From the NCBI RefSeq assembly GCF_003172895.1, contig NZ_QGKL01000035.1, positions 186,001 to 250,000 on the forward strand: 64,000 nucleotides of DNA, written 5' to 3'. Below, in pieces: positions 1 through 64,000 of this stretch. The position numbers and the translations under genes are program-made. The DNA comes from Leucothrix arctica (GTDB lineage: Bacteria > Pseudomonadota > Gammaproteobacteria > Thiotrichales > Thiotrichaceae). Position 1 is the first letter of the stretch, and each line of letters begins with the position of its first letter. Below the pieces are notes generated by a model that worked only from the letters and a program-made list of their open reading frames with translations, was not told the origin of the DNA and ran no database searches.

Positions 1-457
1 CAAAGCGCAAATTAGTGAAGTAGAAGTTTTGGAAGTGGTCAGTGATAGTGCGCGTTTTAGCGTGTTTGATCTATCGACTGCAATAACCTCTGCGGACAGT
101 CGTCGCGTACAACATATTTTGTATCATCTGCGTCAAGAAGGTGTACCAACGACTCTGGTGCTTTGGGTGGTGAATGACTTAGTCACTCAGCTGTCAGAGG
201 CGAGCTTTGTCATGCGAAATGGTGGTAATGAACAACAAGCACTGAGCAAAGTACCTAAGCCCCGTCAAAAGGTATTTCAGCCGGCATTGCGTCGGTTACA
301 GTCAGCGGATTGGCCGCACATTACAGAAAAGGCTATTGAAGTTGATCGCTTGATCAAAGGTTTGAGTCAGGTTGCGAACAAAGGCGATGCCCGTGTTTGG
401 GTTGAGTTATTAGACTTGAGTTTGTTGCTAGCAGGTACTGAGATTGTCGGTAGTTAA
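1..457 (+). CDS. holA: DNA polymerase III delta subunit, C-terminal part
   Basis: HolA opens the beta sliding clamp as part of the clamp-loader complex in replication. The reading frame is open from base 2 to the stop at 455-457, so the gene enters from outside the window and only about 151 C-terminal residues are seen. The segment VLEVVSDSARFSVFDL matches the start of the HolA C-terminal collar domain, and the following helices (QHILYHLRQEG, LWVVNDLVTQL) fit that domain. The TTG at 29 is not a real start because the frame is open upstream of it. The stop overlaps by four bases the stop of the convergent peroxidase gene. In many gammaproteobacteria holA follows leuS-lptE; here those two lie about 35 kb away. 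Confidence 0.9.
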   Translation, partial: KAQISEVEVLEVVSDSARFSVFDLSTAITSADSRRVQHILYHLRQEGVPTTLVLWVVNDLVTQLSEASFVMRNGGNEQQALSKVPKPRQKVFQPALRRLQSADWPHITEKAIEVDRLIKGLSQVANKGDARVWVELLDLSLLLAGTEIVGS

Positions 458-1629
458 TCAGACAGTGAATGTAGAAAAGCGACAAGGTCACTGACCTCAT
501 CTTTAGAAAGCCCGAGTGGTTTTAAAACCGCTTCACCGTCCGCGTGTAAGCGTTCCATATCAATATTATTGTAGTGCTGTACGACATCTTCCAATGTTTT
601 AAGCGAACCGTTGTGCATATAGGGTGCTGTTTTGGCAACGTTACGCAGGCTTGGTACGCGGAATATCCCAAAGTTAGAATGTAATTGAGTCACTTTCTGC
701 ACTGCCCAAGCGCCTGTCTTGTTTGGATCGTCGTTGTACTTTCCGTCTAGCGTAAAAGGTGACTCCTTTAAGTCAATAATACCTTGGTGACGACCTTTAT
801 CAACGACACCGGATCGGATGAAATAGGGCACGCCAGCATCATGAAACTCACCATTGGTAAACAGTGCGCCTTGATGGCAAAAGCTGCATCGTCCACGACC
901 AACAAATAGTGCCAAACCACGTTGAGCGGCTTTTGGGTAGTTGGCTACCGTTACCCAGTCTTCTTTGGCTGCGGCATCTCTAAAGGTATCAAACGGTGTT
1001 TTGCCAGTGACTAATGTTTCTTGGTAGGCCGCTAGGGCTTTACCGATATTAACCAATATTTCCTCACTTGACTGAGGTTCGGGAGCGCCGAATAGTGCGT
1101 TGTATTGATTAGCTAAGTCCTTAGCGCTTGCAACATCCCGTATTTTTTCTATCGGCAAGTTCATTTCAGAAGTATGAAGGATAGGTCTTATCGATTGTGC
1201 CCAGAGGTTGTCGTTGCGCCCGTCCCAGCCGAACCAACGGTTAAACCTTACATTGACGAGTGTTTGGGTGTCGCGGTCTAACTCATGGTGGTTAAGTGAT
1301 TTGGCTGACTCGCTAGTTGAGTCATTGGTAAACGCTTGATCGGGTGAATGGCAGGAAGCGCAGCTAGTGCTGTTGTCGCCAGACAAAGCGGTACTTGAGA
1401 ATAACTGCTTACCAAAGGCAATAGCATCGCTATTTCCTGAGACTCGGTTACTTGGGTCTATCGGTGAATTAGATATTGATGACGGAGGCCAAGGGCCATG
1501 TGCTAAGGCACTGGATAATATTTGTGGCGACAGCTGTAAGTCTTTTTTACTTTTATCATTCGCAAGCACTAGGCCACAGTTTCCGAAAAGAACCACTGCC
1601 GCCATGAACAAAACCCAGAGTCGCTTCAT
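454..1629 (-). CDS. Di-heme cytochrome c peroxidase (MauG/CcpA family)
   Basis: Predicted periplasmic di-heme enzyme. The 391-residue protein starts with a signal peptide (residues 1-23, ending GLVLA) and has two CxxCH heme sites, CASCH in the N-terminal half and CSFCH in the C-terminal half, as in bacterial cytochrome c peroxidases and MauG-like enzymes. The motif TAPYMHNGSL near the C-terminus is a family hallmark. Classical members reduce H2O2 with electrons from small c-type cytochromes; some relatives instead oxidise a protein or a metal-bound partner. It is the last gene of a three-gene leftward operon, four bases after the FixH/YtkA-like gene. Family assignment is firm; peroxidase versus MauG-like activity cannot be settled from the sequence. 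Confidence 0.88.
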   Translation of the reverse strand: MKRLWVLFMAAVVLFGNCGLVLANDKSKKDLQLSPQILSSALAHGPWPPSSISNSPIDPSNRVSGNSDAIAFGKQLFSSTALSGDNSTSCASCHSPDQAFTNDSTSESAKSLNHHELDRDTQTLVNVRFNRWFGWDGRNDNLWAQSIRPILHTSEMNLPIEKIRDVASAKDLANQYNALFGAPEPQSSEEILVNIGKALAAYQETLVTGKTPFDTFRDAAAKEDWVTVANYPKAAQRGLALFVGRGRCSFCHQGALFTNGEFHDAGVPYFIRSGVVDKGRHQGIIDLKESPFTLDGKYNDDPNKTGAWAVQKVTQLHSNFGIFRVPSLRNVAKTAPYMHNGSLKTLEDVVQHYNNIDMERLHADGEAVLKPLGLSKDEVSDLVAFLHSLSD

Positions 1630-1633
1630 GTGT

Positions 1634-2059
1634 CTAATTGATGGTTATGTTTTGTGAATAGTGTACTGCGAAGTCTCCCGTATACGTCGAAATATTCACA
1701 GTCCATTGGCCCGGCATGTGGAACAGGAAGTCCTTAATTTTGTAGGTCTGACTTGCGACGTCAAACGTAACGGTCGGTGTGTAGTTCATCCCATGCTGAT
1801 GTGCAGGCATGATTGCAGTGGCGGTGACACGATCAGGTTGGTCTTTTTTGGTATCACAAAGGGCAACGTGAAATGAAAATGGCTGACCAAGGGTGATGTC
1901 ATCTTTAGTTAAGTCACTCATAACAGGACCGCTCTCAGCTTCAGCTGTTTGGAGAAAGCTCCAGCCAGAGCCTGACCGACACTCTTGCGCAACAAACGCA
2001 TAAGCGTCCGCTGCGAAACAGACGATTAAAAAAGTGATGGTTAATAGTTTATTTCTCAT
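1634..2059 (-). CDS. FixH/YtkA-like periplasmic protein
   Basis: A 141-residue exported protein with a signal peptide (residues 1-21, ending ADAYA) followed by a single beta-sandwich-like domain. The segment MPAHQHGMNYTP and the later FHMPGQWTVNIST resemble the YtkA/FixH-type domain often found beside di-heme peroxidases or copper-handling genes. Two His residues and nearby Met could bind a metal, which is inference. Its start lies inside the 3' end of the amidohydrolase gene (11-base overlap), and its stop is four bases before the peroxidase gene. The three are therefore almost certainly co-transcribed and translationally coupled. The function is not established. Confidence 0.72.
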   Translation of the reverse strand: MRNKLLTITFLIVCFAADAYAFVAQECRSGSGWSFLQTAEAESGPVMSDLTKDDITLGQPFSFHVALCDTKKDQPDRVTATAIMPAHQHGMNYTPTVTFDVASQTYKIKDFLFHMPGQWTVNISTYTGDFAVHYSQNITIN

Positions 2060-2861
2060 TGTGTAAACTCAGCATTGTTTCAGCGTTCTCATACGCAATT
2101 TTCTTAGCAATGGTTGCAGGTAAATCTTTTAGCCAACCACGCGTGTAATCTGCATGTGAGCCAATGTAGTACCAGCGTTCAGGCGCGAAGGTATCTGTGC
2201 CAACGACAAAGCGATCTGGAAACTCTTCAAAGGCGGCACGCCACTCTGCAGGTACTTTGTTTTCACTGGCTTGGTCGTCTCGAAACGCCAAGTCACTCCA
2301 TAGGTTTTTATGCTTACGTAAAGACGCACGAATTTCGTCTGGTCGGCCAAACCCTGAGTGTGCCCACAGCACACGAGCGTCAGGAAATGTTTTGAATATG
2401 CGGTCAATAGCATCCGCATCGGAGTGAGCGTGTAGTAGTAAGTCATGCTGTTTCGCTAGTGCAATCATTCGCTGCAAAACGGGTGTGTCTATGTCATCAC
2501 CATAAGCGTGGAATTCACCCAGCGCCTTGTATTTATATTTTGCGAGACGTGACTCTACATAAGTAATAACGGTTGGGTCATGCATCCATGTACTTATCTC
2601 GCCACGTCGACGGTAAGGGCGAAGCGCAGGGACGACAATGTCAGGTGCTTCTTTATAGATAGCTTGTGTGCCGTTGTCGTCAGAGCTAGAAATTAACGCC
2701 TTCTTTAAGCCTGCCTTACGAAGAATGGCTGCGGCTTCTTTTGGTGGTACTTGGATAACAGCATCATGGCTATAATGAATATGGGCATCGAAAACAGGCA
2801 TATCCTTAGCGGTAGCCAGAGATGAGAGCAGTGCTAAAGGCAGTAAAATTAAATGTTTCAT
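2049..2861 (-). CDS. Exported amidohydrolase-family (TIM-barrel) metal-dependent hydrolase
   Basis: The 270-residue protein has a short signal peptide (residues 1-18, ending SLATA) and then an amidohydrolase_2-type TIM barrel. Visible metal-site elements are the HxH in FDAHIHYSHD, the His pair in LLLHAHSDAD, VLWAHSGFGRP, and the late Asp in VVGTDTFAPERW. Family members hydrolyse or decarboxylate cyclic or amide substrates; the substrate here is unknown. It is the first gene of the leftward operon with the FixH/YtkA-like protein and the di-heme peroxidase. The 447-base gap upstream should hold the operon promoter. Confidence 0.8.
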   Translation of the reverse strand: MKHLILLPLALLSSLATAKDMPVFDAHIHYSHDAVIQVPPKEAAAILRKAGLKKALISSSDDNGTQAIYKEAPDIVVPALRPYRRRGEISTWMHDPTVITYVESRLAKYKYKALGEFHAYGDDIDTPVLQRMIALAKQHDLLLHAHSDADAIDRIFKTFPDARVLWAHSGFGRPDEIRASLRKHKNLWSDLAFRDDQASENKVPAEWRAAFEEFPDRFVVGTDTFAPERWYYIGSHADYTRGWLKDLPATIAKKIAYENAETMLSLHNEK

Positions 2862-3308
2862 ACGATGACCTATGATGTGAATGTGTTGATAAAGATACTA
2901 ACTGATTTTATTTAATGAAATGTGTACCAATTGTGAGCTTTACCTATTTTTACAATAGCTTACTGAACTTTAATGGACAGTGAAAGTAGCCCTAGTCTAG
3001 TTATGTAAGCGTTTTTTGGGAGTATTATTTAGACTTTTAAGTACCTCTATAACTTGATTTGGGAAAGGTATGCTTGTATACGTTGGCTCTTCGGTAGCTG
3101 ATGGTTTTTCTAGCTAAAATTTAATGCATTTTTCAGCATCCTTTTTTTATTTTTACGCGTATTGGTTTTGGTAGCGGTTGTTAAGCCGCCTTTTGTATAC
3201 AGTTCAGTGTCACACAGGAAGATAATTTAGTTGGCAACATAGCTAAAATCGTTAATTGAAACCTTCTGTCACTGTCGTTAATTAAACAACCACGAAAAAA
3301 ATAACATT
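2862..3308. other. Intergenic region between divergent genes
   Basis: This 447-base AT-rich gap separates the leftward amidohydrolase operon from the rightward DoxX-family gene. I see no open frame with coding character, no RNA gene and no strong hairpin. It must contain two divergent promoters, but no clear -35/-10 pair stands out on either strand. Confidence 0.5.
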
Positions 3309-3734
3309 ATGAACACAGACTTGAATCAGCGCCTTAACCTTTCACTATTCCTGTTACGTTTAGGCGTTTTTATTGTAATGGGTATTTGGGCAGTCGATAA
3401 ATTTGTTAACCCAACGCACACCGCTGGTGTTTTGTTAAACTTCTACTCTATCCAAGATGTAGGCGCAGGCGCATCTTACGCAATGGGCGCTGTACAGCTT
3501 GTTGTTTTGGCTGCATTTGTAACAGGTTTTAAGCGTACATGGGCTTATGGCATCGTGTTACTTATGCACGGTGTTTCAACGTTTATCTCTTACGAGCGTT
3601 ACCTAGACCCTTGGGCGGGTGCAAACTTATTGTTCTTCGCAGCATGGCCAATGCTGGCAGCGATTGCCGCTTTGTTCTTATTGGCTGAGTACGATAACTG
3701 GACAATTGATGGTCTGACTAAGAAAGAATACTAA
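3309..3734 (+). CDS. DoxX-family integral membrane protein
   Basis: A 141-residue protein with about four hydrophobic segments (LRLGVFIVMGIWAVDKFV, YAMGAVQLVVLAAFVTGF, GIVLLMHGVSTFI, LLFFAAWPMLAAIAALFLL), as in DoxX/DoxD and related inner-membrane proteins linked to quinone or thiosulfate oxidation and redox stress. The motif MGIWAVDKFVNP at the first membrane helix is typical of the DoxX-like group. It is monocistronic, with a strong terminator about 45 bases after the stop. The physiological substrate is unknown. Confidence 0.7.
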   Translation: MNTDLNQRLNLSLFLLRLGVFIVMGIWAVDKFVNPTHTAGVLLNFYSIQDVGAGASYAMGAVQLVVLAAFVTGFKRTWAYGIVLLMHGVSTFISYERYLDPWAGANLLFFAAWPMLAAIAALFLLAEYDNWTIDGLTKKEY

Positions 3735-3780
3735 GAATAAAGGGATGTAGAGGCTTACCCTCTCTGACTTTTATTTATAA

Positions 3781-3815
3781 AACCACGCAGGCTTATCGGT
3801 CTGCGTGGTTTTTTT
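3781..3815 (+). terminator. Rho-independent terminator after the DoxX-family gene
   Basis: A ten-base perfect stem (AACCACGCAG with CTGCGTGGTT) and ten-base loop are followed by a run of seven T. It ends the DoxX-family transcript before the luxR-type gene. Confidence 0.9.
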
Positions 3816-4002
3816 GTTTGGAGTGCTGAGAAAGTAGGTTGTTTCGAATATACGCATTCAATTTTTTCTTCGTTTTCTGTCTACAAGTTAATTATCACTT
3901 TCGTCGTAAAATCAACCATAGATAAATTAAGAGCATTGTCTGACGGCCGATTTAACTCAGCTAATGTGATAATGTTGTTTTATTCGGAGTTGTTGAAGTT
4001 AT

Positions 4003-4836
4003 ATGAGTGATTCTATGGAAGATTGCAGTTGTTTAGAATTGAATGATCTAATATCGAAAATTTATCGAGTAGGTATGGACTGGTCGAGCTGGGAAGAGAT
4101 CCTTGAGTACTTCTCATCTTATGTGGAAAACGGTACAGGCTCTGTAACGGCAAGAGAAAAAGAGTCATTTGAAATAGATAAAAATAATTTTTATATAATC
4201 AAAACATGGAATATAGATAAAGATGCAGTTGAGTCTTATCTAACTAAGCACTATAAAAATGATGTGTGGGCAAAAATTGAGTGGGATAGCCCTGTTGGGA
4301 AAGTCACTGTTTTGTCCGACCACTTACCTAAAACACAATTACTAACAACCAGTTTTTATCAGAACTGGTTAAAGCCCGTAGGTGTCTCGGACGGGATGGT
4401 CATTCAGTTATTTGCATCTAGGCACTTCAGGATCGTCTTAAAAATTTTTCATAATGACAATACTGATGCTGTTCTAAAGCTTTGCGAAGACTTAGAGAAA
4501 TTACTTCCTCATCTTCGTTTAGCCACTGAAATTCATATGAAATTACTTGGTATTGACAGTGACTCTGAATATAAAAATCAAGCAATACAACTTAAGGAAA
4601 AGTATAGACTTACTCCAAGAGAAATTGAGGTTGCTAAGTCATCAGTTTATTTAGGGACTAACAAAAAAATAGCGAATGCCCTTGGTATTGATGAAAGTAC
4701 GGTGAAAAAACATATTAAATCTATCTTACAAAAAATGAATGTGAGTAAGAAAGATGAAATATCACATAAGCTAATCTGCTTCATTAATCCTAAGCTAGAG
4801 TTAGTTCACCCAATCAATGCAAAAACGATAGAGTAA
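4003..4836 (+). CDS. LuxR-family transcriptional regulator
   Basis: The 277-residue protein has a C-terminal LuxR/GerE helix-turn-helix (about residues 200-262): LTPREIEVAKSS, then KKIANALGIDESTVKKHI and QKMNVSKKDE. The N-terminal 190 residues match no domain I can name with confidence. They contain no receiver-domain aspartate pattern, so it is not an obvious response regulator, and the usual autoinducer-pocket residues are not recognisable. The gene is visibly richer in A and T than the proA block that follows and sits alone between a terminator and proA. It may be a recent arrival; its targets are unknown. Confidence 0.82.
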   Translation: MSDSMEDCSCLELNDLISKIYRVGMDWSSWEEILEYFSSYVENGTGSVTAREKESFEIDKNNFYIIKTWNIDKDAVESYLTKHYKNDVWAKIEWDSPVGKVTVLSDHLPKTQLLTTSFYQNWLKPVGVSDGMVIQLFASRHFRIVLKIFHNDNTDAVLKLCEDLEKLLPHLRLATEIHMKLLGIDSDSEYKNQAIQLKEKYRLTPREIEVAKSSVYLGTNKKIANALGIDESTVKKHIKSILQKMNVSKKDEISHKLICFINPKLELVHPINAKTIE

Positions 4837-4953
4837 CTAATAAATAGTTCTGAAAGTGAGAGCTTCCTTAGGGCAGTCTATGTAATCTCTACTACCAATA
4901 ACTTCTCAAGTTCAATAATATAGACCTCTAATATAGAACAACTTAAGGACCCC

Positions 4954-6219
4954 ATGACACAAGCAACTATCGCCGAATACATGCAACAAGTTGGTAAAAA
5001 CGCACGACGTGCCTCTACCGTTCTAGCGGCTGCAGAAGCTGCAACAAAGAACAAAGCACTCAACGTCATTGCCGACTTATTGGAAGAGAAAGGCGACTAC
5101 TTAAAGACACAAAACGCATTAGACCTAGAGGCAGGTGCTGCCAAAGGTTTAGATGCAGCCTTGCTAGATCGTCTAGCATTAACTGATGAGCGTATCGCGA
5201 GTATGGCAGAGGGCTTACGCCAAATTGCTGGACTGGCTGATCCCGTCGGTGAAATCTCAGGCATGTCTTACCGCCCCAGCGGAATCCAAGTAGGGCATAT
5301 GCGTGTGCCGCTAGGTGTTATTGGGATCATTTATGAGTCACGTCCAAATGTTACGGCTGACGCTGCGGCTTTGTGCCTAAAGTCAGGTAACGCAACGATT
5401 TTGCGCGGTGGCTCAGAAGCGATTCACTCAAACAAGGCGATTGCCGAGTGTATTCAGCAAGGTTTACAGGCGTCAGGCTTGCCGGCTGACTGTGTTCAAG
5501 TGATTGAAACGACTGACCGCGCTGCGGTGGGTGAGTTACTGAAACTGAAAGATAGCGTTGATGTGATCATTCCACGCGGTGGAAAAGGCCTTATTGAGCG
5601 CGTAAGTGCAGATTCACTGATCCCTGTGATCAAGCACTTAGACGGTATTTGCCATGTGTTTATTGATGAGCAAGCGGATGAGGCGAAAGCATTAGCGATT
5701 GCTGTGAACTCTAAAACTCACCGTTACGGCACCTGTAACACAATGGAGACGTTGTTAGTTGCCGCACCCATTGCCGCTACGATTTTGCCAAAGCTTGAAG
5801 CGTTGTATGCAGAGCACGATTTAGAACTACGTGGTTGTGATCGCACTCGTGACATTTTGCCAAACTGCGTTGTTGCGACGGATGAGGACTGGGATACAGA
5901 ATACCTAGCCCCAATCTTATCCATTAAAGTGGTTGATGATATGGACGCTGCTATTGTGCATATCAATGCGCATAGCTCGCAACACACTGACACTATTGTT
6001 ACTGAAAACTTCACTAAAGCGCGTCGTTTCTTACGTGAAGTAGACTCAGCGTCAGTCATGATTAACGCATCAACACGTTTTGCGGATGGTTTTGAATATG
6101 GCTTAGGTGCTGAGATTGGTATCAGTACGGATAAGCTGCACGCACGTGGCCCAGTAGGTTTAGAAGGTTTGACCTCTGTTAAATACATCGTGTTTGGTGA
6201 TGGCCATATTCGTACATGA
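4954..6219 (+). CDS. proA: Gamma-glutamyl phosphate reductase
   Basis: Second enzyme of proline synthesis: NADPH-dependent reduction of gamma-glutamyl phosphate to glutamate semialdehyde. The 421 residues equal the family length. The catalytic cysteine is in [11 protein letters not shown] (near residue 260), and [17 protein letters not shown] and [13 protein letters not shown] are family signatures. AAGGA just before the ATG is a good ribosome binding site. It starts a tightly packed block with nadD (overlapping by four bases), rsfS and rlmH, an arrangement common in gammaproteobacteria. Confidence 0.97.
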
Positions 6220-6842
6220 TAGGTATTCGTGGCGGTACGTTTGACCCGATTCACACCGCACACCTGCGCGCAACGCTAGAAGTTGTAGAGGCTTTGGCCT
6301 TATCGCAGGTGCGTTTATTGCCGGGTAGCATTCCGCCACACCGACCTCAACCGCTGGCGAGTGCAGAGCAGCGGTTGGATATGGTTGAGCTTGCGGTGCA
6401 AAGTAATGATTTATTCATTGCTGATGACCGTGAATTACGTCGCGAAGGTGCGTCGTATACGGTCGATACGCTACGATCTTTTCGTGAAGAGTTTGGTGAA
6501 AAAGAGCCTCTGGCGCTGATTATTGGCATGGATGCGTTTCTTGATTTTACCAAATGGTATGAATGGGAGACCATCATATCGCTCGCGCATCTGGTAGTTA
6601 CCTCTCGACCCGACTATACTGCGCAACCGTTGCAAGCTTGGGCAGAAGCCATTCGCAGCGATAATATGCAGGAACTGCACGCCAATGCGGCTGGTAAATT
6701 GTACTTTGTACAGACCACGGCACTGTCAATTTCCGCAACCGATATTAGACACCATCAGCAAGAGGGGCGAAGTATTCGCTACCTAGTTCCTGATGTGGTT
6801 TATGATTATATTAAGCAAAATCAATTATATAGAATACCATAA
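6216..6842 (+). CDS. nadD: Nicotinate-nucleotide adenylyltransferase
   Basis: Makes deamido-NAD from nicotinate mononucleotide and ATP. The protein begins [19 protein letters not shown], the nucleotidyltransferase phosphate-binding motif with the T/HxxH pair, and has [16 protein letters not shown] near the C-terminus, the second nucleotidyltransferase signature. At 208 residues it has normal length. The ATG overlaps the proA stop (ATGA), and its own stop overlaps the rsfS start (TAATG), so translational coupling is expected. Confidence 0.96.
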
Positions 6843-7210
6843 TGGAATTAGATAAATTAGTAGAAGTAGCTCGTAAAGCCCTAGATGACATGAAGGCAAT
6901 TGATATTCAAGTGATTGATATTCAAGGTAAGTCATCAATGACTGACTTCATTATCTTGGCAAGCGGTTCTTCATCGCGTCACGTTAAGTCTTTGGCAAAC
7001 GGCGTTTCTGTTGCTGTAAAAGAAGCAGGCGATGAGCCAATGGGTACTGAAGGTGAAGGCGAAGGTGAGTGGGTGCTAGTTGACCTTAACTCGGTAATCG
7101 TTCACGTGATGCTTCCTGACGTTCGTGAGTATTACAAGCTTGAGAAGATGTGGGAACGTCCTGAAGCTGTTGAGAAAATCGCAGCGGTTCGCGAAGAAAA
7201 CGAAGAGTAA
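6842..7210 (+). CDS. rsfS: Ribosomal silencing factor RsfS
   Basis: RsfS binds ribosomal protein L14 and blocks joining of the subunits under starvation. The 122-residue protein carries the family pattern AIDIQVIDIQGKSSMTDF, the ASGSSSRHVKSLA segment and the core EGEWVLVDLNSVIVHVM. It is about 15 residues longer at the C-terminus than the minimal family, with an acidic tail. It starts one base inside the nadD stop and lies ten bases before rlmH. Confidence 0.96.
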   Translation: MELDKLVEVARKALDDMKAIDIQVIDIQGKSSMTDFIILASGSSSRHVKSLANGVSVAVKEAGDEPMGTEGEGEGEWVLVDLNSVIVHVMLPDVREYYKLEKMWERPEAVEKIAAVREENEE

Positions 7211-7220
7211 TTCTTCAGAC

Positions 7221-7694
7221 ATGCAGATTCATTTGATCGCTGTCGGCAATAAAATGCCAGACTGGGTGAAAAAAGGTTATGAGGAGTATGCAAACCGCAT
7301 GCCTCCTCATTGCCGGATCGTATTGAAAGAAATTGTCCCTGAAAAGCGTGGCAAAAACGTCAATGCGGCTGACATTCAAGTCAAAGAAGCAGAAAAAATA
7401 CGTCAGGCGTTACCGCCAAAGTGCCATATCGTGGCATTGGATGGTTTAGGTAAAATCTGGAGTACCGAGAAACTCTCGGAGCGTATGGAAGACTGGATGA
7501 TGGGCGGCTCGGATATTGCGCTGATCATTGGTGGGCCTGACGGTCTCACTCGCGACTTCATACGTCTTGTAGATGAGCATTGGTCGCTGTCGAATTTAAC
7601 ATTCCCTCATCCTATGGTGAGAGTGATTGTTGCAGAGCAGCTTTATCGTGCTTGGACGATTACAGAAAATCACCCTTATCATCGAGCAGGTTAA
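7221..7694 (+). CDS. rlmH: 23S rRNA pseudouridine-1915 N3-methyltransferase
   Basis: SPOUT-fold methyltransferase acting on 23S rRNA helix 69. The SAM-binding knot is visible as ALIIGGPDGL, and the C-terminus has LTFPHPMVRVIVAEQLYRAW and HPYHR. I chose the ATG at 7221, which gives 157 residues beginning MQIHLIAVGNKMPDWV, matching the family start. The frame is open further upstream, but that would run through the end of rsfS. The next gene, maf, begins three bases after the stop. Confidence 0.95.
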   Translation: MQIHLIAVGNKMPDWVKKGYEEYANRMPPHCRIVLKEIVPEKRGKNVNAADIQVKEAEKIRQALPPKCHIVALDGLGKIWSTEKLSERMEDWMMGGSDIALIIGGPDGLTRDFIRLVDEHWSLSNLTFPHPMVRVIVAEQLYRAWTITENHPYHRAG

Positions 7695-7697
7695 ATC

Positions 7698-8270
7698 ATG
7701 CCTCTAGTATTAGCTTCTGCGTCACCTCGTCGACGCGAGTTATTAACTCAGATAGGCGTGTCTGATCTGATTCAGCATCCTGTTGATATTGATGAAACGC
7801 CACGTGTTGGTGAAACCGCTGTTCAACTTGTGCCACGTTTAGCATTAGAGAAAGCTGAGCAGGGTGTCATTGAGCAAGGTGATGAAAACCCCGTTATCGG
7901 TTCAGATACTGTAGGCTTATTAAACGGTGAAGTTTTGTGCAAGCCGGTTGATTATGCCGATGCAGAACGCATGTTATTAAACATGTCCAATCAATGGCAC
8001 GAGATATATACCTCGGTTGCATTGATCTATAAAGGCGAAAAATACCAAACAACCTCGGTTAGCCGAGTCAAATTTCGTGAGCTATCGGTTGCAGAAATCA
8101 AAGATTACTGGGCAACAGGTGAGCCACAAGATAAAGCAGGCGCGTATGCTGTTCAAGGCTTGGCGGCTGTCTTTATCGAACGTATTGAAGGTTCCTATTC
8201 TGGTATTATGGGATTGCCGCTGTTTGAAACCGCACAGCTGATGCAACAAGCAGGCTACAAATATAATTAA
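7698..8270 (+). CDS. maf: Maf-family nucleoside triphosphate pyrophosphatase (YhdE type)
   Basis: House-cleaning enzyme that hydrolyses non-canonical or excess nucleotides (dTTP/UTP in the YhdE branch). It starts with the Maf signature LASASPRRRELL, has the catalytic-site segment VIGSDTVGLLNG and the later GAYAVQGLAAVFIERIEGSY. At 190 residues it is normal in length. It is followed 23 bases later by rng, an association conserved in many gammaproteobacteria. A second, more divergent Maf protein is encoded at 23.9-24.5 kb. Confidence 0.92.
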   Translation: MPLVLASASPRRRELLTQIGVSDLIQHPVDIDETPRVGETAVQLVPRLALEKAEQGVIEQGDENPVIGSDTVGLLNGEVLCKPVDYADAERMLLNMSNQWHEIYTSVALIYKGEKYQTTSVSRVKFRELSVAEIKDYWATGEPQDKAGAYAVQGLAAVFIERIEGSYSGIMGLPLFETAQLMQQAGYKYN

Positions 8271-8293
8271 ACAATAAATTTAGGTGGTGAGTT

Positions 8294-9781
8294 GTGAGTG
8301 CAGAGATACTAATAAATGTCACCCCGCAAGAGTGTCGGGTCGCGATTACTGAAAATGGTGCTCTAGAAGAAGTGCTGGTGGAGCGCAATGCTCACCAAGG
8401 CATCGTTGGAAATATTTATAAAGGGCGTGTCAGCCGTGTGTTACCCGGTATGGAAGCGGCGTTTATTGATATTGGCCAAGAAAAAGCCGCGTTCCTTCAT
8501 GCGTCCGATTTATCGGTGAAAAAGAAGGGTGATTTCATGGGTGACTCTTTAAGCAAAGAAGATCAGCCGCAGCCCAAAATAAACCAAGTACTTCACGAAG
8601 GCAGTCAAGTGATTGTGCAGGTGGTGAAAGACCCTCTCGGTACTAAAGGTGCTCGCTTAACGACTTATGTCACCATTCCTTCGCGCTACTTAGTGCTCAT
8701 GCCTGATACGCCAACCATTGGTGTGTCGAGCAAAATTGAGACTGAAGAAGAGCGTCAACGTCTTAAAGCATTGGTTGCAACGATTCGCGAAGAAGAAAAG
8801 TACGACTTTGGTTTTATCATTCGTACTGTAGCGGAAGGCGTGTCAGACGAAGCGATTCGTTCGGATATGCGCTTCTTAAACAGGGTCTGGACGAAAGTCA
8901 CGGAGCGTTCAACGCGCTCTAAGAAAGTCGCACAGCTTTATTCTGATTTGCCGTTAGCCAAGCGTATTTTGCGCGATGCGGTGAATGATGAGATCGGTAA
9001 GATTTTAGTAGACTCACGTGAGACTGCCCAAAGCTTAAATGAGTTCTGTGAGACGTATATTCCTGAGCTAGAAGGCAAGATTGGTCATTACCCTGGTGAG
9101 CGTCCTATTTTTGATTTGTACGGGGTTGAGGATGATATTCAAAAAGCCTTGAAGCGTAAGGTGCAGCTTAAATCGGGCGGCTACTTGATCATTGATCAAA
9201 CAGAAGCGATGACCACGATTGATGTGAATACGGGTGGGTATGTTGGTAATCGCAATCTTGAAGAAACTATATTTAAGACTAACTTAGAAGCTGCGCAGGG
9301 TATTGCTAAGCAAGTCCGCCTGCGTAATCTGGGCGGCATCATTATCCTCGATTTTATCGACATGCAGACCGAAGCACATAAAAAGCAGGTGATCATCTCA
9401 CTTGAGCGCGCACTGGAGCATGATACGGCTAAGACAGCGGTAAGTGGCGTGTCGTCATTGGGCTTGGTTGAAATGACGCGTAAGCGAACGCGTGAGAGCT
9501 TGCTGCAAGTTTTGTGTGAGCCGTGTGTTGTATGTAACGGTCGTGGTTTTGTTAAAACGGCAGTCACTGTCTGCTATGAGATTTTCCGTGAGATATCGCG
9601 TGAAGCACGTCAATTTGATGCAAAAGAATTGTTGGTACTTGCATCGTTAGACGTTGTAGATCTACTGTTGGACGAAGAGTCAGACAGTTTGGCAGAGCTG
9701 CAAGAGTTCATCGGTACGCCGATACGCTTCCAAGTTGAAGCGTTGTACACCCAAGAGCAGTTTGATGTTGTGATACTTTAG
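8294..9781 (+). CDS. rng: Ribonuclease G
   Basis: Endoribonuclease that matures 16S rRNA 5' ends and degrades mRNA. The start is GTG with a GGTGG ribosome binding site a few bases upstream. The S1 domain is near the N-terminus (GNIYKGRVSRVLPGMEAAF). The catalytic region has TTIDVNTGGYVG and IIILDFIDM with its metal-binding aspartates, and the zinc-link cysteines are in CEPCVVCNGRG near residue 415. The length of 495 is close to the 489 of E. coli RNase G, and there is no RNase E-type C-terminal scaffold. Confidence 0.95.
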   Translation: MSAEILINVTPQECRVAITENGALEEVLVERNAHQGIVGNIYKGRVSRVLPGMEAAFIDIGQEKAAFLHASDLSVKKKGDFMGDSLSKEDQPQPKINQVLHEGSQVIVQVVKDPLGTKGARLTTYVTIPSRYLVLMPDTPTIGVSSKIETEEERQRLKALVATIREEEKYDFGFIIRTVAEGVSDEAIRSDMRFLNRVWTKVTERSTRSKKVAQLYSDLPLAKRILRDAVNDEIGKILVDSRETAQSLNEFCETYIPELEGKIGHYPGERPIFDLYGVEDDIQKALKRKVQLKSGGYLIIDQTEAMTTIDVNTGGYVGNRNLEETIFKTNLEAAQGIAKQVRLRNLGGIIILDFIDMQTEAHKKQVIISLERALEHDTAKTAVSGVSSLGLVEMTRKRTRESLLQVLCEPCVVCNGRGFVKTAVTVCYEIFREISREARQFDAKELLVLASLDVVDLLLDEESDSLAELQEFIGTPIRFQVEALYTQEQFDVVIL

Positions 9782-9838
9782 TCCCATAGTCTAAATAATA
9801 ACTAACGTAATGTGCCGTGGCACGATAGGCAAAATAAT

Positions 9839-11281
9839 ATGAATCTAATGGATGTTGCCGAAGCAACTTTATTGACCCCGTATGACTTAGACACCAATAA
9901 GCTAGATCGAGTATTTGATGCGCTAGTTGGGCCTAGCACAGACTTGGCCGACCTTTATTTTCAATCCAAACGCTCGGAAGGGTGGAATTTGGAAGATGGC
10001 ATTATTAAATCGGGTTCGTACAGCATTAGCCAAGGGGTGGGTGTGCGTGCGGTCAGCGGCGAAAAAAGTGGTTTTGCCTATTCTGATGATATCGGCCTTG
10101 ATGCGTTATTGGCGTCTGCAAAGTCAGCCTCTGCAATTAGTAAAGCGGGTCAAAATGGTCGTGTTAATGCGTGGAAGCGCCAGTCTGCTTTTGACGCACG
10201 CTATACCGCTCACAGCCCGTTAGATAGTCTTACAGAAGTTGAGAAAATAGAGCTACTGCGTCTAGCGGATACCACTGCTCGTGCGGCTAGTCCGTATGTT
10301 GAGCAGGTGATGGCTAATATTGTGGCGACTCATGAAGTTGTGTTAGTGGCTGATCATAATGGTCATTTAAGTGCTGACGTGCGTCCATTGGTACGCATGG
10401 GTGTGACGGTCATTATTGAAAAAGATGGCAAGCGTGAAAGTGCCGGTTCAGGTGGTGGTGGTCGTTTTGGTTTGGACTATTTCACTCAAGCAGACCGTGT
10501 GAAAGGCTACGTGGACGAAGCAGTTAGACAAGCATTGATGAAATTAGAAGCTGTGGATGCGCCAATGGGCGAGCAAACAGTTGTCCTCGGTAATGGTTGG
10601 CCGGGTGTGTTGCTACATGAAGCCGTAGGGCATGGTTTAGAAGGTGACTTTAACCGTAAGGGTACTTCAGCATTTAGTGGGCGTATTGGTGAACAGGTAG
10701 CGTCTAAAGGCGTAACTGTTGTTGATAACGGCACTATGCAAGATCGTCGTGGCTCGTTAACGGTGGATGATGAAGGTGTGCAAACACAGTGCACGACATT
10801 GATCGAAGACGGCATCCTGAAGGGCTACATGCAGGATAAAATGAATGCAGGCCTGATGGGCGTAGCGTCTACAGGTAATGGTCGTCGTGAGTCTTACGAT
10901 AGCTTGCCAATGCCTCGTATGACCAATACCTACATGCTTGCAGGTGAGCGTGACCCTCAAGAGATTATTGAGTCGGTTGAAAATGGTTTGTATGCGGTCA
11001 ATTTTGGCGGCGGACAGGTTGATATTACTTCGGGCAAGTTCGTATTTGCAGCTTCAGAAGCTTACCTGATTGAAAACGGCAAGGTGACTCGTCCAGTTAA
11101 AGGCGCAACGTTGATTGGAAATGGCCCTGAAATAATGAACCGCATTAGCATGATTGGTAATGACCTTGAGTTAGATCCAGGTGTTGGTGTGTGTGGTAAA
11201 AGCGGGCAAAGCGTACCAGTAGGAGTAGGTCAGCCTACTTTGAAAATTGATGGAATGACAGTTGGCGGGACGGCAGGATAA
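9839..11281 (+). CDS. tldD: Metalloprotease TldD
   Basis: TldD and PmbA/TldE form a hetero-dimeric zinc protease that processes modified peptides such as microcins and degrades unfolded peptides. The zinc motif [12 protein letters not shown] is intact (HExxxH). [17 protein letters not shown] and [16 protein letters not shown] match the N-terminal domain. I placed the start at ATG 9839 (480 residues, matching the family length of about 481); an in-frame GTG at 9812 would add nine residues without family support. The stop overlaps the pmbA ATG by one base. Confidence 0.95.
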
Positions 11282-12621
11282 TGAAAACAATGGACTCTCA
11301 AAAACAGCGTTTACTCGACTTATCAAAGCAAGCTCTCGATGAAGCTAAAAAATTGGGCGCGAGTGATGCAGCCGTGGGCATTAGCACAGGTGATGGTTTA
11401 TCTGTCGATGTACGCATGGCTGAAATTGATAAATTAGAATATTACCGCGACCAAGGTTTAGGGGTGACTGTGTACTTCGGTCAGCGCCAAGGTGCATCAA
11501 GTACCAGTGATTTGTCGGAAGGTGCTATTCGCGATGCGGTTAAAGCAGCTTGTAATATCGCTAAATACACCTCTGAAGATGACTGCTTAGGACTTGCGGA
11601 TGCTGACCTAATGGCAACCGATATTCCAGACTTTGACTTGTATCACCCTTGGGACTTGACCGCTGAGCAAGCGATCGAACAAGCGATTGCCTGTGAGAAT
11701 AGTGCGCGTGAGTTTGATCCGCGTATTACTAATTCAGATGGTGCCAGTGTTTCGACTTACAGCGGTATTAGTTCGTATGCAAATACTAATGGCTTTGCGG
11801 ACGTTAGAGCGAGTAGCTCACACTCACTGAGTTGTTCTGTGATCGCTAACGAAGCTGATGGTGGCGGTATGCAGCGTGATCATTGGTACACCAGTTCACG
11901 TTTTTCTGATCAGTTAGATAGTGCAGCGTCAGTGGGTCGAAGAGCGGCTGAAGAAACACTTTCTCGCTTGGGTGCTCGTAAATTAACGAGTCGTCAGGCA
12001 CCTGTTTTATATATGCCTCAATATGCGAGTGGCTTGCTGGGGCACTTTACCTCAGCGATTAGCGGTGGCTCTTTGTACCGCAAAGCCAGCTTTCTGGTTG
12101 ATAGTATTGATACTAAGGTATTTCCTGATTTTGTTAATTTGTATGAACGTCCTTACATTTATCAAGGAAATAGTAGTTCTGCTTATGACGCTGAAGGCGT
12201 TGCAACACAGGACCGTGATTTTGTTAAAGATGGGATCGTTCAATCATATATTTTAGGCAGTTATTCTGCGCGTAAGCTAGGCTTAAAAACGACTGGAAAC
12301 TCGGGTGGTTTGCGTAATTTTACGGCTGATTCTACTGGGCAGAACTTTGATGAAATGCTCAAACTAATGGATACAGGTTTATTGGTTACTGGCTTAATTG
12401 GTAGTGGAATTAACGGTATCACGGGTGACTATTCACGTGGCGCAGTTGGCTTCTGGGTTGAGGGGGGCGTTATTCAGTACCCTGTGGAAGAGATTACTAT
12501 AGCGGGTAACTTGAAGGACATGTTTAGCAATATTGCAGCGATTGGTAATGACCGTGATGAGCGACTTTCAACGCGGACTGGCTCTATATTAGTTGAGCAA
12601 ATGATGATCTCAGGAGAGTAG
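11281..12621 (+). CDS. pmbA: Metalloprotease PmbA/TldE
   Basis: Partner subunit of TldD. PmbA-type proteins share the fold but lack the zinc HExxxH motif, and none is visible here. Signatures seen are LGASDAAVGISTGDGLSVDVR near the start (shown in part), LGSYSARKLGLKTTGNSGG and the C-terminal GDYSRGAVGFWVEGG with NLKDMF. The length of 446 residues is normal. It starts one base inside the tldD stop; a second ATG nine bases on is an alternative start. In many bacteria tldD and pmbA are apart; here they form one transcription unit. Confidence 0.94.
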   Translation: MKTMDSQKQRLLDLSKQALDEAKKLGASDAAVGISTGDGLSVDVRMAEIDKLEYYRDQGLGVTVYFGQRQGASSTSDLSEGAIRDAVKAACNIAKYTSEDDCLGLADADLMATDIPDFDLYHPWDLTAEQAIEQAIACENSAREFDPRITNSDGASVSTYSGISSYANTNGFADVRASSSHSLSCSVIANEADGGGMQRDHWYTSSRFSDQLDSAASVGRRAAEETLSRLGARKLTSRQAPVLYMPQYASGLLGHFTSAISGGSLYRKASFLVDSIDTKVFPDFVNLYERPYIYQGNSSSAYDAEGVATQDRDFVKDGIVQSYILGSYSARKLGLKTTGNSGGLRNFTADSTGQNFDEMLKLMDTGLLVTGLIGSGINGITGDYSRGAVGFWVEGGVIQYPVEEITIAGNLKDMFSNIAAIGNDRDERLSTRTGSILVEQMMISGE

Positions 12622-12693
12622 TGCTATTTCAGCCTCCTTGGCGTATTATAAATGAGGGCATTTATAATAAATCTAAGCGCGTGAGGGGTTGGA

Positions 12694-14358
12694 TTGGAAA
12701 AAATCTGGCTAAACCAATATCAAGAAGGCGTTCCTGCGGTCATTGACCTTCGGGAATTTTCTTCGCTTGCAGATATGTTCCGCCGTAGTGTGGAGCGTAA
12801 TGCAGACAAAACTGCTTTTATTAGCTTTGATAAAAGTATGAGCTACCGACGGCTTGATGTTTTGAGTCGTCGGTTTGCTAGCTACCTCGTCAATCAATTG
12901 GATTTGAACCAAGGCGACCGTATTGCCTTAATGATTCCAAATCTAATGCAGTACCCAGTTGCATTTTACGCTGCTTGTCGTGCCGGAATCGTTGTCGTTA
13001 ATATTGACCCGCTGTGTACCCAATCTGAGTTGCGCTATCAATTAAAAGACTCAGGATGCCGCGCAGTTGTTTTACTTGAAGACTGTGCTAGAAGGTTGTC
13101 GCGTATCATCGCAGAGACCGATGTTGAGTCCGTTATTGTTACTCAAGTGGCAGACCTGCTAGGGCCTGTAAAGCGATTAACAATGAACAGTTATCACAAG
13201 TGGATAGCGGGCCGTGTTCCCATCTACCATTTACCTAATAGTGTCTCATTTAGTCAGGCACTGCGTTCATCTGTTTCAATCTACGCTGACCCTATAATCA
13301 ATGCGCATGACCTTGCGTTATTGCAGTACACCAGTGGCACCGAAGGTGTTCCAAAAGGGGTCATGCTTAGTCATCAAAATCTCTATGCCAATGTATTACA
13401 AGCGAGCGCATGGACGTCGACAGTTGTCTCATTACAGGGAACTGCATTGGCTGTAATGCCATTTAGTCATATCTTTGGTTTTACTGCGAATTTCCTTTTT
13501 CCGATCAGGCAGGGTGCTTGTAGTTTACTGGTTGCAGACGCTAGAGACTGTGAGTCCATCGTCAAAATCATGGAGAAAAACGCCTGCTCAAGTCTTGTGG
13601 GTGTGAGTACTTTATTTAATAAACTCTTAGAGGCCAAAGGCTTTGAAGATTTGGACTTTAGCGAGTTAAAAATATGTCTTTCTGGTGGTATGCCGATACA
13701 TAAAGCAGTGGCACGAAACTGGTCACAGGTAACCGGTTGTGAAATTACAGAATGTTACGGAATGACTGAGACGTCACCTGCAATTACAGCGAACCCACTT
13801 AGTTTATTAAAGTATAGCGGTTACCTTGGCGTTCCATTGCCTTCAACCGAAATATCTATTCGAGATATGCGAGGTAACGAGTTAAACCAAGGTGCTGAGG
13901 GCGAGCTTTGGGCCAGGGGTCCGCAGGTCATGCTGGGTTACTGGAAGCAGCCACAAGCAACTTATGGTGCGTTGTGTAAGGATGGTTGGTTTAGAACGGG
14001 TGATGTTGCGATGGTATCCGAAACCGGTATGGTCAAAGTAATTGATCGCCTACGGGATATTGTTAATGTGTCAGGCTTTGTTGTCTATCCCAGTGAGGTA
14101 GAGAAGCTAATGCTTACTCATGAGAGTGTGGAAGATGTTGCAGCGGTTGGTCTGCCAGATGATCGTTCTGGCGAAGTTGTTAAGCTCTTTGTTGTGGGAA
14201 AAGATGGCTTTGATGATACTGAGGCGCTACACGCATTTTGTAAAATAAAATTGAGTGGTTATAAGCGCCCCAAAGAGATTGAATTTGTTGAAAAGATACC
14301 ACGTTTCAAGTCGGGCCGATTATTGCGCCGCGAGTTGAGAAAACCCAGCAGCACTTAA
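12694..14358 (+). CDS. FadD-like acyl-CoA synthetase with altered catalytic motifs
   Basis: This protein matches long-chain fatty acid-CoA ligase FadD along its length (554 residues; WLNQYQEGVPAVIDL at the start, IPNLMQYPVAFYAA, CYGMTETSPAIT, GWFRTGD). The start is TTG with a GAGGGG ribosome binding site and no nearby ATG. Two core motifs deviate. The phosphate loop reads YTSGTEGVPKG (Glu217 in place of the usual Thr or Gly). The C-terminal A10 motif reads SGRLLRREL, so the catalytic adenylation lysine of GK is Arg542. It may have lost or changed ligase activity. Its 3' end overlaps the convergent deacetylase gene by 39 bases. Confidence 0.85.
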   Translation: MEKIWLNQYQEGVPAVIDLREFSSLADMFRRSVERNADKTAFISFDKSMSYRRLDVLSRRFASYLVNQLDLNQGDRIALMIPNLMQYPVAFYAACRAGIVVVNIDPLCTQSELRYQLKDSGCRAVVLLEDCARRLSRIIAETDVESVIVTQVADLLGPVKRLTMNSYHKWIAGRVPIYHLPNSVSFSQALRSSVSIYADPIINAHDLALLQYTSGTEGVPKGVMLSHQNLYANVLQASAWTSTVVSLQGTALAVMPFSHIFGFTANFLFPIRQGACSLLVADARDCESIVKIMEKNACSSLVGVSTLFNKLLEAKGFEDLDFSELKICLSGGMPIHKAVARNWSQVTGCEITECYGMTETSPAITANPLSLLKYSGYLGVPLPSTEISIRDMRGNELNQGAEGELWARGPQVMLGYWKQPQATYGALCKDGWFRTGDVAMVSETGMVKVIDRLRDIVNVSGFVVYPSEVEKLMLTHESVEDVAAVGLPDDRSGEVVKLFVVGKDGFDDTEALHAFCKIKLSGYKRPKEIEFVEKIPRFKSGRLLRRELRKPSST

Positions 14359-15228
14359 TACCGGTGTTTGACTGCTTGTTTCGTTGCTTTTCGTTTCAGC
14401 ATAATAAGCCTGCTTAAACGATGTCATGTCATAGTCTTTAATCAATCGACTTAATTTATTAGGTACGCCTTTGCGTCCTACAAACTGAGTGATTAGCCAT
14501 TTAGCGGGTACTTTCCCGTATTCTTTTTTTACAAACTCCAGTTCATCAGCATCCACTTCATAAGGATGCATATAAAATACAGAAGAGTCTGGTAGTGGCT
14601 TACTTAAAAAGCGAGTCATTTGGTAAGGCGAAAGTCTGAAATATCCACCACCAAAGTAGGGCAGTTTGTAACTGCCAGCAGTGATGTAGCTTAAGTAGTG
14701 CTCGTCTATTTCGTAGTCTTTGAAGATACTTAAATCGTACTTTTTTTCTATACCGTACTTGATCACCTTCATCGGGAATAGCGAAGAGTCATAACGAATA
14801 CCATTAGTCGCTAACGCTTCGCAGAACTCAGGGAAAAGGTGTTCGCGAATGGAGAAGTTGGGCGCACGAAAGCCAATGACTTTTTGGCCGCCTGCATCTT
14901 CAAGCAGTTTGACGGACTTGCTGATATCTTCCAGCATTTCCTTACTACTCATGCTGTAGATATTTTGATGTGAGTAGCCGTGAGAGGCGACTTCGTGGCC
15001 TTCTTCGGTCATACGTTGAATGAGTTGTGGGAACTTTTCAGCAACATTACCTAAGGTGAAGAATGTCGCTTTGGTATTATTCTCAGACAGGATGTCCATC
15101 ACTTTGTGAGTGCTATGTAATACGCGCTCAGTGACAGGGTGATTTCGATTTAGAACAGACTGTGACCAGTCTTCAACATCAACTGTAAAAATCATTTTCA
15201 GCTCATTATTGTTAGATTTATAAGACAA
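14320..15228 (-). CDS. Polysaccharide deacetylase (XrtA-system type, DUF3473-like)
   Basis: NodB-fold carbohydrate esterase expected to remove acetyl groups from a surface or exported polysaccharide. Motifs: FTVDVEDWSQ (metal aspartates), THKVMDIL then ATFFTLGNVAEKFP, EVASHGYSHQ (metal histidines), and GFRAPNFSI. The C-terminal GGGYFRLSPYQ and VFYMHPYEVD are typical of the DUF3473 branch linked to exosortase/EPS loci. It has no signal peptide. ATG 15195 (starting MIFTVDVEDW) is an alternative start. No EPS glycosyltransferase or exosortase is next to it. Confidence 0.86.
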   Translation of the reverse strand: MSYKSNNNELKMIFTVDVEDWSQSVLNRNHPVTERVLHSTHKVMDILSENNTKATFFTLGNVAEKFPQLIQRMTEEGHEVASHGYSHQNIYSMSSKEMLEDISKSVKLLEDAGGQKVIGFRAPNFSIREHLFPEFCEALATNGIRYDSSLFPMKVIKYGIEKKYDLSIFKDYEIDEHYLSYITAGSYKLPYFGGGYFRLSPYQMTRFLSKPLPDSSVFYMHPYEVDADELEFVKKEYGKVPAKWLITQFVGRKGVPNKLSRLIKDYDMTSFKQAYYAETKSNETSSQTPVLSAAGFSQLAAQ

Positions 15229-15364
15229 GAATGCCGTCAGTCGGTTATAAAGTCTTGTAAAATGAGGACTAACGGGAGGCGATCAGATAAATGGTTAGGC
15301 TTGATGTGGACTATTTTAACACTTCCGTTATTTTATAAGTTCGGGTATTATTCTCCGCCTGAAT

Positions 15365-15441
15365 CGGGGCGTAGCGCAGCCTGGTAGCGCACCACACTGG
15401 GGGTGTGGTGGTCGCAGGTTCGAATCCTGCCGTCCCGACCA
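15365..15441 (+). tRNA. tRNA-Pro (anticodon GGG)
   Basis: This 77-base cloverleaf has a seven-pair acceptor stem (CGGGGCG with CGTCCCG, one G-T pair), an anticodon stem CCACA/TGTGG around loop CTGGGGG, a T-loop GGTTCGAATCC and an encoded CCA end. The GGG anticodon reads CCC/CCU proline codons. It lies between the deacetylase gene and recJ. Confidence 0.97.
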
Positions 15442-15545
15442 GTATCCTTTCTTAAGTTAGCTTTCTTTTAGCTAAATAATACGCCATCATCGATAACCCA
15501 ATCGGTGCTCTACAGCGAATGCCGATAGCAACGCTGAGTATCCTC

Positions 15546-17270
15546 ATGACAAAAGCAACACTAATCCGCCGCACAATCCCGACTGATCTTCCTGAGTTAA
15601 GTAATTGCTCCGCGTTGTTACAACGTATAGTCGCAAGTCGTGGTGTGGTAGATGATGAGGCGCTCTCAACAGAGCTTAAACAGCTTCACCCGATTGGAAG
15701 CTTGTTAGGTATAACCGATGCCACCGATCGTCTGTCAGAGGCTTTAAAGCAGCAAGAGCGCATACTCATCGTTGGTGACTTTGATGCAGACGGTGCAACC
15801 GCTACATCTCTCATCGTTAGAGCGTTACGAGGTTTTGGTTTTCAGCATGTTGAATATATTGTACCTAATCGATTTGAATACGGTTACGGTCTCACGCCAG
15901 AAATCATTGATGTCGCAAGTCCTCATAACCCACAATTAATTATTACGGTCGATAATGGTATTTCCAGTGTTGAAGGCGTGGATTATGCCGCGTCACTGGG
16001 CATCGACGTCATTATTACCGATCATCATTTGCCGGGTCGTACTGCACCTGCTGCAGTAGCGATTGTTAACCCAAATCAGCACGGTGATGACTTTGCATCA
16101 AAGAACCTAGCGGGTGTAGGTGTTGTTTTTTACCTAATGCTAGCGTTCAAACAGGTGTTATCTAAAACGAGTTATTTTGCTGATTCAGGCGTTACGCCAC
16201 CCAATATTGTTCAGTGGTTAGACCTCGTTGCGCTCGGCACTGTTGCTGATGTCGTACCATTGGATACCAATAATCGTATTTTGGTGGAGCAGGGCTTGCG
16301 ACGTATTCGCAGTGGTCATTGTAGCCAGGGCGTATTGGCGCTACTAAGAATAGGTAAAAAGAACCCTCAACAAGTCACGAGTCAAGATCTTGGTTTTGTG
16401 TGTGGGCCACGATTAAATGCAGCTGGGCGCTTAGATGACATGTCACTCGGTATAGAGTGCTTGCTAACAGAGTCCGCTGATACAGCGATGGACTTAGCGG
16501 CTGAGCTTGATGAAATGAATCGTACGCGTCGTGAGTTAGAGTCGGGTATGAAGGAAGATGCGTTAAAGCAGCTAGATACGATTGATTTAGATCGTGATCA
16601 ACTACCTCCCATTATTTGTTTGTTTCATGAAGAGTGGCATCAAGGTGTTGTCGGGATTATTGCAGCGCGTATTCGTGAACGTTATTTCCGTCCTTGTATT
16701 ATTTTTGCACCGGGTACGACAGGTGAAATCAAAGGTTCTGGGCGCTCTATTCCCGGTATTCACATGCGCGACGTCATTGATCGGGTTGCAACCAAGCATA
16801 CTGGTTTAGTTGAAAAGTTTGGTGGGCATGCAATGGCGGCCGGATTGAGCCTCAAGAATAATGACTTTGCTGAGTTTAAGGATGCAGTAGAGGCGATCGT
16901 CACTGAGCACACCGAACCAGAAGTGTTCCAAGAAGAAGTTCTGAGTGACGGCAGTCTAGAGACTGAAAATTATAGTTTAAGTACTGCTGAAGAGTTGGCT
17001 CAACGCATCCCGTGGGGACAAGGTTTTCCCGCACCAGTGTTTGACGATGTGTTTGAGATTGTAGAGCGAAGGGTGTTAAAGATGGTACATCTTAAGCTTA
17101 TGCTTCGAGCGAAAGGTCACTCTGCGTTATTGCCTGCGATTGTATTTAACGTTGACCCTGAGGCGTGGCCTCAAGTGGGAGATAAAGCGCATCTGCTCTA
17201 TCAGTTGGCAGTGAATGAATACAATGGCCAGCGATCGCTACAACTAATGGTGCAGCGACTGCTGGACTAA
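15546..17270 (+). CDS. recJ: Single-stranded-DNA exonuclease RecJ
   Basis: 5'-3' single-strand exonuclease in recombination and mismatch repair. DHH-family motifs are all visible: VGDFDADGATATSL, ITVDNGISS, VIITDHHLPG, ALGTVADVVPL, then the DHHA1 region with GSGRSIPGIH and GGHAMAAG. I placed the start at ATG 15546 (574 residues, MTKATLIRRTIP), which aligns with other RecJ proteins; an in-frame ATG 27 bases upstream gives a poorer fit. It is convergent with bamB. Confidence 0.94.
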   Translation: MTKATLIRRTIPTDLPELSNCSALLQRIVASRGVVDDEALSTELKQLHPIGSLLGITDATDRLSEALKQQERILIVGDFDADGATATSLIVRALRGFGFQHVEYIVPNRFEYGYGLTPEIIDVASPHNPQLIITVDNGISSVEGVDYAASLGIDVIITDHHLPGRTAPAAVAIVNPNQHGDDFASKNLAGVGVVFYLMLAFKQVLSKTSYFADSGVTPPNIVQWLDLVALGTVADVVPLDTNNRILVEQGLRRIRSGHCSQGVLALLRIGKKNPQQVTSQDLGFVCGPRLNAAGRLDDMSLGIECLLTESADTAMDLAAELDEMNRTRRELESGMKEDALKQLDTIDLDRDQLPPIICLFHEEWHQGVVGIIAARIRERYFRPCIIFAPGTTGEIKGSGRSIPGIHMRDVIDRVATKHTGLVEKFGGHAMAAGLSLKNNDFAEFKDAVEAIVTEHTEPEVFQEEVLSDGSLETENYSLSTAEELAQRIPWGQGFPAPVFDDVFEIVERRVLKMVHLKLMLRAKGHSALLPAIVFNVDPEAWPQVGDKAHLLYQLAVNEYNGQRSLQLMVQRLLD

Positions 17271-17294
17271 GTATTTCTTAATGACTACTAGCAG

Positions 17295-18494
17295 TTACTG
17301 AGATTTAGTCGCTGTTAGTACACCGCTACGACCAAGGGTATAAATAACGCCATCGCTATTAAGTGGAGGCGTATTGTAACCTGCAGGGTCACCTGAAATG
17401 CGGCTAGTAATTTTACCTTTCGGTGTCGCAATCCAGTGTATATTTCCTTGCTTATCTGCCACAACAATATGACTACCGTCTTGTGTCAGTGTCGGTGCTG
17501 TTGGTTGGCGGTTTTCAAGAGCATCTTGTTTCCACATTTGCTGTCCATTTTTTGGATTCAGCTTCCAAACATTACCGTTGTCATCGGTACTGTAAACACC
17601 ACCAGCATTAGCCTCTGCACCCGTAAATGATGAGAATGCTCTCGTCCAGCCAACCGTACCTTCACCAATGTTAGCGCCAACAATACGTCCGTTGCCGTTA
17701 CTTGTGAATAATGCGGTACCCAATGACTTTAGACGACCATCAATATCAGCAAGCTTGTCTACTTCAGAGCCGCTTTTTTGTGTTGATAATTTGATTTCCC
17801 ACACTGGTTGACCTGTTTTAAGGCCGTAAGCCGCAACTACGCCGTTATCAAAACCAGCAATGACGCCATTACTAACAACTAAAGGAACACTTGCGCCATA
17901 GAGTGAAAGTTCAGGTGTGCGCTGAACACGTTGCCACAGGATCTCACCATTCTTGCTGTTGAGGCCGTGAAGCTTGCCATCAATAGTACGAACAACCACC
18001 ACGCCTAATGACGCTTTTGATACTGCTAAAACTTCTGTTTCAACGTTGCTAATCCACTTGATAGCACCAGTAGTTGCATCTAACGCAACTGCTTTACCGC
18101 TATTAGTACCTGCGAATACAAAGCCTTCGCCACCGTTTACACCACCGGTGATGTGTTCTCCAAGAGACTGTTTCCATAGCGATTTACCGCTATTTTTGTC
18201 CCAAGCAGAAACACCACTACCAGCTGCCGCATACACCGCGATGTTATTGGCGTATGGGTGAATCTTTACGTGGCTTAAAGCGGTGCCAGTATTAACCTGC
18301 CACAACTTACTTGCTGTGGCAGTACTAGTAATCTTCTCAAGTGGTTTTAGCACGGGAGCAACATAAGATGCTTTTTGTTGCCCGCCTAATAGTTGACTAC
18401 CCGGAAAGGATTGACCGCTGCAGGCGGAAATTCCAATACTTGCCGATAAAACCAAAATACTGTTTAAGACATGGGGGGGTAGTCTTTTATTCAC
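17295..18494 (-). CDS. bamB: Outer-membrane assembly lipoprotein BamB
   Basis: BamB is a beta-propeller lipoprotein of the BAM complex, which folds proteins into the outer membrane. The signal peptide ends in a lipobox (GISAC, Cys at about residue 25), and the rest is PQQ-type propeller repeats such as VSAWDKNSGKSLWKQSL, VALDATTGAIKW and LHGLNSKNGEILWQ. I chose GTG 18494 as start: AAGGAG lies nine bases before it, and it starts just after the yfgM stop. It ends the leftward ndk-rlmN-pilW-rodZ-hisS-yfgM-bamB operon. The gene usually following bamB, der, is absent. Confidence 0.95.
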   Translation of the reverse strand: MNKRLPPHVLNSILVLSASIGISACSGQSFPGSQLLGGQQKASYVAPVLKPLEKITSTATASKLWQVNTGTALSHVKIHPYANNIAVYAAAGSGVSAWDKNSGKSLWKQSLGEHITGGVNGGEGFVFAGTNSGKAVALDATTGAIKWISNVETEVLAVSKASLGVVVVRTIDGKLHGLNSKNGEILWQRVQRTPELSLYGASVPLVVSNGVIAGFDNGVVAAYGLKTGQPVWEIKLSTQKSGSEVDKLADIDGRLKSLGTALFTSNGNGRIVGANIGEGTVGWTRAFSSFTGAEANAGGVYSTDDNGNVWKLNPKNGQQMWKQDALENRQPTAPTLTQDGSHIVVADKQGNIHWIATPKGKITSRISGDPAGYNTPPLNSDGVIYTLGRSGVLTATKSQ

Positions 18495-18498
18495 GTGG

Positions 18499-19110
18499 TT
18501 ACGCTCCTTTACCAAGGTTATCACGCTTCATTTGCAAGTACTGAACCGAAGTTCCGTCAGCGCTTGAGATGGCTTTGTCATAAGCCGTGCGTGCTTTGTC
18601 TAAATCCTTTTTAGCAACAAATAAGTCGCCTTTGATCTCTTCTACTAAAGAAGTGTAAGCCACGGCTAGACCCGTATCCAGCAAAGATTCTGCTTCGCTT
18701 AATTTTCCTTCAGCGATATAGACACGTGCTAATCGAAGTGTCGCAATGTCCGCTACATTCTTGTCTTTTGCATCTAATGCTACCTTCAAAGAAGCAATAG
18801 TTGCCGCAGGATCAGTCTGACTAGTCTCAGCAGCTGACGCTAGCGCAGCAAGTGCTGCATAAGGTGTAGAGCTATATTCTGATGTTACAAAGTTCAATGC
18901 TTTAACTTTATCAGTTGTTGCAATCGTTGCTTTTTGAAATAGAGCTGAGGCCGTTTCAGCTTGGTCTAAGTTGTATTGCTTCCATTGTTGAAAACCAAAT
19001 ACACCTGCTACAGCAACAGCAACACCTACTGCAACTGAGGTACCATTTTCACGCCACCAAGCTTTGAGTTCTTCCGAACGCTCGTCATCAGTCTTTAATT
19101 CATCAGCCAT
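18499..19110 (-). CDS. yfgM: YfgM-like ancillary SecYEG translocon subunit
   Basis: A 203-residue protein with a cytoplasmic N-terminus (DDERSEELKAWWRENGTSV), one membrane helix (about residues 26-43) and a periplasmic TPR-like helical domain. YfgM associates with SecYEG and PpiD during export. The start of the family (E-ELK-WW-ENG) is clear. It lies two bases after hisS and four bases before bamB, the conserved order. Confidence 0.92.
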   Translation of the reverse strand: MADELKTDDERSEELKAWWRENGTSVAVGVAVAVAGVFGFQQWKQYNLDQAETASALFQKATIATTDKVKALNFVTSEYSSTPYAALAALASAAETSQTDPAATIASLKVALDAKDKNVADIATLRLARVYIAEGKLSEAESLLDTGLAVAYTSLVEEIKGDLFVAKKDLDKARTAYDKAISSADGTSVQYLQMKRDNLGKGA

Positions 19111-19112
19111 TA

Positions 19113-20393
19113 TTATTCTCCGTCAAAATCTATAGTTGCTAGGTGTGAAGCTAAGTCATCAAATGAGACTTGGCTTTGCTCGCTTTTAAGGCGTAGCGGT
19201 TTCAAGCTTACGACTTTTTCAGTCAGCTCGTTATCACCTAAAATAATTGCGTAAGTAGCACCAGACTTATCAGCACGTTTCATTTGTGCTTTAAAGCTGC
19301 CACCACCACAGTTGTTTGTTATGCGTAAGTTAGGAAGTGCATCACGTAAATTTTCTGTGATCTTCAGTCCTGCCTTTTCAGCATCAGAGCCTTGCGTGAC
19401 CACATAAATATTGGGTGCAAAGTCAGGTGTTTCAATACCTTGCTCCTCTAGTAATAGCAGGATGCGCTCTAAGCCCATTGCAAACCCAAGGCCTGTGTTT
19501 GGCTTGCCGCCCAATTGTTCAACTAAGCCATCGTAACGACCACCGGCACAAATAGTACCTTGTGTGCCAAGCTCAGTAGTTACCCACTCAAATACGCTGC
19601 GACAATAATAGTCTAAGCCACGAACTAGGCGAGGGTTAACGACATAGTCGATCTCCATCTCTTCTAGTAATTCTTTTAAGCGATCAAAGTGAATTTGTGA
19701 TTCTTCATCCAAGTGATTTAGAAGCTGTGGTGCTGCTTCGATCATTTCCTGCATCGCTGGATTTTTACTATCTAGTACACGCAGAGGATTAGTTTTCATG
19801 CGACGCTTAGAGTCTTCATCAAGCAGCGCTTCATGCTGCTCAAAGTAGGCAACTAGTACGTCACGATATTTTGCGCGTGCTTCACTGCTACCCAATGAGT
19901 TGATTTGTAGTTCAACGTTCTTGAGACCTAGTCGCTTCCAAAGACGCGCAGAGATTGCAATAACTTCAGCATCAATGTCTGGACCTGCGATACCAAAAGT
20001 CTCGATACCTGCCTGATAAAACTGGCGGTAACGACCTTTTTGAGGGCGCTCGTGGCGGAACATTGGACCGATGTACCAAATTCGTTGTTGCTGGTTATAC
20101 ATGAGTCCGTGCTGGATACCTGCACGGACGCAACTAGCAGTACACTCAGGACGCAGCGTTAGGCTATCGCCATTTCGGTCGTCAAATGTGTACATTTCCT
20201 TTTCAACAATATCTGTAACTTCACCAATTGAACGACAGAATAGATCTGTTGACTCAAGTACAGGCGTACGAAGTTCACGATAACCGTATTGTGTAAAAAG
20301 TTCACGAATGGTGTTTTCGAGATGCAGCCATGAAGCTGACTGATCCGGCAGGATGTCGTGCATCCCGCGGATCGATTGAATGACTTTAGCCAT
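19113..20393 (-). CDS. hisS: Histidyl-tRNA synthetase
   Basis: Class II aminoacyl-tRNA synthetase. The protein begins [14 protein letters not shown]. It carries [31 protein letters not shown] (motif 2), the histidine-specific [14 protein letters not shown], and [13 protein letters not shown] with [11 protein letters not shown] (motif 3). The 426 residues are normal. It sits between rodZ and yfgM; ispG, which usually separates rodZ from hisS, is missing. Confidence 0.97.
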
Positions 20394-20413
20394 AGTTAAT
20401 ATAAGTTTCTGCG

Positions 20414-21430
20414 TTATTCGATTGTAAAGTTAGCAACACTGCCGCGGATAAAAGGTGTCATATCAAACGGTTTTCCATCAACGGTTAGCTCAAGACCTTG
20501 TGCGTTACCAACACGAATAACCATTGGGCGAGCAAGTGTGAGTTCTTTGCTTTCACCTTTTTGAGAAAGGGCTTCAAAGAGCTTTTTCTTATCATTGTCA
20601 CGAATACGCATCCAAACTTCATCATTAAAGGTTAGTTTTAGTACGCTGCTGCCTTCTGGCGTTGCTGTCGTGCCTTCTGCTGTTTCATCAGTCGCTTTTG
20701 CATCAGCTACTACTTGTTCTGTCGCTGCCGTAGCGTCTGTACTAGCAACTGTTGCATCTGCCGTAGCAGGTGTGTCTGCTGATACTGGAGCATCTCCAAC
20801 GCCAGGGAAGCTAACGTTGCCATCAGTGCCTACAACTGCTTGGCCAGTACCAGTACTGTTCGTTGCATCAAGTGCTGAGCCACCGATAGGTAGTGGTGCT
20901 GGAATATTGCCAGTCAATAGAGGGTTGTCGCTCTGGTTTGTCAGGGTGAACCCTGGGTCAGATTGATCCGAAAACGAACTCCACGTATTGCCAGCCCATT
21001 CTCTAACGCTAGGTATCATGCTTAATATAGCAAGCAAACCAACTAACAGAATAAGCAACGCAAGCTTCAACATCCCCGAGCTCATGCCACGCTTTTTATT
21101 TCTAGTCGCAGGAGGGGTGTTGAAGTGGTAGTCCAGTTCGTTCGGCTTAGCACCACGTAACTTTTCGTAAGCGTTGATCATATCGGTAGGATCAACCTCT
21201 GTGTACTTTGCAAAACTGCGTATGTAGCCACGCACATACGGAGGCTCAGGCAACCCATCAAGGTTTTCAGCTTCGATAGCCGTAATGATTTTTGGCGATA
21301 GGCATAACGCTTCAGCAACCTGATTTACGTTTAAACCGTGCTCTTCCCTGTGGCGACGAAAGATAGAGGATAAATCACCCGGTAGTACGTCAGTTGCTAC
21401 AGGTAACTCGTTTGTTTGCTCTGTTGCCAT
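20414..21430 (-). CDS. rodZ: Cytoskeletal protein RodZ
   Basis: RodZ links MreB to the cell-wall elongation machinery. The N-terminal helix-turn-helix (about residues 17-90) has [20 protein letters not shown] and [14 protein letters not shown]. One membrane helix follows ([14 protein letters not shown], near residue 125), then a low-complexity Ala/Thr-rich periplasmic linker (roughly residues 185-255). The DUF4115 domain ends the protein ([15 protein letters not shown]). It precedes hisS and follows pilW, as in the conserved cluster. The linker is the fast-evolving part. Confidence 0.94.
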
Positions 21431-21495
21431 GAATGCCTAATTCCGTTTTATGTTGCTTCGCTATCAAGTGATGGAAGCTACTTACCAGTCTTTAT

Positions 21496-22218
21496 TTACT
21501 TCTTCGATAATTTACTGCTGCATTGGTTAACAGCGCTTAAATCACCTAGTTGTGTATTTATTTTTTCGCACAGCAGTACTGTTTCAGGTACTACGTGGTT
21601 GTTCTCGTTGTAGCGCTGAAGGAAAGCTTGAGCTAGCGAGTAATCACCTTGCTCATATTTTAACTTTGCCATCTGAAATAGTGCGGATCCGAAGGTCGGT
21701 TTTCTTTCGAGTGATTTTCGGAAATATGCTTCAGCTTTTACAGTGTCCCCCGACTTTTTCGCGCAAATTCCAGCGTTAGTGTATGCGAATTCAGGCGTAG
21801 TATAAAGCGGATCATTAATTGCAGCTAAAAATTGTTTTGAAGCAGCTTGATAGTCGCCGTTTCTGCACAGGTGAGAGCCATAATTATTCAATAAGTGAGG
21901 ATCTTTTGGTGAAAGGCGAATTGCGCGACGAAAATATTTGTCAGCTTCTTGGTTTTTACCAAGGCGCTGCTGCAATAACGCAAAGTAGTGGTGCACTTCA
22001 CCAGAGTTAGGGTCTTGATCGAGTGCTTTCTTTAGTTTTTCGTTAGCTAGGTTAAGGCGGCCTGTTCGAGTGTACTCAGCACCAAGTCTTGCGTTGTAGC
22101 CAGCCGCTTCTGCTTTTTTAGGAGCAGGGCGGCTTTCATTGCTGCTACACCCTACGAGAGTAGCAAGGCATAAGATAAGTACGGTAAATGATTTTATTGT
22201 TATTATTTTTGTGTTCAT
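21496..22218 (-). CDS. pilW: Type IV pilus biogenesis lipoprotein PilW/PilF
   Basis: TPR pilotin needed for multimerisation of the PilQ secretin and stability of type IV pili. I chose ATG 22218 (240 residues) because it gives a lipoprotein signal ending LVGCSS; the longer frame would run into rlmN. At least four TPR units follow: LANEKLKKALDQDPNSGEVH, ADKYFRRAIRLSPKDP, then the LYTTPEFAYTNAGICA region. It starts four bases after the rlmN stop. No other pilus gene is in the window. Confidence 0.92.
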   Translation of the reverse strand: MNTKIITIKSFTVLILCLATLVGCSSNESRPAPKKAEAAGYNARLGAEYTRTGRLNLANEKLKKALDQDPNSGEVHHYFALLQQRLGKNQEADKYFRRAIRLSPKDPHLLNNYGSHLCRNGDYQAASKQFLAAINDPLYTTPEFAYTNAGICAKKSGDTVKAEAYFRKSLERKPTFGSALFQMAKLKYEQGDYSLAQAFLQRYNENNHVVPETVLLCEKINTQLGDLSAVNQCSSKLSKK

Positions 22219-22222
22219 TTTT

Positions 22223-23335
22223 CTAGGTGATTCCTTTTTCCAGCTTGGCAAAGTGGATAGTGCGTCGACTGCGGTCTTGAACTTCACCAGCAAGTTGTCC
22301 GCAAGCCGCATCAATATCTTCACCCCGTGTTTTACGGGTCATGACGACCATGCCAGCATTCGCTAAAATATCATAGAACCTGTGAATCCTATTATTCGAC
22401 GAACGCTTGTAGCGTGTGTCTGGGAATGGATTAAATGGTATCAGGTTGACTTTAACTGAGAGTCCTTTCAGAACGTGTGCCAGCTCACGAGCATGCTCGT
22501 CAGTGTCATTCACGCCGTCTAGCATTACATATTCCATTGTAATGTGTTCACGTGCTGCTTTGCCTTCTAAGAAACGATGGCAAGCGGCGAGTAATTCTTT
22601 AATTGGGTATTTCTTGTTGACAGGGACTAGTTGGTCTCTGAGAGCATCATTGGGTGCGTGCAAAGAAACAGCCAGCGAAACATCGATACGATCACGAAGG
22701 CGGTCTAATGCAGGAATGACACCTGAGGTACTTAATGTCACGCGGCGCTTACTTAGGCCGTATGCATTGTCATCAAGCATTAAGGACATTGCATCAACAA
22801 CGTTTTCGAAGTTAAGCAGTGGTTCGCCCATGCCCATCATTACTACGTTAGTAACAGCGCGGCTTGAGTTCGGGTCAGGTTGGAGGGCTTTTCTAGCAAT
22901 CCAAAGTTGGCCAATGATTTCAGAAACGGTTAGGTTTCTGCTAAAGCCTTGTCTTGCGGTAGAGCAGAACGTGCAGTCGAGTGCGCAGCCTACTTGTGAG
23001 GATATGCACAGTGTTCCGCGTTCAGCTTCTGGTATATAGACTGTTTCAATACAGTTGCCGTCATGTAGACGCAGTACCCATTTGTGGGTGCCGTCTTCAG
23101 AGGCTTGATCTAATATCACTTCAGGCAGGCGGATCTCAGCCACTTCGGCAAGATCCGCTCGCATGGTTTTACTAATGTTTGTCATCTGATCAAGGTCATC
23201 AGCGAGATGCTGATGTAACCACTTGATCAGTTGCGTGGCACGAAATGGCTTCTCTCCACGTTCAATTAGGAAAGCTTTCATTTTGTCACTACTCAGATCG
23301 AGTAGATTCGTTTTCTTCGTACCAGCTTGACTCAT
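22223..23335 (-). CDS. rlmN: Dual-specificity 23S rRNA/tRNA adenine-C2 methyltransferase
   Basis: Radical-SAM enzyme methylating A2503 of 23S rRNA and A37 of some tRNAs. The iron-sulfur motif [16 protein letters not shown] is intact, and the second catalytic cysteine is present late ([12 protein letters not shown]). [15 protein letters not shown] and [13 protein letters not shown] are family signatures. The length of 370 is typical. It follows ndk by 16 bases. Confidence 0.97.
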
Positions 23336-23351
23336 TACTTAAACCTTAATC

Positions 23352-23783
23352 TTAACGTAGACGAGGGCAAAGCTCTTCTTTTGCAAAGAAGTACTCAGTC
23401 TCGATATTAGCATTTTCTAGACTGTCAGAACCATGAACAGCGTTCTCATCAATGCTTTGAGCGAAATCAGCGCGGATAGTTCCAGCGTCTGCTTCTGATG
23501 GGTTAGTTGCGCCCATTAGTTCACGGTTCTTAAGAACAGCGTTCTCGCCTTCTAGAACTTGAATCATAACAGGACCAGAAGTCATGAAAGAAACTAAGTC
23601 GTTGAAGAAAGGACGCTCTTTATGTACTGCGTAGAAACCTTCAGCATCAGCTTGGCTAAGCTGCTTCATTTTAGAAGCTACAACCGTTAGGCCTGCCTTT
23701 TCAAAGCGAGAGTAGATTTCGCCGATAACATTTTTAGCAACTGCATCAGGCTTAATGATTGAGATTGTGCGTTCGATAGCCAT
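23352..23783 (-). CDS. ndk: Nucleoside diphosphate kinase
   Basis: Transfers phosphate from ATP to nucleoside diphosphates. The start [18 protein letters not shown] is the family N-terminus, so ATG 23783 (143 residues) is preferred to the ATG 12 bases upstream. The active-site histidine is in [12 protein letters not shown]. It is the first gene of the ndk-to-bamB leftward block. Confidence 0.97.
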
Positions 23784-23916
23784 GAAAGACTCCAAATTAT
23801 AGTGTTAAATTCCAAATACTTCGATGCCCATAGGGGGCAATTCGGGCGCCATTGTACTGTTCGTCGCATGGGGCGTAAACAGAATAATGAGTTACTTTCA
23901 ATGTTTTACCGGATGT

Positions 23917-24501
23917 TTACGGTAATTCTAGCCCAAATGATCTTAGTATCCCGCAGAGTCGTATTAATGGTAGCCCAATTAATGCAGAAGGGTCGTCTCC
24001 TTCCATACTTTTAAATAAAGTGACACCCAATCCTTCTGATTTGAAGCTTCCTGCACAGTTATAAGGTGTTTCTAGTCGTAAGTATCGATCTATCTCCTCT
24101 AATGTTAGTTCTCTAAAGTGTACATAATAAGGAACAAGGGCGAGTTCGTAGTTGCCAGTCTTACTATCGAGTACGCATAAGCCTGTCAAAAAGCTGACTT
24201 GTTGTCCTGAGCTTTCTAATAATTGTTTAACGGCAGCATCGTGGTGTCCGGGCTTTCCATGTATGTTGCTATTTAATACGCTGCATTGATCTGAGGCGAT
24301 GATTAGGCTGTCCTGGTGTCTAGACGCAACTTTGCGAGCCTTCTCTAAGGAAAGTCTCCTTACAAAGTCTTCTGGTGATTCATCTAAAAGTAGGCTTTCA
24401 TTAATATCGGGAGAATCAGTAATAAAGGTAAGGTGGAGGCGTTCTAGTAGTTCTTTACGAAAACTAGAGCTAGATGCGAGTACTAAAGATTGCTTAGACA
24501 T
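23917..24501 (-). CDS. Second Maf-family pyrophosphatase (YceF type)
   Basis: This 194-residue protein carries the Maf signature in a divergent form (LASSSSFRKELLERL) and the catalytic segment LIIASDQCSVLNS. The YceF branch hydrolyses 7-methyl-GTP. Its position next to yceD-rpmF also fits YceF, although in E. coli-like genomes it is divergent from yceD exactly as here. The usual LASxSPRR motif has become SSSFRK, so activity may differ from the first Maf at 7.7 kb. Confidence 0.86.
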   Translation of the reverse strand: MSKQSLVLASSSSFRKELLERLHLTFITDSPDINESLLLDESPEDFVRRLSLEKARKVASRHQDSLIIASDQCSVLNSNIHGKPGHHDAAVKQLLESSGQQVSFLTGLCVLDSKTGNYELALVPYYVHFRELTLEEIDRYLRLETPYNCAGSFKSEGLGVTLFKSMEGDDPSALIGLPLIRLCGILRSFGLELP

Positions 24502-24626
24502 AATAATTTGGTGTTGATGGGCTTTCTGGAGTCATATTATAGGTGTGCTTATGACTAACGATTTGACCGAGTATGCATATAAAAGGCTAATAAAACCCTT
24601 TCTTAGTGAAAAGTAACGAAAAATAC

Positions 24627-24656
24627 TTTACATGCCTAGGTAGAAATTCTTATAAT
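24627..24656 (+). promoter_or_regulatory. Sigma-70 promoter for yceD-rpmF
   Basis: TTTACA (24627-24632) and a perfect TATAAT (24651-24656) are separated by 18 bases. Transcription would start near 24663, only about three bases before the ATG at 24666, so this promoter would yield an almost leaderless yceD mRNA. It also rules out the longer in-frame start at 24606. Confidence 0.75.
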
Positions 24657-24665
24657 CCCGCGCCT

Positions 24666-25199
24666 ATGTCAACTAGGTTACCAATAGAAGTTAATCCATT
24701 CCGTCTTATCGAGCAGCGGCGCGAGCTCGACGGCGAATTTCCGATTAATCGCTTCTCACGAATCGCAGATCTATTAGCGGATAACGAAGGTGTTATCGAA
24801 GCTACGTTATCTTTTGGAAAAAATGAATTAAACTTACCCTCCATACATGGACACTTAACAGGGCAGTTACAACTGATCTGTCAGCGTTGCATGAAGTCGT
24901 GTATTTACATTATCGATCATCCAATTGATCTGGTAATGGTAACAAGTGATGAGGCGGCTGAGCGACTACAAGGTAGTCACGAAACCTATCTAGTTGAAGA
25001 AGGGCGGATTTTCCTTCAAGATTTTGTCGAAGATGAGATTTTGTTAAATATTCCGCAGATGGTAATGCATGATCAATGTGACCCTGCGCGACCATTGATA
25101 GAGGCATTACCAGAGACCGTATCGCAAACACTGGATGATGAGAAAGAAAATCCTTTTGCAGTGTTGCAAAATCTTAAGAAACCAGGCAATTTAAATTAA
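24666..25199 (+). CDS. yceD: YceD/DUF177 large-ribosomal-RNA accumulation protein
   Basis: The YceD/DUF177 family is linked to 23S rRNA accumulation and is almost always encoded before rpmF. The ATG at 24666 gives 177 residues starting [17 protein letters not shown]. Signatures are [10 protein letters not shown] (a CxxC pair) and the acidic [11 protein letters not shown] segment. The second part of the usual four-cysteine site is a single Cys in HDQCDP. No Shine-Dalgarno is visible before the ATG. Confidence 0.9.
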
Positions 25200-25237
25200 C
25201 GTACTTCACAGTCGTTTGCCTACTTGGAGCTAGAACC

Positions 25238-25444
25238 ATGGCAGTACAGAAAAGTAAAAAAACACGTTCAAGACGTGGTATGCGTCGTTCACACGATTCT
25301 TTGACACCAGCAACATTGTCTGTTGATCCAGTATCAGGTGAAACTCACCTACGTCACCACATGACTCCAGACGGTTTCTACCGTGGTCGTCAGATCATCG
25401 CTCCTAAAGTAGTAGCTGAAGATCTAGACGAAGGCGAAGAGTAA
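25238..25444 (+). CDS. rpmF: 50S ribosomal protein L32
   Basis: A basic protein of 68 residues with the L32 start [20 protein letters not shown] and a C-terminal GFYRGRQI. It has no zinc-binding cysteines, so it is the Cys-less type. The C-terminus has an acidic extension (EDLDEGEE). It is preceded by yceD (38 bases) and followed by a terminator-like hairpin before plsX. Confidence 0.97.
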
Positions 25445-25476
25445 GCGATAATTCGCTCTCTAACAAAGATCTTTAG

Positions 25477-25503
25477 AATCGCGGGCTTGTCCCGCGATTT
25501 TTC
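25477..25503 (+). terminator. Terminator-like hairpin between rpmF and plsX
   Basis: A nine-base perfect stem (AATCGCGGG with CCCGCGATT) and five-base loop are followed by TTTTTCG. It lies 33 bases after the rpmF stop and 34 bases before the plsX ATG. It probably attenuates read-through, so ribosomal protein L32 and lipid genes are transcribed unequally. Confidence 0.75.
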
Positions 25504-25536
25504 GTATTGCACACTAAAAAACATTGGAAGTCAGAC

Positions 25537-26574
25537 ATGAGCTCGCACTACCGTATATCCTTGGATGCCATGGGTGGCGATCATGGTCTTTCAGTAACTG
25601 TTCCTGCTGCTTTGGAATCCCTAAAGAAGTACGATGATATTTCTCTTATTCTCGTTGGCGATGAGGCTCAAATTACCGAGCATCTTACGCAACACAGCGC
25701 AGCTGATAATCCTCGCATTACTGTTCGCCATGCTTCACAAACCGTTGGAATGGATGAGCCACCCGCATTAGCGTTGCGTGGAAAAAAAGACTCTTCTATG
25801 CGTATAGCAATTAACCTTGTTAAAGAGGGTGAGGCAGACGCAGTTGTGAGTGCCGGTAATACTGGGGCTTTAATGGCTACAGCACGGTTCGTTTTACGCA
25901 CACTACCAGGTATTGATCGTCCTGCTATCTGTAGTCAAATTCCGTCAAATAACGGGCATACACATATGCTTGATTTGGGCGCTAACATTGACTCGACGGC
26001 TGAACATTTATATCAGTTTGCGGTAATGGGTTCAGAGTTAACACGTGCTATCGATGGTATTGAAGAGCCTACTGTCGGCTTACTTAATATTGGTCAGGAA
26101 GACATAAAAGGAAACGAGCAGGTTAAATCTGCAAATCGTTTGCTGAAAGCAGGTCACCTGAACTATATTGGTTACGTCGAAGGCGACGATATTTTCTCCG
26201 ATCACGTTGATGTTGTTGTCTGTGATGGTTTCGTTGGTAATGTTTCGCTTAAAACTATAGAAGGTTTAGCAAAAATGTTATCTAACGAGCTTAAGAAGCA
26301 CTTCACGAAAAACCTGTTAACTAAGTTAATGGCTTTGGTCGCGATGCCTGTTCTAAAAGCACTGAGTAAACAGTTTGATCCTAGAAGCTACAACGGCGCA
26401 AGTTTTCTGGGTCTACAGGGGATCGTGGTTAAAAGCCATGGTGGGGCAGACAGCTTTTCACTAGCAAACGCAATCAGTGTTGCTCGAAAAGAAGTGATCG
26501 CAGAAGTACCACAAAAAATTCGTCATCGCTTGCAAGCGCTAGTCGATGATGAGCAACAAGCAAAAGCATCATAA
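25537..26574 (+). CDS. plsX: Phosphate acyltransferase PlsX
   Basis: Makes acyl-phosphate from acyl-ACP for phospholipid synthesis. The N-terminus [18 protein letters not shown] and [11 protein letters not shown] are family signatures, and [13 protein letters not shown] is also present. I chose ATG 25537 (345 residues); the TTG 30 bases upstream adds nothing conserved. It is followed ten bases later by fabH. Confidence 0.96.
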
Positions 26575-26584
26575 AGGTTTAACT

Positions 26585-27550
26585 ATGTATTCACGCATTA
26601 CGGGCACGGGCAGTTTTCTACCGCCAAAGATTTTGACCAATCATGACCTGGAAAAGATGGTAGATACCTCTGATGAGTGGATTTTTGAGCGAACGGGGAT
26701 AAAAGAACGTCACATTGTTGATGGTGAGACCGTCTCCGAGTTAGGCGAGCACGCATCTCGTCTTGCGCTTGAAATGGCTGGTAAAACAGCGAATGAAGTT
26801 GATCTAATAGTATTTGCGACAACGACAGCGGATGTCGTTTTCCCGAGTACGGCCTGCCTACTGCAACAGCGTTTAGAGATTACTAATGAATGCACGGCGT
26901 TTGATGTTCAAGCAGTATGTACTGGTTTTGTCTATGCCTTAGGTGTTGCTGATAAGTTTATTAAGAGCGGTACACATAAGTGTGCATTGGTTGTTGGCGC
27001 AGAAGCAATGTCAAATATCATCGATTGGACTGATCGTGGTACGTGTATTTTGTTTGCTGATGGCGCAGGTGCTGTTGTACTGGAAGCTGATGAAGAGCCA
27101 GGAATACTATCTACACACCTTCATGCGGATGGACGCTACGAGCATTTACTTAATGTAACGGGCGGTATTTCAAAAGGGCGTGAAGCTTATCTGAAAGGTG
27201 AAGCGTTCTTACAGATGAAAGGAAATGAAGTTTTCCGTTTTGCTGTAAAAACATTGGGTCGTATTGTTGATGAAACATTGGCTGCCAATAACATGGATAA
27301 GTCGGATATCGATTGGCTAGTACCTCATCAAGCCAATATCAGAATTATTACTGCGACCGCGAAAAAGCTTAAAATGTCGATGGATCAAGTTGTTGTGACG
27401 GTTGAGCGGCATGGTAATACGTCAAGTGCATCGATTCCTTTAGCCTTAGATGAAGCGGTTCGTGATGGACGTATTCAGCGAGGCCAGACAATATTATTAG
27501 AAGGGTTCGGTGGTGGCTTTACTTGGGGTTCTGCACTCATACGCTACTAG
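26585..27550 (+). CDS. fabH: 3-oxoacyl-ACP synthase III
   Basis: Initiates fatty acid synthesis by condensing acetyl-CoA with malonyl-ACP. The catalytic Cys ([10 protein letters not shown]), His (VPHQANIRI) and Asn ([13 protein letters not shown]) are all intact. The ATG at 26585 gives 321 residues. The gene normally followed by fabD-fabG-acpP is here followed by uvrC, so the fab cluster stops at fabH. Confidence 0.96.
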
Positions 27551-27563
27551 TGTGTACTAGCTT

Positions 27564-29384
27564 ATGACTGAGCCGACGCCAGATACTTTTGATAGCAAGG
27601 CATTCTTAAAAACAGTGCCACATAAGCCCGGCGTTTATTGCATGATGAGTGCTGATAATACGGTGCTCTATGTTGGTAAAGCTAAAGACTTAAAGAATCG
27701 TGTTTCCAGTTATTTTCGAGGGAATCTAGTAAACCCTCGAATTTGGTCAATGGTAAAACAAGTACGCAACGTACAAATAACCATTACTGAAACCGAAGCT
27801 GAAGCACTACTCTTAGAAAGTAACCTCATTAAAAAGCACAACACGCGTTACAACGTGGTGCTGCGTGATGATAAAAGTTACCCTTATATTTATGTGTCTG
27901 ATGGTAAGTTTCCTCGAGTGACTTTCCACCGTGGCGCTCGTAAAAAGAAAGGCCAGTTCTTTGGGCCTTATCCAAGTGCAGGGGCTGTTCGAGAGACATT
28001 GGGGCAGTTACAAAAGCTATTTTTAGCACGTCAATGCGAAGACAGTTACTTTAGTAATCGCTCACGTCCGTGTCTGCAATATCAAATAAAGCGCTGTACA
28101 GCGCCTTGTACTAACGAAATTTCTGCTGAAGATTACCGTGAGAGCATAAGTCATACCGTTCAGTTTTTGCAGGGTAAAAATGAGCAACTTACCGACTCAT
28201 TAGTGTCTAAAATGGATGAAGCAGCGACTCAGTTGAGGTTTGAGCAGGCGGCTGATTACCGCGATCAAATAGAAAAAGTCAGGCTGATTTCTCAGCAACA
28301 GTACATAAGTGGCGGGCAAGGTGATGTGGATGTCATTGCTCTACAGCTGGCCTCAGGCATGGCTTGTGTACAGGTGATGACTATTCGCGGTGGTAATAAC
28401 TTAGGTAGTCGTAATTATTTCCCTAAGCTTCCTGCAATGGCTTTGCAAGAAAACAGCATAATGGCTCATTTTATCGGACAGTACTACCTCAGTCGTACGA
28501 TACCTGCCAAGCTGCTTCTGAGTCATGAGCCAGATGGTATCGATGTATTAAGCGAGATGCTTAATTTAAAGTCGGATCGAAAGGTGTCGGTGACCTCTAA
28601 AGCGCGAGGTACTAGTGCACGATGGGTTGATATGGCGACTAGGAATGCGCTGCATGCCTTGCAAAATCAGCTGATATTAAAAGATAGTGTTGAAAAGCGA
28701 ATGGATGCGTTGCAAGAGGCGTTGTCATTAGACTATATTCCAAACCGAATGGAATGCTACGACATCAGTCATACCCAAGGAGAGGCGACAGTGGCTTCCC
28801 GTGTAGTGTTTGGTCCAGAAGGGCCGATTAAGAGTGAGTACCGACGTTATAATATAGAAGGTATTACGCCCGGTGATGACTACGCTGCAATGAATCAAGT
28901 ACTTACTCGACGCTTTGGCAAGGTTGAGGAAGATGCTAAGTTACCCGATATTTTGTTTATTGATGGTGGAAAAGGTCAGGTAAGTGAGGCGATTAAAGTG
29001 CTCTCATCACTACAGATTTCCGGTGTTGATATCGTCGGTGTGACTAAGGGCGAAGGCCGAAAAGCTGAGCTAGATACATTGACCATTGGTAAACGACGAG
29101 TTGAGTTACCTCATCACTCAAGTGCGTTACACTTGATACAACAAATTCGAGATGAAGCGCATCGCTTTGCGATTACAGGGCATAGGCAGCGACGTCAGAA
29201 AGCACGTACATCGTCTCCACTTGAAGGTATAGAAGGGTTAGGGCCTAAGCGGAGACAAGAGCTACTCAAGCAGTTTGGTGGTTTAAGAGCGATTACACGA
29301 GCAAGTGTAGAAGAGTTAGCTAAGGTGAACGGCATTAGTCGGGCTTTGGCTGAAAAAATTTACGACCGGTTTAATGGTGAATAG
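27564..29384 (+). CDS. uvrC: Excinuclease ABC subunit C
   Basis: Makes both incisions in nucleotide excision repair. Domains in order: GIY-YIG nuclease (KPGVYCMM and LYVGKAKDLKNRVSSYF), cysteine-containing region, UVR motif (LRFEQAADYRDQIE), RNase H-like nuclease (ECYDISHTQGE, ILFIDGGKGQV) and C-terminal helix-hairpin-helix pair (GLGPKRRQELLKQFGG). The 606 residues match the family. pgsA follows, a conserved pair. Confidence 0.96.
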   Translation: MTEPTPDTFDSKAFLKTVPHKPGVYCMMSADNTVLYVGKAKDLKNRVSSYFRGNLVNPRIWSMVKQVRNVQITITETEAEALLLESNLIKKHNTRYNVVLRDDKSYPYIYVSDGKFPRVTFHRGARKKKGQFFGPYPSAGAVRETLGQLQKLFLARQCEDSYFSNRSRPCLQYQIKRCTAPCTNEISAEDYRESISHTVQFLQGKNEQLTDSLVSKMDEAATQLRFEQAADYRDQIEKVRLISQQQYISGGQGDVDVIALQLASGMACVQVMTIRGGNNLGSRNYFPKLPAMALQENSIMAHFIGQYYLSRTIPAKLLLSHEPDGIDVLSEMLNLKSDRKVSVTSKARGTSARWVDMATRNALHALQNQLILKDSVEKRMDALQEALSLDYIPNRMECYDISHTQGEATVASRVVFGPEGPIKSEYRRYNIEGITPGDDYAAMNQVLTRRFGKVEEDAKLPDILFIDGGKGQVSEAIKVLSSLQISGVDIVGVTKGEGRKAELDTLTIGKRRVELPHHSSALHLIQQIRDEAHRFAITGHRQRRQKARTSSPLEGIEGLGPKRRQELLKQFGGLRAITRASVEELAKVNGISRALAEKIYDRFNGE

Positions 29385-29422
29385 CGGTCTACGGTCGTAA
29401 CATAATCAGCTATGGTAAAAAT

Positions 29423-29974
29423 ATGATATTTAACATACCGATATTTCTGACGTACCTCAGAATTGCAGCAATTCCCGTCATGGTGGTGTTGTTTTACTAT
29501 GACTATCCGTTAGCCACTGCCGTAGTGTTTGGTTTAGCAGGGCTTACAGATTGGGCTGATGGTTACTTAGCAAGACGCTGGGGGCAGGAGTCACGCTTTG
29601 GTGCCTTCTTAGATCCTGTCGCAGATAAGTTAATGGTCGCTGTAGCCTTGATCTTAATCGTAGAAAGCCAAGCGAATGCATGGGTGACTATCGCAGCAGC
29701 ATTGATTATTAGTCGTGAGTTGGTGATTTCAGCGTTACGTGAATGGATGGCAGAAGTAGGGCAGCGTAGTAAGGTTGCTGTTGCTTTCATTGGTAAGTTA
29801 AAGACCACTGCACAAATTATGTCTTTGATATTTTTGCTTTACGATAAGACGCTATGGGGTATTCCTTTCCACGAGTTAGGTTTGATCTTCCTTGCGATAG
29901 CAACAGTATTGACGATGTGGTCAATGATTCAATATTTGACTGATGCATTTCGTCCAAACTCAGACGAAAAATAA
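29423..29974 (+). CDS. pgsA: CDP-diacylglycerol--glycerol-3-phosphate phosphatidyltransferase
   Basis: Makes phosphatidylglycerol phosphate in the inner membrane. The CDP-alcohol phosphotransferase motif is complete: DWADGYLARRWG, followed by GAFLDPVADK. Several membrane helices are seen in its 183 residues (IFLTYLRIAAIPVMVVLFY at the start). It lies 38 bases after uvrC and is followed by a strong symmetric terminator. Confidence 0.95.
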   Translation: MIFNIPIFLTYLRIAAIPVMVVLFYYDYPLATAVVFGLAGLTDWADGYLARRWGQESRFGAFLDPVADKLMVAVALILIVESQANAWVTIAAALIISRELVISALREWMAEVGQRSKVAVAFIGKLKTTAQIMSLIFLLYDKTLWGIPFHELGLIFLAIATVLTMWSMIQYLTDAFRPNSDEK

Positions 29975-29980
29975 GCATTA

Positions 29981-30010
29981 AAAAAGGCGCTAACCGTTAG
30001 CGCCTTTTTT
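29981..30010. terminator. Bidirectional terminator between pgsA and fbp
   Basis: AAAAAGGCGCTAA, a loop CCG, then TTAGCGCCTTTTTT form a perfect stem with A and T runs on the two sides. It can stop transcription from both pgsA (rightward) and fbp (leftward). Confidence 0.9.
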
Positions 30011-30039
30011 GTAACTTCAGTATTTTAAGCTGTCGGTAA

Positions 30040-31047
30040 TTAGTGATAGCTAAGGATTATTTCAACTTCTTGCTTAGAGCCCATGATCACTGCAACACGC
30101 TGGTGAGGGTCGCCATTCGGCACAACATCCATGATTGACTTATAACCTGTAGAAGCAACTCCGCCAGCTTGCTCAACGATCATCGCCATTGGGTTTCCTT
30201 CGTATAATAAGCGAAGTTTTCCGCCAGCTTCACGGTTACGTGCGTCGATTGGGTACAAGAAAACACCACCACGACAAAGGATACGGTGAATCTCACCAAC
30301 CATTGCTGCAACCCAGCGCATATTGTAATCCTTACCTAGAGGGCCATCTTCGCCAGCTAGGCAGTCAGCAAAGTACTGTTGTACCGCAGGTTCCCAGTGA
30401 CGCTGGTTAGACGCATTGATTGCAAATTCACTCGTTGTTTCAGGAATCAGCATATCAGGGTGAGTTAATATGAATTCACCAATGCTTGTGTCAAGCGTAA
30501 AGCCGTTTACACCGTTGCCCGTCGTCAATACGAACATAGATGATGGGCCGTAAAGACAATAGCCTGCTGCAATTTGTTCAGTACCAGGGCGCGCAAAGTC
30601 AGCAGCCGTTGGATCTTTCTTATCAGCTGGCGCTTTCAATATTGAGAAGATTGCACCTACGTCAATATTTACATCCATGTTAGATGAGCCGTCTAACGGG
30701 TCAAACGTAACAAGGTAGCTACCGCGGATCTTGCCTTCAGGTAGTGTCAGAATTTCATCTAACTCTTCTGAAGCCATGCCTGCGCAATGGCCATTGTTCT
30801 GTAATGCATCAATGAATAGATCGTTTGCGATCAAATCCATTTTCTTTTGTGCATCGCCCATAGCATTTTCGGAGCCAGCTACACCAAGTACACCTGCTAG
30901 TGCACCTTTATTAACAAGTGCGGCAATACCTTTACAAGCAATGCTGATGTCATTGAGTAAGCCGGTGAATTCGCCAGTTGCCTTGTCTCCAAGACGACGG
31001 TTTTCTTCGATAATAAAGCTTGAGAGGGTAGTGCACTGCTGATCCAT
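30040..31047 (-). CDS. fbp: Fructose-1,6-bisphosphatase, class I
   Basis: Gluconeogenic (or Calvin-cycle) phosphatase. The signature is TFDPLDGSSNMDVNIDVG (metal-binding aspartates), with GYCLYGPSSMFVLTTG and GGVFLYPIDAR also present. The length of 335 residues is normal for class I. It is a single-gene unit facing pgsA. Confidence 0.96.
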   Translation of the reverse strand: MDQQCTTLSSFIIEENRRLGDKATGEFTGLLNDISIACKGIAALVNKGALAGVLGVAGSENAMGDAQKKMDLIANDLFIDALQNNGHCAGMASEELDEILTLPEGKIRGSYLVTFDPLDGSSNMDVNIDVGAIFSILKAPADKKDPTAADFARPGTEQIAAGYCLYGPSSMFVLTTGNGVNGFTLDTSIGEFILTHPDMLIPETTSEFAINASNQRHWEPAVQQYFADCLAGEDGPLGKDYNMRWVAAMVGEIHRILCRGGVFLYPIDARNREAGGKLRLLYEGNPMAMIVEQAGGVASTGYKSIMDVVPNGDPHQRVAVIMGSKQEVEIILSYH

Positions 31048-31159
31048 GAAAAAGTCCTTTAAGCGAATGAAAGAAAGATCTTATTCTAGACTAGTTACAT
31101 TGCCAAAGGTATCGGCTAAGTGGCATATAATGTATTGGTATATGGTTTGTTATTAAAAA

Positions 31160-32137
31160 GTGGGTTTATTCGTGAAAGAAGTGATTTTAAAAGCGACAGG
31201 CGCAGAGGATATTTTTCTGGCTGAAACCATTCAAAGTCTTTGGAGTGGTTACGGAAGTTTAGATCGTTACGGGCTGATTGGTGGTACTGGTGGCTCGGTA
31301 ATCGTCAAACATGTGCGCCTACCAAAACAGGCGCAACATCCTCGCGGTTGGAATACGGATAAGTCACATCTTAGAAAGTTACGCTCTTATGAAGTAGAGA
31401 GTCGTTGGTATCAAGATTGGGCACATCGTTGTGGTGAGGATTGTCGCGTGCCTAAGACATTAGCGCTACAGCAACAAGAGGGCGAGTTTGTTATTATGCT
31501 TGAAGACTTAGACGCAAGTGGCTATCCCGCTCGAAAAAGCACAGTGTCTATGGTTGAAATCAACGCATGTTTAACGTGGTTAGCAAATTTCCATGCAACT
31601 TTCATGGAAGAAAACCCCGTCGGACTGTGGGAAGTCGGCACTTACTGGCACTTAGACACACGTCCTGATGAGTTTGCAGTCATGGAAGAGGGTGAGCTTA
31701 AACAGGCCGCATCAATGTTAGATAACGCGTTGTCAAAAGCACCTTTTCAAACAATCGTTCATGGTGACGCTAAGTTAGCTAACTTTTGTTTCTCGTCAGA
31801 TGGAGCAGAAGTAGCCGCTGTAGATTTCCAATATGTCGGTGGTGGCTGTGGAATGAAGGATGTCGCTTATTTTATTGGTAGTTGTCTAGATGAAGATGAA
31901 TGTGAGCAGATGGAAGCGGAGTTGCTGGATATTTACTTTGGCGCACTCAAAAAAGCATTGTTGATTTATTACCCATCCATTGACTCTTTGCAGGTAGAAC
32001 AAGCATGGCGACCTTTGTATTCAGTGGCGTGGACAGATTTTTATCGCTTTCTTAAAGGCTGGAGCCCTAATCATTGGAAAATACATAGTTATAGTGAGCG
32101 ACTGGCTCAACAGGTGGTGAAAAGTTTGATGCTTTAG
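31160..32137 (+). CDS. APH/choline-kinase-like phosphotransferase
   Basis: A 325-residue protein kinase-like small-molecule kinase. The catalytic loop reads [14 protein letters not shown], and the metal motif is [21 protein letters not shown], typical of the EcKinase/APH group. [10 protein letters not shown] is the hinge. The start is GTG (31160), or another GTG four codons later. The substrate is unknown: choline, ethanolamine, an aminoglycoside or another alcohol are all possible. It stands alone between fbp and leuS. Confidence 0.75.
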
Positions 32138-32234
32138 GTGTTTTTTTTAACTTATATGCTAGGAATACCTTTATTAACTATGATTCATGACTAGCAGACA
32201 TCAGCAATCCTCGGTATCCTTCCTCTCTTTATAG

Positions 32235-34844
<2,610 letters not shown>

Positions 34845-34865
34845 CTCACGAAAAAGGAAGGCAGT

Positions 34866-35360
34866 ATGCGATTGACTCGGTTGACTAAGCTGGTAGGAAG
34901 TGCGGTGCTCTGTTTAACGTTGAGCGCGTGTGGATTTCAGCTACGTGAGACAACGCAGCTGCCGACCGAATACCAACAGATTGGCTTACAGGGTAATGAC
35001 CTTGAAAAAGGGCTCGGCGATGTATTGCGAGATGCCTTTATTGATGCGCGTAGTGAGCTACGTACTGATAAAGGGCTCAGTACCCAGCTAGTTATTAGTA
35101 ATTTAGAAGAAGACGATCGTGTCGCATCCTATGATGCTGACCTTGATGTTCGTCAATATTTGTTATTCCTGGTTTTTGATTACGAAATAATGGTGGATGG
35201 TAAAGCGGTTGCTAAACAACGCATTCGCTTAGATAAGACCATTAACTACGACTCTGACTATGTACTGGGTAAGCAGGAAGAAGAAGAGCAGATTCGTAAG
35301 ACCTTGCGTGAAGATGCGGCACGTTTGATTCTACTGAGACTTAAAAGTATTACACCGTGA
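34866..35360 (+). CDS. lptE: LPS-assembly lipoprotein LptE
   Basis: LptE plugs the LptD barrel that inserts lipopolysaccharide in the outer membrane. The 164-residue protein has a lipoprotein signal ending LTLSACGFQLRE (Cys at about residue 22), the typical LptE mature start. GGAAGG precedes the ATG. It follows leuS, as expected, but holA does not follow; a DUF1820 gene does. Confidence 0.93.
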   Translation: MRLTRLTKLVGSAVLCLTLSACGFQLRETTQLPTEYQQIGLQGNDLEKGLGDVLRDAFIDARSELRTDKGLSTQLVISNLEEDDRVASYDADLDVRQYLLFLVFDYEIMVDGKAVAKQRIRLDKTINYDSDYVLGKQEEEEQIRKTLREDAARLILLRLKSITP

Positions 35361-35420
35361 TTGCGGTGCTAAGATTTTTCTGGTAGAAAGGCCGATCAAT
35401 TTACACAAGGTGGGTTCTAC

Positions 35421-35753
35421 GTGAACGATTCACGGCTTTATAAAATTAGCTTTATCAATCGAGATAAGGTTTACGATATCTTTGCTAAACAAGTGTACGA
35501 GTCTGACTTGTATGGATTTTTAGCAGTTGAAGAAATTGTTTTTGGCAATGCTAGCGATATAGTTATCGACCCTAGTGAAGAGAAGCTTAAAGCTGAGTTT
35601 AGCGGTGTAAAGCGTAGTTTTATTCCTCTGCACAGCATTGTTCGTATTGATGAAGTGAAAGAACGTGGTACGTGTAAGATTTCTGACTATGAAGAGAGTG
35701 ATAATATCTCTCTTTTCCCTGGCGCTTCTAGTGCTGCAGATGAAGAGAAATAG
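35421..35753 (+). CDS. DUF1820-family protein
   Basis: A 110-residue cytoplasmic protein with the DUF1820 pattern: LYKISFINRDKVYDIFAKQV, SDLYGFLAVEEIVFG, and KRSFIPLHSIVRIDEV. The start is GTG after AAGGTGGG. The family is restricted mostly to gammaproteobacteria and its role is unknown. It lies between lptE and the tRNA-Ser pair. Confidence 0.8.
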   Translation: MNDSRLYKISFINRDKVYDIFAKQVYESDLYGFLAVEEIVFGNASDIVIDPSEEKLKAEFSGVKRSFIPLHSIVRIDEVKERGTCKISDYEESDNISLFPGASSAADEEK

Positions 35754-35820
35754 CTTAAAGAAAATACTTTAATAAAGTACTGGCGTGTATCTTAATTATT
35801 GATTATTATACGCGCTCTTC

Positions 35821-35911
35821 GGAGAGGTGGCAGAGTGGTCGAATGCACCGGTCTTGAAAACCGACGTAGGTTTGTAGCCTACCCAGGGTTCGAATCCCTG
35901 TCTCTCCGCCA
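35821..35911 (+). tRNA. tRNA-Ser (anticodon TGA), copy 1
   Basis: This 91-base class II tRNA has a long variable arm, an acceptor stem GGAGAGG with TCTCTCC, anticodon loop CTTGAAA (anticodon TGA) and an encoded GCCA end. It is base-for-base identical to the copy at 35997 and is followed by its own terminator. Confidence 0.97.
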
Positions 35912-35921
35912 AGAATTTTAA

Positions 35922-35945
35922 AAAGCCTGCATAGCAGGTTTTTTT
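35922..35945 (+). terminator. Terminator after tRNA-Ser copy 1
   Basis: AAGCCTGC, loop ATA, GCAGGTTT and a T run. The same kind of hairpin follows copy 2, so the repeated unit appears to include gene and terminator. Confidence 0.8.
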
Positions 35946-35996
35946 ATGACCGTAGTACTAGCGTCTACTTTAATTTTTTATTATAGTACGCGCACT

Positions 35997-36087
35997 GGAG
36001 AGGTGGCAGAGTGGTCGAATGCACCGGTCTTGAAAACCGACGTAGGTTTGTAGCCTACCCAGGGTTCGAATCCCTGTCTCTCCGCCA
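35997..36087 (+). tRNA. tRNA-Ser (anticodon TGA), copy 2
   Basis: Identical over all 91 bases to copy 1. The upstream flank also shares a TTATTATA-like -10 region and an ACGCGC discriminator with copy 1, which indicates a tandem duplication including the promoter. Confidence 0.97.
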
Positions 36088-36094
36088 TACATTT

Positions 36095-36120
36095 AAAGCC
36101 TGCTTATTGCAGGCTTTTTT
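36095..36120 (+). terminator. Terminator after tRNA-Ser copy 2
   Basis: AAGCCTGC, loop TTATT, GCAGGCTT and six T. It ends the tRNA-Ser unit before the small lipoprotein gene. Confidence 0.88.
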
Positions 36121-36216
36121 GTGCCTGTAAAAAATCATACACATCAGTCTATTTTTTAGGGATACTCGTTTCTTTGAATACCGATTTTGGGCGACTAAAA
36201 ATTAAAGGAAAATACG

Positions 36217-36393
36217 ATGAAGAAAATATTTTTGATATTATTACTGACTAATTTTCTATCTGGTTGTGTTGCAGTAGTCGCTGGTGCAGCGGGTGCGACA
36301 ATAGCTAACCCTAAGGGCGCAGGACAAGTTATAGAAAACACAGGTGAAGCGATTCGTGATTTAGGAAAAGATGTAAAAGAAAAAACTAAATAA
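36217..36393 (+). CDS. Small lipoprotein, 58 residues
   Basis: ATG 36217 with AAAGGA about eight bases upstream opens a 58-residue frame. The N-terminus MKKIFLILLL and the lipobox LSGC (Cys17) mark it as a lipoprotein. The mature part is about 42 residues, with an Ala/Gly-rich stretch and a charged helix (EAIRDLGKDVKEKTK). It resembles entericidin-like small lipoproteins in size and layout, but I cannot name a family. A terminator follows 30 bases after the stop. Confidence 0.75.
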   Translation: MKKIFLILLLTNFLSGCVAVVAGAAGATIANPKGAGQVIENTGEAIRDLGKDVKEKTK

Positions 36394-36415
36394 TATATTA
36401 AGTTCGACGTTATTT

Positions 36416-36446
36416 TAAAAGAGCCTGCTTATAGCGGGCTTTTTTG
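36416..36446 (+). terminator. Terminator after the small lipoprotein gene
   Basis: AGCCTGC, loop TTATA, GCGGGCT (one G-T pair) followed by six T. Confidence 0.85.
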
Positions 36447-36452
36447 TGGATG

Positions 36453-36486
36453 CACCCATCGTTCTTTTCTGAAGAAGCGATGGGTG
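36453..36486 (-). other. Strong hairpin downstream of the heme-oxygenase-like gene
   Basis: CACCCATCG (36453-36461) pairs with CGATGGGTG (36478-36486), and the inner TTCTT/AAGAA extends the stem. It lies 18 bases past the stop of the leftward gene at 36504. There is no T run on that strand, so it may be a 3'-protecting hairpin rather than a classical terminator. Confidence 0.5.
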
Positions 36487-36503
36487 ATAGGTAAATTCAC
36501 CTA

Positions 36504-37382
36504 TTAATAGAGCGAGGCTCCTGCTTGCTGAGTATTTTGTACTTTTGACGCTGTTGAACGCATCGACTCTACTTTGTTGTTAGAAAAGCCTTGAGTCCAA
36601 AACTCATCCCACAGATCGATAAACTCTTTTGTATTCTCCATCAGAGACTTTTTATCAAACCCACCAGCACCCTGAGCGAGTATTAGCCACAAATCATTTT
36701 GGTGGTAATCATCACAGGCGTTATTTTCTTCGTCATCAGAAACACCATGAACTTGGTAATAGCCTTGTTCTACTGGAATCCCCAGTGCACCAGTGTTCAA
36801 GCGCATCACAGGGCTAAAGATCATCACTATTTCTTCAGCAATAGCGAGTAGGGTGAGTAACAGTGGGTAATCATCATAGGCTGTTAAGAAGCACTCTTTG
36901 AGTTTCAGGGTCATCGCTGAAGGAGTGAATCGCTCTCTATCTTGATCTGTGATGCTCAAGTCAGTCATTAGGTTCTCAAATAAGATTAGATGAGACTTTT
37001 GCGGAGTACCTTGGAAATCACAAGGTTCGCCAATTTTATAATGGAAGCCAAACTCATCCAATGTATTCAGTGTTAATAGGAATCTTGCATAAGCTTTACT
37101 ACCAGGCTTCATCACGTTTTCAACGCGCTTGGATTGGAACTGAGCCATTAACAAAGCATCGGTAAAAATGTGGACGATTTCACGATACTCCATGTGCATC
37201 GTTTGTATTTCTTGAAGTGAAAATTCGTTATTGGCTAACTGAGTTACGATAGGGTGTTTTTTTATTTTATGGTTTTTTACTAGATCAACTAACTCGTGAA
37301 CAAAAAGCATATTCTGGTTCCATGTTTCTTTGCCTACGCTTTCGATCATTTCGTCTATAACATTCTTACGTATTAAATCCAT
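36504..37382 (-). CDS. Heme-oxygenase-fold, iron-containing redox enzyme family
   Basis: An all-helical protein of 292 residues resembling the TenA/CADD-like heme-oxygenase-fold diiron enzymes. Candidate metal ligands are in MHMEYREIVHIF (about residues 62-75), EFGFHYKIGE, and the late YYQVHGVSDDEENN and DDYHQNDLW, the Glu/His/Asp spacing seen in this superfamily. Members act in varied biosynthesis (fatty-acid decarboxylation, N-oxygenation, pABA synthesis). No pathway genes are beside it. It sits just downstream of the tRNA-Ser pair, in a segment that looks accessory. Confidence 0.62.
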   Translation of the reverse strand: MDLIRKNVIDEMIESVGKETWNQNMLFVHELVDLVKNHKIKKHPIVTQLANNEFSLQEIQTMHMEYREIVHIFTDALLMAQFQSKRVENVMKPGSKAYARFLLTLNTLDEFGFHYKIGEPCDFQGTPQKSHLILFENLMTDLSITDQDRERFTPSAMTLKLKECFLTAYDDYPLLLTLLAIAEEIVMIFSPVMRLNTGALGIPVEQGYYQVHGVSDDEENNACDDYHQNDLWLILAQGAGGFDKKSLMENTKEFIDLWDEFWTQGFSNNKVESMRSTASKVQNTQQAGASLY

Positions 37383-37702
37383 TAAAAATCATCCTTAGTT
37401 AACATTATAAAACTCAAGAATAGGACTGCTGAATACAACCCTAAACCCTATATATTGCACTAGCCATTTTACTATATAGGTTATTTAATGGATTTATCGG
37501 GGATAATTTGACCGTATTTGTGCTTTAGTAATAGGTGATTTTTATATTTATTATAAGTTTTTAACAAGAGGGGATATATCTGAAGATAGTCGCTAATCGA
37601 GCTTTCCATGTGGTACTTATATGGATGCCAACTTGAAGCCTGTGTGACGATGAATGTCTAATCACGAGGTATGATTAAAGCGCCTTTATAGCACACACAA
37701 AA
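37383..37702. other. Intergenic, no gene seen
   Basis: These 320 AT-rich bases lie between the heme-oxygenase-like gene and the nuclease remnant. No frame with coding character or RNA signature was found. It should hold the promoter of the leftward gene at 37382. Confidence 0.45.
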
Positions 37703-37725
37703 ACGCCCGCTATAGTAGCGGGCGT
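37703..37725 (-). terminator. Terminator of the decayed nuclease gene
   Basis: ACGCCCGC and GCGGGCGT form an eight-base stem around a seven-base loop. On the minus strand a T5 run follows. It lies 28 bases after the stop of the ExeM-like remnant and is presumably its original terminator. Confidence 0.8.
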
Positions 37726-37752
37726 CTATTACGTCTCCATCAAACCACTAAC

Positions 37753-37944
37753 TTAACTACGACGAAAACGTACCAAAGCTACTCCAAACAACGAGATCAA
37801 TAGGAATAGTGGAGACATAGCACCACCTCCTTTTTTCTTCGTCGTCGTAACAGGAATAATGTTTAGCCCTACAATCACAGGATCTTCCATCGCGTATGAG
37901 TTGAAGTCACCTAACAATAGGGAGGGAAAAGTCCTACTGGGCAT
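37753..37944 (-). pseudogene. Remnant of ExeM/NucH-type secreted nuclease with GlyGly-CTERM tail
   Basis: The 63-codon frame joins two pieces of a large secreted nuclease. SLLLGDFNSYAMEDPV is the conserved catalytic segment of the ExeM/NucH endonuclease-exonuclease-phosphatase domain. GGGAMSPLFLLISLFG followed by VALVRFRRS is a complete GlyGly-CTERM sorting signal (Gly-rich turn, membrane helix, basic end). The original gene would be several hundred codons longer; a stop lies nine codons upstream of the first ATG. The fusion is in frame, so a small expressed peptide is possible, but a deletion remnant is far likelier. Confidence 0.7.
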
Positions 37945-38043
37945 AGGATTACCCGAGAATGACGGAGCTTATTGCTTGAGTGTTAAAGTTTTATGTATTT
38001 CAAGCCGTAATTTTTTAAAATAACCTAAATATAGCCTTAATAG

Positions 38044-38066
38044 TTGTGCACAAAAATTGTGGATAA
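38044..38066. promoter_or_regulatory. Consensus DnaA box beside a TTGTGCACAA palindrome
   Basis: TGTGGATAA (38058-38066) is the reverse complement of the perfect DnaA box TTATCCACA. Four bases before it is the ten-base perfect palindrome TTGTGCACAA (38044-38053). Both lie in the gap between the nuclease remnant and the DUF72 gene. Binding by DnaA is inference. Confidence 0.4.
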
Positions 38067-38235
38067 GTGTGTTGATAGCAAAATCATAAGCGGTCTAGAG
38101 CTATACGCTATAAGGGGTTGAGTGTGTTGGTTAAAAAACAACCAGAATAACCTACAGACGTTTTTGACCGCTAAGTCATTTCTTTGAATCGTGCCATGTC
38201 GCGACGTTTGGGTATCGCTCATGGGCGCTAATAAA

Positions 38236-39102
38236 TTACAACAAACTACCTTGTTTAGGCTGTTTATCCCAAAGTGATAACGGTGCAATATCCGGTCTTG
38301 CAACATGTAATTGCTCAGCAAACCACTGTGCTAACTCCGGCGCTTGTTGGTTACCTGGTGTGTGAAAGAACATCCAAGGCGTTTTACCTTCATCAATCCA
38401 TTGAATAAATTTTTTCACCCATTGGCTAAGGCTGGTGTGGGCTAGGTTTATATCAACAGGGCTGATGAATCTCACCAGTGGTTGTTCACCAGTTGCGATG
38501 ACATGCGTCGGGACACGTGGCTTTTTCTGTTTTGCATCCCGTGTTTCGTCGTCATCTTTCATATTTGCAAACAAGCAGCGAGTGTCAAAAATCACTCGGT
38601 TTACTTTATGTCTCATCAATATTTGATTAAGAAGTCGTTCGTTATCTGACTTATCAAACAGCCTCAAGTTACGAACTTCAACCGCATAAGTGTAGTGACT
38701 GGGTAATCGACTGAGAAAAACATTCAAATCGGACAGATGCTGGGGGGCAAATTGCTGACTTAGTTGTAGCCAAATTATACCGATGCGATCTTCAAGAGGT
38801 GCAATTCGCTGAAGAAACTCAACGACCAAATGGTCACAAGACAGCAACTCACCACTGTGGCTAATGGAGCGTGGAAATTTGAAGCAGAACCTAAAGTCGT
38901 CGGGTGTTTGAGTGACCCACTGAGCAACACTGGCTTCGCTAGGCACGCCATAGAAGCTATGGTTACCTTCGACAGAGGTGAAGTGTTGCGAGTAAAGCGT
39001 TAACGAGTCAGTTGTTCGCTGATCAGGCGCATACCACTCAGGGTGATGCCATTGAGGTAAACCTATTTTGTATGGTCGCGGTTGACTTGGCTGCTTACTC
39101 AA
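38236..39102 (-). CDS. DUF72/YecE-family protein
   Basis: A 288-residue TIM-barrel-like DUF72 protein: IGLPQWHHPEWY at the start, VEGNHSFYGVPSEASVAQW, and FRFCFKFPRSISH. The end has TPWMFFHTPGNQQAPELAQ, another family feature. Start is TTG (no ATG available) with AGGA upstream. The function of DUF72 is not established. The gene is alone. Confidence 0.83.
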   Translation of the reverse strand: MSKQPSQPRPYKIGLPQWHHPEWYAPDQRTTDSLTLYSQHFTSVEGNHSFYGVPSEASVAQWVTQTPDDFRFCFKFPRSISHSGELLSCDHLVVEFLQRIAPLEDRIGIIWLQLSQQFAPQHLSDLNVFLSRLPSHYTYAVEVRNLRLFDKSDNERLLNQILMRHKVNRVIFDTRCLFANMKDDDETRDAKQKKPRVPTHVIATGEQPLVRFISPVDINLAHTSLSQWVKKFIQWIDEGKTPWMFFHTPGNQQAPELAQWFAEQLHVARPDIAPLSLWDKQPKQGSLL

Positions 39103-39295
39103 TGGAGCTATTCCTAAAGCGTTGAGGAGTGATGACTATACCTAAGCGGTTATGCGTTGAATATATAACTGTTGAGCCGTAAGTGCTTCTAATGCTAAAA
39201 AGTGAGACTCGCCATACTGGCCTAAATGATTGAAAATAATCTGTGTGTGAACTGTTTGACCGTTCAATGAATATTTTGAAATACGAGAATGAATA

Positions 39296-39763
39296 ATGAC
39301 GCCAGCAATAAACTTAGCGAAGAAATCAAAAACACCTCATACCATTCATGAGTATACACACGATGCTGCGAGTGAGTCCTATGGGTTAGAAGCCGCTGAA
39401 AAGCTGGGTGTGCCAGTAACGCAGGTATTTAAAACACTCGTAGTAAAGCTTGATGGAAAAACCTTAGCAGTTGGCGTACTACCTGTGTCAGAGATGCTAA
39501 GCATGAAAGCCATTGCTAAAGCAGCAGGTGCAAAGAAAGCAGAGATGGCTGACCCGAGCGAAGTAGAGCGCGCAACAGGGTATGTATTGGGTGGCGTGAG
39601 TCCTTTGGGGCAAAAGAAACGCCTTAAAACAGTTATCGATCAGTCCGCATGTGACCAACAAACCATTTATGTGAGTGCGGGGCGACGTGGGCTGGAGATT
39701 GAACTAAGTCCTGAAAGTCTGAAAAAACTGGTTTCTGGTGCCTATAGCTACATAACGCAATAA
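39296..39763 (+). CDS. ybaK: Cys-tRNA(Pro)/Cys-tRNA(Cys) deacylase YbaK
   Basis: Trans-editing enzyme that hydrolyses mischarged Cys-tRNA(Pro). The 155-residue protein shows the YbaK core: EAAEKLGVPVTQVFKTLVVK, VLPVSEMLSMKAIAKAAGAKK, and TGYVLGGVSPLGQKK. Lys residues in the FKTLVV and KTVIDQSA segments match conserved positions. Monocistronic. Confidence 0.93.
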   Translation: MTPAINLAKKSKTPHTIHEYTHDAASESYGLEAAEKLGVPVTQVFKTLVVKLDGKTLAVGVLPVSEMLSMKAIAKAAGAKKAEMADPSEVERATGYVLGGVSPLGQKKRLKTVIDQSACDQQTIYVSAGRRGLEIELSPESLKKLVSGAYSYITQ

Positions 39764-39891
39764 GTTACGTATTTTATTTAAAGCTTAAACCAAACAAGTA
39801 GATATGAGTTTTAAAGAGGTGGGGAGTTTCGGGTGAAAGAGTAGGCTACTTCGATTAGTAGCCTACTTATAGAGTGGTCTAAAGCGCTAGT

Positions 39892-41175
39892 TTAAGAAGG
39901 CTTCTTCTTTCTAATTGTTTTGTTAGTACCCGGCTTACCCTTCTTAAGGTCACCATCTGGTGTTTTCTTAATAACGGTCTTAGTACTTTTATTAAGGCGA
40001 AGAGGGCGCTTCTGATCAGAGACCTTCTTCACTAGTTCTTCGCGATAATTCACTTGGTAACCAGGACGGTTGATACGCTTAATCTTCTGTCCAATCATGC
40101 GTTGAATGTTTGCAAGGCTACGCTCTTCTTCACGACTCACAAAAGAAATAGCATGACCTTTTTGTCCTGCACGACCAGCACGGCCAATACGGTGAACATA
40201 ATCTTCAGCAAGGTAAGGCAAGTTGAAGTTAACAACGTACTCAAGACCTTCGATATCCAAACCACGTGCAGCTACTTCAGTCGCAATTAGGATTTGTACT
40301 TTAGCCGACTTAAAGTCAGCAATCGCGCGACGGCGAGAACCTTGACTCTTATCACCATGACAAACAGCAACAGGGTGACGCTTCAGCTTCAGTCTTAACT
40401 GGTCTGCTTGCTCTTTAGTACTCGTAAACACCAGCACTTGGTACCAGTTATATTCCTCTAGTAACTCTAGGAATAATTCAATCTTACGGCGCTCTTCAAC
40501 CGCGTAAAGCACGTGATCTACCGTGTCCGCAGTTTCATTGCCTTTACTAGCGCGAATAGTCTGGTGGCCGGTCAGGATCTTGTGTGACAACTCATTGATC
40601 GCAGCGGATAGTGTCGCTGAGAACAATAGTGTCTGACGCTTTTGGTTTGTTAGCTTTAGGATGGTGACAACATCATTAACAAAACCCATGTCTAACATGC
40701 GGTCAGCTTCATCTAATACAACATAGTCAACATCAGACAACTCTACGTTGCACTGCTCAAGATGCTCAAGTAGTCGGCCCGGTGTCGCAATCAGTATATC
40801 CACACCTTCTTTCAGCATGTTTGCTTGGCCTACGAGCTTAACGCCACCGTAGACTGAAGCGACTTTGAACGGCAAAAACTGAGCGTACTCACCAATCGTA
40901 CTAGCAAGTTGTTCTGCTAGCTCACGTGTTGGCGTCAAAATAAGTGCGCGAGGGGTCGTTTTATCATCGTTTCGCGGCTTGTCGATCATCTGCTGCAATA
41001 CAGGAATGGCAAAAGCAGCTGTCTTACCTGTACCTGTCTGTGCAGTTGCAAGTAAGTCCTTACCACGGCGAGCCGGTATAATGGCTTGCTCTTGGATGGG
41101 CGTCATCTCTGAATAGCCGCAGGCGTCAATGCCTTTTTGTAGGTCTTTATGTAGGTCTAATGATGAAAAAATCAT
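39892..41175 (-). CDS. DEAD-box ATP-dependent RNA helicase (RhlE-like)
   Basis: Motifs in order: Q motif (GYSEMTPIQEQAI), AQTGTGKT, PTRELAEQ, TPGRLLE, DEAD (VLDEADRML), SAT (LLFSATLS), ATEVAARGLDIEGL and HRIGRAGRAG. I used ATG 41175 (427 residues, MIFSSLDLHKDL); a longer frame upstream lacks family support. The C-terminal tail is very basic (KKGKPGTNKTIRKKKPS), as in RhlE-like helicases acting in ribosome assembly or RNA decay. Confidence 0.92.
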   Translation of the reverse strand: MIFSSLDLHKDLQKGIDACGYSEMTPIQEQAIIPARRGKDLLATAQTGTGKTAAFAIPVLQQMIDKPRNDDKTTPRALILTPTRELAEQLASTIGEYAQFLPFKVASVYGGVKLVGQANMLKEGVDILIATPGRLLEHLEQCNVELSDVDYVVLDEADRMLDMGFVNDVVTILKLTNQKRQTLLFSATLSAAINELSHKILTGHQTIRASKGNETADTVDHVLYAVEERRKIELFLELLEEYNWYQVLVFTSTKEQADQLRLKLKRHPVAVCHGDKSQGSRRRAIADFKSAKVQILIATEVAARGLDIEGLEYVVNFNLPYLAEDYVHRIGRAGRAGQKGHAISFVSREEERSLANIQRMIGQKIKRINRPGYQVNYREELVKKVSDQKRPLRLNKSTKTVIKKTPDGDLKKGKPGTNKTIRKKKPS

Positions 41176-41471
41176 GGTGTATTTCCTTATTACTGCAAAC
41201 TGCGGCAAATTCAAGAGCGGAGTATATAGGAATTTTTTAGGAGATAGCGCGTGTTTATTAGGATTAAGCGTTGTAAGTGTCTAATAAATTAGGGTATCTG
41301 CACGAGATGGTTATTTAATCGATAAAACGGGCATAAAATAATATTCATAATTAGGTATAAGTAAAATCTATCTATGACAAAAATGAATTTATACATCAAT
41401 TTATATCATTTTAACAGATACCACTAAGTCTCTATTATCTCTTCATCAGATCAGCAATAGCAATTAGAGAC

Positions 41472-42101
41472 ATGACGATTAATATAGAACAACTTAACGC
41501 AGACGTAGCCGGAAAAAGGCCACAGGACATCATCAAGTTAATATTTGCTGCTGAGCCAAGCGCGTTTGTGACGACTAACTTTGGTCCTCAAGCAACTGTT
41601 CTTTTGCACATGCTGACACAAGTACAGCCTGACATTCCCGTGATTTGGATTGATTCAGGTTTAAATAAAGTAGAGACCTATGAGTTCGCAGACATTGCAG
41701 CTGAAGAGTTGAACTTGAATATGAAGGTTTACACGCCAACGATAACGGCGGCACGTTTTGAAGCGGTTATGGGCGGTATTCCAAGTCTTGATGACGCTCG
41801 ACACACTGAGTTCACTAAGCAGTTCAAGTTAGACCCATTTCAACGGGCGATGAACGAACAGACAGGTAAACTATGGTTTTCAGCAGTACGTCGCGAGCAA
41901 ACCGCTGTACGTGCAGAGATGGACTACGTTGCAGAAGGCCCATACGGCTTGATGAAGGTAGCACCACTTTTAGACTGGACTGCGGCGGATATGGAAAATT
42001 ATATCGAAGCGTTTGATCTTCCAAACGAGACTGACTACTTCGATCCGACAAAAGCTGCAAATGACCGTGAGTGTGGTTTACACACATTACAGGTTAAATA
42101 A
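41472..42101 (+). CDS. cysH: Phosphoadenosine phosphosulfate (PAPS) reductase family protein
   Basis: Reduces PAPS to sulfite in sulfate assimilation. The protein has TTNFGPQATVLLHML (nucleotide site), VIWIDSGLNKVETYEFA, LWFSAVRREQTAVRAE and the catalytic C-terminal cysteine in DRECGLHTL. It has no CC...CxxC iron-sulfur motif, so it is the thioredoxin-dependent PAPS type rather than the APS type. At 209 residues it is shorter than E. coli CysH (244). A mini-thioredoxin-like gene follows 24 bases later; no other cys gene is near. Confidence 0.88.
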   Translation: MTINIEQLNADVAGKRPQDIIKLIFAAEPSAFVTTNFGPQATVLLHMLTQVQPDIPVIWIDSGLNKVETYEFADIAAEELNLNMKVYTPTITAARFEAVMGGIPSLDDARHTEFTKQFKLDPFQRAMNEQTGKLWFSAVRREQTAVRAEMDYVAEGPYGLMKVAPLLDWTAADMENYIEAFDLPNETDYFDPTKAANDRECGLHTLQVK

Positions 42102-42125
42102 AAAATAATTCAGGAGAATGATGCA

Positions 42126-42416
42126 ATGACACAAGTAACGTTCGTAAAAAAGAAACTTGAAAATGGCGACTGGTGTGCCAAATGTAATGATGTGTCTGCT
42201 CGTTTAGAAAAAGACGGTACGGCAGGTTTCATTGATCGCACAGTCGTTGCAGACTTGGCAGACCCTAAGTCAGAGGGCATCCAATTGGCTGAGCAATACA
42301 GTATGGATCGTGCACCTTTTTTTGTTGTTAAAGATTCTGAGACAAATTCAGTAGAAGTATTTGATGTCTATTTCAAGTTTAAGCGTCACATGGAACGCTT
42401 TGCTAAGACAGCATAA
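42126..42416 (+). CDS. Small thioredoxin-like protein with CAKC motif
   Basis: A 96-residue protein with a CxxC at residues 17-20 (GDWCAKCNDVS), a cis-Pro-like turn (DRAPFFVV) and a final amphipathic helix, so a reduced thioredoxin/glutaredoxin-like fold. It is in an operon with cysH and is a good candidate for its dedicated electron donor, which is inference from position. A terminator follows. No named family recognised. Confidence 0.7.
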   Translation: MTQVTFVKKKLENGDWCAKCNDVSARLEKDGTAGFIDRTVVADLADPKSEGIQLAEQYSMDRAPFFVVKDSETNSVEVFDVYFKFKRHMERFAKTA

Positions 42417-42432
42417 TCGATAAAATTGATAT

Positions 42433-42472
42433 AAAAGCCTGCGTATAACATCGGTTATGCGTGGGCTTTTTT
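42433..42472 (+). terminator. Terminator after the cysH operon
   Basis: A long, nearly continuous stem (AAAAGCCTGCGTATAAC with GTTATGCGTGGGCTTTT, including a few G-T pairs), a four-base loop and a T run. Confidence 0.88.
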
Positions 42473-42559
42473 CATTAAATCAATAGTATAGGATTCTCTG
42501 TCAGGTAAAGTATCTTTGTGGTGCAAGTTTTTGTTAAAATTATATTTTGACCCCCTAGG

Positions 42560-43246
42560 ATGTTCCGTCACATGGCGAACTTTAAACACACCGATACAAA
42601 GTCAGCAGGTACTACACCAGCGACTTCTCGTGTTCGCAATCAAGTTATTATTCCTCTTGAAAAGAAAGATGGAAGTATTGAATCGACATTCGTCAGTTTC
42701 GATGGTCTTGTCGATGGCAAAGAACATATTGCGATTGGACTAGGTGACTTCCAAAATATCGAAATACCCTTAGTACGTCTACACTCAGAGTGTTTGACAG
42801 GGGATGTTTTTGCTTCTCAACGCTGTGACTGCGGTGATCAACTTCACGAAGCAATTGACCTTATTGAGAAAGAGGGTGGATACATACTTTACCTTCGCCA
42901 AGAGGGACGAGGAATTGGTCTTTATAATAAGCTGGATGCCTATGCATTGCAGCTTGAAGGCTACGATACCTTTGAGGCAAATGAGCAGCTAGGCTTTGCA
43001 GATGACTTGCGAGATTTTGAAGTTGCTGCGCAAATGCTACATAGCTTGGGTCTAACTAAGCTACGTTTACTCAGTAATAACCCTGATAAAGTTAAGCAAT
43101 TAGAACAGTACAACATTGAAGTTTGCGAAATGGTGACTACTGGTGCTTATATCAGTGCTGGCAATCATTCATATCTGAAAGCAAAAGTGGCTAAAGCCAA
43201 TCACCAGATGATTGTGCCGATGGAGCATGATCAAGACGATAGCTGA
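42560..43246 (+). CDS. ribA: GTP cyclohydrolase II
   Basis: First step of riboflavin synthesis. The zinc cysteines are in HSECLTGDVFASQRCDCGDQ (three Cys), and the GTP-site residues in YLRQEGRGIGLYNKLDAYAL. It has about 25 extra N-terminal residues (HTDTKSAGTTPATS) relative to E. coli RibA. A second ATG four codons in (MANFKHTD) may be the real start. There is no DHBP-synthase domain, so it is a stand-alone RibA. Confidence 0.94.
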   Translation: MFRHMANFKHTDTKSAGTTPATSRVRNQVIIPLEKKDGSIESTFVSFDGLVDGKEHIAIGLGDFQNIEIPLVRLHSECLTGDVFASQRCDCGDQLHEAIDLIEKEGGYILYLRQEGRGIGLYNKLDAYALQLEGYDTFEANEQLGFADDLRDFEVAAQMLHSLGLTKLRLLSNNPDKVKQLEQYNIEVCEMVTTGAYISAGNHSYLKAKVAKANHQMIVPMEHDQDDS

Positions 43247-43266
43247 TCTATTCATACTTATTCGAC

Positions 43267-44133
43267 TTATGAGAAACCAAGGCGTCTATAGCGGGCTAAC
43301 ATACTATTGTTTCCACTGACGCCGCCGTTGTGAATATAAAGTATCGGCAGGTCGCACTTCCAGTCTTTAAGTACTAGCCACGTTTTGGCATCGTACATCA
43401 GTTCAAACTCTATCCCACTTGCATTATTTAATGACTGGTATATCTCCAGTAACTCTGGGTAAGGCTTTCCAAAGTGATAAGGCTTTTCACTCTCTAAAAT
43501 AACTGGGTAGCGTGTTGCATTGGGGAGTAGCTGTTTAAATAGCTGCGTTAGCGTGTCTGAGTTACCAATACAGGGCACTGTGTAAACGGTATAAGGTAAA
43601 TGCTGTTGTAAATACAGCGCAGTCGTTCCAGTCCCTGACGGTTGAAAAATCGCGATATCTTCCAAGCTCTGCGTGTCACAAAACGTTTTAATCTCATCTG
43701 CCAGTTTTTGTATGCCGAGTTCTGCTTCGGGCATAGCTATGCCTTGCGGTATGTACAAAGTGTCCAATGAGGTTTCAGTGTTTAGTGGTAGGCCTGAATC
43801 GTTGATATGCCAAAGCATGCCACACGCTAACGCTTGTTTGAGGTTGCCATTCGGTGTCTGTTTTAACCACTTGGGCTGTGTGCGTGTGTAGTAGTGAAAT
43901 TCAATGTTAAGTAACTTGCAGAGTTGAGCGATAGCCAGCATTGCGTTTGACTGAGCGCCACCATGACTAATGACACGCTTGTAACTAGAGAGGTCATACG
44001 CGTCTAGTAGACCGTATAACTTACGCGCTTTATTGCCATTTAGTGGTGTGAGTAAGTCATCTCTTTTGACAAAGTAATCCCGTCCGGCAAAGTTAAAGCT
44101 ATCTATTGTTGAGTGTTGCCAGTGGATTTTCAT
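43267..44133 (-). CDS. PLP-dependent D-cysteine desulfhydrase/ACC deaminase-family protein
   Basis: A fold-type II PLP enzyme of 288 residues. The PLP lysine is in LNGNKARKLYGLL, and VISHGGAQSNAMLAIAQ is the phosphate/substrate loop of this family. The later FQPSGTGTTALYL is the phosphate-cup loop. Substrates in the family include D-cysteine and ACC; which applies here is unknown. Note that it is convergent with ribA. Confidence 0.85.
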   Translation of the reverse strand: MKIHWQHSTIDSFNFAGRDYFVKRDDLLTPLNGNKARKLYGLLDAYDLSSYKRVISHGGAQSNAMLAIAQLCKLLNIEFHYYTRTQPKWLKQTPNGNLKQALACGMLWHINDSGLPLNTETSLDTLYIPQGIAMPEAELGIQKLADEIKTFCDTQSLEDIAIFQPSGTGTTALYLQQHLPYTVYTVPCIGNSDTLTQLFKQLLPNATRYPVILESEKPYHFGKPYPELLEIYQSLNNASGIEFELMYDAKTWLVLKDWKCDLPILYIHNGGVSGNNSMLARYRRLGFS

Positions 44134-44197
44134 AAGTGGGACGAGCGACGATCAGGAAAGGAATGCCAGCGCAGTAAAGACTACGCTGGCATTATTA

Positions 44198-44722
44198 TTA
44201 TGATTTTTTGTTGGAGTCTGTCGCTTTTGCGATTTTATCTTTTGCAGAGTCAACTAACTCGCCTGCATCTTCTTTTAGGTCGCTAAACTTCTCTTTAGCA
44301 TCCTTAGTAAATTCGCCACTCTTGATATCATCAACCACATCACTGGCTTTTTCTTTCAGATCATCAAATTTCTCTTGAGTGTCTTTACCAAGGTCGCTGC
44401 TTTTGAATTCATCGTACTTTTCGCCAGCTTTCTCTTTAATTTCGCCGGCAGTTTCTACTGCTTCGTCTTTAAAGTCGCCAAGGTTGTCAGCCGCTCGGTC
44501 AGTTAAGTCTTCGCTAGCCGCTGCTGTTTCAGCGTCTGTAGCAGTACTTTTACCAAGGAATGAATATAACGGACAAAAGCTCAGTACACCCGAAGCAATT
44601 AACACTATTCCGATCAGTGATATCAGGAAGCCTGCACCAAAAAAACCGATAAGTAGTAGTGCAATACCTGCACCAATACGGATGTTCTTATCTTTTCTAC
44701 CTACGTTACGTGCCAGTTGCAT
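44198..44722 (-). CDS. Membrane-anchored LEA-like protein (DUF2892 + helical repeat)
   Basis: The N-terminal 65 residues are a DUF2892 unit (NVGRKDKNIRIGAGIALLLI, then a second membrane helix and CPLYSFLG). From about residue 75 on the protein is a highly charged, Lys/Glu/Asp-rich helix with repeats of the form KDTQEKFDDLKEKASDVVDD and KDAKEKFSDLKEDAGEL, reminiscent of group 3 LEA or apolipoprotein-like helices. A stress or surface role is likely but unproven. Confidence 0.72.
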   Translation of the reverse strand: MQLARNVGRKDKNIRIGAGIALLLIGFFGAGFLISLIGIVLIASGVLSFCPLYSFLGKSTATDAETAAASEDLTDRAADNLGDFKDEAVETAGEIKEKAGEKYDEFKSSDLGKDTQEKFDDLKEKASDVVDDIKSGEFTKDAKEKFSDLKEDAGELVDSAKDKIAKATDSNKKS

Positions 44723-44852
44723 GAGACATACTCCATTAAATGTGGGGAAAGGGTAACTACTTATACTATTGATCTTTTACATAAGAAATTCAAGCGCATA
44801 CTTACTATTATTCACGCTTATGAATGACAATTAATGTAGGCGTTTTATGCAC

Positions 44853-46655
44853 TTATTTGCACAATAAACCCGTTAACAGTGCCTCGTCATTTAGCCACTT
44901 CATACTGTCAGCATGTTTATCAATAAATGGGTTTCGAATACCGTGGTTCTTAAAAACCCATTCGTTATAAGCCACTTCCCATTTTGACGGCACATCGGTC
45001 TTTGCCCAGTGGACTAGCGTCTTAACATGCTCAAGATATAGCTCGTCTATTTCATAAACGAGTAACATATACAAAATAGCGCGTGCAATGTCGCCTTGTG
45101 AACGTTTTGGAACGACCCACTCTTCATCCGCATCCGTGCCGGTACTGGCGTAAGCATCGGGGTTTAGGTGAATATGTTCTGGGCGAACGATTTCATCACC
45201 ATGAAAATCAAACTGAAAACTTGAACGACGGGAGTTTAGCTTTCGGTCAGCAGGTACCCAGTTAAAGGGGTTAGTCTCCGCACCAAACCGAACATTGCGC
45301 GGTATGCGTTTGCGAATCATGTATTCTTGTAAAAAAGAACGAGGTACAATATGTTCAATAGTATGGCGCTTCTTTTGCACTAAAGTATCGACTGGGATAG
45401 AACCGTAAACAGACTTTACCCAGCCAAAATCATCATCAAAAAAGAAAGACCAAAACTGCTTCCACTTATCTTTTGATTTCAACTGACGGTAACTATTTCG
45501 AGACTCGTACACGCCACCAGCCGTTTCGATAAAAGCTAAACGTTCGCACTCGGTTGCTGCACCTTGTTTGGTCCAAATTTGCTTAGGCTTTTTCTTAACA
45601 ACTGCTTTTTTCTTAGGCTCGGGAGCCGTACAAGGAATAATCTCGATACATACTAAACCGTGGTCAGACTGCAACTTGTTATCAATGCTGTCGCCGCGAA
45701 TATGATGGTTAAAGACCTCATAATCACAGACTTCACCAATCGCATCTTTGTTGCGAGGGTTAAGCGCGTTAGATACTAGAATATGATCTAGAACATTCGG
45801 GTTACCCTGGTGCAAATGTGTGTATGGGCGCGCCTTAGAGCGAGCACTAGGCGCTAACGAAAAGCTGTCAAACAAGCGGCAGTCATGCAACGCACGCTTA
45901 CTTTCCTCAGGCCAATCGTCATAGTCCACGCCGCCAATGTCATAAGCCTTTTGACGCTGTGTAAGAATATCGAGTGGTGACGAATGTTCATCATCGTTTA
46001 AGTCACCCATGACCACGATCTTATTACAAACTTCGGATTGCGCCATCGCGTCATGATAGAGCAGCGTCGCTTCTAGACCCCGTTGAATCATAGACAGGGC
46101 ATCACCCCGTGCGCGACGCAGGAGGGTGTCTTTATAGCGCGCTTCCCAAGGTGTGGAGTCAGGGTAGGTGAGCTCCTTATCCATGACTGCACGTTTTGAC
46201 TTGAGGTGGACAACATAAACGACCACATCACCAATATCTGGCGTATCAATCACCGCTCGCACTGGCAGGCGGCTAAACTTAAACGCATCATCGATAGGAA
46301 GTACGTCGCTCGCATCAGCATTTTGATCAACCGTAGCGGTAGACTTGATAGGGAAGCGAGAAGCCAATGCAACAACAGGACTCGTCAGTACCGCACTGTC
46401 ATCGTCTAAAGCCTTTGGTGAGTCTACTGTGACAAAGTAAGGGTAACCGAGTCCGTTAACTAAGGTTTCTAGTACTTTAGGGCTGAACACTTCTTGAAAG
46501 CCGACGATGTCAGCGTCCATTTCTTTTAATTGATCGCTAACCCATTGTTGTTTTTTTTTCCATTCGCGTGACTGGTAGGTGTTTCTATCTTCACGCTCGT
46601 ACCAATATAAACCGTGCTCGGAAAATTGGTATAAATTAATGGTGGCAAGTTTCAT
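44853..46655 (-). CDS. Two-nuclease fusion: EEP domain plus endonuclease I domain
   Basis: A 600-residue protein. Residues 1-335 form an endonuclease/exonuclease/phosphatase domain (DADIVGFQEVF, VVMGDLNDDEHSSPL near residue 215, SDHGLVCIEI near 328). A Lys-rich linker (PKKKAVVKKKPKQ) follows. Residues about 395-590 match endonuclease I/EndA: IEHIVPRSFL (catalytic His near 433), NWVPADRKLNSRRSSFQF, QGDIARAILYMLLVYEID and GIRNPFIDKH. No signal peptide is visible, unlike most EndA or ExeM proteins. Function unknown; DNA degradation or a nutrient/defence role is inference. Confidence 0.8.
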   Translation of the reverse strand: MKLATINLYQFSEHGLYWYEREDRNTYQSREWKKKQQWVSDQLKEMDADIVGFQEVFSPKVLETLVNGLGYPYFVTVDSPKALDDDSAVLTSPVVALASRFPIKSTATVDQNADASDVLPIDDAFKFSRLPVRAVIDTPDIGDVVVYVVHLKSKRAVMDKELTYPDSTPWEARYKDTLLRRARGDALSMIQRGLEATLLYHDAMAQSEVCNKIVVMGDLNDDEHSSPLDILTQRQKAYDIGGVDYDDWPEESKRALHDCRLFDSFSLAPSARSKARPYTHLHQGNPNVLDHILVSNALNPRNKDAIGEVCDYEVFNHHIRGDSIDNKLQSDHGLVCIEIIPCTAPEPKKKAVVKKKPKQIWTKQGAATECERLAFIETAGGVYESRNSYRQLKSKDKWKQFWSFFFDDDFGWVKSVYGSIPVDTLVQKKRHTIEHIVPRSFLQEYMIRKRIPRNVRFGAETNPFNWVPADRKLNSRRSSFQFDFHGDEIVRPEHIHLNPDAYASTGTDADEEWVVPKRSQGDIARAILYMLLVYEIDELYLEHVKTLVHWAKTDVPSKWEVAYNEWVFKNHGIRNPFIDKHADSMKWLNDEALLTGLLCK

Positions 46656-46752
46656 TTAGCGTCAAATCCCTTATATTACTTTTCTCAAAAAAGTTGCGAC
46701 TTGTTAACGATGATGTTATCAACGGCACACGTTTATTTTTGATGAGTTAGTA

Positions 46753-47088
46753 ATGTTTAAAACATATGCAATTCTTGTAGTCGCCATTCTTGCTGAAATT
46801 ATCGCGGCTAATGCTTTGAAGTCGTCGAATCAGTTTACGCGTGTCTGGCCAACAGTCCTATCGCTCAGTTGTTATTGTGTTTCATTGTTCTTGTTAACGC
46901 TAGTTTTGAAAAAAATGTCACTAGGCATAACTTATGCGATTTGGTCAGGAATGGGTATTGTATTTGTGGCGATCATCGGTGTGCTTTGGCACAAAGAAGC
47001 ATTAGATATGCCTGCTGTTTTAGGGATGTTACTGATAATAGCGGGTGTTATGGTGATCAATTTATTTTCAAAGGTGGTTGGCAGCTAA
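46753..47088 (+). CDS. SMR-family small multidrug transporter
   Basis: A four-helix transporter of 111 residues. The essential glutamate is in AILAEIIAANALKSS (Glu14), and YAIWSGMGIVFVAIIGVLW is the family signature. EmrE-like proteins exchange protons for cationic drugs; some SMR proteins export guanidinium or lipids. The 3' end overlaps the convergent GGDEF/EAL gene by 21 bases. Confidence 0.9.
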   Translation: MFKTYAILVVAILAEIIAANALKSSNQFTRVWPTVLSLSCYCVSLFLLTLVLKKMSLGITYAIWSGMGIVFVAIIGVLWHKEALDMPAVLGMLLIIAGVMVINLFSKVVGS

Positions 47089-49557
47089 CAGTGGTCGTGA
47101 CTCTTGATGATCATCATCACCTTTTTGCTTGATCAGGTAAGTCTCAAACACTTCTGCTGAAACAGGCTTTGAGTAAAAGTACCCTTGTGCAAAGTCACAG
47201 CCACCGTCAGAGAGTAGCCACGCTTGCTCCTGCGTTTCTATACCTTCTGCAATAACCTGCATATCAAAAATGTGAGCGATCTTGATAATCTCTAAGCAAA
47301 GCGCCAAGTTCTTATCATTTCCAACAATATTAGATACAAAACTACGATCAATTTTTAAGTAATTACTTTTTAGGTTTTTCAAGTAAGCCAGGGATGAGTA
47401 ACCCGTACCGAAGTCATCTAGCGCCAATTGAACGCCACCATTTCTGAATGCATCTAACTTAGCACGCACTTTGCCGTCCAAATCAAGCATCAGATTTTCA
47501 GTGATTTCTACGACTAAAGACGTGTAGTCAACACCCAAAGTGTCCATGTATGCATACCAATCATTGACGATGCAGTCATTATGGTAATACTGGATGGGGG
47601 ATGTATTAACACTCAGTTGGAAGTTTGGCTCATACTTTTGTTGCCACTCAGCAAGCTGTTTAGTACCTTTCTGAAATACCCAATTACCAATGTCAACGAT
47701 CAAGCCGGTCTCTTCAGATAGCGGAATAACTTCGTCAGCACCCACTATGCCTCGTGTCGGGTGATTCCAACGGAGAAGGGCTTCAGCCTTAACAATTTTG
47801 CCTGACTCAAAGTCAATAATAGGTTGGTAGTACACCTCAAACTGTTCTTCTTTATAAGCTTCACGCAACTCATTAATTGAGCGCATTCTATTTTTAGCAA
47901 CGGTACGCATGTCTTGCGAAAAGTAGTTGTAACGATTACGTCCATTTTCTTTGGAAGCGTACATTGCTTGGTCAGCATTCATGATGAGAGTATCAATGTC
48001 CGCGGCATCTTCTGGATAATGCGTGATGCCGATACTGGCAGAAACGTGGAAGGTTTCAATGCCAATAACAAACGGTCTAGCAAGCTCCGACAACACATTG
48101 TCAGCAATATCTGCGATTATGTCTTTTCCTTTAGCATCCTCAAGCACAACGGTAAATTCATCACCCCCTAAGCGGGCTGCAATGCCGTGACCTTTTACAC
48201 AGGCGTTTAAGCGTTTGGCAGCTTCCTTAAGTAAGGAGTCTCCAAATTGATGACCGTGGGTATCATTAATGGTTTTAAAATTATCAAGGTCTAGTAGCAT
48301 AAGCACGATAGGGCCTATGTTCTTACGTTTATACCGTTGAATGGACTTGCTAAGCTCAGATTGAAATAAGCGCCGGTTAGGTAAGCCAGTCAGCAGGTCA
48401 ATATTCGCTTGTCTCCAAATCAGCGCCTCAGCATCTTTATGTGAAGTGATGTCGGTTTGTGTACCAACTACTCGAGCTGCTAAACCTAATTCATTTCTAC
48501 TAATCACCATGCCGCGAGACAGCGTCCAGACCCAACGGCCATCTTTGTGTTTAACGCGATGCTCCATGGAAAAAAAGTCAGTATCGCCTTTTAGGTGCTT
48601 AAGCATCGTCGCAGAGCAGGACGGTCTGTCTTTAGGATGAAGTACTTCTGTTGTCCACTTATCCATTGTGGTGATGAACTCACCTTCCTCGTAGCCCAGC
48701 GCGTTTAAAAACTGTTTAGAGAAATAAATATCATCACTCACAGGGTTCCAATCCCACACGCCATCACCTGAACCCTCAAGCGCGAACTTCCAGCGAGCTT
48801 CACTGGCAGAGAGTCCTTTTTGTACTTCTTTCTGAGCACTCTCAACCGCTTCTTGATAATTATTTATATCAAACAATAAGCGGTTAAAAGTCTTCGTTAA
48901 GTCACCAATCTCATCATCACTGTGTATTCTTTGCATATATTTCAGTGGGTTCTTTGGGTCAGCCAATAGGTTTTGAATATTACCTTTAAGATTTTGAATA
49001 GGGCGTAGCACTATCCAATATAAACCGGCTGTTGTGGTAACAGTCACAAATAGGCAAATCAGAGCGATAAGGCCTAATATATTAATAATGTGCTGTAACA
49101 GTTCTTCTTTAAAACTACTAATGTCTGTCCGTAAAACAAGCCAGTAAGGGTCATTGCCAGACATGATTTGTTTGGTTGTTTCTAGTCGTGTGTGATCTTT
49201 AGAAATCGAAGGAGCAGGAGACTTAAGTTTGATATTAGATGTGTTTACTGTCTCTCCAAACTTAATCGGGCAGTCAGTCATATTACAGACGGCATAACCC
49301 TTCACCAGCTCATGATGGCCTAGCAGACGGCTGTAAATTTCTGGGTCAGATACCTTGTTTTCATACTGCAGCGATGACTCTAGCGTAGAAATAAGAATAC
49401 TCGCATGACTCTCAGCCATCATCTCTTTATGATGCTTTTCAGTGAATAGTGAAGGCACTAAAATAATTATTTCAACAAGGACAATGCTCAGCATTACCGT
49501 ACTGGCAATCTTGAGATTGAGTCTTGATGAAAGTACTTTCTTAATTATTGAAGTCAT
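47068..49557 (-). CDS. PAS-GGDEF-EAL cyclic-di-GMP regulator
   Basis: An 829-residue membrane sensor: TM1 (about 17-37), a periplasmic sensing domain, TM2 (about 137-162), a HAMP segment (LTKTFNRLLFDINNYQ region), a PAS/PAC domain (EGSGDGVWDWNPVSDD to VVGTQTDITSHKDAE), GGDEF (ARLGGDEFTVVLE) and EAL (EALLRWNHP, DDFGTGYSSLAYLK, LKIDRSFV). Both catalytic motifs look intact. The RxxD inhibitory site before GGDEF is replaced by KGHG, so product inhibition is not expected. Confidence 0.92.
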   Translation of the reverse strand: MTSIIKKVLSSRLNLKIASTVMLSIVLVEIIILVPSLFTEKHHKEMMAESHASILISTLESSLQYENKVSDPEIYSRLLGHHELVKGYAVCNMTDCPIKFGETVNTSNIKLKSPAPSISKDHTRLETTKQIMSGNDPYWLVLRTDISSFKEELLQHIINILGLIALICLFVTVTTTAGLYWIVLRPIQNLKGNIQNLLADPKNPLKYMQRIHSDDEIGDLTKTFNRLLFDINNYQEAVESAQKEVQKGLSASEARWKFALEGSGDGVWDWNPVSDDIYFSKQFLNALGYEEGEFITTMDKWTTEVLHPKDRPSCSATMLKHLKGDTDFFSMEHRVKHKDGRWVWTLSRGMVISRNELGLAARVVGTQTDITSHKDAEALIWRQANIDLLTGLPNRRLFQSELSKSIQRYKRKNIGPIVLMLLDLDNFKTINDTHGHQFGDSLLKEAAKRLNACVKGHGIAARLGGDEFTVVLEDAKGKDIIADIADNVLSELARPFVIGIETFHVSASIGITHYPEDAADIDTLIMNADQAMYASKENGRNRYNYFSQDMRTVAKNRMRSINELREAYKEEQFEVYYQPIIDFESGKIVKAEALLRWNHPTRGIVGADEVIPLSEETGLIVDIGNWVFQKGTKQLAEWQQKYEPNFQLSVNTSPIQYYHNDCIVNDWYAYMDTLGVDYTSLVVEITENLMLDLDGKVRAKLDAFRNGGVQLALDDFGTGYSSLAYLKNLKSNYLKIDRSFVSNIVGNDKNLALCLEIIKIAHIFDMQVIAEGIETQEQAWLLSDGGCDFAQGYFYSKPVSAEVFETYLIKQKGDDDHQESRPLLAANHL

Positions 49558-49718
49558 AAAATGGATGCGTTTTTAGTGACGTATAATACCGAGTTTACGT
49601 GCGAAGATTTACTCCCAGCTTAACCGCCGATGAGTGGTAATTATTAACTGCATTAAGGTGTTAATAATCATACAATCGACCTGCTTCTACATTAAACGTC
49701 TACTACTGAGAGCTCATT

Positions 49719-52700
49719 ATGTTCGTCTTGCATACTTCAAACCGTGCTGAAAACTTGTTAGAACACCTGACGAAGATATTGGAGACACCTCAGCCATCCG
49801 TTTTTTCTAAAGAAGTTTTTTTGATTCAAAGTCAGGGCATGGAGCGTTGGTTGTCGCAGCAATTGGCAGAGCGTTCACAGTTATGGGCTAACTTTGAATA
49901 TCTGTTTCCAGCACGTTTCTTTAATGAAATGACCAATAAGCTTGGTTTGAGCTTGCAGCAACAAGCCTTTGGTCGTGAAAATATGCTGTGGCAGTTTGAA
50001 TCGATCTTACGCACTATTGACGCTGATGTTTATAAGCCAATCAACCAATATTTAACAGGTGTTTCGGTTGAACGCAAGCGTTATCAGTTAGCTCAACAAT
50101 TAGCCTATCTGTATGATCAATATCAATTTATGCGTCCTGATTGGCTCGCTACGTGGGAAAAAAACGAGAAAGTTGAGTTACAAAATCCGAGTGACATAAC
50201 CGACAGAACTCAGCTCTGGCAAGCTGAACTGTGGCGCGAACTCATTGGTAGGCAAGATGGCGAAGGCATTTCTCACCACGGTGAGCGTTGGAAGGATGCA
50301 ATCACAGAGCTAGAAACTCGCCGTCGAGGAGACCTAGAAAAGATACTTCCAGCCCGTATTTCGGTACTAGGAATCAACACATTATCGCCAATGTACCTCG
50401 CTTATTTGCAAGCATTGTCAAAACATATACAAGTTCACTTCTACCTTCTAAACCCTTGTGAAGCGTTTTGGGCGGAAAGTAACACAGCAGTGAAACACCA
50501 ATTACGCTTACAATCTATACAAGCGGGTCAAATACACGGGGTTGATGAAGCACCGATCAATCCTTTACTTGGAATGCTCGGGCAGCAAGGTCGAGACTTT
50601 CAAGTGTTGTTGTTGGAGCAAGAAGCCAATGAAATAGAGATTACCTCGTTTGATGCGGTCAAATCCACGGGTGAGCCTAGCCTACTTGAGCAACTGCAAA
50701 ACGACATCTTGTTTAATGAAGCTGGCGATACCAGTTTTCAGTTACAAGATGATGATTACAGTCTTTCGATACATGCCTGCCACTCGCGCTTACGTGAAGT
50801 AGAAGTCCTTAAAGATCAGTTGCTGGCAAGCTTTGACAAACATCCTGATCTCGACTTGCGAAATGTAGTGGTCATGGCACCTGACATTCAAACCTACTTA
50901 CCCTACATAGATGCGACTTTTGACGACATTCCTTATGCGGTGGCTGACCGAAGCTTGCGACAGAGCAACTTATTGCTCGATATATTGTTGCGCTTTTTTG
51001 ACCTCAGCCAAAGCCGTATGTTGTGGAACGAAGTCCTCGCGGTATTAGAAGAGCCTGCGGTACGAGAGCAGTTTGGACTGTTCGACGACGATATTCTTAT
51101 GGTCAGACACTGGGTTGAAGAAACCCGCATACGTTGGGGTGAGTCAGCGGAGCATCGTAAAGACATTGGTGTGGGTGAGTTTAGCGAAAACAGTTGGCAA
51201 GCAGGCTTGGAGCGTTTGCTCATGGGTTACGCCGTACCGAGTGACGCAGAGTTTTGTGATGACATACTACCGTATAGCGACATTGAAGGCTCACAGGCGC
51301 AAGCTTTAGGTGGTTTTTACAGCTACTTTAAACTGCTAAAAACAGCGCGTGCTGAGTTATCTAAAGACCGCACCTTAAAAGAGTGGGTTGAAAAGCTCAT
51401 AGGGTTTGCTGAGCAATTAATACTGCAAGACTCTGAAACCGAGTCACAGTGGGGACAGTTGCGAGAAATGTTTGAGCAACTGACTGAAGTTGCCGAAGAA
51501 CACACAGAAACACTGACCCTACAAGTGCTTATCGACTACCTAGAGTCCACGGCCAGCGAGTCTAAAACAGCCACAGGTTTCATGCGTGGCCAGCTGACTT
51601 TCTGCTCCATGTTACCGATGCGAGCGATTCCGTTTAGCGTGATTGGTTTGTTGGGCATGAATGAAGGTGAGTTCCCTAATATAGATGGCCGAGCAGCGTT
51701 TGACTTGATGGACAGCGAGTTCCGTCGTGGTGACCGTTCTCGTCGTGCGGATGAGCGTTATCAATTCCTTGAAACCTTGGTGTCGTCACGCAAGCAAATA
51801 CTTATTAGTTACATCGGGCAATCGATTAAAACCAATGATGAAATACCACCGTCGGTTGTGGTGTCTGAGTTGCTTGATGTGTTGGACCATTATTATCAAA
51901 TAGCGCCTGAAACAGTGGTGACTAAACACCCGCTGCAAGCATTTAGTCCACGCTACTTTGTGCCGCAAGATGACCCGCGTGTGAAGCTGTTTAGTTACTC
52001 TAAAACGGCTGCTGATGTAGCCATGCGCCTACAATCCAACACTAAACCTGACACCGAATTCTGGTGGAAAGGTGAGCTACAAAACCGCGAACCGCTTGAG
52101 CTTGCAGCTGACAGTAAAATGGTGATCGACCTTCAAGATCTGTTCCGTTTTTATAATCACCCGCAGCGTTACTTTGTTGAAAAGCACTTACAACTTCGCA
52201 TTCAACGACCTGAAGAATTAGCAGGGACGAGTGAGTCGTTTGAACTGGATAACTTAGAAAAGTTCTTTGTGAATCAGGAATGGCTAGCGCGACACTTGAG
52301 TGAGGATGGCGAGGCGGTTGGTCATGCCTTTTTGAAGCGACTACGTGCCGAAGGGCGCTGGCCTCATGGAGTCTTGGGTGACCAGCTTTTTGACAATATG
52401 TCAGGTGAGCTTTCAGGCTTTGTTGAGAAGCTACGCGAGCTAAACATTGGTAACAAGCACGAACCAACCTTAGTTGATTTTACCTTGGGTGACTACCGAC
52501 TGAAAGGCGCGTTGAGTAATGTTTATGATAATGGCAACCTGCTATATCGTTATGCGCGCTGTAAGCCTAAAGATAATATGACTGCATGGCTTAATCATCT
52601 GATTGGCCTGAATGCGCCAGAGGTTGAGGCTAACACCACTTACATGATGCACATGGATGGTTACTGGAAGTTTGATGAAGTGGCTGACAGTGAGAGTCGG

Positions 52701-52997
52701 TTACTGGCGCTGCTAGATGCTTACAAAACTGCGCAATCTGGTTTGAGTCCATTGTTATTAGAGCCAGCTTTTGCTTGGGTGACGCGAGAGCTAAATGCCA
52801 AATCACGCTCCAAGAAGACACCTCAAGACGAAGCATTGGCAACACTTGAAACTACTTATGGACAGGATAGTTATTGGCAGCTTTTATATCGTGGTGGTGA
52901 TGTGAGTGAACTGCTCGAAGCTGAGGCGTTTAAGCATCTAACAGAGAGCTTGGTAAAGCCTTTGCTGACTTCGCGCAGTGGTATTAACGACACGTAA
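49719..52997 (+). CDS. recC: Exodeoxyribonuclease V gamma subunit
   Basis: RecC is the Chi-recognising subunit of RecBCD. The 1092 residues are near the family length. Family patterns are the start FVLHTSNRAENLLEHL, QSQGMERWLSQQLAE, the ISVLGINTLSPMYLAYLQAL segment, and MRAIPFSVIGLLGMNEGEFP late in the protein. No recB, recD or ptrA follows; a strong terminator is right after the stop. The other subunits must lie elsewhere. Confidence 0.93.
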   Translation: MFVLHTSNRAENLLEHLTKILETPQPSVFSKEVFLIQSQGMERWLSQQLAERSQLWANFEYLFPARFFNEMTNKLGLSLQQQAFGRENMLWQFESILRTIDADVYKPINQYLTGVSVERKRYQLAQQLAYLYDQYQFMRPDWLATWEKNEKVELQNPSDITDRTQLWQAELWRELIGRQDGEGISHHGERWKDAITELETRRRGDLEKILPARISVLGINTLSPMYLAYLQALSKHIQVHFYLLNPCEAFWAESNTAVKHQLRLQSIQAGQIHGVDEAPINPLLGMLGQQGRDFQVLLLEQEANEIEITSFDAVKSTGEPSLLEQLQNDILFNEAGDTSFQLQDDDYSLSIHACHSRLREVEVLKDQLLASFDKHPDLDLRNVVVMAPDIQTYLPYIDATFDDIPYAVADRSLRQSNLLLDILLRFFDLSQSRMLWNEVLAVLEEPAVREQFGLFDDDILMVRHWVEETRIRWGESAEHRKDIGVGEFSENSWQAGLERLLMGYAVPSDAEFCDDILPYSDIEGSQAQALGGFYSYFKLLKTARAELSKDRTLKEWVEKLIGFAEQLILQDSETESQWGQLREMFEQLTEVAEEHTETLTLQVLIDYLESTASESKTATGFMRGQLTFCSMLPMRAIPFSVIGLLGMNEGEFPNIDGRAAFDLMDSEFRRGDRSRRADERYQFLETLVSSRKQILISYIGQSIKTNDEIPPSVVVSELLDVLDHYYQIAPETVVTKHPLQAFSPRYFVPQDDPRVKLFSYSKTAADVAMRLQSNTKPDTEFWWKGELQNREPLELAADSKMVIDLQDLFRFYNHPQRYFVEKHLQLRIQRPEELAGTSESFELDNLEKFFVNQEWLARHLSEDGEAVGHAFLKRLRAEGRWPHGVLGDQLFDNMSGELSGFVEKLRELNIGNKHEPTLVDFTLGDYRLKGALSNVYDNGNLLYRYARCKPKDNMTAWLNHLIGLNAPEVEANTTYMMHMDGYWKFDEVADSESRLLALLDAYKTAQSGLSPLLLEPAFAWVTRELNAKSRSKKTPQDEALATLETTYGQDSYWQLLYRGGDVSELLEAEAFKHLTESLVKPLLTSRSGINDT

Positions 52998-53000
52998 ATA

Positions 53001-53029
53001 AAAAAGGCGGCCAATCGAGCCGCCTTTTT
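53001..53029. terminator. Symmetric terminator between recC and a porin-like gene
   Basis: AAAAAGGCGGC, a seven-base loop, GCCGCCTTTTT. The A and T runs let it work for recC (rightward) and for the leftward outer-membrane protein gene. Confidence 0.9.
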
Positions 53030-53050
53030 AAATATAGCTACTTCCTTTAC

Positions 53051-53572
53051 TTAGAAGCGATAACCTACAGAGCCATTTACAAGGTTGATGTTTTCATTGC
53101 TACCATCAAGTTCGTACTGCTTTGCCTCTAAGCGCATTTGTAAGCGTGGAGTTGGGTTGTACTCAACGCCCGCGCCGTAAACTAGGTCAGTATTCGCTGC
53201 ATAAGTGTAACCAAACTCCTCAGCTTCCCAGTCCCAATAGCCTAAACGGCCAAATAGCGACACTTTTGGTGTGATTGGAAGGAATCCTAAAACAGATGCT
53301 TCAACGCCATATACATCTCGAGAGATACCTCCTTCCTCAATGCCAGTTACCGAGACTAAGCCAATTTCTGCTGCAAAGTAATTGTTCAGCTGTTGCCCCA
53401 AGTAGGCGATAATCGCGCCATCTTTAACGTCTGGGTAAATAGCTTGGTCATTAACTTCATAATCGGCTGAGCCATAGCTTATGCCGCCATATAGACCGTT
53501 TTGAGGGGCCGCAGAAGCAGCGCTAGCAATTAATGACAAACCTAATGCTGCAATGGCTAGTGTTGATTTCAT
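53051..53572 (-). CDS. Outer-membrane beta-barrel protein (OmpA-like porin family)
   Basis: A 173-residue protein with a signal peptide (residues 1-22, ending SAASA), alternating polar/hydrophobic strands rich in Gly and aromatic residues (LYGGISYGSADYEV, KVSLFGRLGYWDWEAEE), and a terminal Phe (GSVGYRF) typical of barrels assembled by BAM. An eight-strand barrel fits the length. The specific role is unknown. Confidence 0.78.
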   Translation of the reverse strand: MKSTLAIAALGLSLIASAASAAPQNGLYGGISYGSADYEVNDQAIYPDVKDGAIIAYLGQQLNNYFAAEIGLVSVTGIEEGGISRDVYGVEASVLGFLPITPKVSLFGRLGYWDWEAEEFGYTYAANTDLVYGAGVEYNPTPRLQMRLEAKQYELDGSNENINLVNGSVGYRF

Positions 53573-53941
53573 TCTAAATAATCCTTTTATAAGTATCCGT
53601 TGAATAAGCGAAGGCTGATTCTTGACGGTAAACTTAACAAAAATAATTATTAAATAAGATAAGTTTTAGCTATAAGCGGTAGTTTTGTGTTTTAACGGTA
53701 TCAGTACAAAAGCTTAGTCACGTTGAAATGAACGGCCATGGAGAAGTCTATCTACTTCACTTAGACCCTCATTAAGCCCGCAGGAGTGGCAATAACCTGA
53801 AAAGCAATAAACAGATTAAAATCATGACAACACTCTATGGGGTAAGCGGCGAAATTATACCTAGATAAGCGTGCTAGAAGCAGCTACATAAAGAAGGAAT
53901 CCATAGCGGTAGCTGCCTTGAGAGCTTTTTAAAAAATGGTT
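53573..53941. other. Intergenic, no gene seen
   Basis: This 369-base gap between two leftward genes has no convincing frame. It contains an eight-base inverted repeat (GCAGCTAC at 53880-53887, GTAGCTGC at 53909-53916) downstream of the redoxin gene, without a T run on that strand. The promoter of the porin-like gene should be here. Confidence 0.45.
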
Positions 53942-54568
53942 TTAGTACTTAACTGAACAACCATAAGCACGTGTAGAAGCGACCTGAATAGCGTCGCCTT
54001 TCATGCCAGCGTCCAACGCTGCTGCAACGTAGTTTGTCGACTTAGCAATAACCGCTGGATTTGCTGAGCTGTTATCGTCGATCGCGCCTGCATAAACCAC
54101 AACGCCTTCTGGGTTGATCACAAACATATGTGGCGTCGCTTTGGCACCAAACGCACGTCCCATGCCGCCGTCTTCATCTAGTAAATAAGCGGCACTTAGC
54201 GCAGAGCCATTACTCTTAGCTTCAGCGATTGCTTCGTCTGCTTCCAAGTGACCTTGGCGACCAAATGCAGATGAAATCACCGATACCCACTTAACGCCTT
54301 TATCCGTGTACTTCTTTTGAAGTGCCTGCATGTTTTCGCTGCCGTAGTGCTTACGTACATAAGGGCAGTCTTTGTTAAACCACTCGACTACTAGCCATTC
54401 GCCTTTGTAGTCAGCTAGGGTTTGAGTCTTGCCGCTCGCATCCACTTCTGAAAAGTCAGGTGCTGGTTGGCCAGGTTGTGCGGCTGAAAAAGCGAACGCA
54501 GGTACAGCGATAAGCGCTGCAAATGATAAGCTTTGTAATGTCGTCTTCATGACTTGTTGAAACATCAT
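53942..54568 (-). CDS. Periplasmic redoxin-family protein
   Basis: A 208-residue exported thioredoxin-fold protein of the AhpC/TSA-redoxin type: signal peptide (ending FAFSA), QPGQPAPDFSEVDASGKTQT, and the redox cysteine in FNKDCPYVRKHY. A second Cys lies at the C-terminus (YGCSVKY). AAAGGAG precedes the start. It follows the DsbD-like gene by 18 bases and is likely its reduction partner, which is inference from the operon. Confidence 0.84.
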   Translation of the reverse strand: MMFQQVMKTTLQSLSFAALIAVPAFAFSAAQPGQPAPDFSEVDASGKTQTLADYKGEWLVVEWFNKDCPYVRKHYGSENMQALQKKYTDKGVKWVSVISSAFGRQGHLEADEAIAEAKSNGSALSAAYLLDEDGGMGRAFGAKATPHMFVINPEGVVVYAGAIDDNSSANPAVIAKSTNYVAAALDAGMKGDAIQVASTRAYGCSVKY

Positions 54569-54586
54569 CGTCTCCTTTTATGAGAG

Positions 54587-56599
54587 TTAAGGGGTGTTAA
54601 ATAAGTCGCGGATCATTCCGGCTTGTAATAGTTGAGGCAATAACTCGGCCTGTTTAGTTCCAGGGGCGTACCACGCGTAAACGGGCACTGAGTTACGACC
54701 AAACTGAGCTAATGACTCGGTAATCGCTGCGTCGTGGTGTGTCCAATCGGCACGTACCAGCAACACTTTGTTTTCTTTGAATAAGGCTTGAATAGGGTCA
54801 GTGTCGAGTACTAGCTTTTTATTTACCTGACAGGTAATGCACCATGCCGCAGTGTAATCGACAAAGACCGCCTGATTATTCGCACGTGCTTCTGCGATTT
54901 TTGCCGCATCAAACGACTGCCAACTGCTTGTTGAAAGCGTTTTCTGGGAGCTAGCAGGTGTTGTTATAACCGATGTAAATGCGGCAGCTAAAGCGATAAC
55001 CGCAATACCCGCAGCCATCCAGCGTCTAGCTTTAGAAGCAGAGCGTCCAAGCCAAATGGCAAAGACTAATGACACCATCAACAAACTCGCAATCAGCCAA
55101 CCGTTATCGCCGACTAAACGTCCTAGCACCCACAGCAACCAAATCACTGTTAGGTAAAGCGGGAAGGCTAAGAACTGCTGCAAGGTCACCATCCAAGCAC
55201 CGGGCTTGGGTAGGCGACGCAATAGTGCAGGTGATAAACACAACAGTACAAATGGCGCGGCCAGACCTGCGCCAAGACCAAGGAATATTGCCATCGCAGA
55301 AGTGGGTGGTAATGTTGCCGCTGCACCCAGCGCCACGCCCATAAACGGCCCAGTGCAAGGCGTTGCAACAAACACTGCCAGAACACCTGTGATAAATGCA
55401 CCACCACGATGATTACCTGCTGCGGTCATGAGTCTGTGACCGAACTCAAACACACCGCTAAAGGACAAAGCCATCAGCCAGAATAAGGTGATCAACGCTA
55501 AAATAACGGGTGCGGATTGCAGCTGAAAGCCCCAGCCAATCGCACTGCCACTGGCGCGTAATAGCAGCAATAAACCGCCTAATGCGCCAAATGTCACCAA
55601 CACACCTGCGGTATAAGCAAAGGCTTCACTGAGTCGTTTTGATGCGGGTGACTGGACTAAGCCCATCATCTTGATCGATAACACGGGGAATACGCAGGGC
55701 ATTAGGTTAAGGATCATACCGCCAACAAAAGCGGCTAACAGCAGCAACCATAAGGGCTGCGTTGCTTCTACTGGAATAGGTTGAGCGGCTGCGGCTTGAA
55801 TAGGCACGTTGCTTAAACGCCATGCTTTCTCACCATCCGTCACGACAAAGTCAGTGGTCGCTACTTGGTTGGCAGACACGCGCTCGAAGGTGTAACTCAT
55901 GCCGTTACTAACTTGCTTAACCTTTGGCTCTGCTGCTGCGATTAGGTCGGCATCTAGTGGGAAAATAGTCGCTTGTTTAGTGGCGTCACTAAGCGTCAGA
56001 GTGATTTCGGTCGCACTGGTTGATGTAAGGCTTTGTACTGACCATAGATTACTTGATGAAGCTTGCGGCACACGGTTAAGAAAGTTATCTCGTAATGCTA
56101 AGTCGCCTGACTTCCAGTTAGCTGTTTTGCCAATAGGGCGGGTTAACGTCATTTGCCCAAAGCCCGGTATGCAGTCGATTTTGCAGACTAGCCACTCCAG
56201 ATCAACCGTTAGCGATAATGACTCCGCGCCAGCTTCAGGGGTGATAGGTAGCAGGTAAGCGACATTGCCTTCGTAGCCGAGGTTGGTCAGGTGAGCGACG
56301 GGTAAGCGTGTTGGGAATGGCCACTTTACAGGGTCAACGGTTGCGCCTGTTGCTTGTATGTCAAAGCGCGGTGCTGCGCCTGAGTCTCCCGCATTTCTCC
56401 AATACACATGCCACTTGGGGTCTACTTCAAAGTAAAAACCGATGTGTTCAGTGCTGCCCGACGCGAAGGTGTCAGGCGCAAGCCAGCGAACCTTTACGTG
56501 GTCGCCAGAGGTAGTTTCTTCAGCACTGACAGGCGTCGTCCAAATAAGGAAGAGACTAATAAACCAAAATAATGCCACTGTGTAAGTGGGTAGTTTCAT
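54587..56599 (-). CDS. DsbD-family protein-disulfide reductase
   Basis: A 670-residue membrane thiol reductase that carries electrons from cytoplasmic thioredoxin to the periplasm. It has a signal peptide, an N-terminal DsbD-type domain (WHVYWRNAGDSGAAPRFD; cysteines in VCKIDCIPGF), a core of about eight membrane helices (NLMPCVFPVLSIKM, ATPCTGPFMGVALGAA), and a C-terminal thioredoxin domain with TAAWCITCQVNKKL. The cysteines of all three domains are present. It is in an operon with the redoxin gene. Confidence 0.9.
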   Translation of the reverse strand: MKLPTYTVALFWFISLFLIWTTPVSAEETTSGDHVKVRWLAPDTFASGSTEHIGFYFEVDPKWHVYWRNAGDSGAAPRFDIQATGATVDPVKWPFPTRLPVAHLTNLGYEGNVAYLLPITPEAGAESLSLTVDLEWLVCKIDCIPGFGQMTLTRPIGKTANWKSGDLALRDNFLNRVPQASSSNLWSVQSLTSTSATEITLTLSDATKQATIFPLDADLIAAAEPKVKQVSNGMSYTFERVSANQVATTDFVVTDGEKAWRLSNVPIQAAAAQPIPVEATQPLWLLLLAAFVGGMILNLMPCVFPVLSIKMMGLVQSPASKRLSEAFAYTAGVLVTFGALGGLLLLLRASGSAIGWGFQLQSAPVILALITLFWLMALSFSGVFEFGHRLMTAAGNHRGGAFITGVLAVFVATPCTGPFMGVALGAAATLPPTSAMAIFLGLGAGLAAPFVLLCLSPALLRRLPKPGAWMVTLQQFLAFPLYLTVIWLLWVLGRLVGDNGWLIASLLMVSLVFAIWLGRSASKARRWMAAGIAVIALAAAFTSVITTPASSQKTLSTSSWQSFDAAKIAEARANNQAVFVDYTAAWCITCQVNKKLVLDTDPIQALFKENKVLLVRADWTHHDAAITESLAQFGRNSVPVYAWYAPGTKQAELLPQLLQAGMIRDLFNTP

Positions 56600-56810
56600 T
56601 GCGTTTGATTCCTTTGTGGTAGGTCAAGCAGAGCATGTACCAAAGCTTCGAGACTAAAGGTTTATCAATAATGACACTAATTACGGTTTTTTTAGATTGC
56701 TAGGGGCATGCTTTACAAAGATTTACCCTATTGAATATTACTGTGGCGCATTTCTCTGGGTTTGATTGAACCGATCGATAAAAATTTGTAATTTGAATAC
56801 AATATCGTCT

Positions 56811-57482
56811 ATGAAAACAATATTCGAATCAAAAGATTGGGCAACATGCTCTACCTGCGGCAGTGCTCGCAACCGAGGCGATAGCTGTGACTATTGCGGG
56901 AGAGTCTATAGTGATGTCATTCACCAAAAACAAAACCCAGCAACAACCTTTCTCAAGTCGTTAAGTCATAAGTACCAAGTTGAGCGGCAGGGTGATGAAC
57001 TACGCATTTCATGGCGCTGGGGTGGTATGAAAAGTGCTGGGTTACTGATCTTTTTTGCGATTTGGAATTCGCTCATCTTTTCAGGGGATTATGGTTTCAG
57101 CGATGACATTAGTTATTGGGAAGCGTTTTTGTCGATCTTTCCCATACCAGCGCTTCATATGGTCGTCGGGATTATTGGGCCAATTTACATTTTAGTGCGC
57201 ATGATCAATAGCACGACCATTAAAGCGAATAGTCAGACGCTCACGGTGACCCATCATCCTATTCCATTGGGAAAGCGTCATCGTTTTCAGTCTTCTGAGA
57301 TAGAACAGCTATTTGTTTCTGAGACTCAGGTTTCTGGTAAAAAGAAAAGCAGGTCTGTGCCAGAGCTGCAACTCATTACCAAGTCTGGCGTTCGTCATCG
57401 CTTGCTGAAAGGAAAGAAGACGGTCGATTTCTCAGATTATGAAATGATGCGAGAGCAGTTATCGAATGCACTGGATATATAG
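56811..57482 (+). CDS. Zinc-ribbon membrane protein of unknown function
   Basis: ATG 56811 gives 223 residues; the longer TTG start at 56766 has no support. Four cysteines near the start (CSTCGSARNRGDSCDYCG) form a zinc ribbon. Two membrane helices follow (SAGLLIFFAIWNSLIFSG and PALHMVVGIIGPIYILVRM), then a C-terminal region that looks like a bacterial PH-type beta domain. No family recognised. The next gene has a similar membrane-helix plus PH-like layout. Confidence 0.68.
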   Translation: MKTIFESKDWATCSTCGSARNRGDSCDYCGRVYSDVIHQKQNPATTFLKSLSHKYQVERQGDELRISWRWGGMKSAGLLIFFAIWNSLIFSGDYGFSDDISYWEAFLSIFPIPALHMVVGIIGPIYILVRMINSTTIKANSQTLTVTHHPIPLGKRHRFQSSEIEQLFVSETQVSGKKKSRSVPELQLITKSGVRHRLLKGKKTVDFSDYEMMREQLSNALDI

Positions 57483-57548
57483 TTAGCGTCGCTACAAGTT
57501 GTTGCGCGTTATCAGTAATTAACTAAGCCGACTTTGAGAGGTGGCATT

Positions 57549-58022
57549 ATGGAATTCAACCTGAGTCAAGATTATATCAGAAAGCAAATCCGTGGCCCTT
57601 TTGTGAATATGATGGTCATATCAATTCCCACAGTTGCTTTTGTAGTAGGGAACTTTGTGTTTGAAAGTGTGATGCATGGAGTTGCGGGACTTATTGTACT
57701 GGTCGTTATACTTCTGATTTTATCTATTGAAGCCATAAAAAAATCTAAATATTGGAAGCGTTTCGGTCCGAGTATTTCGGTTTCAGTACATGATGATTAT
57801 ATTATCGACAAAGGACTTGATGGTGAGAGTAAAATAGCTGTTCAAGCGATTGACTCTGTTCAGGTTAAAATGAAAAAGGGAGATGTCAGGTCTATAAATC
57901 TTAAATCGGTCACAGGCATGAACGGAGAGTTGAAAGGGTATGAAAATATGAAACTTCTTTCTGAAAAAATATCTTCAGTCGTTGGTGAAGATAAAGTAAG
58001 TGTGTCTCGTTCTTTTTTCTAA
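57549..58022 (+). CDS. Two-helix membrane protein with PH-like tail
   Basis: ATG 57549 (after GAGAGG) gives 157 residues: a short cytoplasmic start, two membrane helices (MVISIPTVAFVVGNFVF, GVAGLIVLVVILLILSI), then a soluble part (ISVSVHDDYIIDKGLD, KIAVQAIDSVQVKMKK) that resembles a bPH domain. Unknown function. It probably arose with, or is co-expressed with, the zinc-ribbon gene 67 bases upstream. Confidence 0.62.
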   Translation: MEFNLSQDYIRKQIRGPFVNMMVISIPTVAFVVGNFVFESVMHGVAGLIVLVVILLILSIEAIKKSKYWKRFGPSISVSVHDDYIIDKGLDGESKIAVQAIDSVQVKMKKGDVRSINLKSVTGMNGELKGYENMKLLSEKISSVVGEDKVSVSRSFF

Positions 58023-58104
58023 AAACGCACCGGTAATATGAATTGCATCGTATTCTCAGTTGATGCGATAGTTACCTTAAATAAAATTGACTTGAGATAC
58101 ACCT

Positions 58105-58596
58105 ATGACACGTTTCGCCGTTATCTTAGTGATTGGTTTGCTGTCTTCATCTTCCGTGATCGCTGACTCACACAAAGCAATTACCAGCTCTGCAACAGGG
58201 CAGGCGGTGACGAATATATCTGCCAATGGTGGTTATCCATTTGATGGTCGCGTTGATGAAAAGTCAGACTTGGATGACTTACTCACATTAGCATGGGGCG
58301 AGGCTTCTTTAGGACTTCACCGTGGTCATCGAGAAGTTCGTGCAGTGCTGGAAGTCTTTCTTGGCATCAATCACGACGAAATGCACGTCTTGATGGAAGA
58401 CCATAATTTGAATCTTGCTAAGACTTGTGAATATCTTGGTTTGGAACCAGAAAAATTGGTTGAGTCTCTAACGGCAAGCTTTAATCCGTTTATTCAACAA
58501 GGCGTTGATGGCGGTGTGATTACAGCGACAGAAGCTGAGAGCTGGAAGAAGCAAATACGTGGGGAGTTTAGCCGTCGGGTTTATTGGGTGGGTTGA
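58105..58596 (+). CDS. Exported protein of unknown function
   Basis: A signal peptide (residues 1-21, ending SSVIAD) precedes about 140 residues rich in acidic residues and His (LHRGHREVRAVLE, GINHDEMHVLMEDHN). It ends FSRRVYWVG. I recognise no family. It is convergent with the STAND-TPR gene, nine bases apart. Confidence 0.65.
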   Translation: MTRFAVILVIGLLSSSSVIADSHKAITSSATGQAVTNISANGGYPFDGRVDEKSDLDDLLTLAWGEASLGLHRGHREVRAVLEVFLGINHDEMHVLMEDHNLNLAKTCEYLGLEPEKLVESLTASFNPFIQQGVDGGVITATEAESWKKQIRGEFSRRVYWVG

Positions 58597-58604
58597 TGGC
58601 TTCT

Positions 58605-60320
58605 TTAATCATTTAAATACATCTCCCATCCTTCAAGTCCATTTGGTAAATCAAGCTGCTCGGCCAAACCTGTTAATGCTTCCAACGATTGCGCATGCTC
58701 AATTTTTTTAGCGATTTGATAGGCTTCTGCCCAACTTTTGTACGCTTCTTTTTGTTGGCTATTTTCCCATTGAATATGACCAATATTTATAGTGGTAACA
58801 CATAACCCAGCTGCATCGCCGATTTCCTGTTGAATTGCCAGAGATTGCTGTAGGTATTTGAGTGCCGTTTCATAGTTGCCGCGAACGCGATAGATTTGGG
58901 AAATATTGTTGAGCGTTGCGCCTTTGCCGTACTTATCGCCGATCTCCTGTTGAATGGCAAGAGATTGCTGTAGGTATTTGAGTGCGGTTTTATAGTCGTC
59001 GCGAGCGGAGCAGGCTAGTGAAATATTATTGAGCGTTATGCTTTCGCCGGACTTATCGCCGATCTCCTGTTGAATGACCAAAGATTGCTGTAGGTATTTG
59101 AGTGCGGTTTCATAGTCGCCACGAGCTTGAGCAATAGTAGCCATATTGTTGAGTGTTGTCCCTTCGCCGGACCTATCGCCGATCTCTTGTCTTATGGTCA
59201 GAGAGTGCTGTAAGTATTTGATTGCGGTTTCAAAGTCGCCACGAGCCTTGAATATTTGGGAAATGTTATTGAGCGTTACGCCTTCGCCGGACTTATCGCC
59301 GGTCGCCTGTTTAATGGCCATCGATTGCTGTAGGTATTTGAGTGCGATTTCATAGTCGCCGCGAGCGTGCGCAGTAGTGGCCATGTTGTTAAGTGTTGTG
59401 CCTTCGCCAGATTTATCACCGATCTCCTGTTGAATGGCCAGAGATTGCTGTAGGTATTTGAGTGTGGTCTCATAGTCGCCTCGGGCCTTGAATATTTGGG
59501 AAATATTATTGAGCGTTGAGCTTTCGCCGGACTTTTCGCCAAGCTTTTTATATATCTCGTCTGCGGTTTGGTAGTGTTCTAATGCTATTGTTTTGTTTCC
59601 AAGATGGCTATTTAAAAGTCCTTGATAATTAATCGCTCTTGCTTTTGATTTTAAATCTTCAAGTGCACAAAGTGTCGGTAACCAATGATCCAATATAGTG
59701 TGACGTTCCCCATGCAGCGACAGCTGTGAAATTGTATTGAATGCGCTAGCGGTCAATTCTTCTAAAAGTTCGTTAGATTCTTCTGTATTTGCTTTTGTAA
59801 ATAAAAGCTTCCACCACTTAAAAGCGGTTAACTCTGATGTGTAGTCTACGGCTGCTCGTGAGATGAAGGCATGTGTATCCTGGGGGGATAATTCTTGAGC
59901 AGTCACCAGAGACCTTTTAAGCGACCGTGTAAAACCACCTGTTCTATATTGAGAGTCTTGTAAGAGAAAATACTCCGCAAAAATATCAGGTTGCAGCGAA
60001 CCACTAGGGTTACCAGATAACTGTTTTATAACCTCGATGTAGCGTTCTAGCTCGCTTTCACTATTGGCTATATCTGTTTCGTTTAAAGCATCATAAACAT
60101 GATTTTCATCATGCTCTAGGTCTAAGCCACCCGACAATGTTGCGATAGTGAGTAGTTTATAAATCGAGGCTTTTTCATTTTCTGAGTATTGACTAAGTGT
60201 TGCTTGCCAGCGCTTTTCCTCACGATCTAACACATGTTTTAAAAGCTCTGCTTGCGTCCAGTTTCTAACTTGATGAATACTGTGATGTTTAATCGCGCTA
60301 GCAACCATGCCAATAAACAA
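58605..60320 (-). CDS. TPR-repeat half of a frameshifted STAND NTPase gene
   Basis: A 571-residue frame whose real upstream continuation runs to about 60584. Upstream of the TTG at 60320 the same frame still codes recognisable protein (WEVLETLSNNGRP, QSFLDSLECEEKLP, RVAEQQSWWKSL), so this is the downstream part of the gene at 60560-61519, split by a one-base deletion. The C-terminal half holds six near-identical 40-residue TPR units (GDYETALKYLQQSLAIQQEI) flanked by diverged ones. Restoring the frame gives about 971 residues. Confidence 0.75.
   Translation of the reverse strand: MFIGMVASAIKHHSIHQVRNWTQAELLKHVLDREEKRWQATLSQYSENEKASIYKLLTIATLSGGLDLEHDENHVYDALNETDIANSESELERYIEVIKQLSGNPSGSLQPDIFAEYFLLQDSQYRTGGFTRSLKRSLVTAQELSPQDTHAFISRAAVDYTSELTAFKWWKLLFTKANTEESNELLEELTASAFNTISQLSLHGERHTILDHWLPTLCALEDLKSKARAINYQGLLNSHLGNKTIALEHYQTADEIYKKLGEKSGESSTLNNISQIFKARGDYETTLKYLQQSLAIQQEIGDKSGEGTTLNNMATTAHARGDYEIALKYLQQSMAIKQATGDKSGEGVTLNNISQIFKARGDFETAIKYLQHSLTIRQEIGDRSGEGTTLNNMATIAQARGDYETALKYLQQSLVIQQEIGDKSGESITLNNISLACSARDDYKTALKYLQQSLAIQQEIGDKYGKGATLNNISQIYRVRGNYETALKYLQQSLAIQQEIGDAAGLCVTTINIGHIQWENSQQKEAYKSWAEAYQIAKKIEHAQSLEALTGLAEQLDLPNGLEGWEMYLND
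58795..59560 (-). repeat. Six tandem 120-base TPR-coding repeats
   Basis: Exact 120-base periodicity runs through this segment (for example GATTGCTGTAGGTATTTGAG recurs every 120 bases). Units alternate in their final helix (ISQIFK, MATTAH, ISQIFK, MATIAQ), which suggests that a two-unit, 240-base block was duplicated. The later units differ from one another by only a few bases. Confidence 0.85.
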
Positions 60321-60559
60321 TGGTCGGCCATTGTTACTGAGTGTTTCAAGTACCTCCCAAAAGTCACTGTCTTGGTCTGGTAGTTTTTCCTCACACTCTA
60401 ATGAGTCGAGAAAGCTCTGTAGTGCCTGTTGTTGTTCTGGACGAGTGAGCGGGTGGAGTTCGTGCGGCTCTGGCGTATGTAAATAGCTTTTGCGAGTAGT
60501 TGCATTGGCTGAGCTTGAAGTCAGCGACTTCCACCAGCTTTGTTGTTCGGCAACTCGCT

Positions 60560-61519
60560 CTAAAATAAGTAGCGAACGGGGAAGTCATAGTCGTTTTGGT
60601 GCTGGATAAAATGGTCAATCCAGTTGGCTATTTCGTCTGGGTACTCTGCCGCGTAGTCGATAGTAATTATAGTTGGCCTAGCTGGTTGCCAGTTATCTAG
60701 AGCATCTGACTTGCCAAGTTTGTCTGAGTGCAGAAAGCCGACATCACAATAAGTTTGGCGTGAAAGCAGAGCATCTAAGGCAAGGCGGCTTTTGCCAGTG
60801 CCGCCTTCACCGGTAATGACTAGCCAGCTAAAGTTTTTGTCAGTGTCAAAAAACTCGTTGAGTAACTTTAGGCTGTTATCACGACCGATAAGCTTTGCTT
60901 GGCGACTTTTAAACGTGAGCCATAACGGGCTGCTTTTTTGTGCTTGTTGGTCGAGCGCATTCTCAGTATCTGTGATTAGGAATTCTGGGGTTTGAAGGTC
61001 TAGGTTGAAACTGAGTTGTTCAACGATGTTATCTAGTTGTCTACGAAGTGCGTCCTGTGCTTCTGTTTGTTGGTTTTGACCCAGTAACAGTTGGACTAAG
61101 CCTTGTTGCTCAGGCTTTAAATTTTCCCAGCGTGCTTTATTTGTGATTAGACCTGCTAAGTGTTCATCAGAGGCGATGGTAAACGCTTCTCCAAGGGCAT
61201 TATCGGTTCTTGTTTTGAGCGTATTGAGGATGTTTTGGGTAAAGTTGAAGTACCATTCTTTTTCACTCATTCTATCGTGGAGTTTGGTCATCCAAGCCTT
61301 ACCAACGATCTCGCCAGCTTGAGCTAGACGAGCAATGATAAAGGGTGCGACGTATTTAAGCGCCAGTCGTACACTCGCTTTATTAATGCCAGTTTCTTCG
61401 TGAATCCACTGTGCCAAGACTTTGTTTTTATCATCATCGGTAAAGTACTCCTTAAAGGCGATTAGCTCATCTAAGATTTCCGAGAAGTCTTTGCTGGGGG
61501 GAGTGGGTGTCTTTGGCAT
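60560..61519 (-). CDS. STAND-type P-loop NTPase half of the frameshifted gene
   Basis: A 319-residue N-terminal part: a helical region (residues 1-200), then KLIGRDNSLKLLNEFF, Walker A ITGEGGTGKSRLALDALL (near residue 240) and Walker B PTIITIDYAAEYPD (near 285), the layout of STAND NTPases. It ends at a TAG just where the other frame carries the expected continuation (LLILERVAEQQSWW). STAND-TPR proteins act as signal-sensing switches, some in antiphage defence; that role here is inference. Confidence 0.78.
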   Translation of the reverse strand: MPKTPTPPSKDFSEILDELIAFKEYFTDDDKNKVLAQWIHEETGINKASVRLALKYVAPFIIARLAQAGEIVGKAWMTKLHDRMSEKEWYFNFTQNILNTLKTRTDNALGEAFTIASDEHLAGLITNKARWENLKPEQQGLVQLLLGQNQQTEAQDALRRQLDNIVEQLSFNLDLQTPEFLITDTENALDQQAQKSSPLWLTFKSRQAKLIGRDNSLKLLNEFFDTDKNFSWLVITGEGGTGKSRLALDALLSRQTYCDVGFLHSDKLGKSDALDNWQPARPTIITIDYAAEYPDEIANWIDHFIQHQNDYDFPVRYLF

Positions 61520-61603
61520 TTCACATCCTTATGGTTTGTATAGAAGATTAGCACGGAGTGATGATTTTCAATAATATATCGCTGCGTTTTGGTCAGCGGT
61601 ATT

Positions 61604-61659
61604 TATTCGCGCCATTTTAGGCCTATTTATGGCGCGAATAACGGGTCTAATCGCGCCAT
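61604..61659. promoter_or_regulatory. Large inverted repeat, likely operator
   Basis: TATTCGCGCCAT (61604-61615) and ATGGCGCGAATA (61629-61640) are perfect 12-base inverted arms around a 13-base spacer that is itself nearly palindromic (AGGCCT centre). A third TCGCGCCAT lies at 61651-61659. The set sits in the 219-base gap between the divergent STAND-TPR and Ldh-family genes, so it may be an operator for either or both. Confidence 0.6.
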
Positions 61660-61738
61660 AGCACTCAAGACCATTCAGTGATTAGCGTCATTTTCATATA
61701 AGCTGTACTTCACCTCGCCAAAACAATGAGCCATAAAA

Positions 61739-62749
61739 ATGAACACCGTCACCCTAACACTAGACGAAATCCACACCCTCGCACGCGCTGCTCTCCTAAA
61801 AGCCGGCAGCAACGAAGAGATGGCCAATTGCGTCGCAGACACGGTCACACGCGCAGAACGTGACGGCTCACATTCACACGGTCTTTTCCGTATTCCAGGT
61901 TATGTCGCGTCACTTGTTAGCGGCAAAGTAAACGGCAACGCCAACCCCAAAGTAGAACACATAACTCCAGTGATGATTCGTTGTGATGCAGACAATGCTT
62001 ACGCACCGCTTGCCCACGCAAGATGCCTCGATCAGCTAGCAGAAGCGGCGAAAACCTACGGTATAGCGATGGCGCAAATTACCCGTTCTCATCACTTCGC
62101 AGCGTTGTGGCCTGAGACCGAAACGCTGGCTGAAAAAGGACTCGTCGCATTCACTTGTGTGAACTACATGCCGATGGTTGCGCCCTATGGTGCTAAGGAA
62201 AAAGTCTACGGCACCAACCCCATTTCATTTGCATGGCCAAGAGAGGGAAGTACCCCTGTCGTTTTTGACATGGCGACCTCAGCAATGGCGATGGGTGACA
62301 TACAAGTCGCTGCACGAGATGGTAAAACACTGCCTTCGGGTGTTGGCTTAAATGAAGCGGGCGAACCGACTACCGACCCGAAGGATATCGACCCAAATAC
62401 AGGCGGTGGAATGATCCTGCCATTTGGAGGCTATAAAGGCTCACATATCTCAATGATGGTGGAATTATTGGCAGGGCCATTGATGGGGCAAACGGTGAGT
62501 TTTGAAACCGAAAAAACAGATAATAACGATGGCGGCCCACCTGCTGGCGGTCAGTTTATTTTAGCCATGTCACCTGAAATTACCTCAGGTACGGCAGACT
62601 GGGGAACTGGTGCAGACTCGTTATTTGATAAGCTAAAGTCGTTTGATGGTGTGCGTTTACCCGGTGAGCGCCGCCACAAAAACAGACAAGATACTGGCCC
62701 AAGATCAATCAATGCTGAGTTGGTAAAAACGGTGTCTGATTTAGGATAA
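61739..62749 (+). CDS. Ldh-family NAD(P)H-dependent oxidoreductase
   Basis: A 336-residue malate/L-lactate dehydrogenase-family enzyme (the ordinary Rossmann fold is absent in this family). RAERDGSHSHGLFRIPGY with the catalytic His, ITRSHHFAALWPETE, YGTNPISFAWPREG and GGGMILPFGGYKGSH are signatures. Several members reduce delta1-piperideine-2-carboxylate or pyrroline-2-carboxylate; that is a plausible activity here. The inverted repeat lies about 80-135 bases upstream. Confidence 0.85.
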   Translation: MNTVTLTLDEIHTLARAALLKAGSNEEMANCVADTVTRAERDGSHSHGLFRIPGYVASLVSGKVNGNANPKVEHITPVMIRCDADNAYAPLAHARCLDQLAEAAKTYGIAMAQITRSHHFAALWPETETLAEKGLVAFTCVNYMPMVAPYGAKEKVYGTNPISFAWPREGSTPVVFDMATSAMAMGDIQVAARDGKTLPSGVGLNEAGEPTTDPKDIDPNTGGGMILPFGGYKGSHISMMVELLAGPLMGQTVSFETEKTDNNDGGPPAGGQFILAMSPEITSGTADWGTGADSLFDKLKSFDGVRLPGERRHKNRQDTGPRSINAELVKTVSDLG

Positions 62750-62785
62750 AGATTATTTAATTTATAAATTATTTCAAAATATTTT

Positions 62786-62813
62786 CTTGAAAAGCAAAAA
62801 TACGGCCTCAGAT
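62786..62813 (+). promoter_or_regulatory. Sigma-32-like heat-shock promoter of the Hsp20 gene
   Basis: CTTGAAA (62786-62792) matches the sigma-32 -35 element, and 13 bases later CCTCAGAT (62806-62813) is close to the -10 consensus CCCCATNT. It lies about 87 bases before the hsp20 ATG, leaving a leader of roughly 80 bases. Confidence 0.68.
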
Positions 62814-62819
62814 TATTTT

Positions 62820-62855
62820 TACCAACACTTCGACTCTCTGGGTGTTTTGTTGGTA
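62820..62855 (+). promoter_or_regulatory. Hairpin in the hsp20 leader
   Basis: TACCAACA (62820-62827) and TGTTGGTA (62848-62855) are perfect eight-base arms in the 5' leader of the small heat-shock gene. It does not cover the GGAG ribosome binding site at about 62888, so a thermometer role is only a possibility. Confidence 0.45.
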
Positions 62856-62899
62856 ACAATCATTTTTAATTTCGTATGGCTTCTAATGGAGAATATGTC

Positions 62900-63370
62900 A
62901 TGAACACGATCGATTTATCACCGCTTTACCGTAACAGCATTGGCTTTGACCGCATGGCTTCATTGCTAGATAACGCAATGAGAACAGAGTCTGCAAGCTC
63001 AGGCTATCCCCCTTATAACATCGAGGTGCTAGAGGAAAACCGTTACGCTATTTCACTGGCGATAGCAGGTTTTGCTGAGAGCGACCTAGATATAAACGTA
63101 GAAAAAGGCGTGCTCACCGTCCGTGGCAAAAAGGACGATGAAGCAGAGCGTGAGTACCTACACCGTGGTATTGCTAACCGTGCTTTTGAGCGCAAGTTTA
63201 ACCTTGCTGATCATATAGAAGTAACGGGCGCAGACCTTGCCAACGGCTTACTCACCATCAACTTGCTTAAAGAAATTCCAGAGGCGATGAAGCCACGCAC
63301 TATCTCGATTAACTCGGGTACGTCAGCGGTTGGAAAAGCAACTGAAGAGCCAAAAATACGAGCCGCATAA
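62900..63370 (+). CDS. Small heat-shock protein, Hsp20/alpha-crystallin family
   Basis: ATP-independent holdase that binds unfolded protein. I chose ATG 62900 (156 residues, GGAG upstream), giving the IbpA-type start MNTIDLSPLYRNSIGFDRM. The alpha-crystallin domain has YNIEVLEENRYAISLAIAGF, LTVRGKK and AFERKFNLADHIEV, with the family pattern LANGLLTINL at its end. It is preceded by a sigma-32-like promoter. Confidence 0.93.
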   Translation: MNTIDLSPLYRNSIGFDRMASLLDNAMRTESASSGYPPYNIEVLEENRYAISLAIAGFAESDLDINVEKGVLTVRGKKDDEAEREYLHRGIANRAFERKFNLADHIEVTGADLANGLLTINLLKEIPEAMKPRTISINSGTSAVGKATEEPKIRAA

Positions 63371-63415
63371 AGCTCAACTAGCAGTGTACGCACTGTTTCA
63401 AAACTAGAAAGTAAT

Positions 63416-63448
63416 AGAGCGTGAATGGGAAACTATTCGCGCTTTTTT
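63416..63448 (+). terminator. Terminator after the Hsp20 gene
   Basis: AGCGTGAAT and ATTCGCGCT pair (one G-T) around an eight-base loop, followed by six or seven T. Confidence 0.85.
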
Positions 63449-63511
63449 ATTGATTAATCCAAGACATAAAAGCACTATTGGCTTCGCTATTTTAAATTAT
63501 TAGGAACAACT

Positions 63512-64000
63512 ATGGATCCAATCACTCAAGGTGCTTTTGGTGCGGTATTTGCGCAGTTGCACGGCCGTAAAAAAGACATCGCGAAAGCGGGTGTTATCGG
63601 TGCGTTAGCAGGCATGGCGCCCGACTTGGATATCCTTATTCGTTCGATGAATGATCCGTTGTTGGCGTTGGAATACCACCGTCACTTCACGCATTCGCTA
63701 TTATTTATTCCCTTTGGTGGTTTGATTGTTAGCTTGGTGCTACACCCCTTATTGGGCCGGCGATGGGGGCTGAGTTTTTTACAAACCTTGCTGTGGTGCA
63801 TTATTGGTTATGCCACTCACGCTTTGCTGGACGCGTGTACTAGCTACGGCACGCAGTTGCTTTGGCCGCTGACTAATACTCGTTTTTCATGGGACATTAT
63901 TTCCGTTATTGACCCATTGGTGACCGTGCCAATTTTGGTACTAACGATACTGGCGGCTCGTCGAAAGGCGCGGGGCTATGTGTTTTTAGCCATTGCGTGG
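63512..64000 (+). CDS. Membrane-bound metal-dependent hydrolase (DUF457/YdjM-like), 5' part
   Basis: ATG 63512 after AGGAAC opens a frame that runs to the window edge (163 codons seen). MDPITQGAFGAVFAQ, GALAGMAPDLDILI, and YHRHFTHSLLFIPFGG with its His/Asp pattern are the DUF457 signature. Membrane helices follow (LLFIPFGGLIVSLVLH, VPILVLTILAA). The enzyme activity is not established. Confidence 0.88.
   Translation, partial: MDPITQGAFGAVFAQLHGRKKDIAKAGVIGALAGMAPDLDILIRSMNDPLLALEYHRHFTHSLLFIPFGGLIVSLVLHPLLGRRWGLSFLQTLLWCIIGYATHALLDACTSYGTQLLWPLTNTRFSWDIISVIDPLVTVPILVLTILAARRKARGYVFLAIAW

Follow-up and report, generated by a model that had tools for sequence, protein, structure and literature searches.

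An apparently leaderless fusion of an EEP domain and an Endonuclease I domain in Leucothrix and its relatives, with a possible role in intracellular nucleic acid turnover

Can a protein that joins two nucleases, and that carries no recognisable export signal, be kept inside a bacterial cell, and what would it do there? The question is raised by a gene of Leucothrix arctica that lies at 44853..46655 on the minus strand of the window, i.e., the 64,000-nucleotide stretch of DNA analysed in this study. The gene, delimited by its ORF, Pfam matches and orthologues, encodes a 600-aa fusion of an N-terminal EEP domain and a C-terminal Endonuclease I (EndoI) domain. Both nuclease families are usually exported, and it is for exported enzymes that the EndoI type is best known. 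An EndoI half that is conserved, leaderless and poor in cysteines, and that is accompanied by a second nuclease, departs from the export-then-fold pattern, and raises the question of how the cell tolerates such a nuclease and protects its chromosome.

Domain architecture and conservation of the active sites

The ORF starts with ATG and its frame runs without internal stops in the genome search. Two Pfam families matched the protein above their gathering cut-offs: PF03372 at residues 37-308 (E 9.6e-14, 52.1 bits against a cut-off of 24.5) and PF04231 at residues 431-580 (E 1.7e-13, 51.3 bits against a cut-off of 25). The NCBIfam matches were sub-threshold only, to ExeM/NucH and deoxyribonuclease I, and PHROGs gave a single weak match (E 0.013). 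The EEP domain occupies approximately residues 1-341 (45633..46655, minus strand), as judged from PF03372, pLDDT, structure matches and invariant residues, and its key residues are N7, E55, H150, D218, N220, D290, D331 and H332. The EndoI domain, of the beta-beta-alpha-metal type, spans approximately residues 372-600 (44856..45542, minus strand) according to PF04231, the model and structure matches, with the key residues E434, H435 and N474. The two are connected by a variable linker of about residues 342-371 (45543..45632, minus strand), which was recognised from the alignment and from pLDDT values below 50 at residues 349-365. An earlier reading of the sequence alone (the sequence-only reading) had described this linker as Lys-rich; it is indeed Lys/Arg-rich here and partly so in other Leucothrix, but its length and letters differ elsewhere, so that the enrichment is no family trait. 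The motifs quoted for both domains in that reading are present in the ORF.

In the full-length structural model the EEP half had pLDDT values mostly above 90, whereas the EndoI half was of low confidence, so that this model does not fix the relative placing of the two sites. When the EndoI half was modelled alone with a deeper alignment, the mean pLDDT was 84 and the pTM 0.84. This model matched six Endonuclease I entries at Z 16.4-16.8 (rmsd 2.9-3.1 over 177-182 aligned residues), and the next structures, mostly HNH domains of Cas9, followed at Z of 3.8 or less. The EEP-half model matched solved EEP enzymes at Z 22-24 (50 matches listed); for Bacteroides EEP, Nocturnin, sphingomyelinase, Neisseria NExo, Tdp2 and ExoIII alike, the best of the listed matches fell within Z 22.9-24.3. 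The ranking of this predicted structure does not single out a subfamily for the EEP half, which may also belong to a family outside the matches listed. Thus, structure prediction recovered the EEP and the EndoI fold (Z 22-24 and 16.4-16.8, respectively) in agreement with Pfam, and the claim that two unrelated nuclease folds are present in one protein was borne out.

The predicted fold and the centre of E, H and N are common to the EndoI half and to Endonuclease I (PF04231; Vibrio Vvn/EndA/Dns), although its identity to the solved Endonuclease I enzymes is 20-23%. Likewise, the EEP half shares its predicted fold and catalytic set with the EEP superfamily (PF03372). The sequence-only reading did not know the combination as a described enzyme, and we found no account of a PF03372 plus PF04231 architecture in the open-licence PMC literature; both families are named, but in separate proteins, in passages of PMC3852671, and they are listed in separate proteins in parts of PMC3593177.

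Altogether 17 catalytic or flanking positions in the two halves were identical in all 24 aligned fused proteins (the 24-row alignment leaves out L007/L025, which is cut at its contig start; L036 has unreadable letters). In the EndoI half, E434, H435 and N474 were invariant in 24/24 and are the alignment equivalents of E79, H80 and N127, the centre of Vibrio EndA according to passages of PMC5305256. The same E, H and N were invariant in all 50 EndoI domains of an alignment to which other EndoI proteins contributed 32. In the EEP half, the catalytic Glu E55, the Asp-x-Asn pair D218/N220 and the terminal D331-H332 were also invariant in the 24 fused proteins. The active sites of Xds and CNOT6L are listed with E, D, N and H in parts of PMC6746945, and E55, D218, N220 and H332 correspond to these by motif order, not by superposition. 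A loss of catalytic residues was thus rejected on the basis of the fused-protein and EndoI-domain alignments, and the view that both active sites are intact was upheld.

Both halves are under purifying selection. The dN/dS ratio was 0.05-0.09 for the EEP half (computable in 7/8 pairs) and 0.02-0.03 for the EndoI half (6/8 pairs), these being simple Nei-Gojobori counts with several pairs near saturation and with members shared between pairs. The ratio was not computable for saturated pairs (EEP 1/8, EndoI 2/8 and linker 4/8), and one further linker value was zero. The EndoI ratio was two to four times lower than that of EEP in the six pairs where both could be computed, which could mean that one half is the catalyst, while the other chiefly binds nucleic acid and retains a relic active site; the occurrence of the EndoI half alone in Desulfogranum japonicum and of the EEP half alone in many genera also fits such a division. 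Nevertheless, the catalytic positions checked in both halves are all invariant in 24/24 proteins, and we consider a single active half rather improbable.

Leader, cysteines and cellular location

Directly before the ATG of the fusion gene stands an in-frame TAA, and a ribosome-site-like AAGGGA is located 11 nt upstream of the ATG (46656..46679, minus strand). Because the TAA immediately precedes the start codon, we rejected the presence of an N-terminal leader hidden upstream. Among the 17 fused genes examined, an in-frame stop within 200 bases upstream was absent in two (L032 and L033). The best 12-residue hydrophobicity within the first 40 residues, counted from the conserved Met, was at most 1.21 in 24/24 fused proteins and at least 1.5 at 27 of 29 further gammaproteobacterial EndoI loci for which an ORF was recognised; this is a crude measure, not a signal-peptide predictor, and at the comparison loci the Met start that gave the highest hydrophobicity ahead of the motif was used. 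The comparison set comprised 30 loci of a larger match list, in which L140 gave no ORF and a wrong start was chosen for L142/L002, and the spurious extra frames of L146 and L154 were left out of the 29-locus count. The sequence-only reading had seen no signal peptide in the single sequence; by this measure, none of the 24 fused proteins has a hydrophobic N-terminus.

The EndoI half contains no cysteine in 15 of the fused proteins, one in eight and two in one, which means that in 23 of the 24 no disulfide is possible within that half. In the comparison EndoI set the number of cysteines ranged from 1 to 9. Passages of PMC6085458 describe several bacterial nucleases whose active fold forms only once they have been exported, an effect that disulfides can produce. 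However, few cysteines alone are no proof of a cytoplasmic home, because exported-looking EndoI domains with one (L138) or two cysteines (L134-L136) were also found. Other leaderless-looking EndoI proteins were encountered as well (L161, L019-L021 and a Thiothrix trypsin-EndoI protein), and thus neither the leaderless nor the cysteine-poor trait is unique to the EndoI half of the fusion. The Thiothrix protein (583 aa; G025, L170:1960-3711, minus strand) combines a trypsin-like protease domain (PF13365) with Endonuclease I (PF04231) and has no evident leader. Its protease part weakly matches the PADLOC RT-protease model, and a similar protein is perhaps also present in G077 (L171).

In contrast to the Vibrio enzymes Vvn/EndA/Dns, the EndoI half of the fusion has no leader, contains 0-2 cysteines and is joined to an EEP domain. 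From these sequence features we infer that the fusion protein is located in the cytoplasm. We consider it probable that the protein is leaderless and possesses two working active sites. If active, such a two-site nuclease, being free of disulfides, could be produced in a reducing cytoplasm or find use in vitro.

Given that both families are usually exported, the protein could instead leave the cell by a leaderless route and, like EndA, Dns, ExeM or Xds, have extracellular DNA as its substrate. In NCBIfam the EEP half came closest to the ExeM/NucH model NF033681, though far below the cut-off (40.1 bits against 300), and the fusion differs from ExeM/NucH in having no leader and in carrying EndoI as the sole other domain above the Pfam cut-off. 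The ATG without an upstream leader and the cysteine-poor EndoI half speak against such export, and the extracellular role looks filled in the same genome by a separate EndoI (L002:946-2541) and by an ExeM/NucH-type EEP that scores above the cut-off. Hence, we give little credence to leaderless export. The separate EndoI has a hydrophobic N-terminus and eight cysteines in its ORF, four of them in the domain; it also carries a hydrophobic stretch resembling a membrane anchor, and a C-terminal repeat appears ricin-like by eye.

Distribution and origin of the fusion

A search of genome contigs with the single protein gave no match, and relatives were found by an alignment-based search. Orthologues are present in Leucothrix, Thiothrix, Thiolinea and Thiofilum, four genera that we take to be filamentous, and in one Cellvibrionaceae MAG, the fusion of which is 47% identical (named-genome scan, best 80 of 321 relatives). 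The fusion was full or nearly full in 16 of 57 genomes, including the source genome, and the carrier loci agreed in contig and position with Leucothrix pacifica NZ_QGKM01000060.1, Thiofilum flexile, Thiolinea disciformis and named Thiothrix records. Across the order, 27/63 genomes matched, two of the matches being incomplete (G001 and G073). Carriers were 6/7 genomes in Leucothrix, 14/16 in Thiothrix, 1/1 in Thiofilum and 6/9 in the genus of Thiolinea, and the four other genera of the order had none (0/30 genomes). The sole Leucothrix genome without a match is 64% complete. Both of the Thiothrix genomes that have no fusion gene are at least 99% complete, which implies that the gene is dispensable.

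When an even sample of 369 Gammaproteobacteria was searched, the fusion was detected in three genomes, all of the same family, and seven more matched with the EEP half or a part of it; at most three candidates were scored per genome, so that EEP-only relatives are under-counted here. The named-genome scan, which keeps the best 80 of 321 relatives and is no census, comprised 79 loci, of which 17 were fused, 61 were EEP only and one was EndoI only. EEP-only relatives are common and occur in many genera. The stand-alone EEP proteins of Vibrio, Photobacterium, Colwellia, Shewanella, Arcobacter, Rhodobacterales and others share 31-46% identity with the EEP half along its whole length or the greater part of it (best 80 of 321), but unlike the fusion their gene has no EndoI half. 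Most of the eight N-termini read among them had no clear leader, that of L056 being ambiguous. No EndoI profile was found near the EEP-only gene in the flanking stretches of the 61 EEP-only loci (best 80 of 321), and a split two-gene form was therefore rejected.

With a profile of the EndoI half, the source genome was the sole match among 398 genomes of its phylum, a sample that by chance contained no other fusion carrier and is thus no measure of frequency, and Desulfogranum was the sole match among 297 genomes of its phylum. Within the searches made, the EndoI subfamily appeared outside fusions only in Desulfogranum japonicum. Its 257-aa protein (L041:6001-6756) is 51-53% identical to the EndoI half of the fusion and stands alone; the genome has no EEP match to the fusion protein at E 1 or better. 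The gene was perhaps acquired from a fusion-bearing lineage.

Could the fusion be a product of gene prediction, of assembly or of chance? Genomes from several genera, each assembled separately, have the frame open across the linker, and orthologous fusions occur in independent genomes, which practically excludes this explanation. In the EEP tree the fused EEPs lie on one side of a branch with support of 93/89, recovered in 94% of 200 bootstrap trees, and the EEP-only genes of two Rhodobacterales MAGs adjoin them (94/93). As the fused EEPs form one clade, one fusion fits the tree. The EndoI tree places the Desulfogranum protein within the fused set, as the partner of the Cellvibrionaceae fusion (94/85). 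These placements, with moderate support and both branches long, hint at a single fusion event, the EEP half having been lost later, when the gene passed to Desulfogranum. Within the Leucothrix/Thiothrix lineage the fusion gene has been maintained by descent.

Mobile elements were also considered as a source. Phage records gave no match to the fusion and no candidate of a pattern scan of viral contigs was confirmed, and thus a phage origin was rejected. Of 28 plasmid records, none of the 20 listed matched with more than the EEP half, and none of the 28 reached 80% coverage.

Gene neighbourhood and proposed function

A survey of the neighbouring genes across genomes revealed no partner gene conserved between genera. 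A co-directional neighbour close enough for a shared transcript was present in L023, L030 and L033, but its identity differed from case to case. Upstream of the fusion gene, a recC homologue of opposite orientation is found in the window (49719-52997, plus strand; the window copy was checked with Pfam) and in L022, L023 and L024, i.e., in 4/4 uncut Leucothrix loci (L004, with a 1.5-kb flank, was left out of this count), and it is adjacent to the fusion gene in L024. In one Thiothrix the fusion gene is situated between the genes for uracil-DNA glycosylase and MutS, the ORFs in between being short and perhaps spurious. Elsewhere, the neighbours include isocitrate dehydrogenase, ClpA-like, PrkA and ProS-like genes (20 neighbours chosen), and the remaining scanned neighbours were ordinary genes or had no family. 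This neighbourhood leans weakly towards DNA maintenance, and the link to repair is weak because the neighbours are not conserved between genera. The SOS box CTG-N10-CAG was absent within 200 bases upstream of all 17 fused genes examined, and SOS control was accordingly rejected.

We consider it moderately likely that the fusion is a leaderless cytoplasmic nuclease with two active sites, serving the housekeeping turnover or repair of intracellular nucleic acid. We infer catalytic activity, a cooperation between the sites and the role from the data above, and the turnover or repair role taken by itself is a tentative assignment. The EndoI half would cut DNA, and perhaps RNA, internally and without sequence preference, with His435 as the presumed general base and Glu434 and Asn474 as the metal ligands of its centre. 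The EEP half could then hydrolyse phosphodiesters at the ends or nicks made by the EndoI half, and the two together would reduce nucleic acid to short pieces or nucleotides. The substrate may be intracellular DNA that is damaged, foreign or surplus, which would be degraded or repaired as a housekeeping task. The source genome already has two ExoIII-type genes, and we therefore rejected the idea that the EEP half replaces a missing repair enzyme of that type. A point against the housekeeping reading is that a free unspecific cytoplasmic nuclease would put the chromosome at risk, and among the neighbours no gene for an inhibitor was recognised.

Alternatively, the protein could be an intracellular defence or suicide nuclease that is silent until phage infection or damage and then shreds nucleic acid. 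The leaderless EndoI domain is compatible with such a function, as is the leaderless-looking Thiothrix protease-EndoI protein with its weak resemblance to a defence model. However, no PADLOC 2.0.0 family matched the fusion protein itself at E up to 1. Among ten neighbours in the window, the only such matches were those of a DEAD-box helicase to many defence helicases and, weakly, of a PAPS-reductase-like protein to BrxP, but in both cases the ordinary Pfam family fits better. Moreover, the gene is inherited by descent, constrained and placed among ordinary chromosomal genes, and the phage, viral and plasmid searches described above do not connect it with mobile elements. A defence or suicide role thus seems unlikely. 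A highly speculative reading, which we regard as a long shot, is that the EndoI fold was adapted to the reducing cytoplasm and combined with an EEP exonuclease into a disulfide-free "shredder" for the controlled destruction of self DNA, e.g., in cells sacrificed at filament breakage. The housekeeping reading is retained here as the preferred one.

Several further associations were observed around the fused and EEP-only genes. A 288-aa ORF of the window (43267-44133, minus strand) gave no listed match to Pfam at E up to 1; a motif in it presumably resembles that of a PLP-dependent ACC-deaminase/desulfhydrase-type enzyme. A GGDEF-EAL gene is located upstream of the fusion in the same direction in three Leucothrix loci (47068-49557 in the window, L022 and L023), and it is adjacent in L023. 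Among the EEP-only relatives, the neighbours were counted at 59 loci, the EEP ORFs of L045 and L064 having been removed by the overlap filter (best 80 of 321 relatives). At six of these, of the Arcobacter type (L052, L053, L065, L066, L067 and L094), the EEP-only gene directly follows the gene of a GGDEF protein, the L053 copy of which was checked with Pfam. The GGDEF association is possibly due to chance. At ten of the 59 loci (L054, L056, L063, L068, L070, L071, L085, L089, L092 and L099; only L056 Pfam-checked), from two lineages (Photobacterium and two Colwellia loci), a DnaQ-like 3'-5' exonuclease gene precedes the EEP-only relative in the same direction, and in L099 a small overlapping ORF lies between the two.
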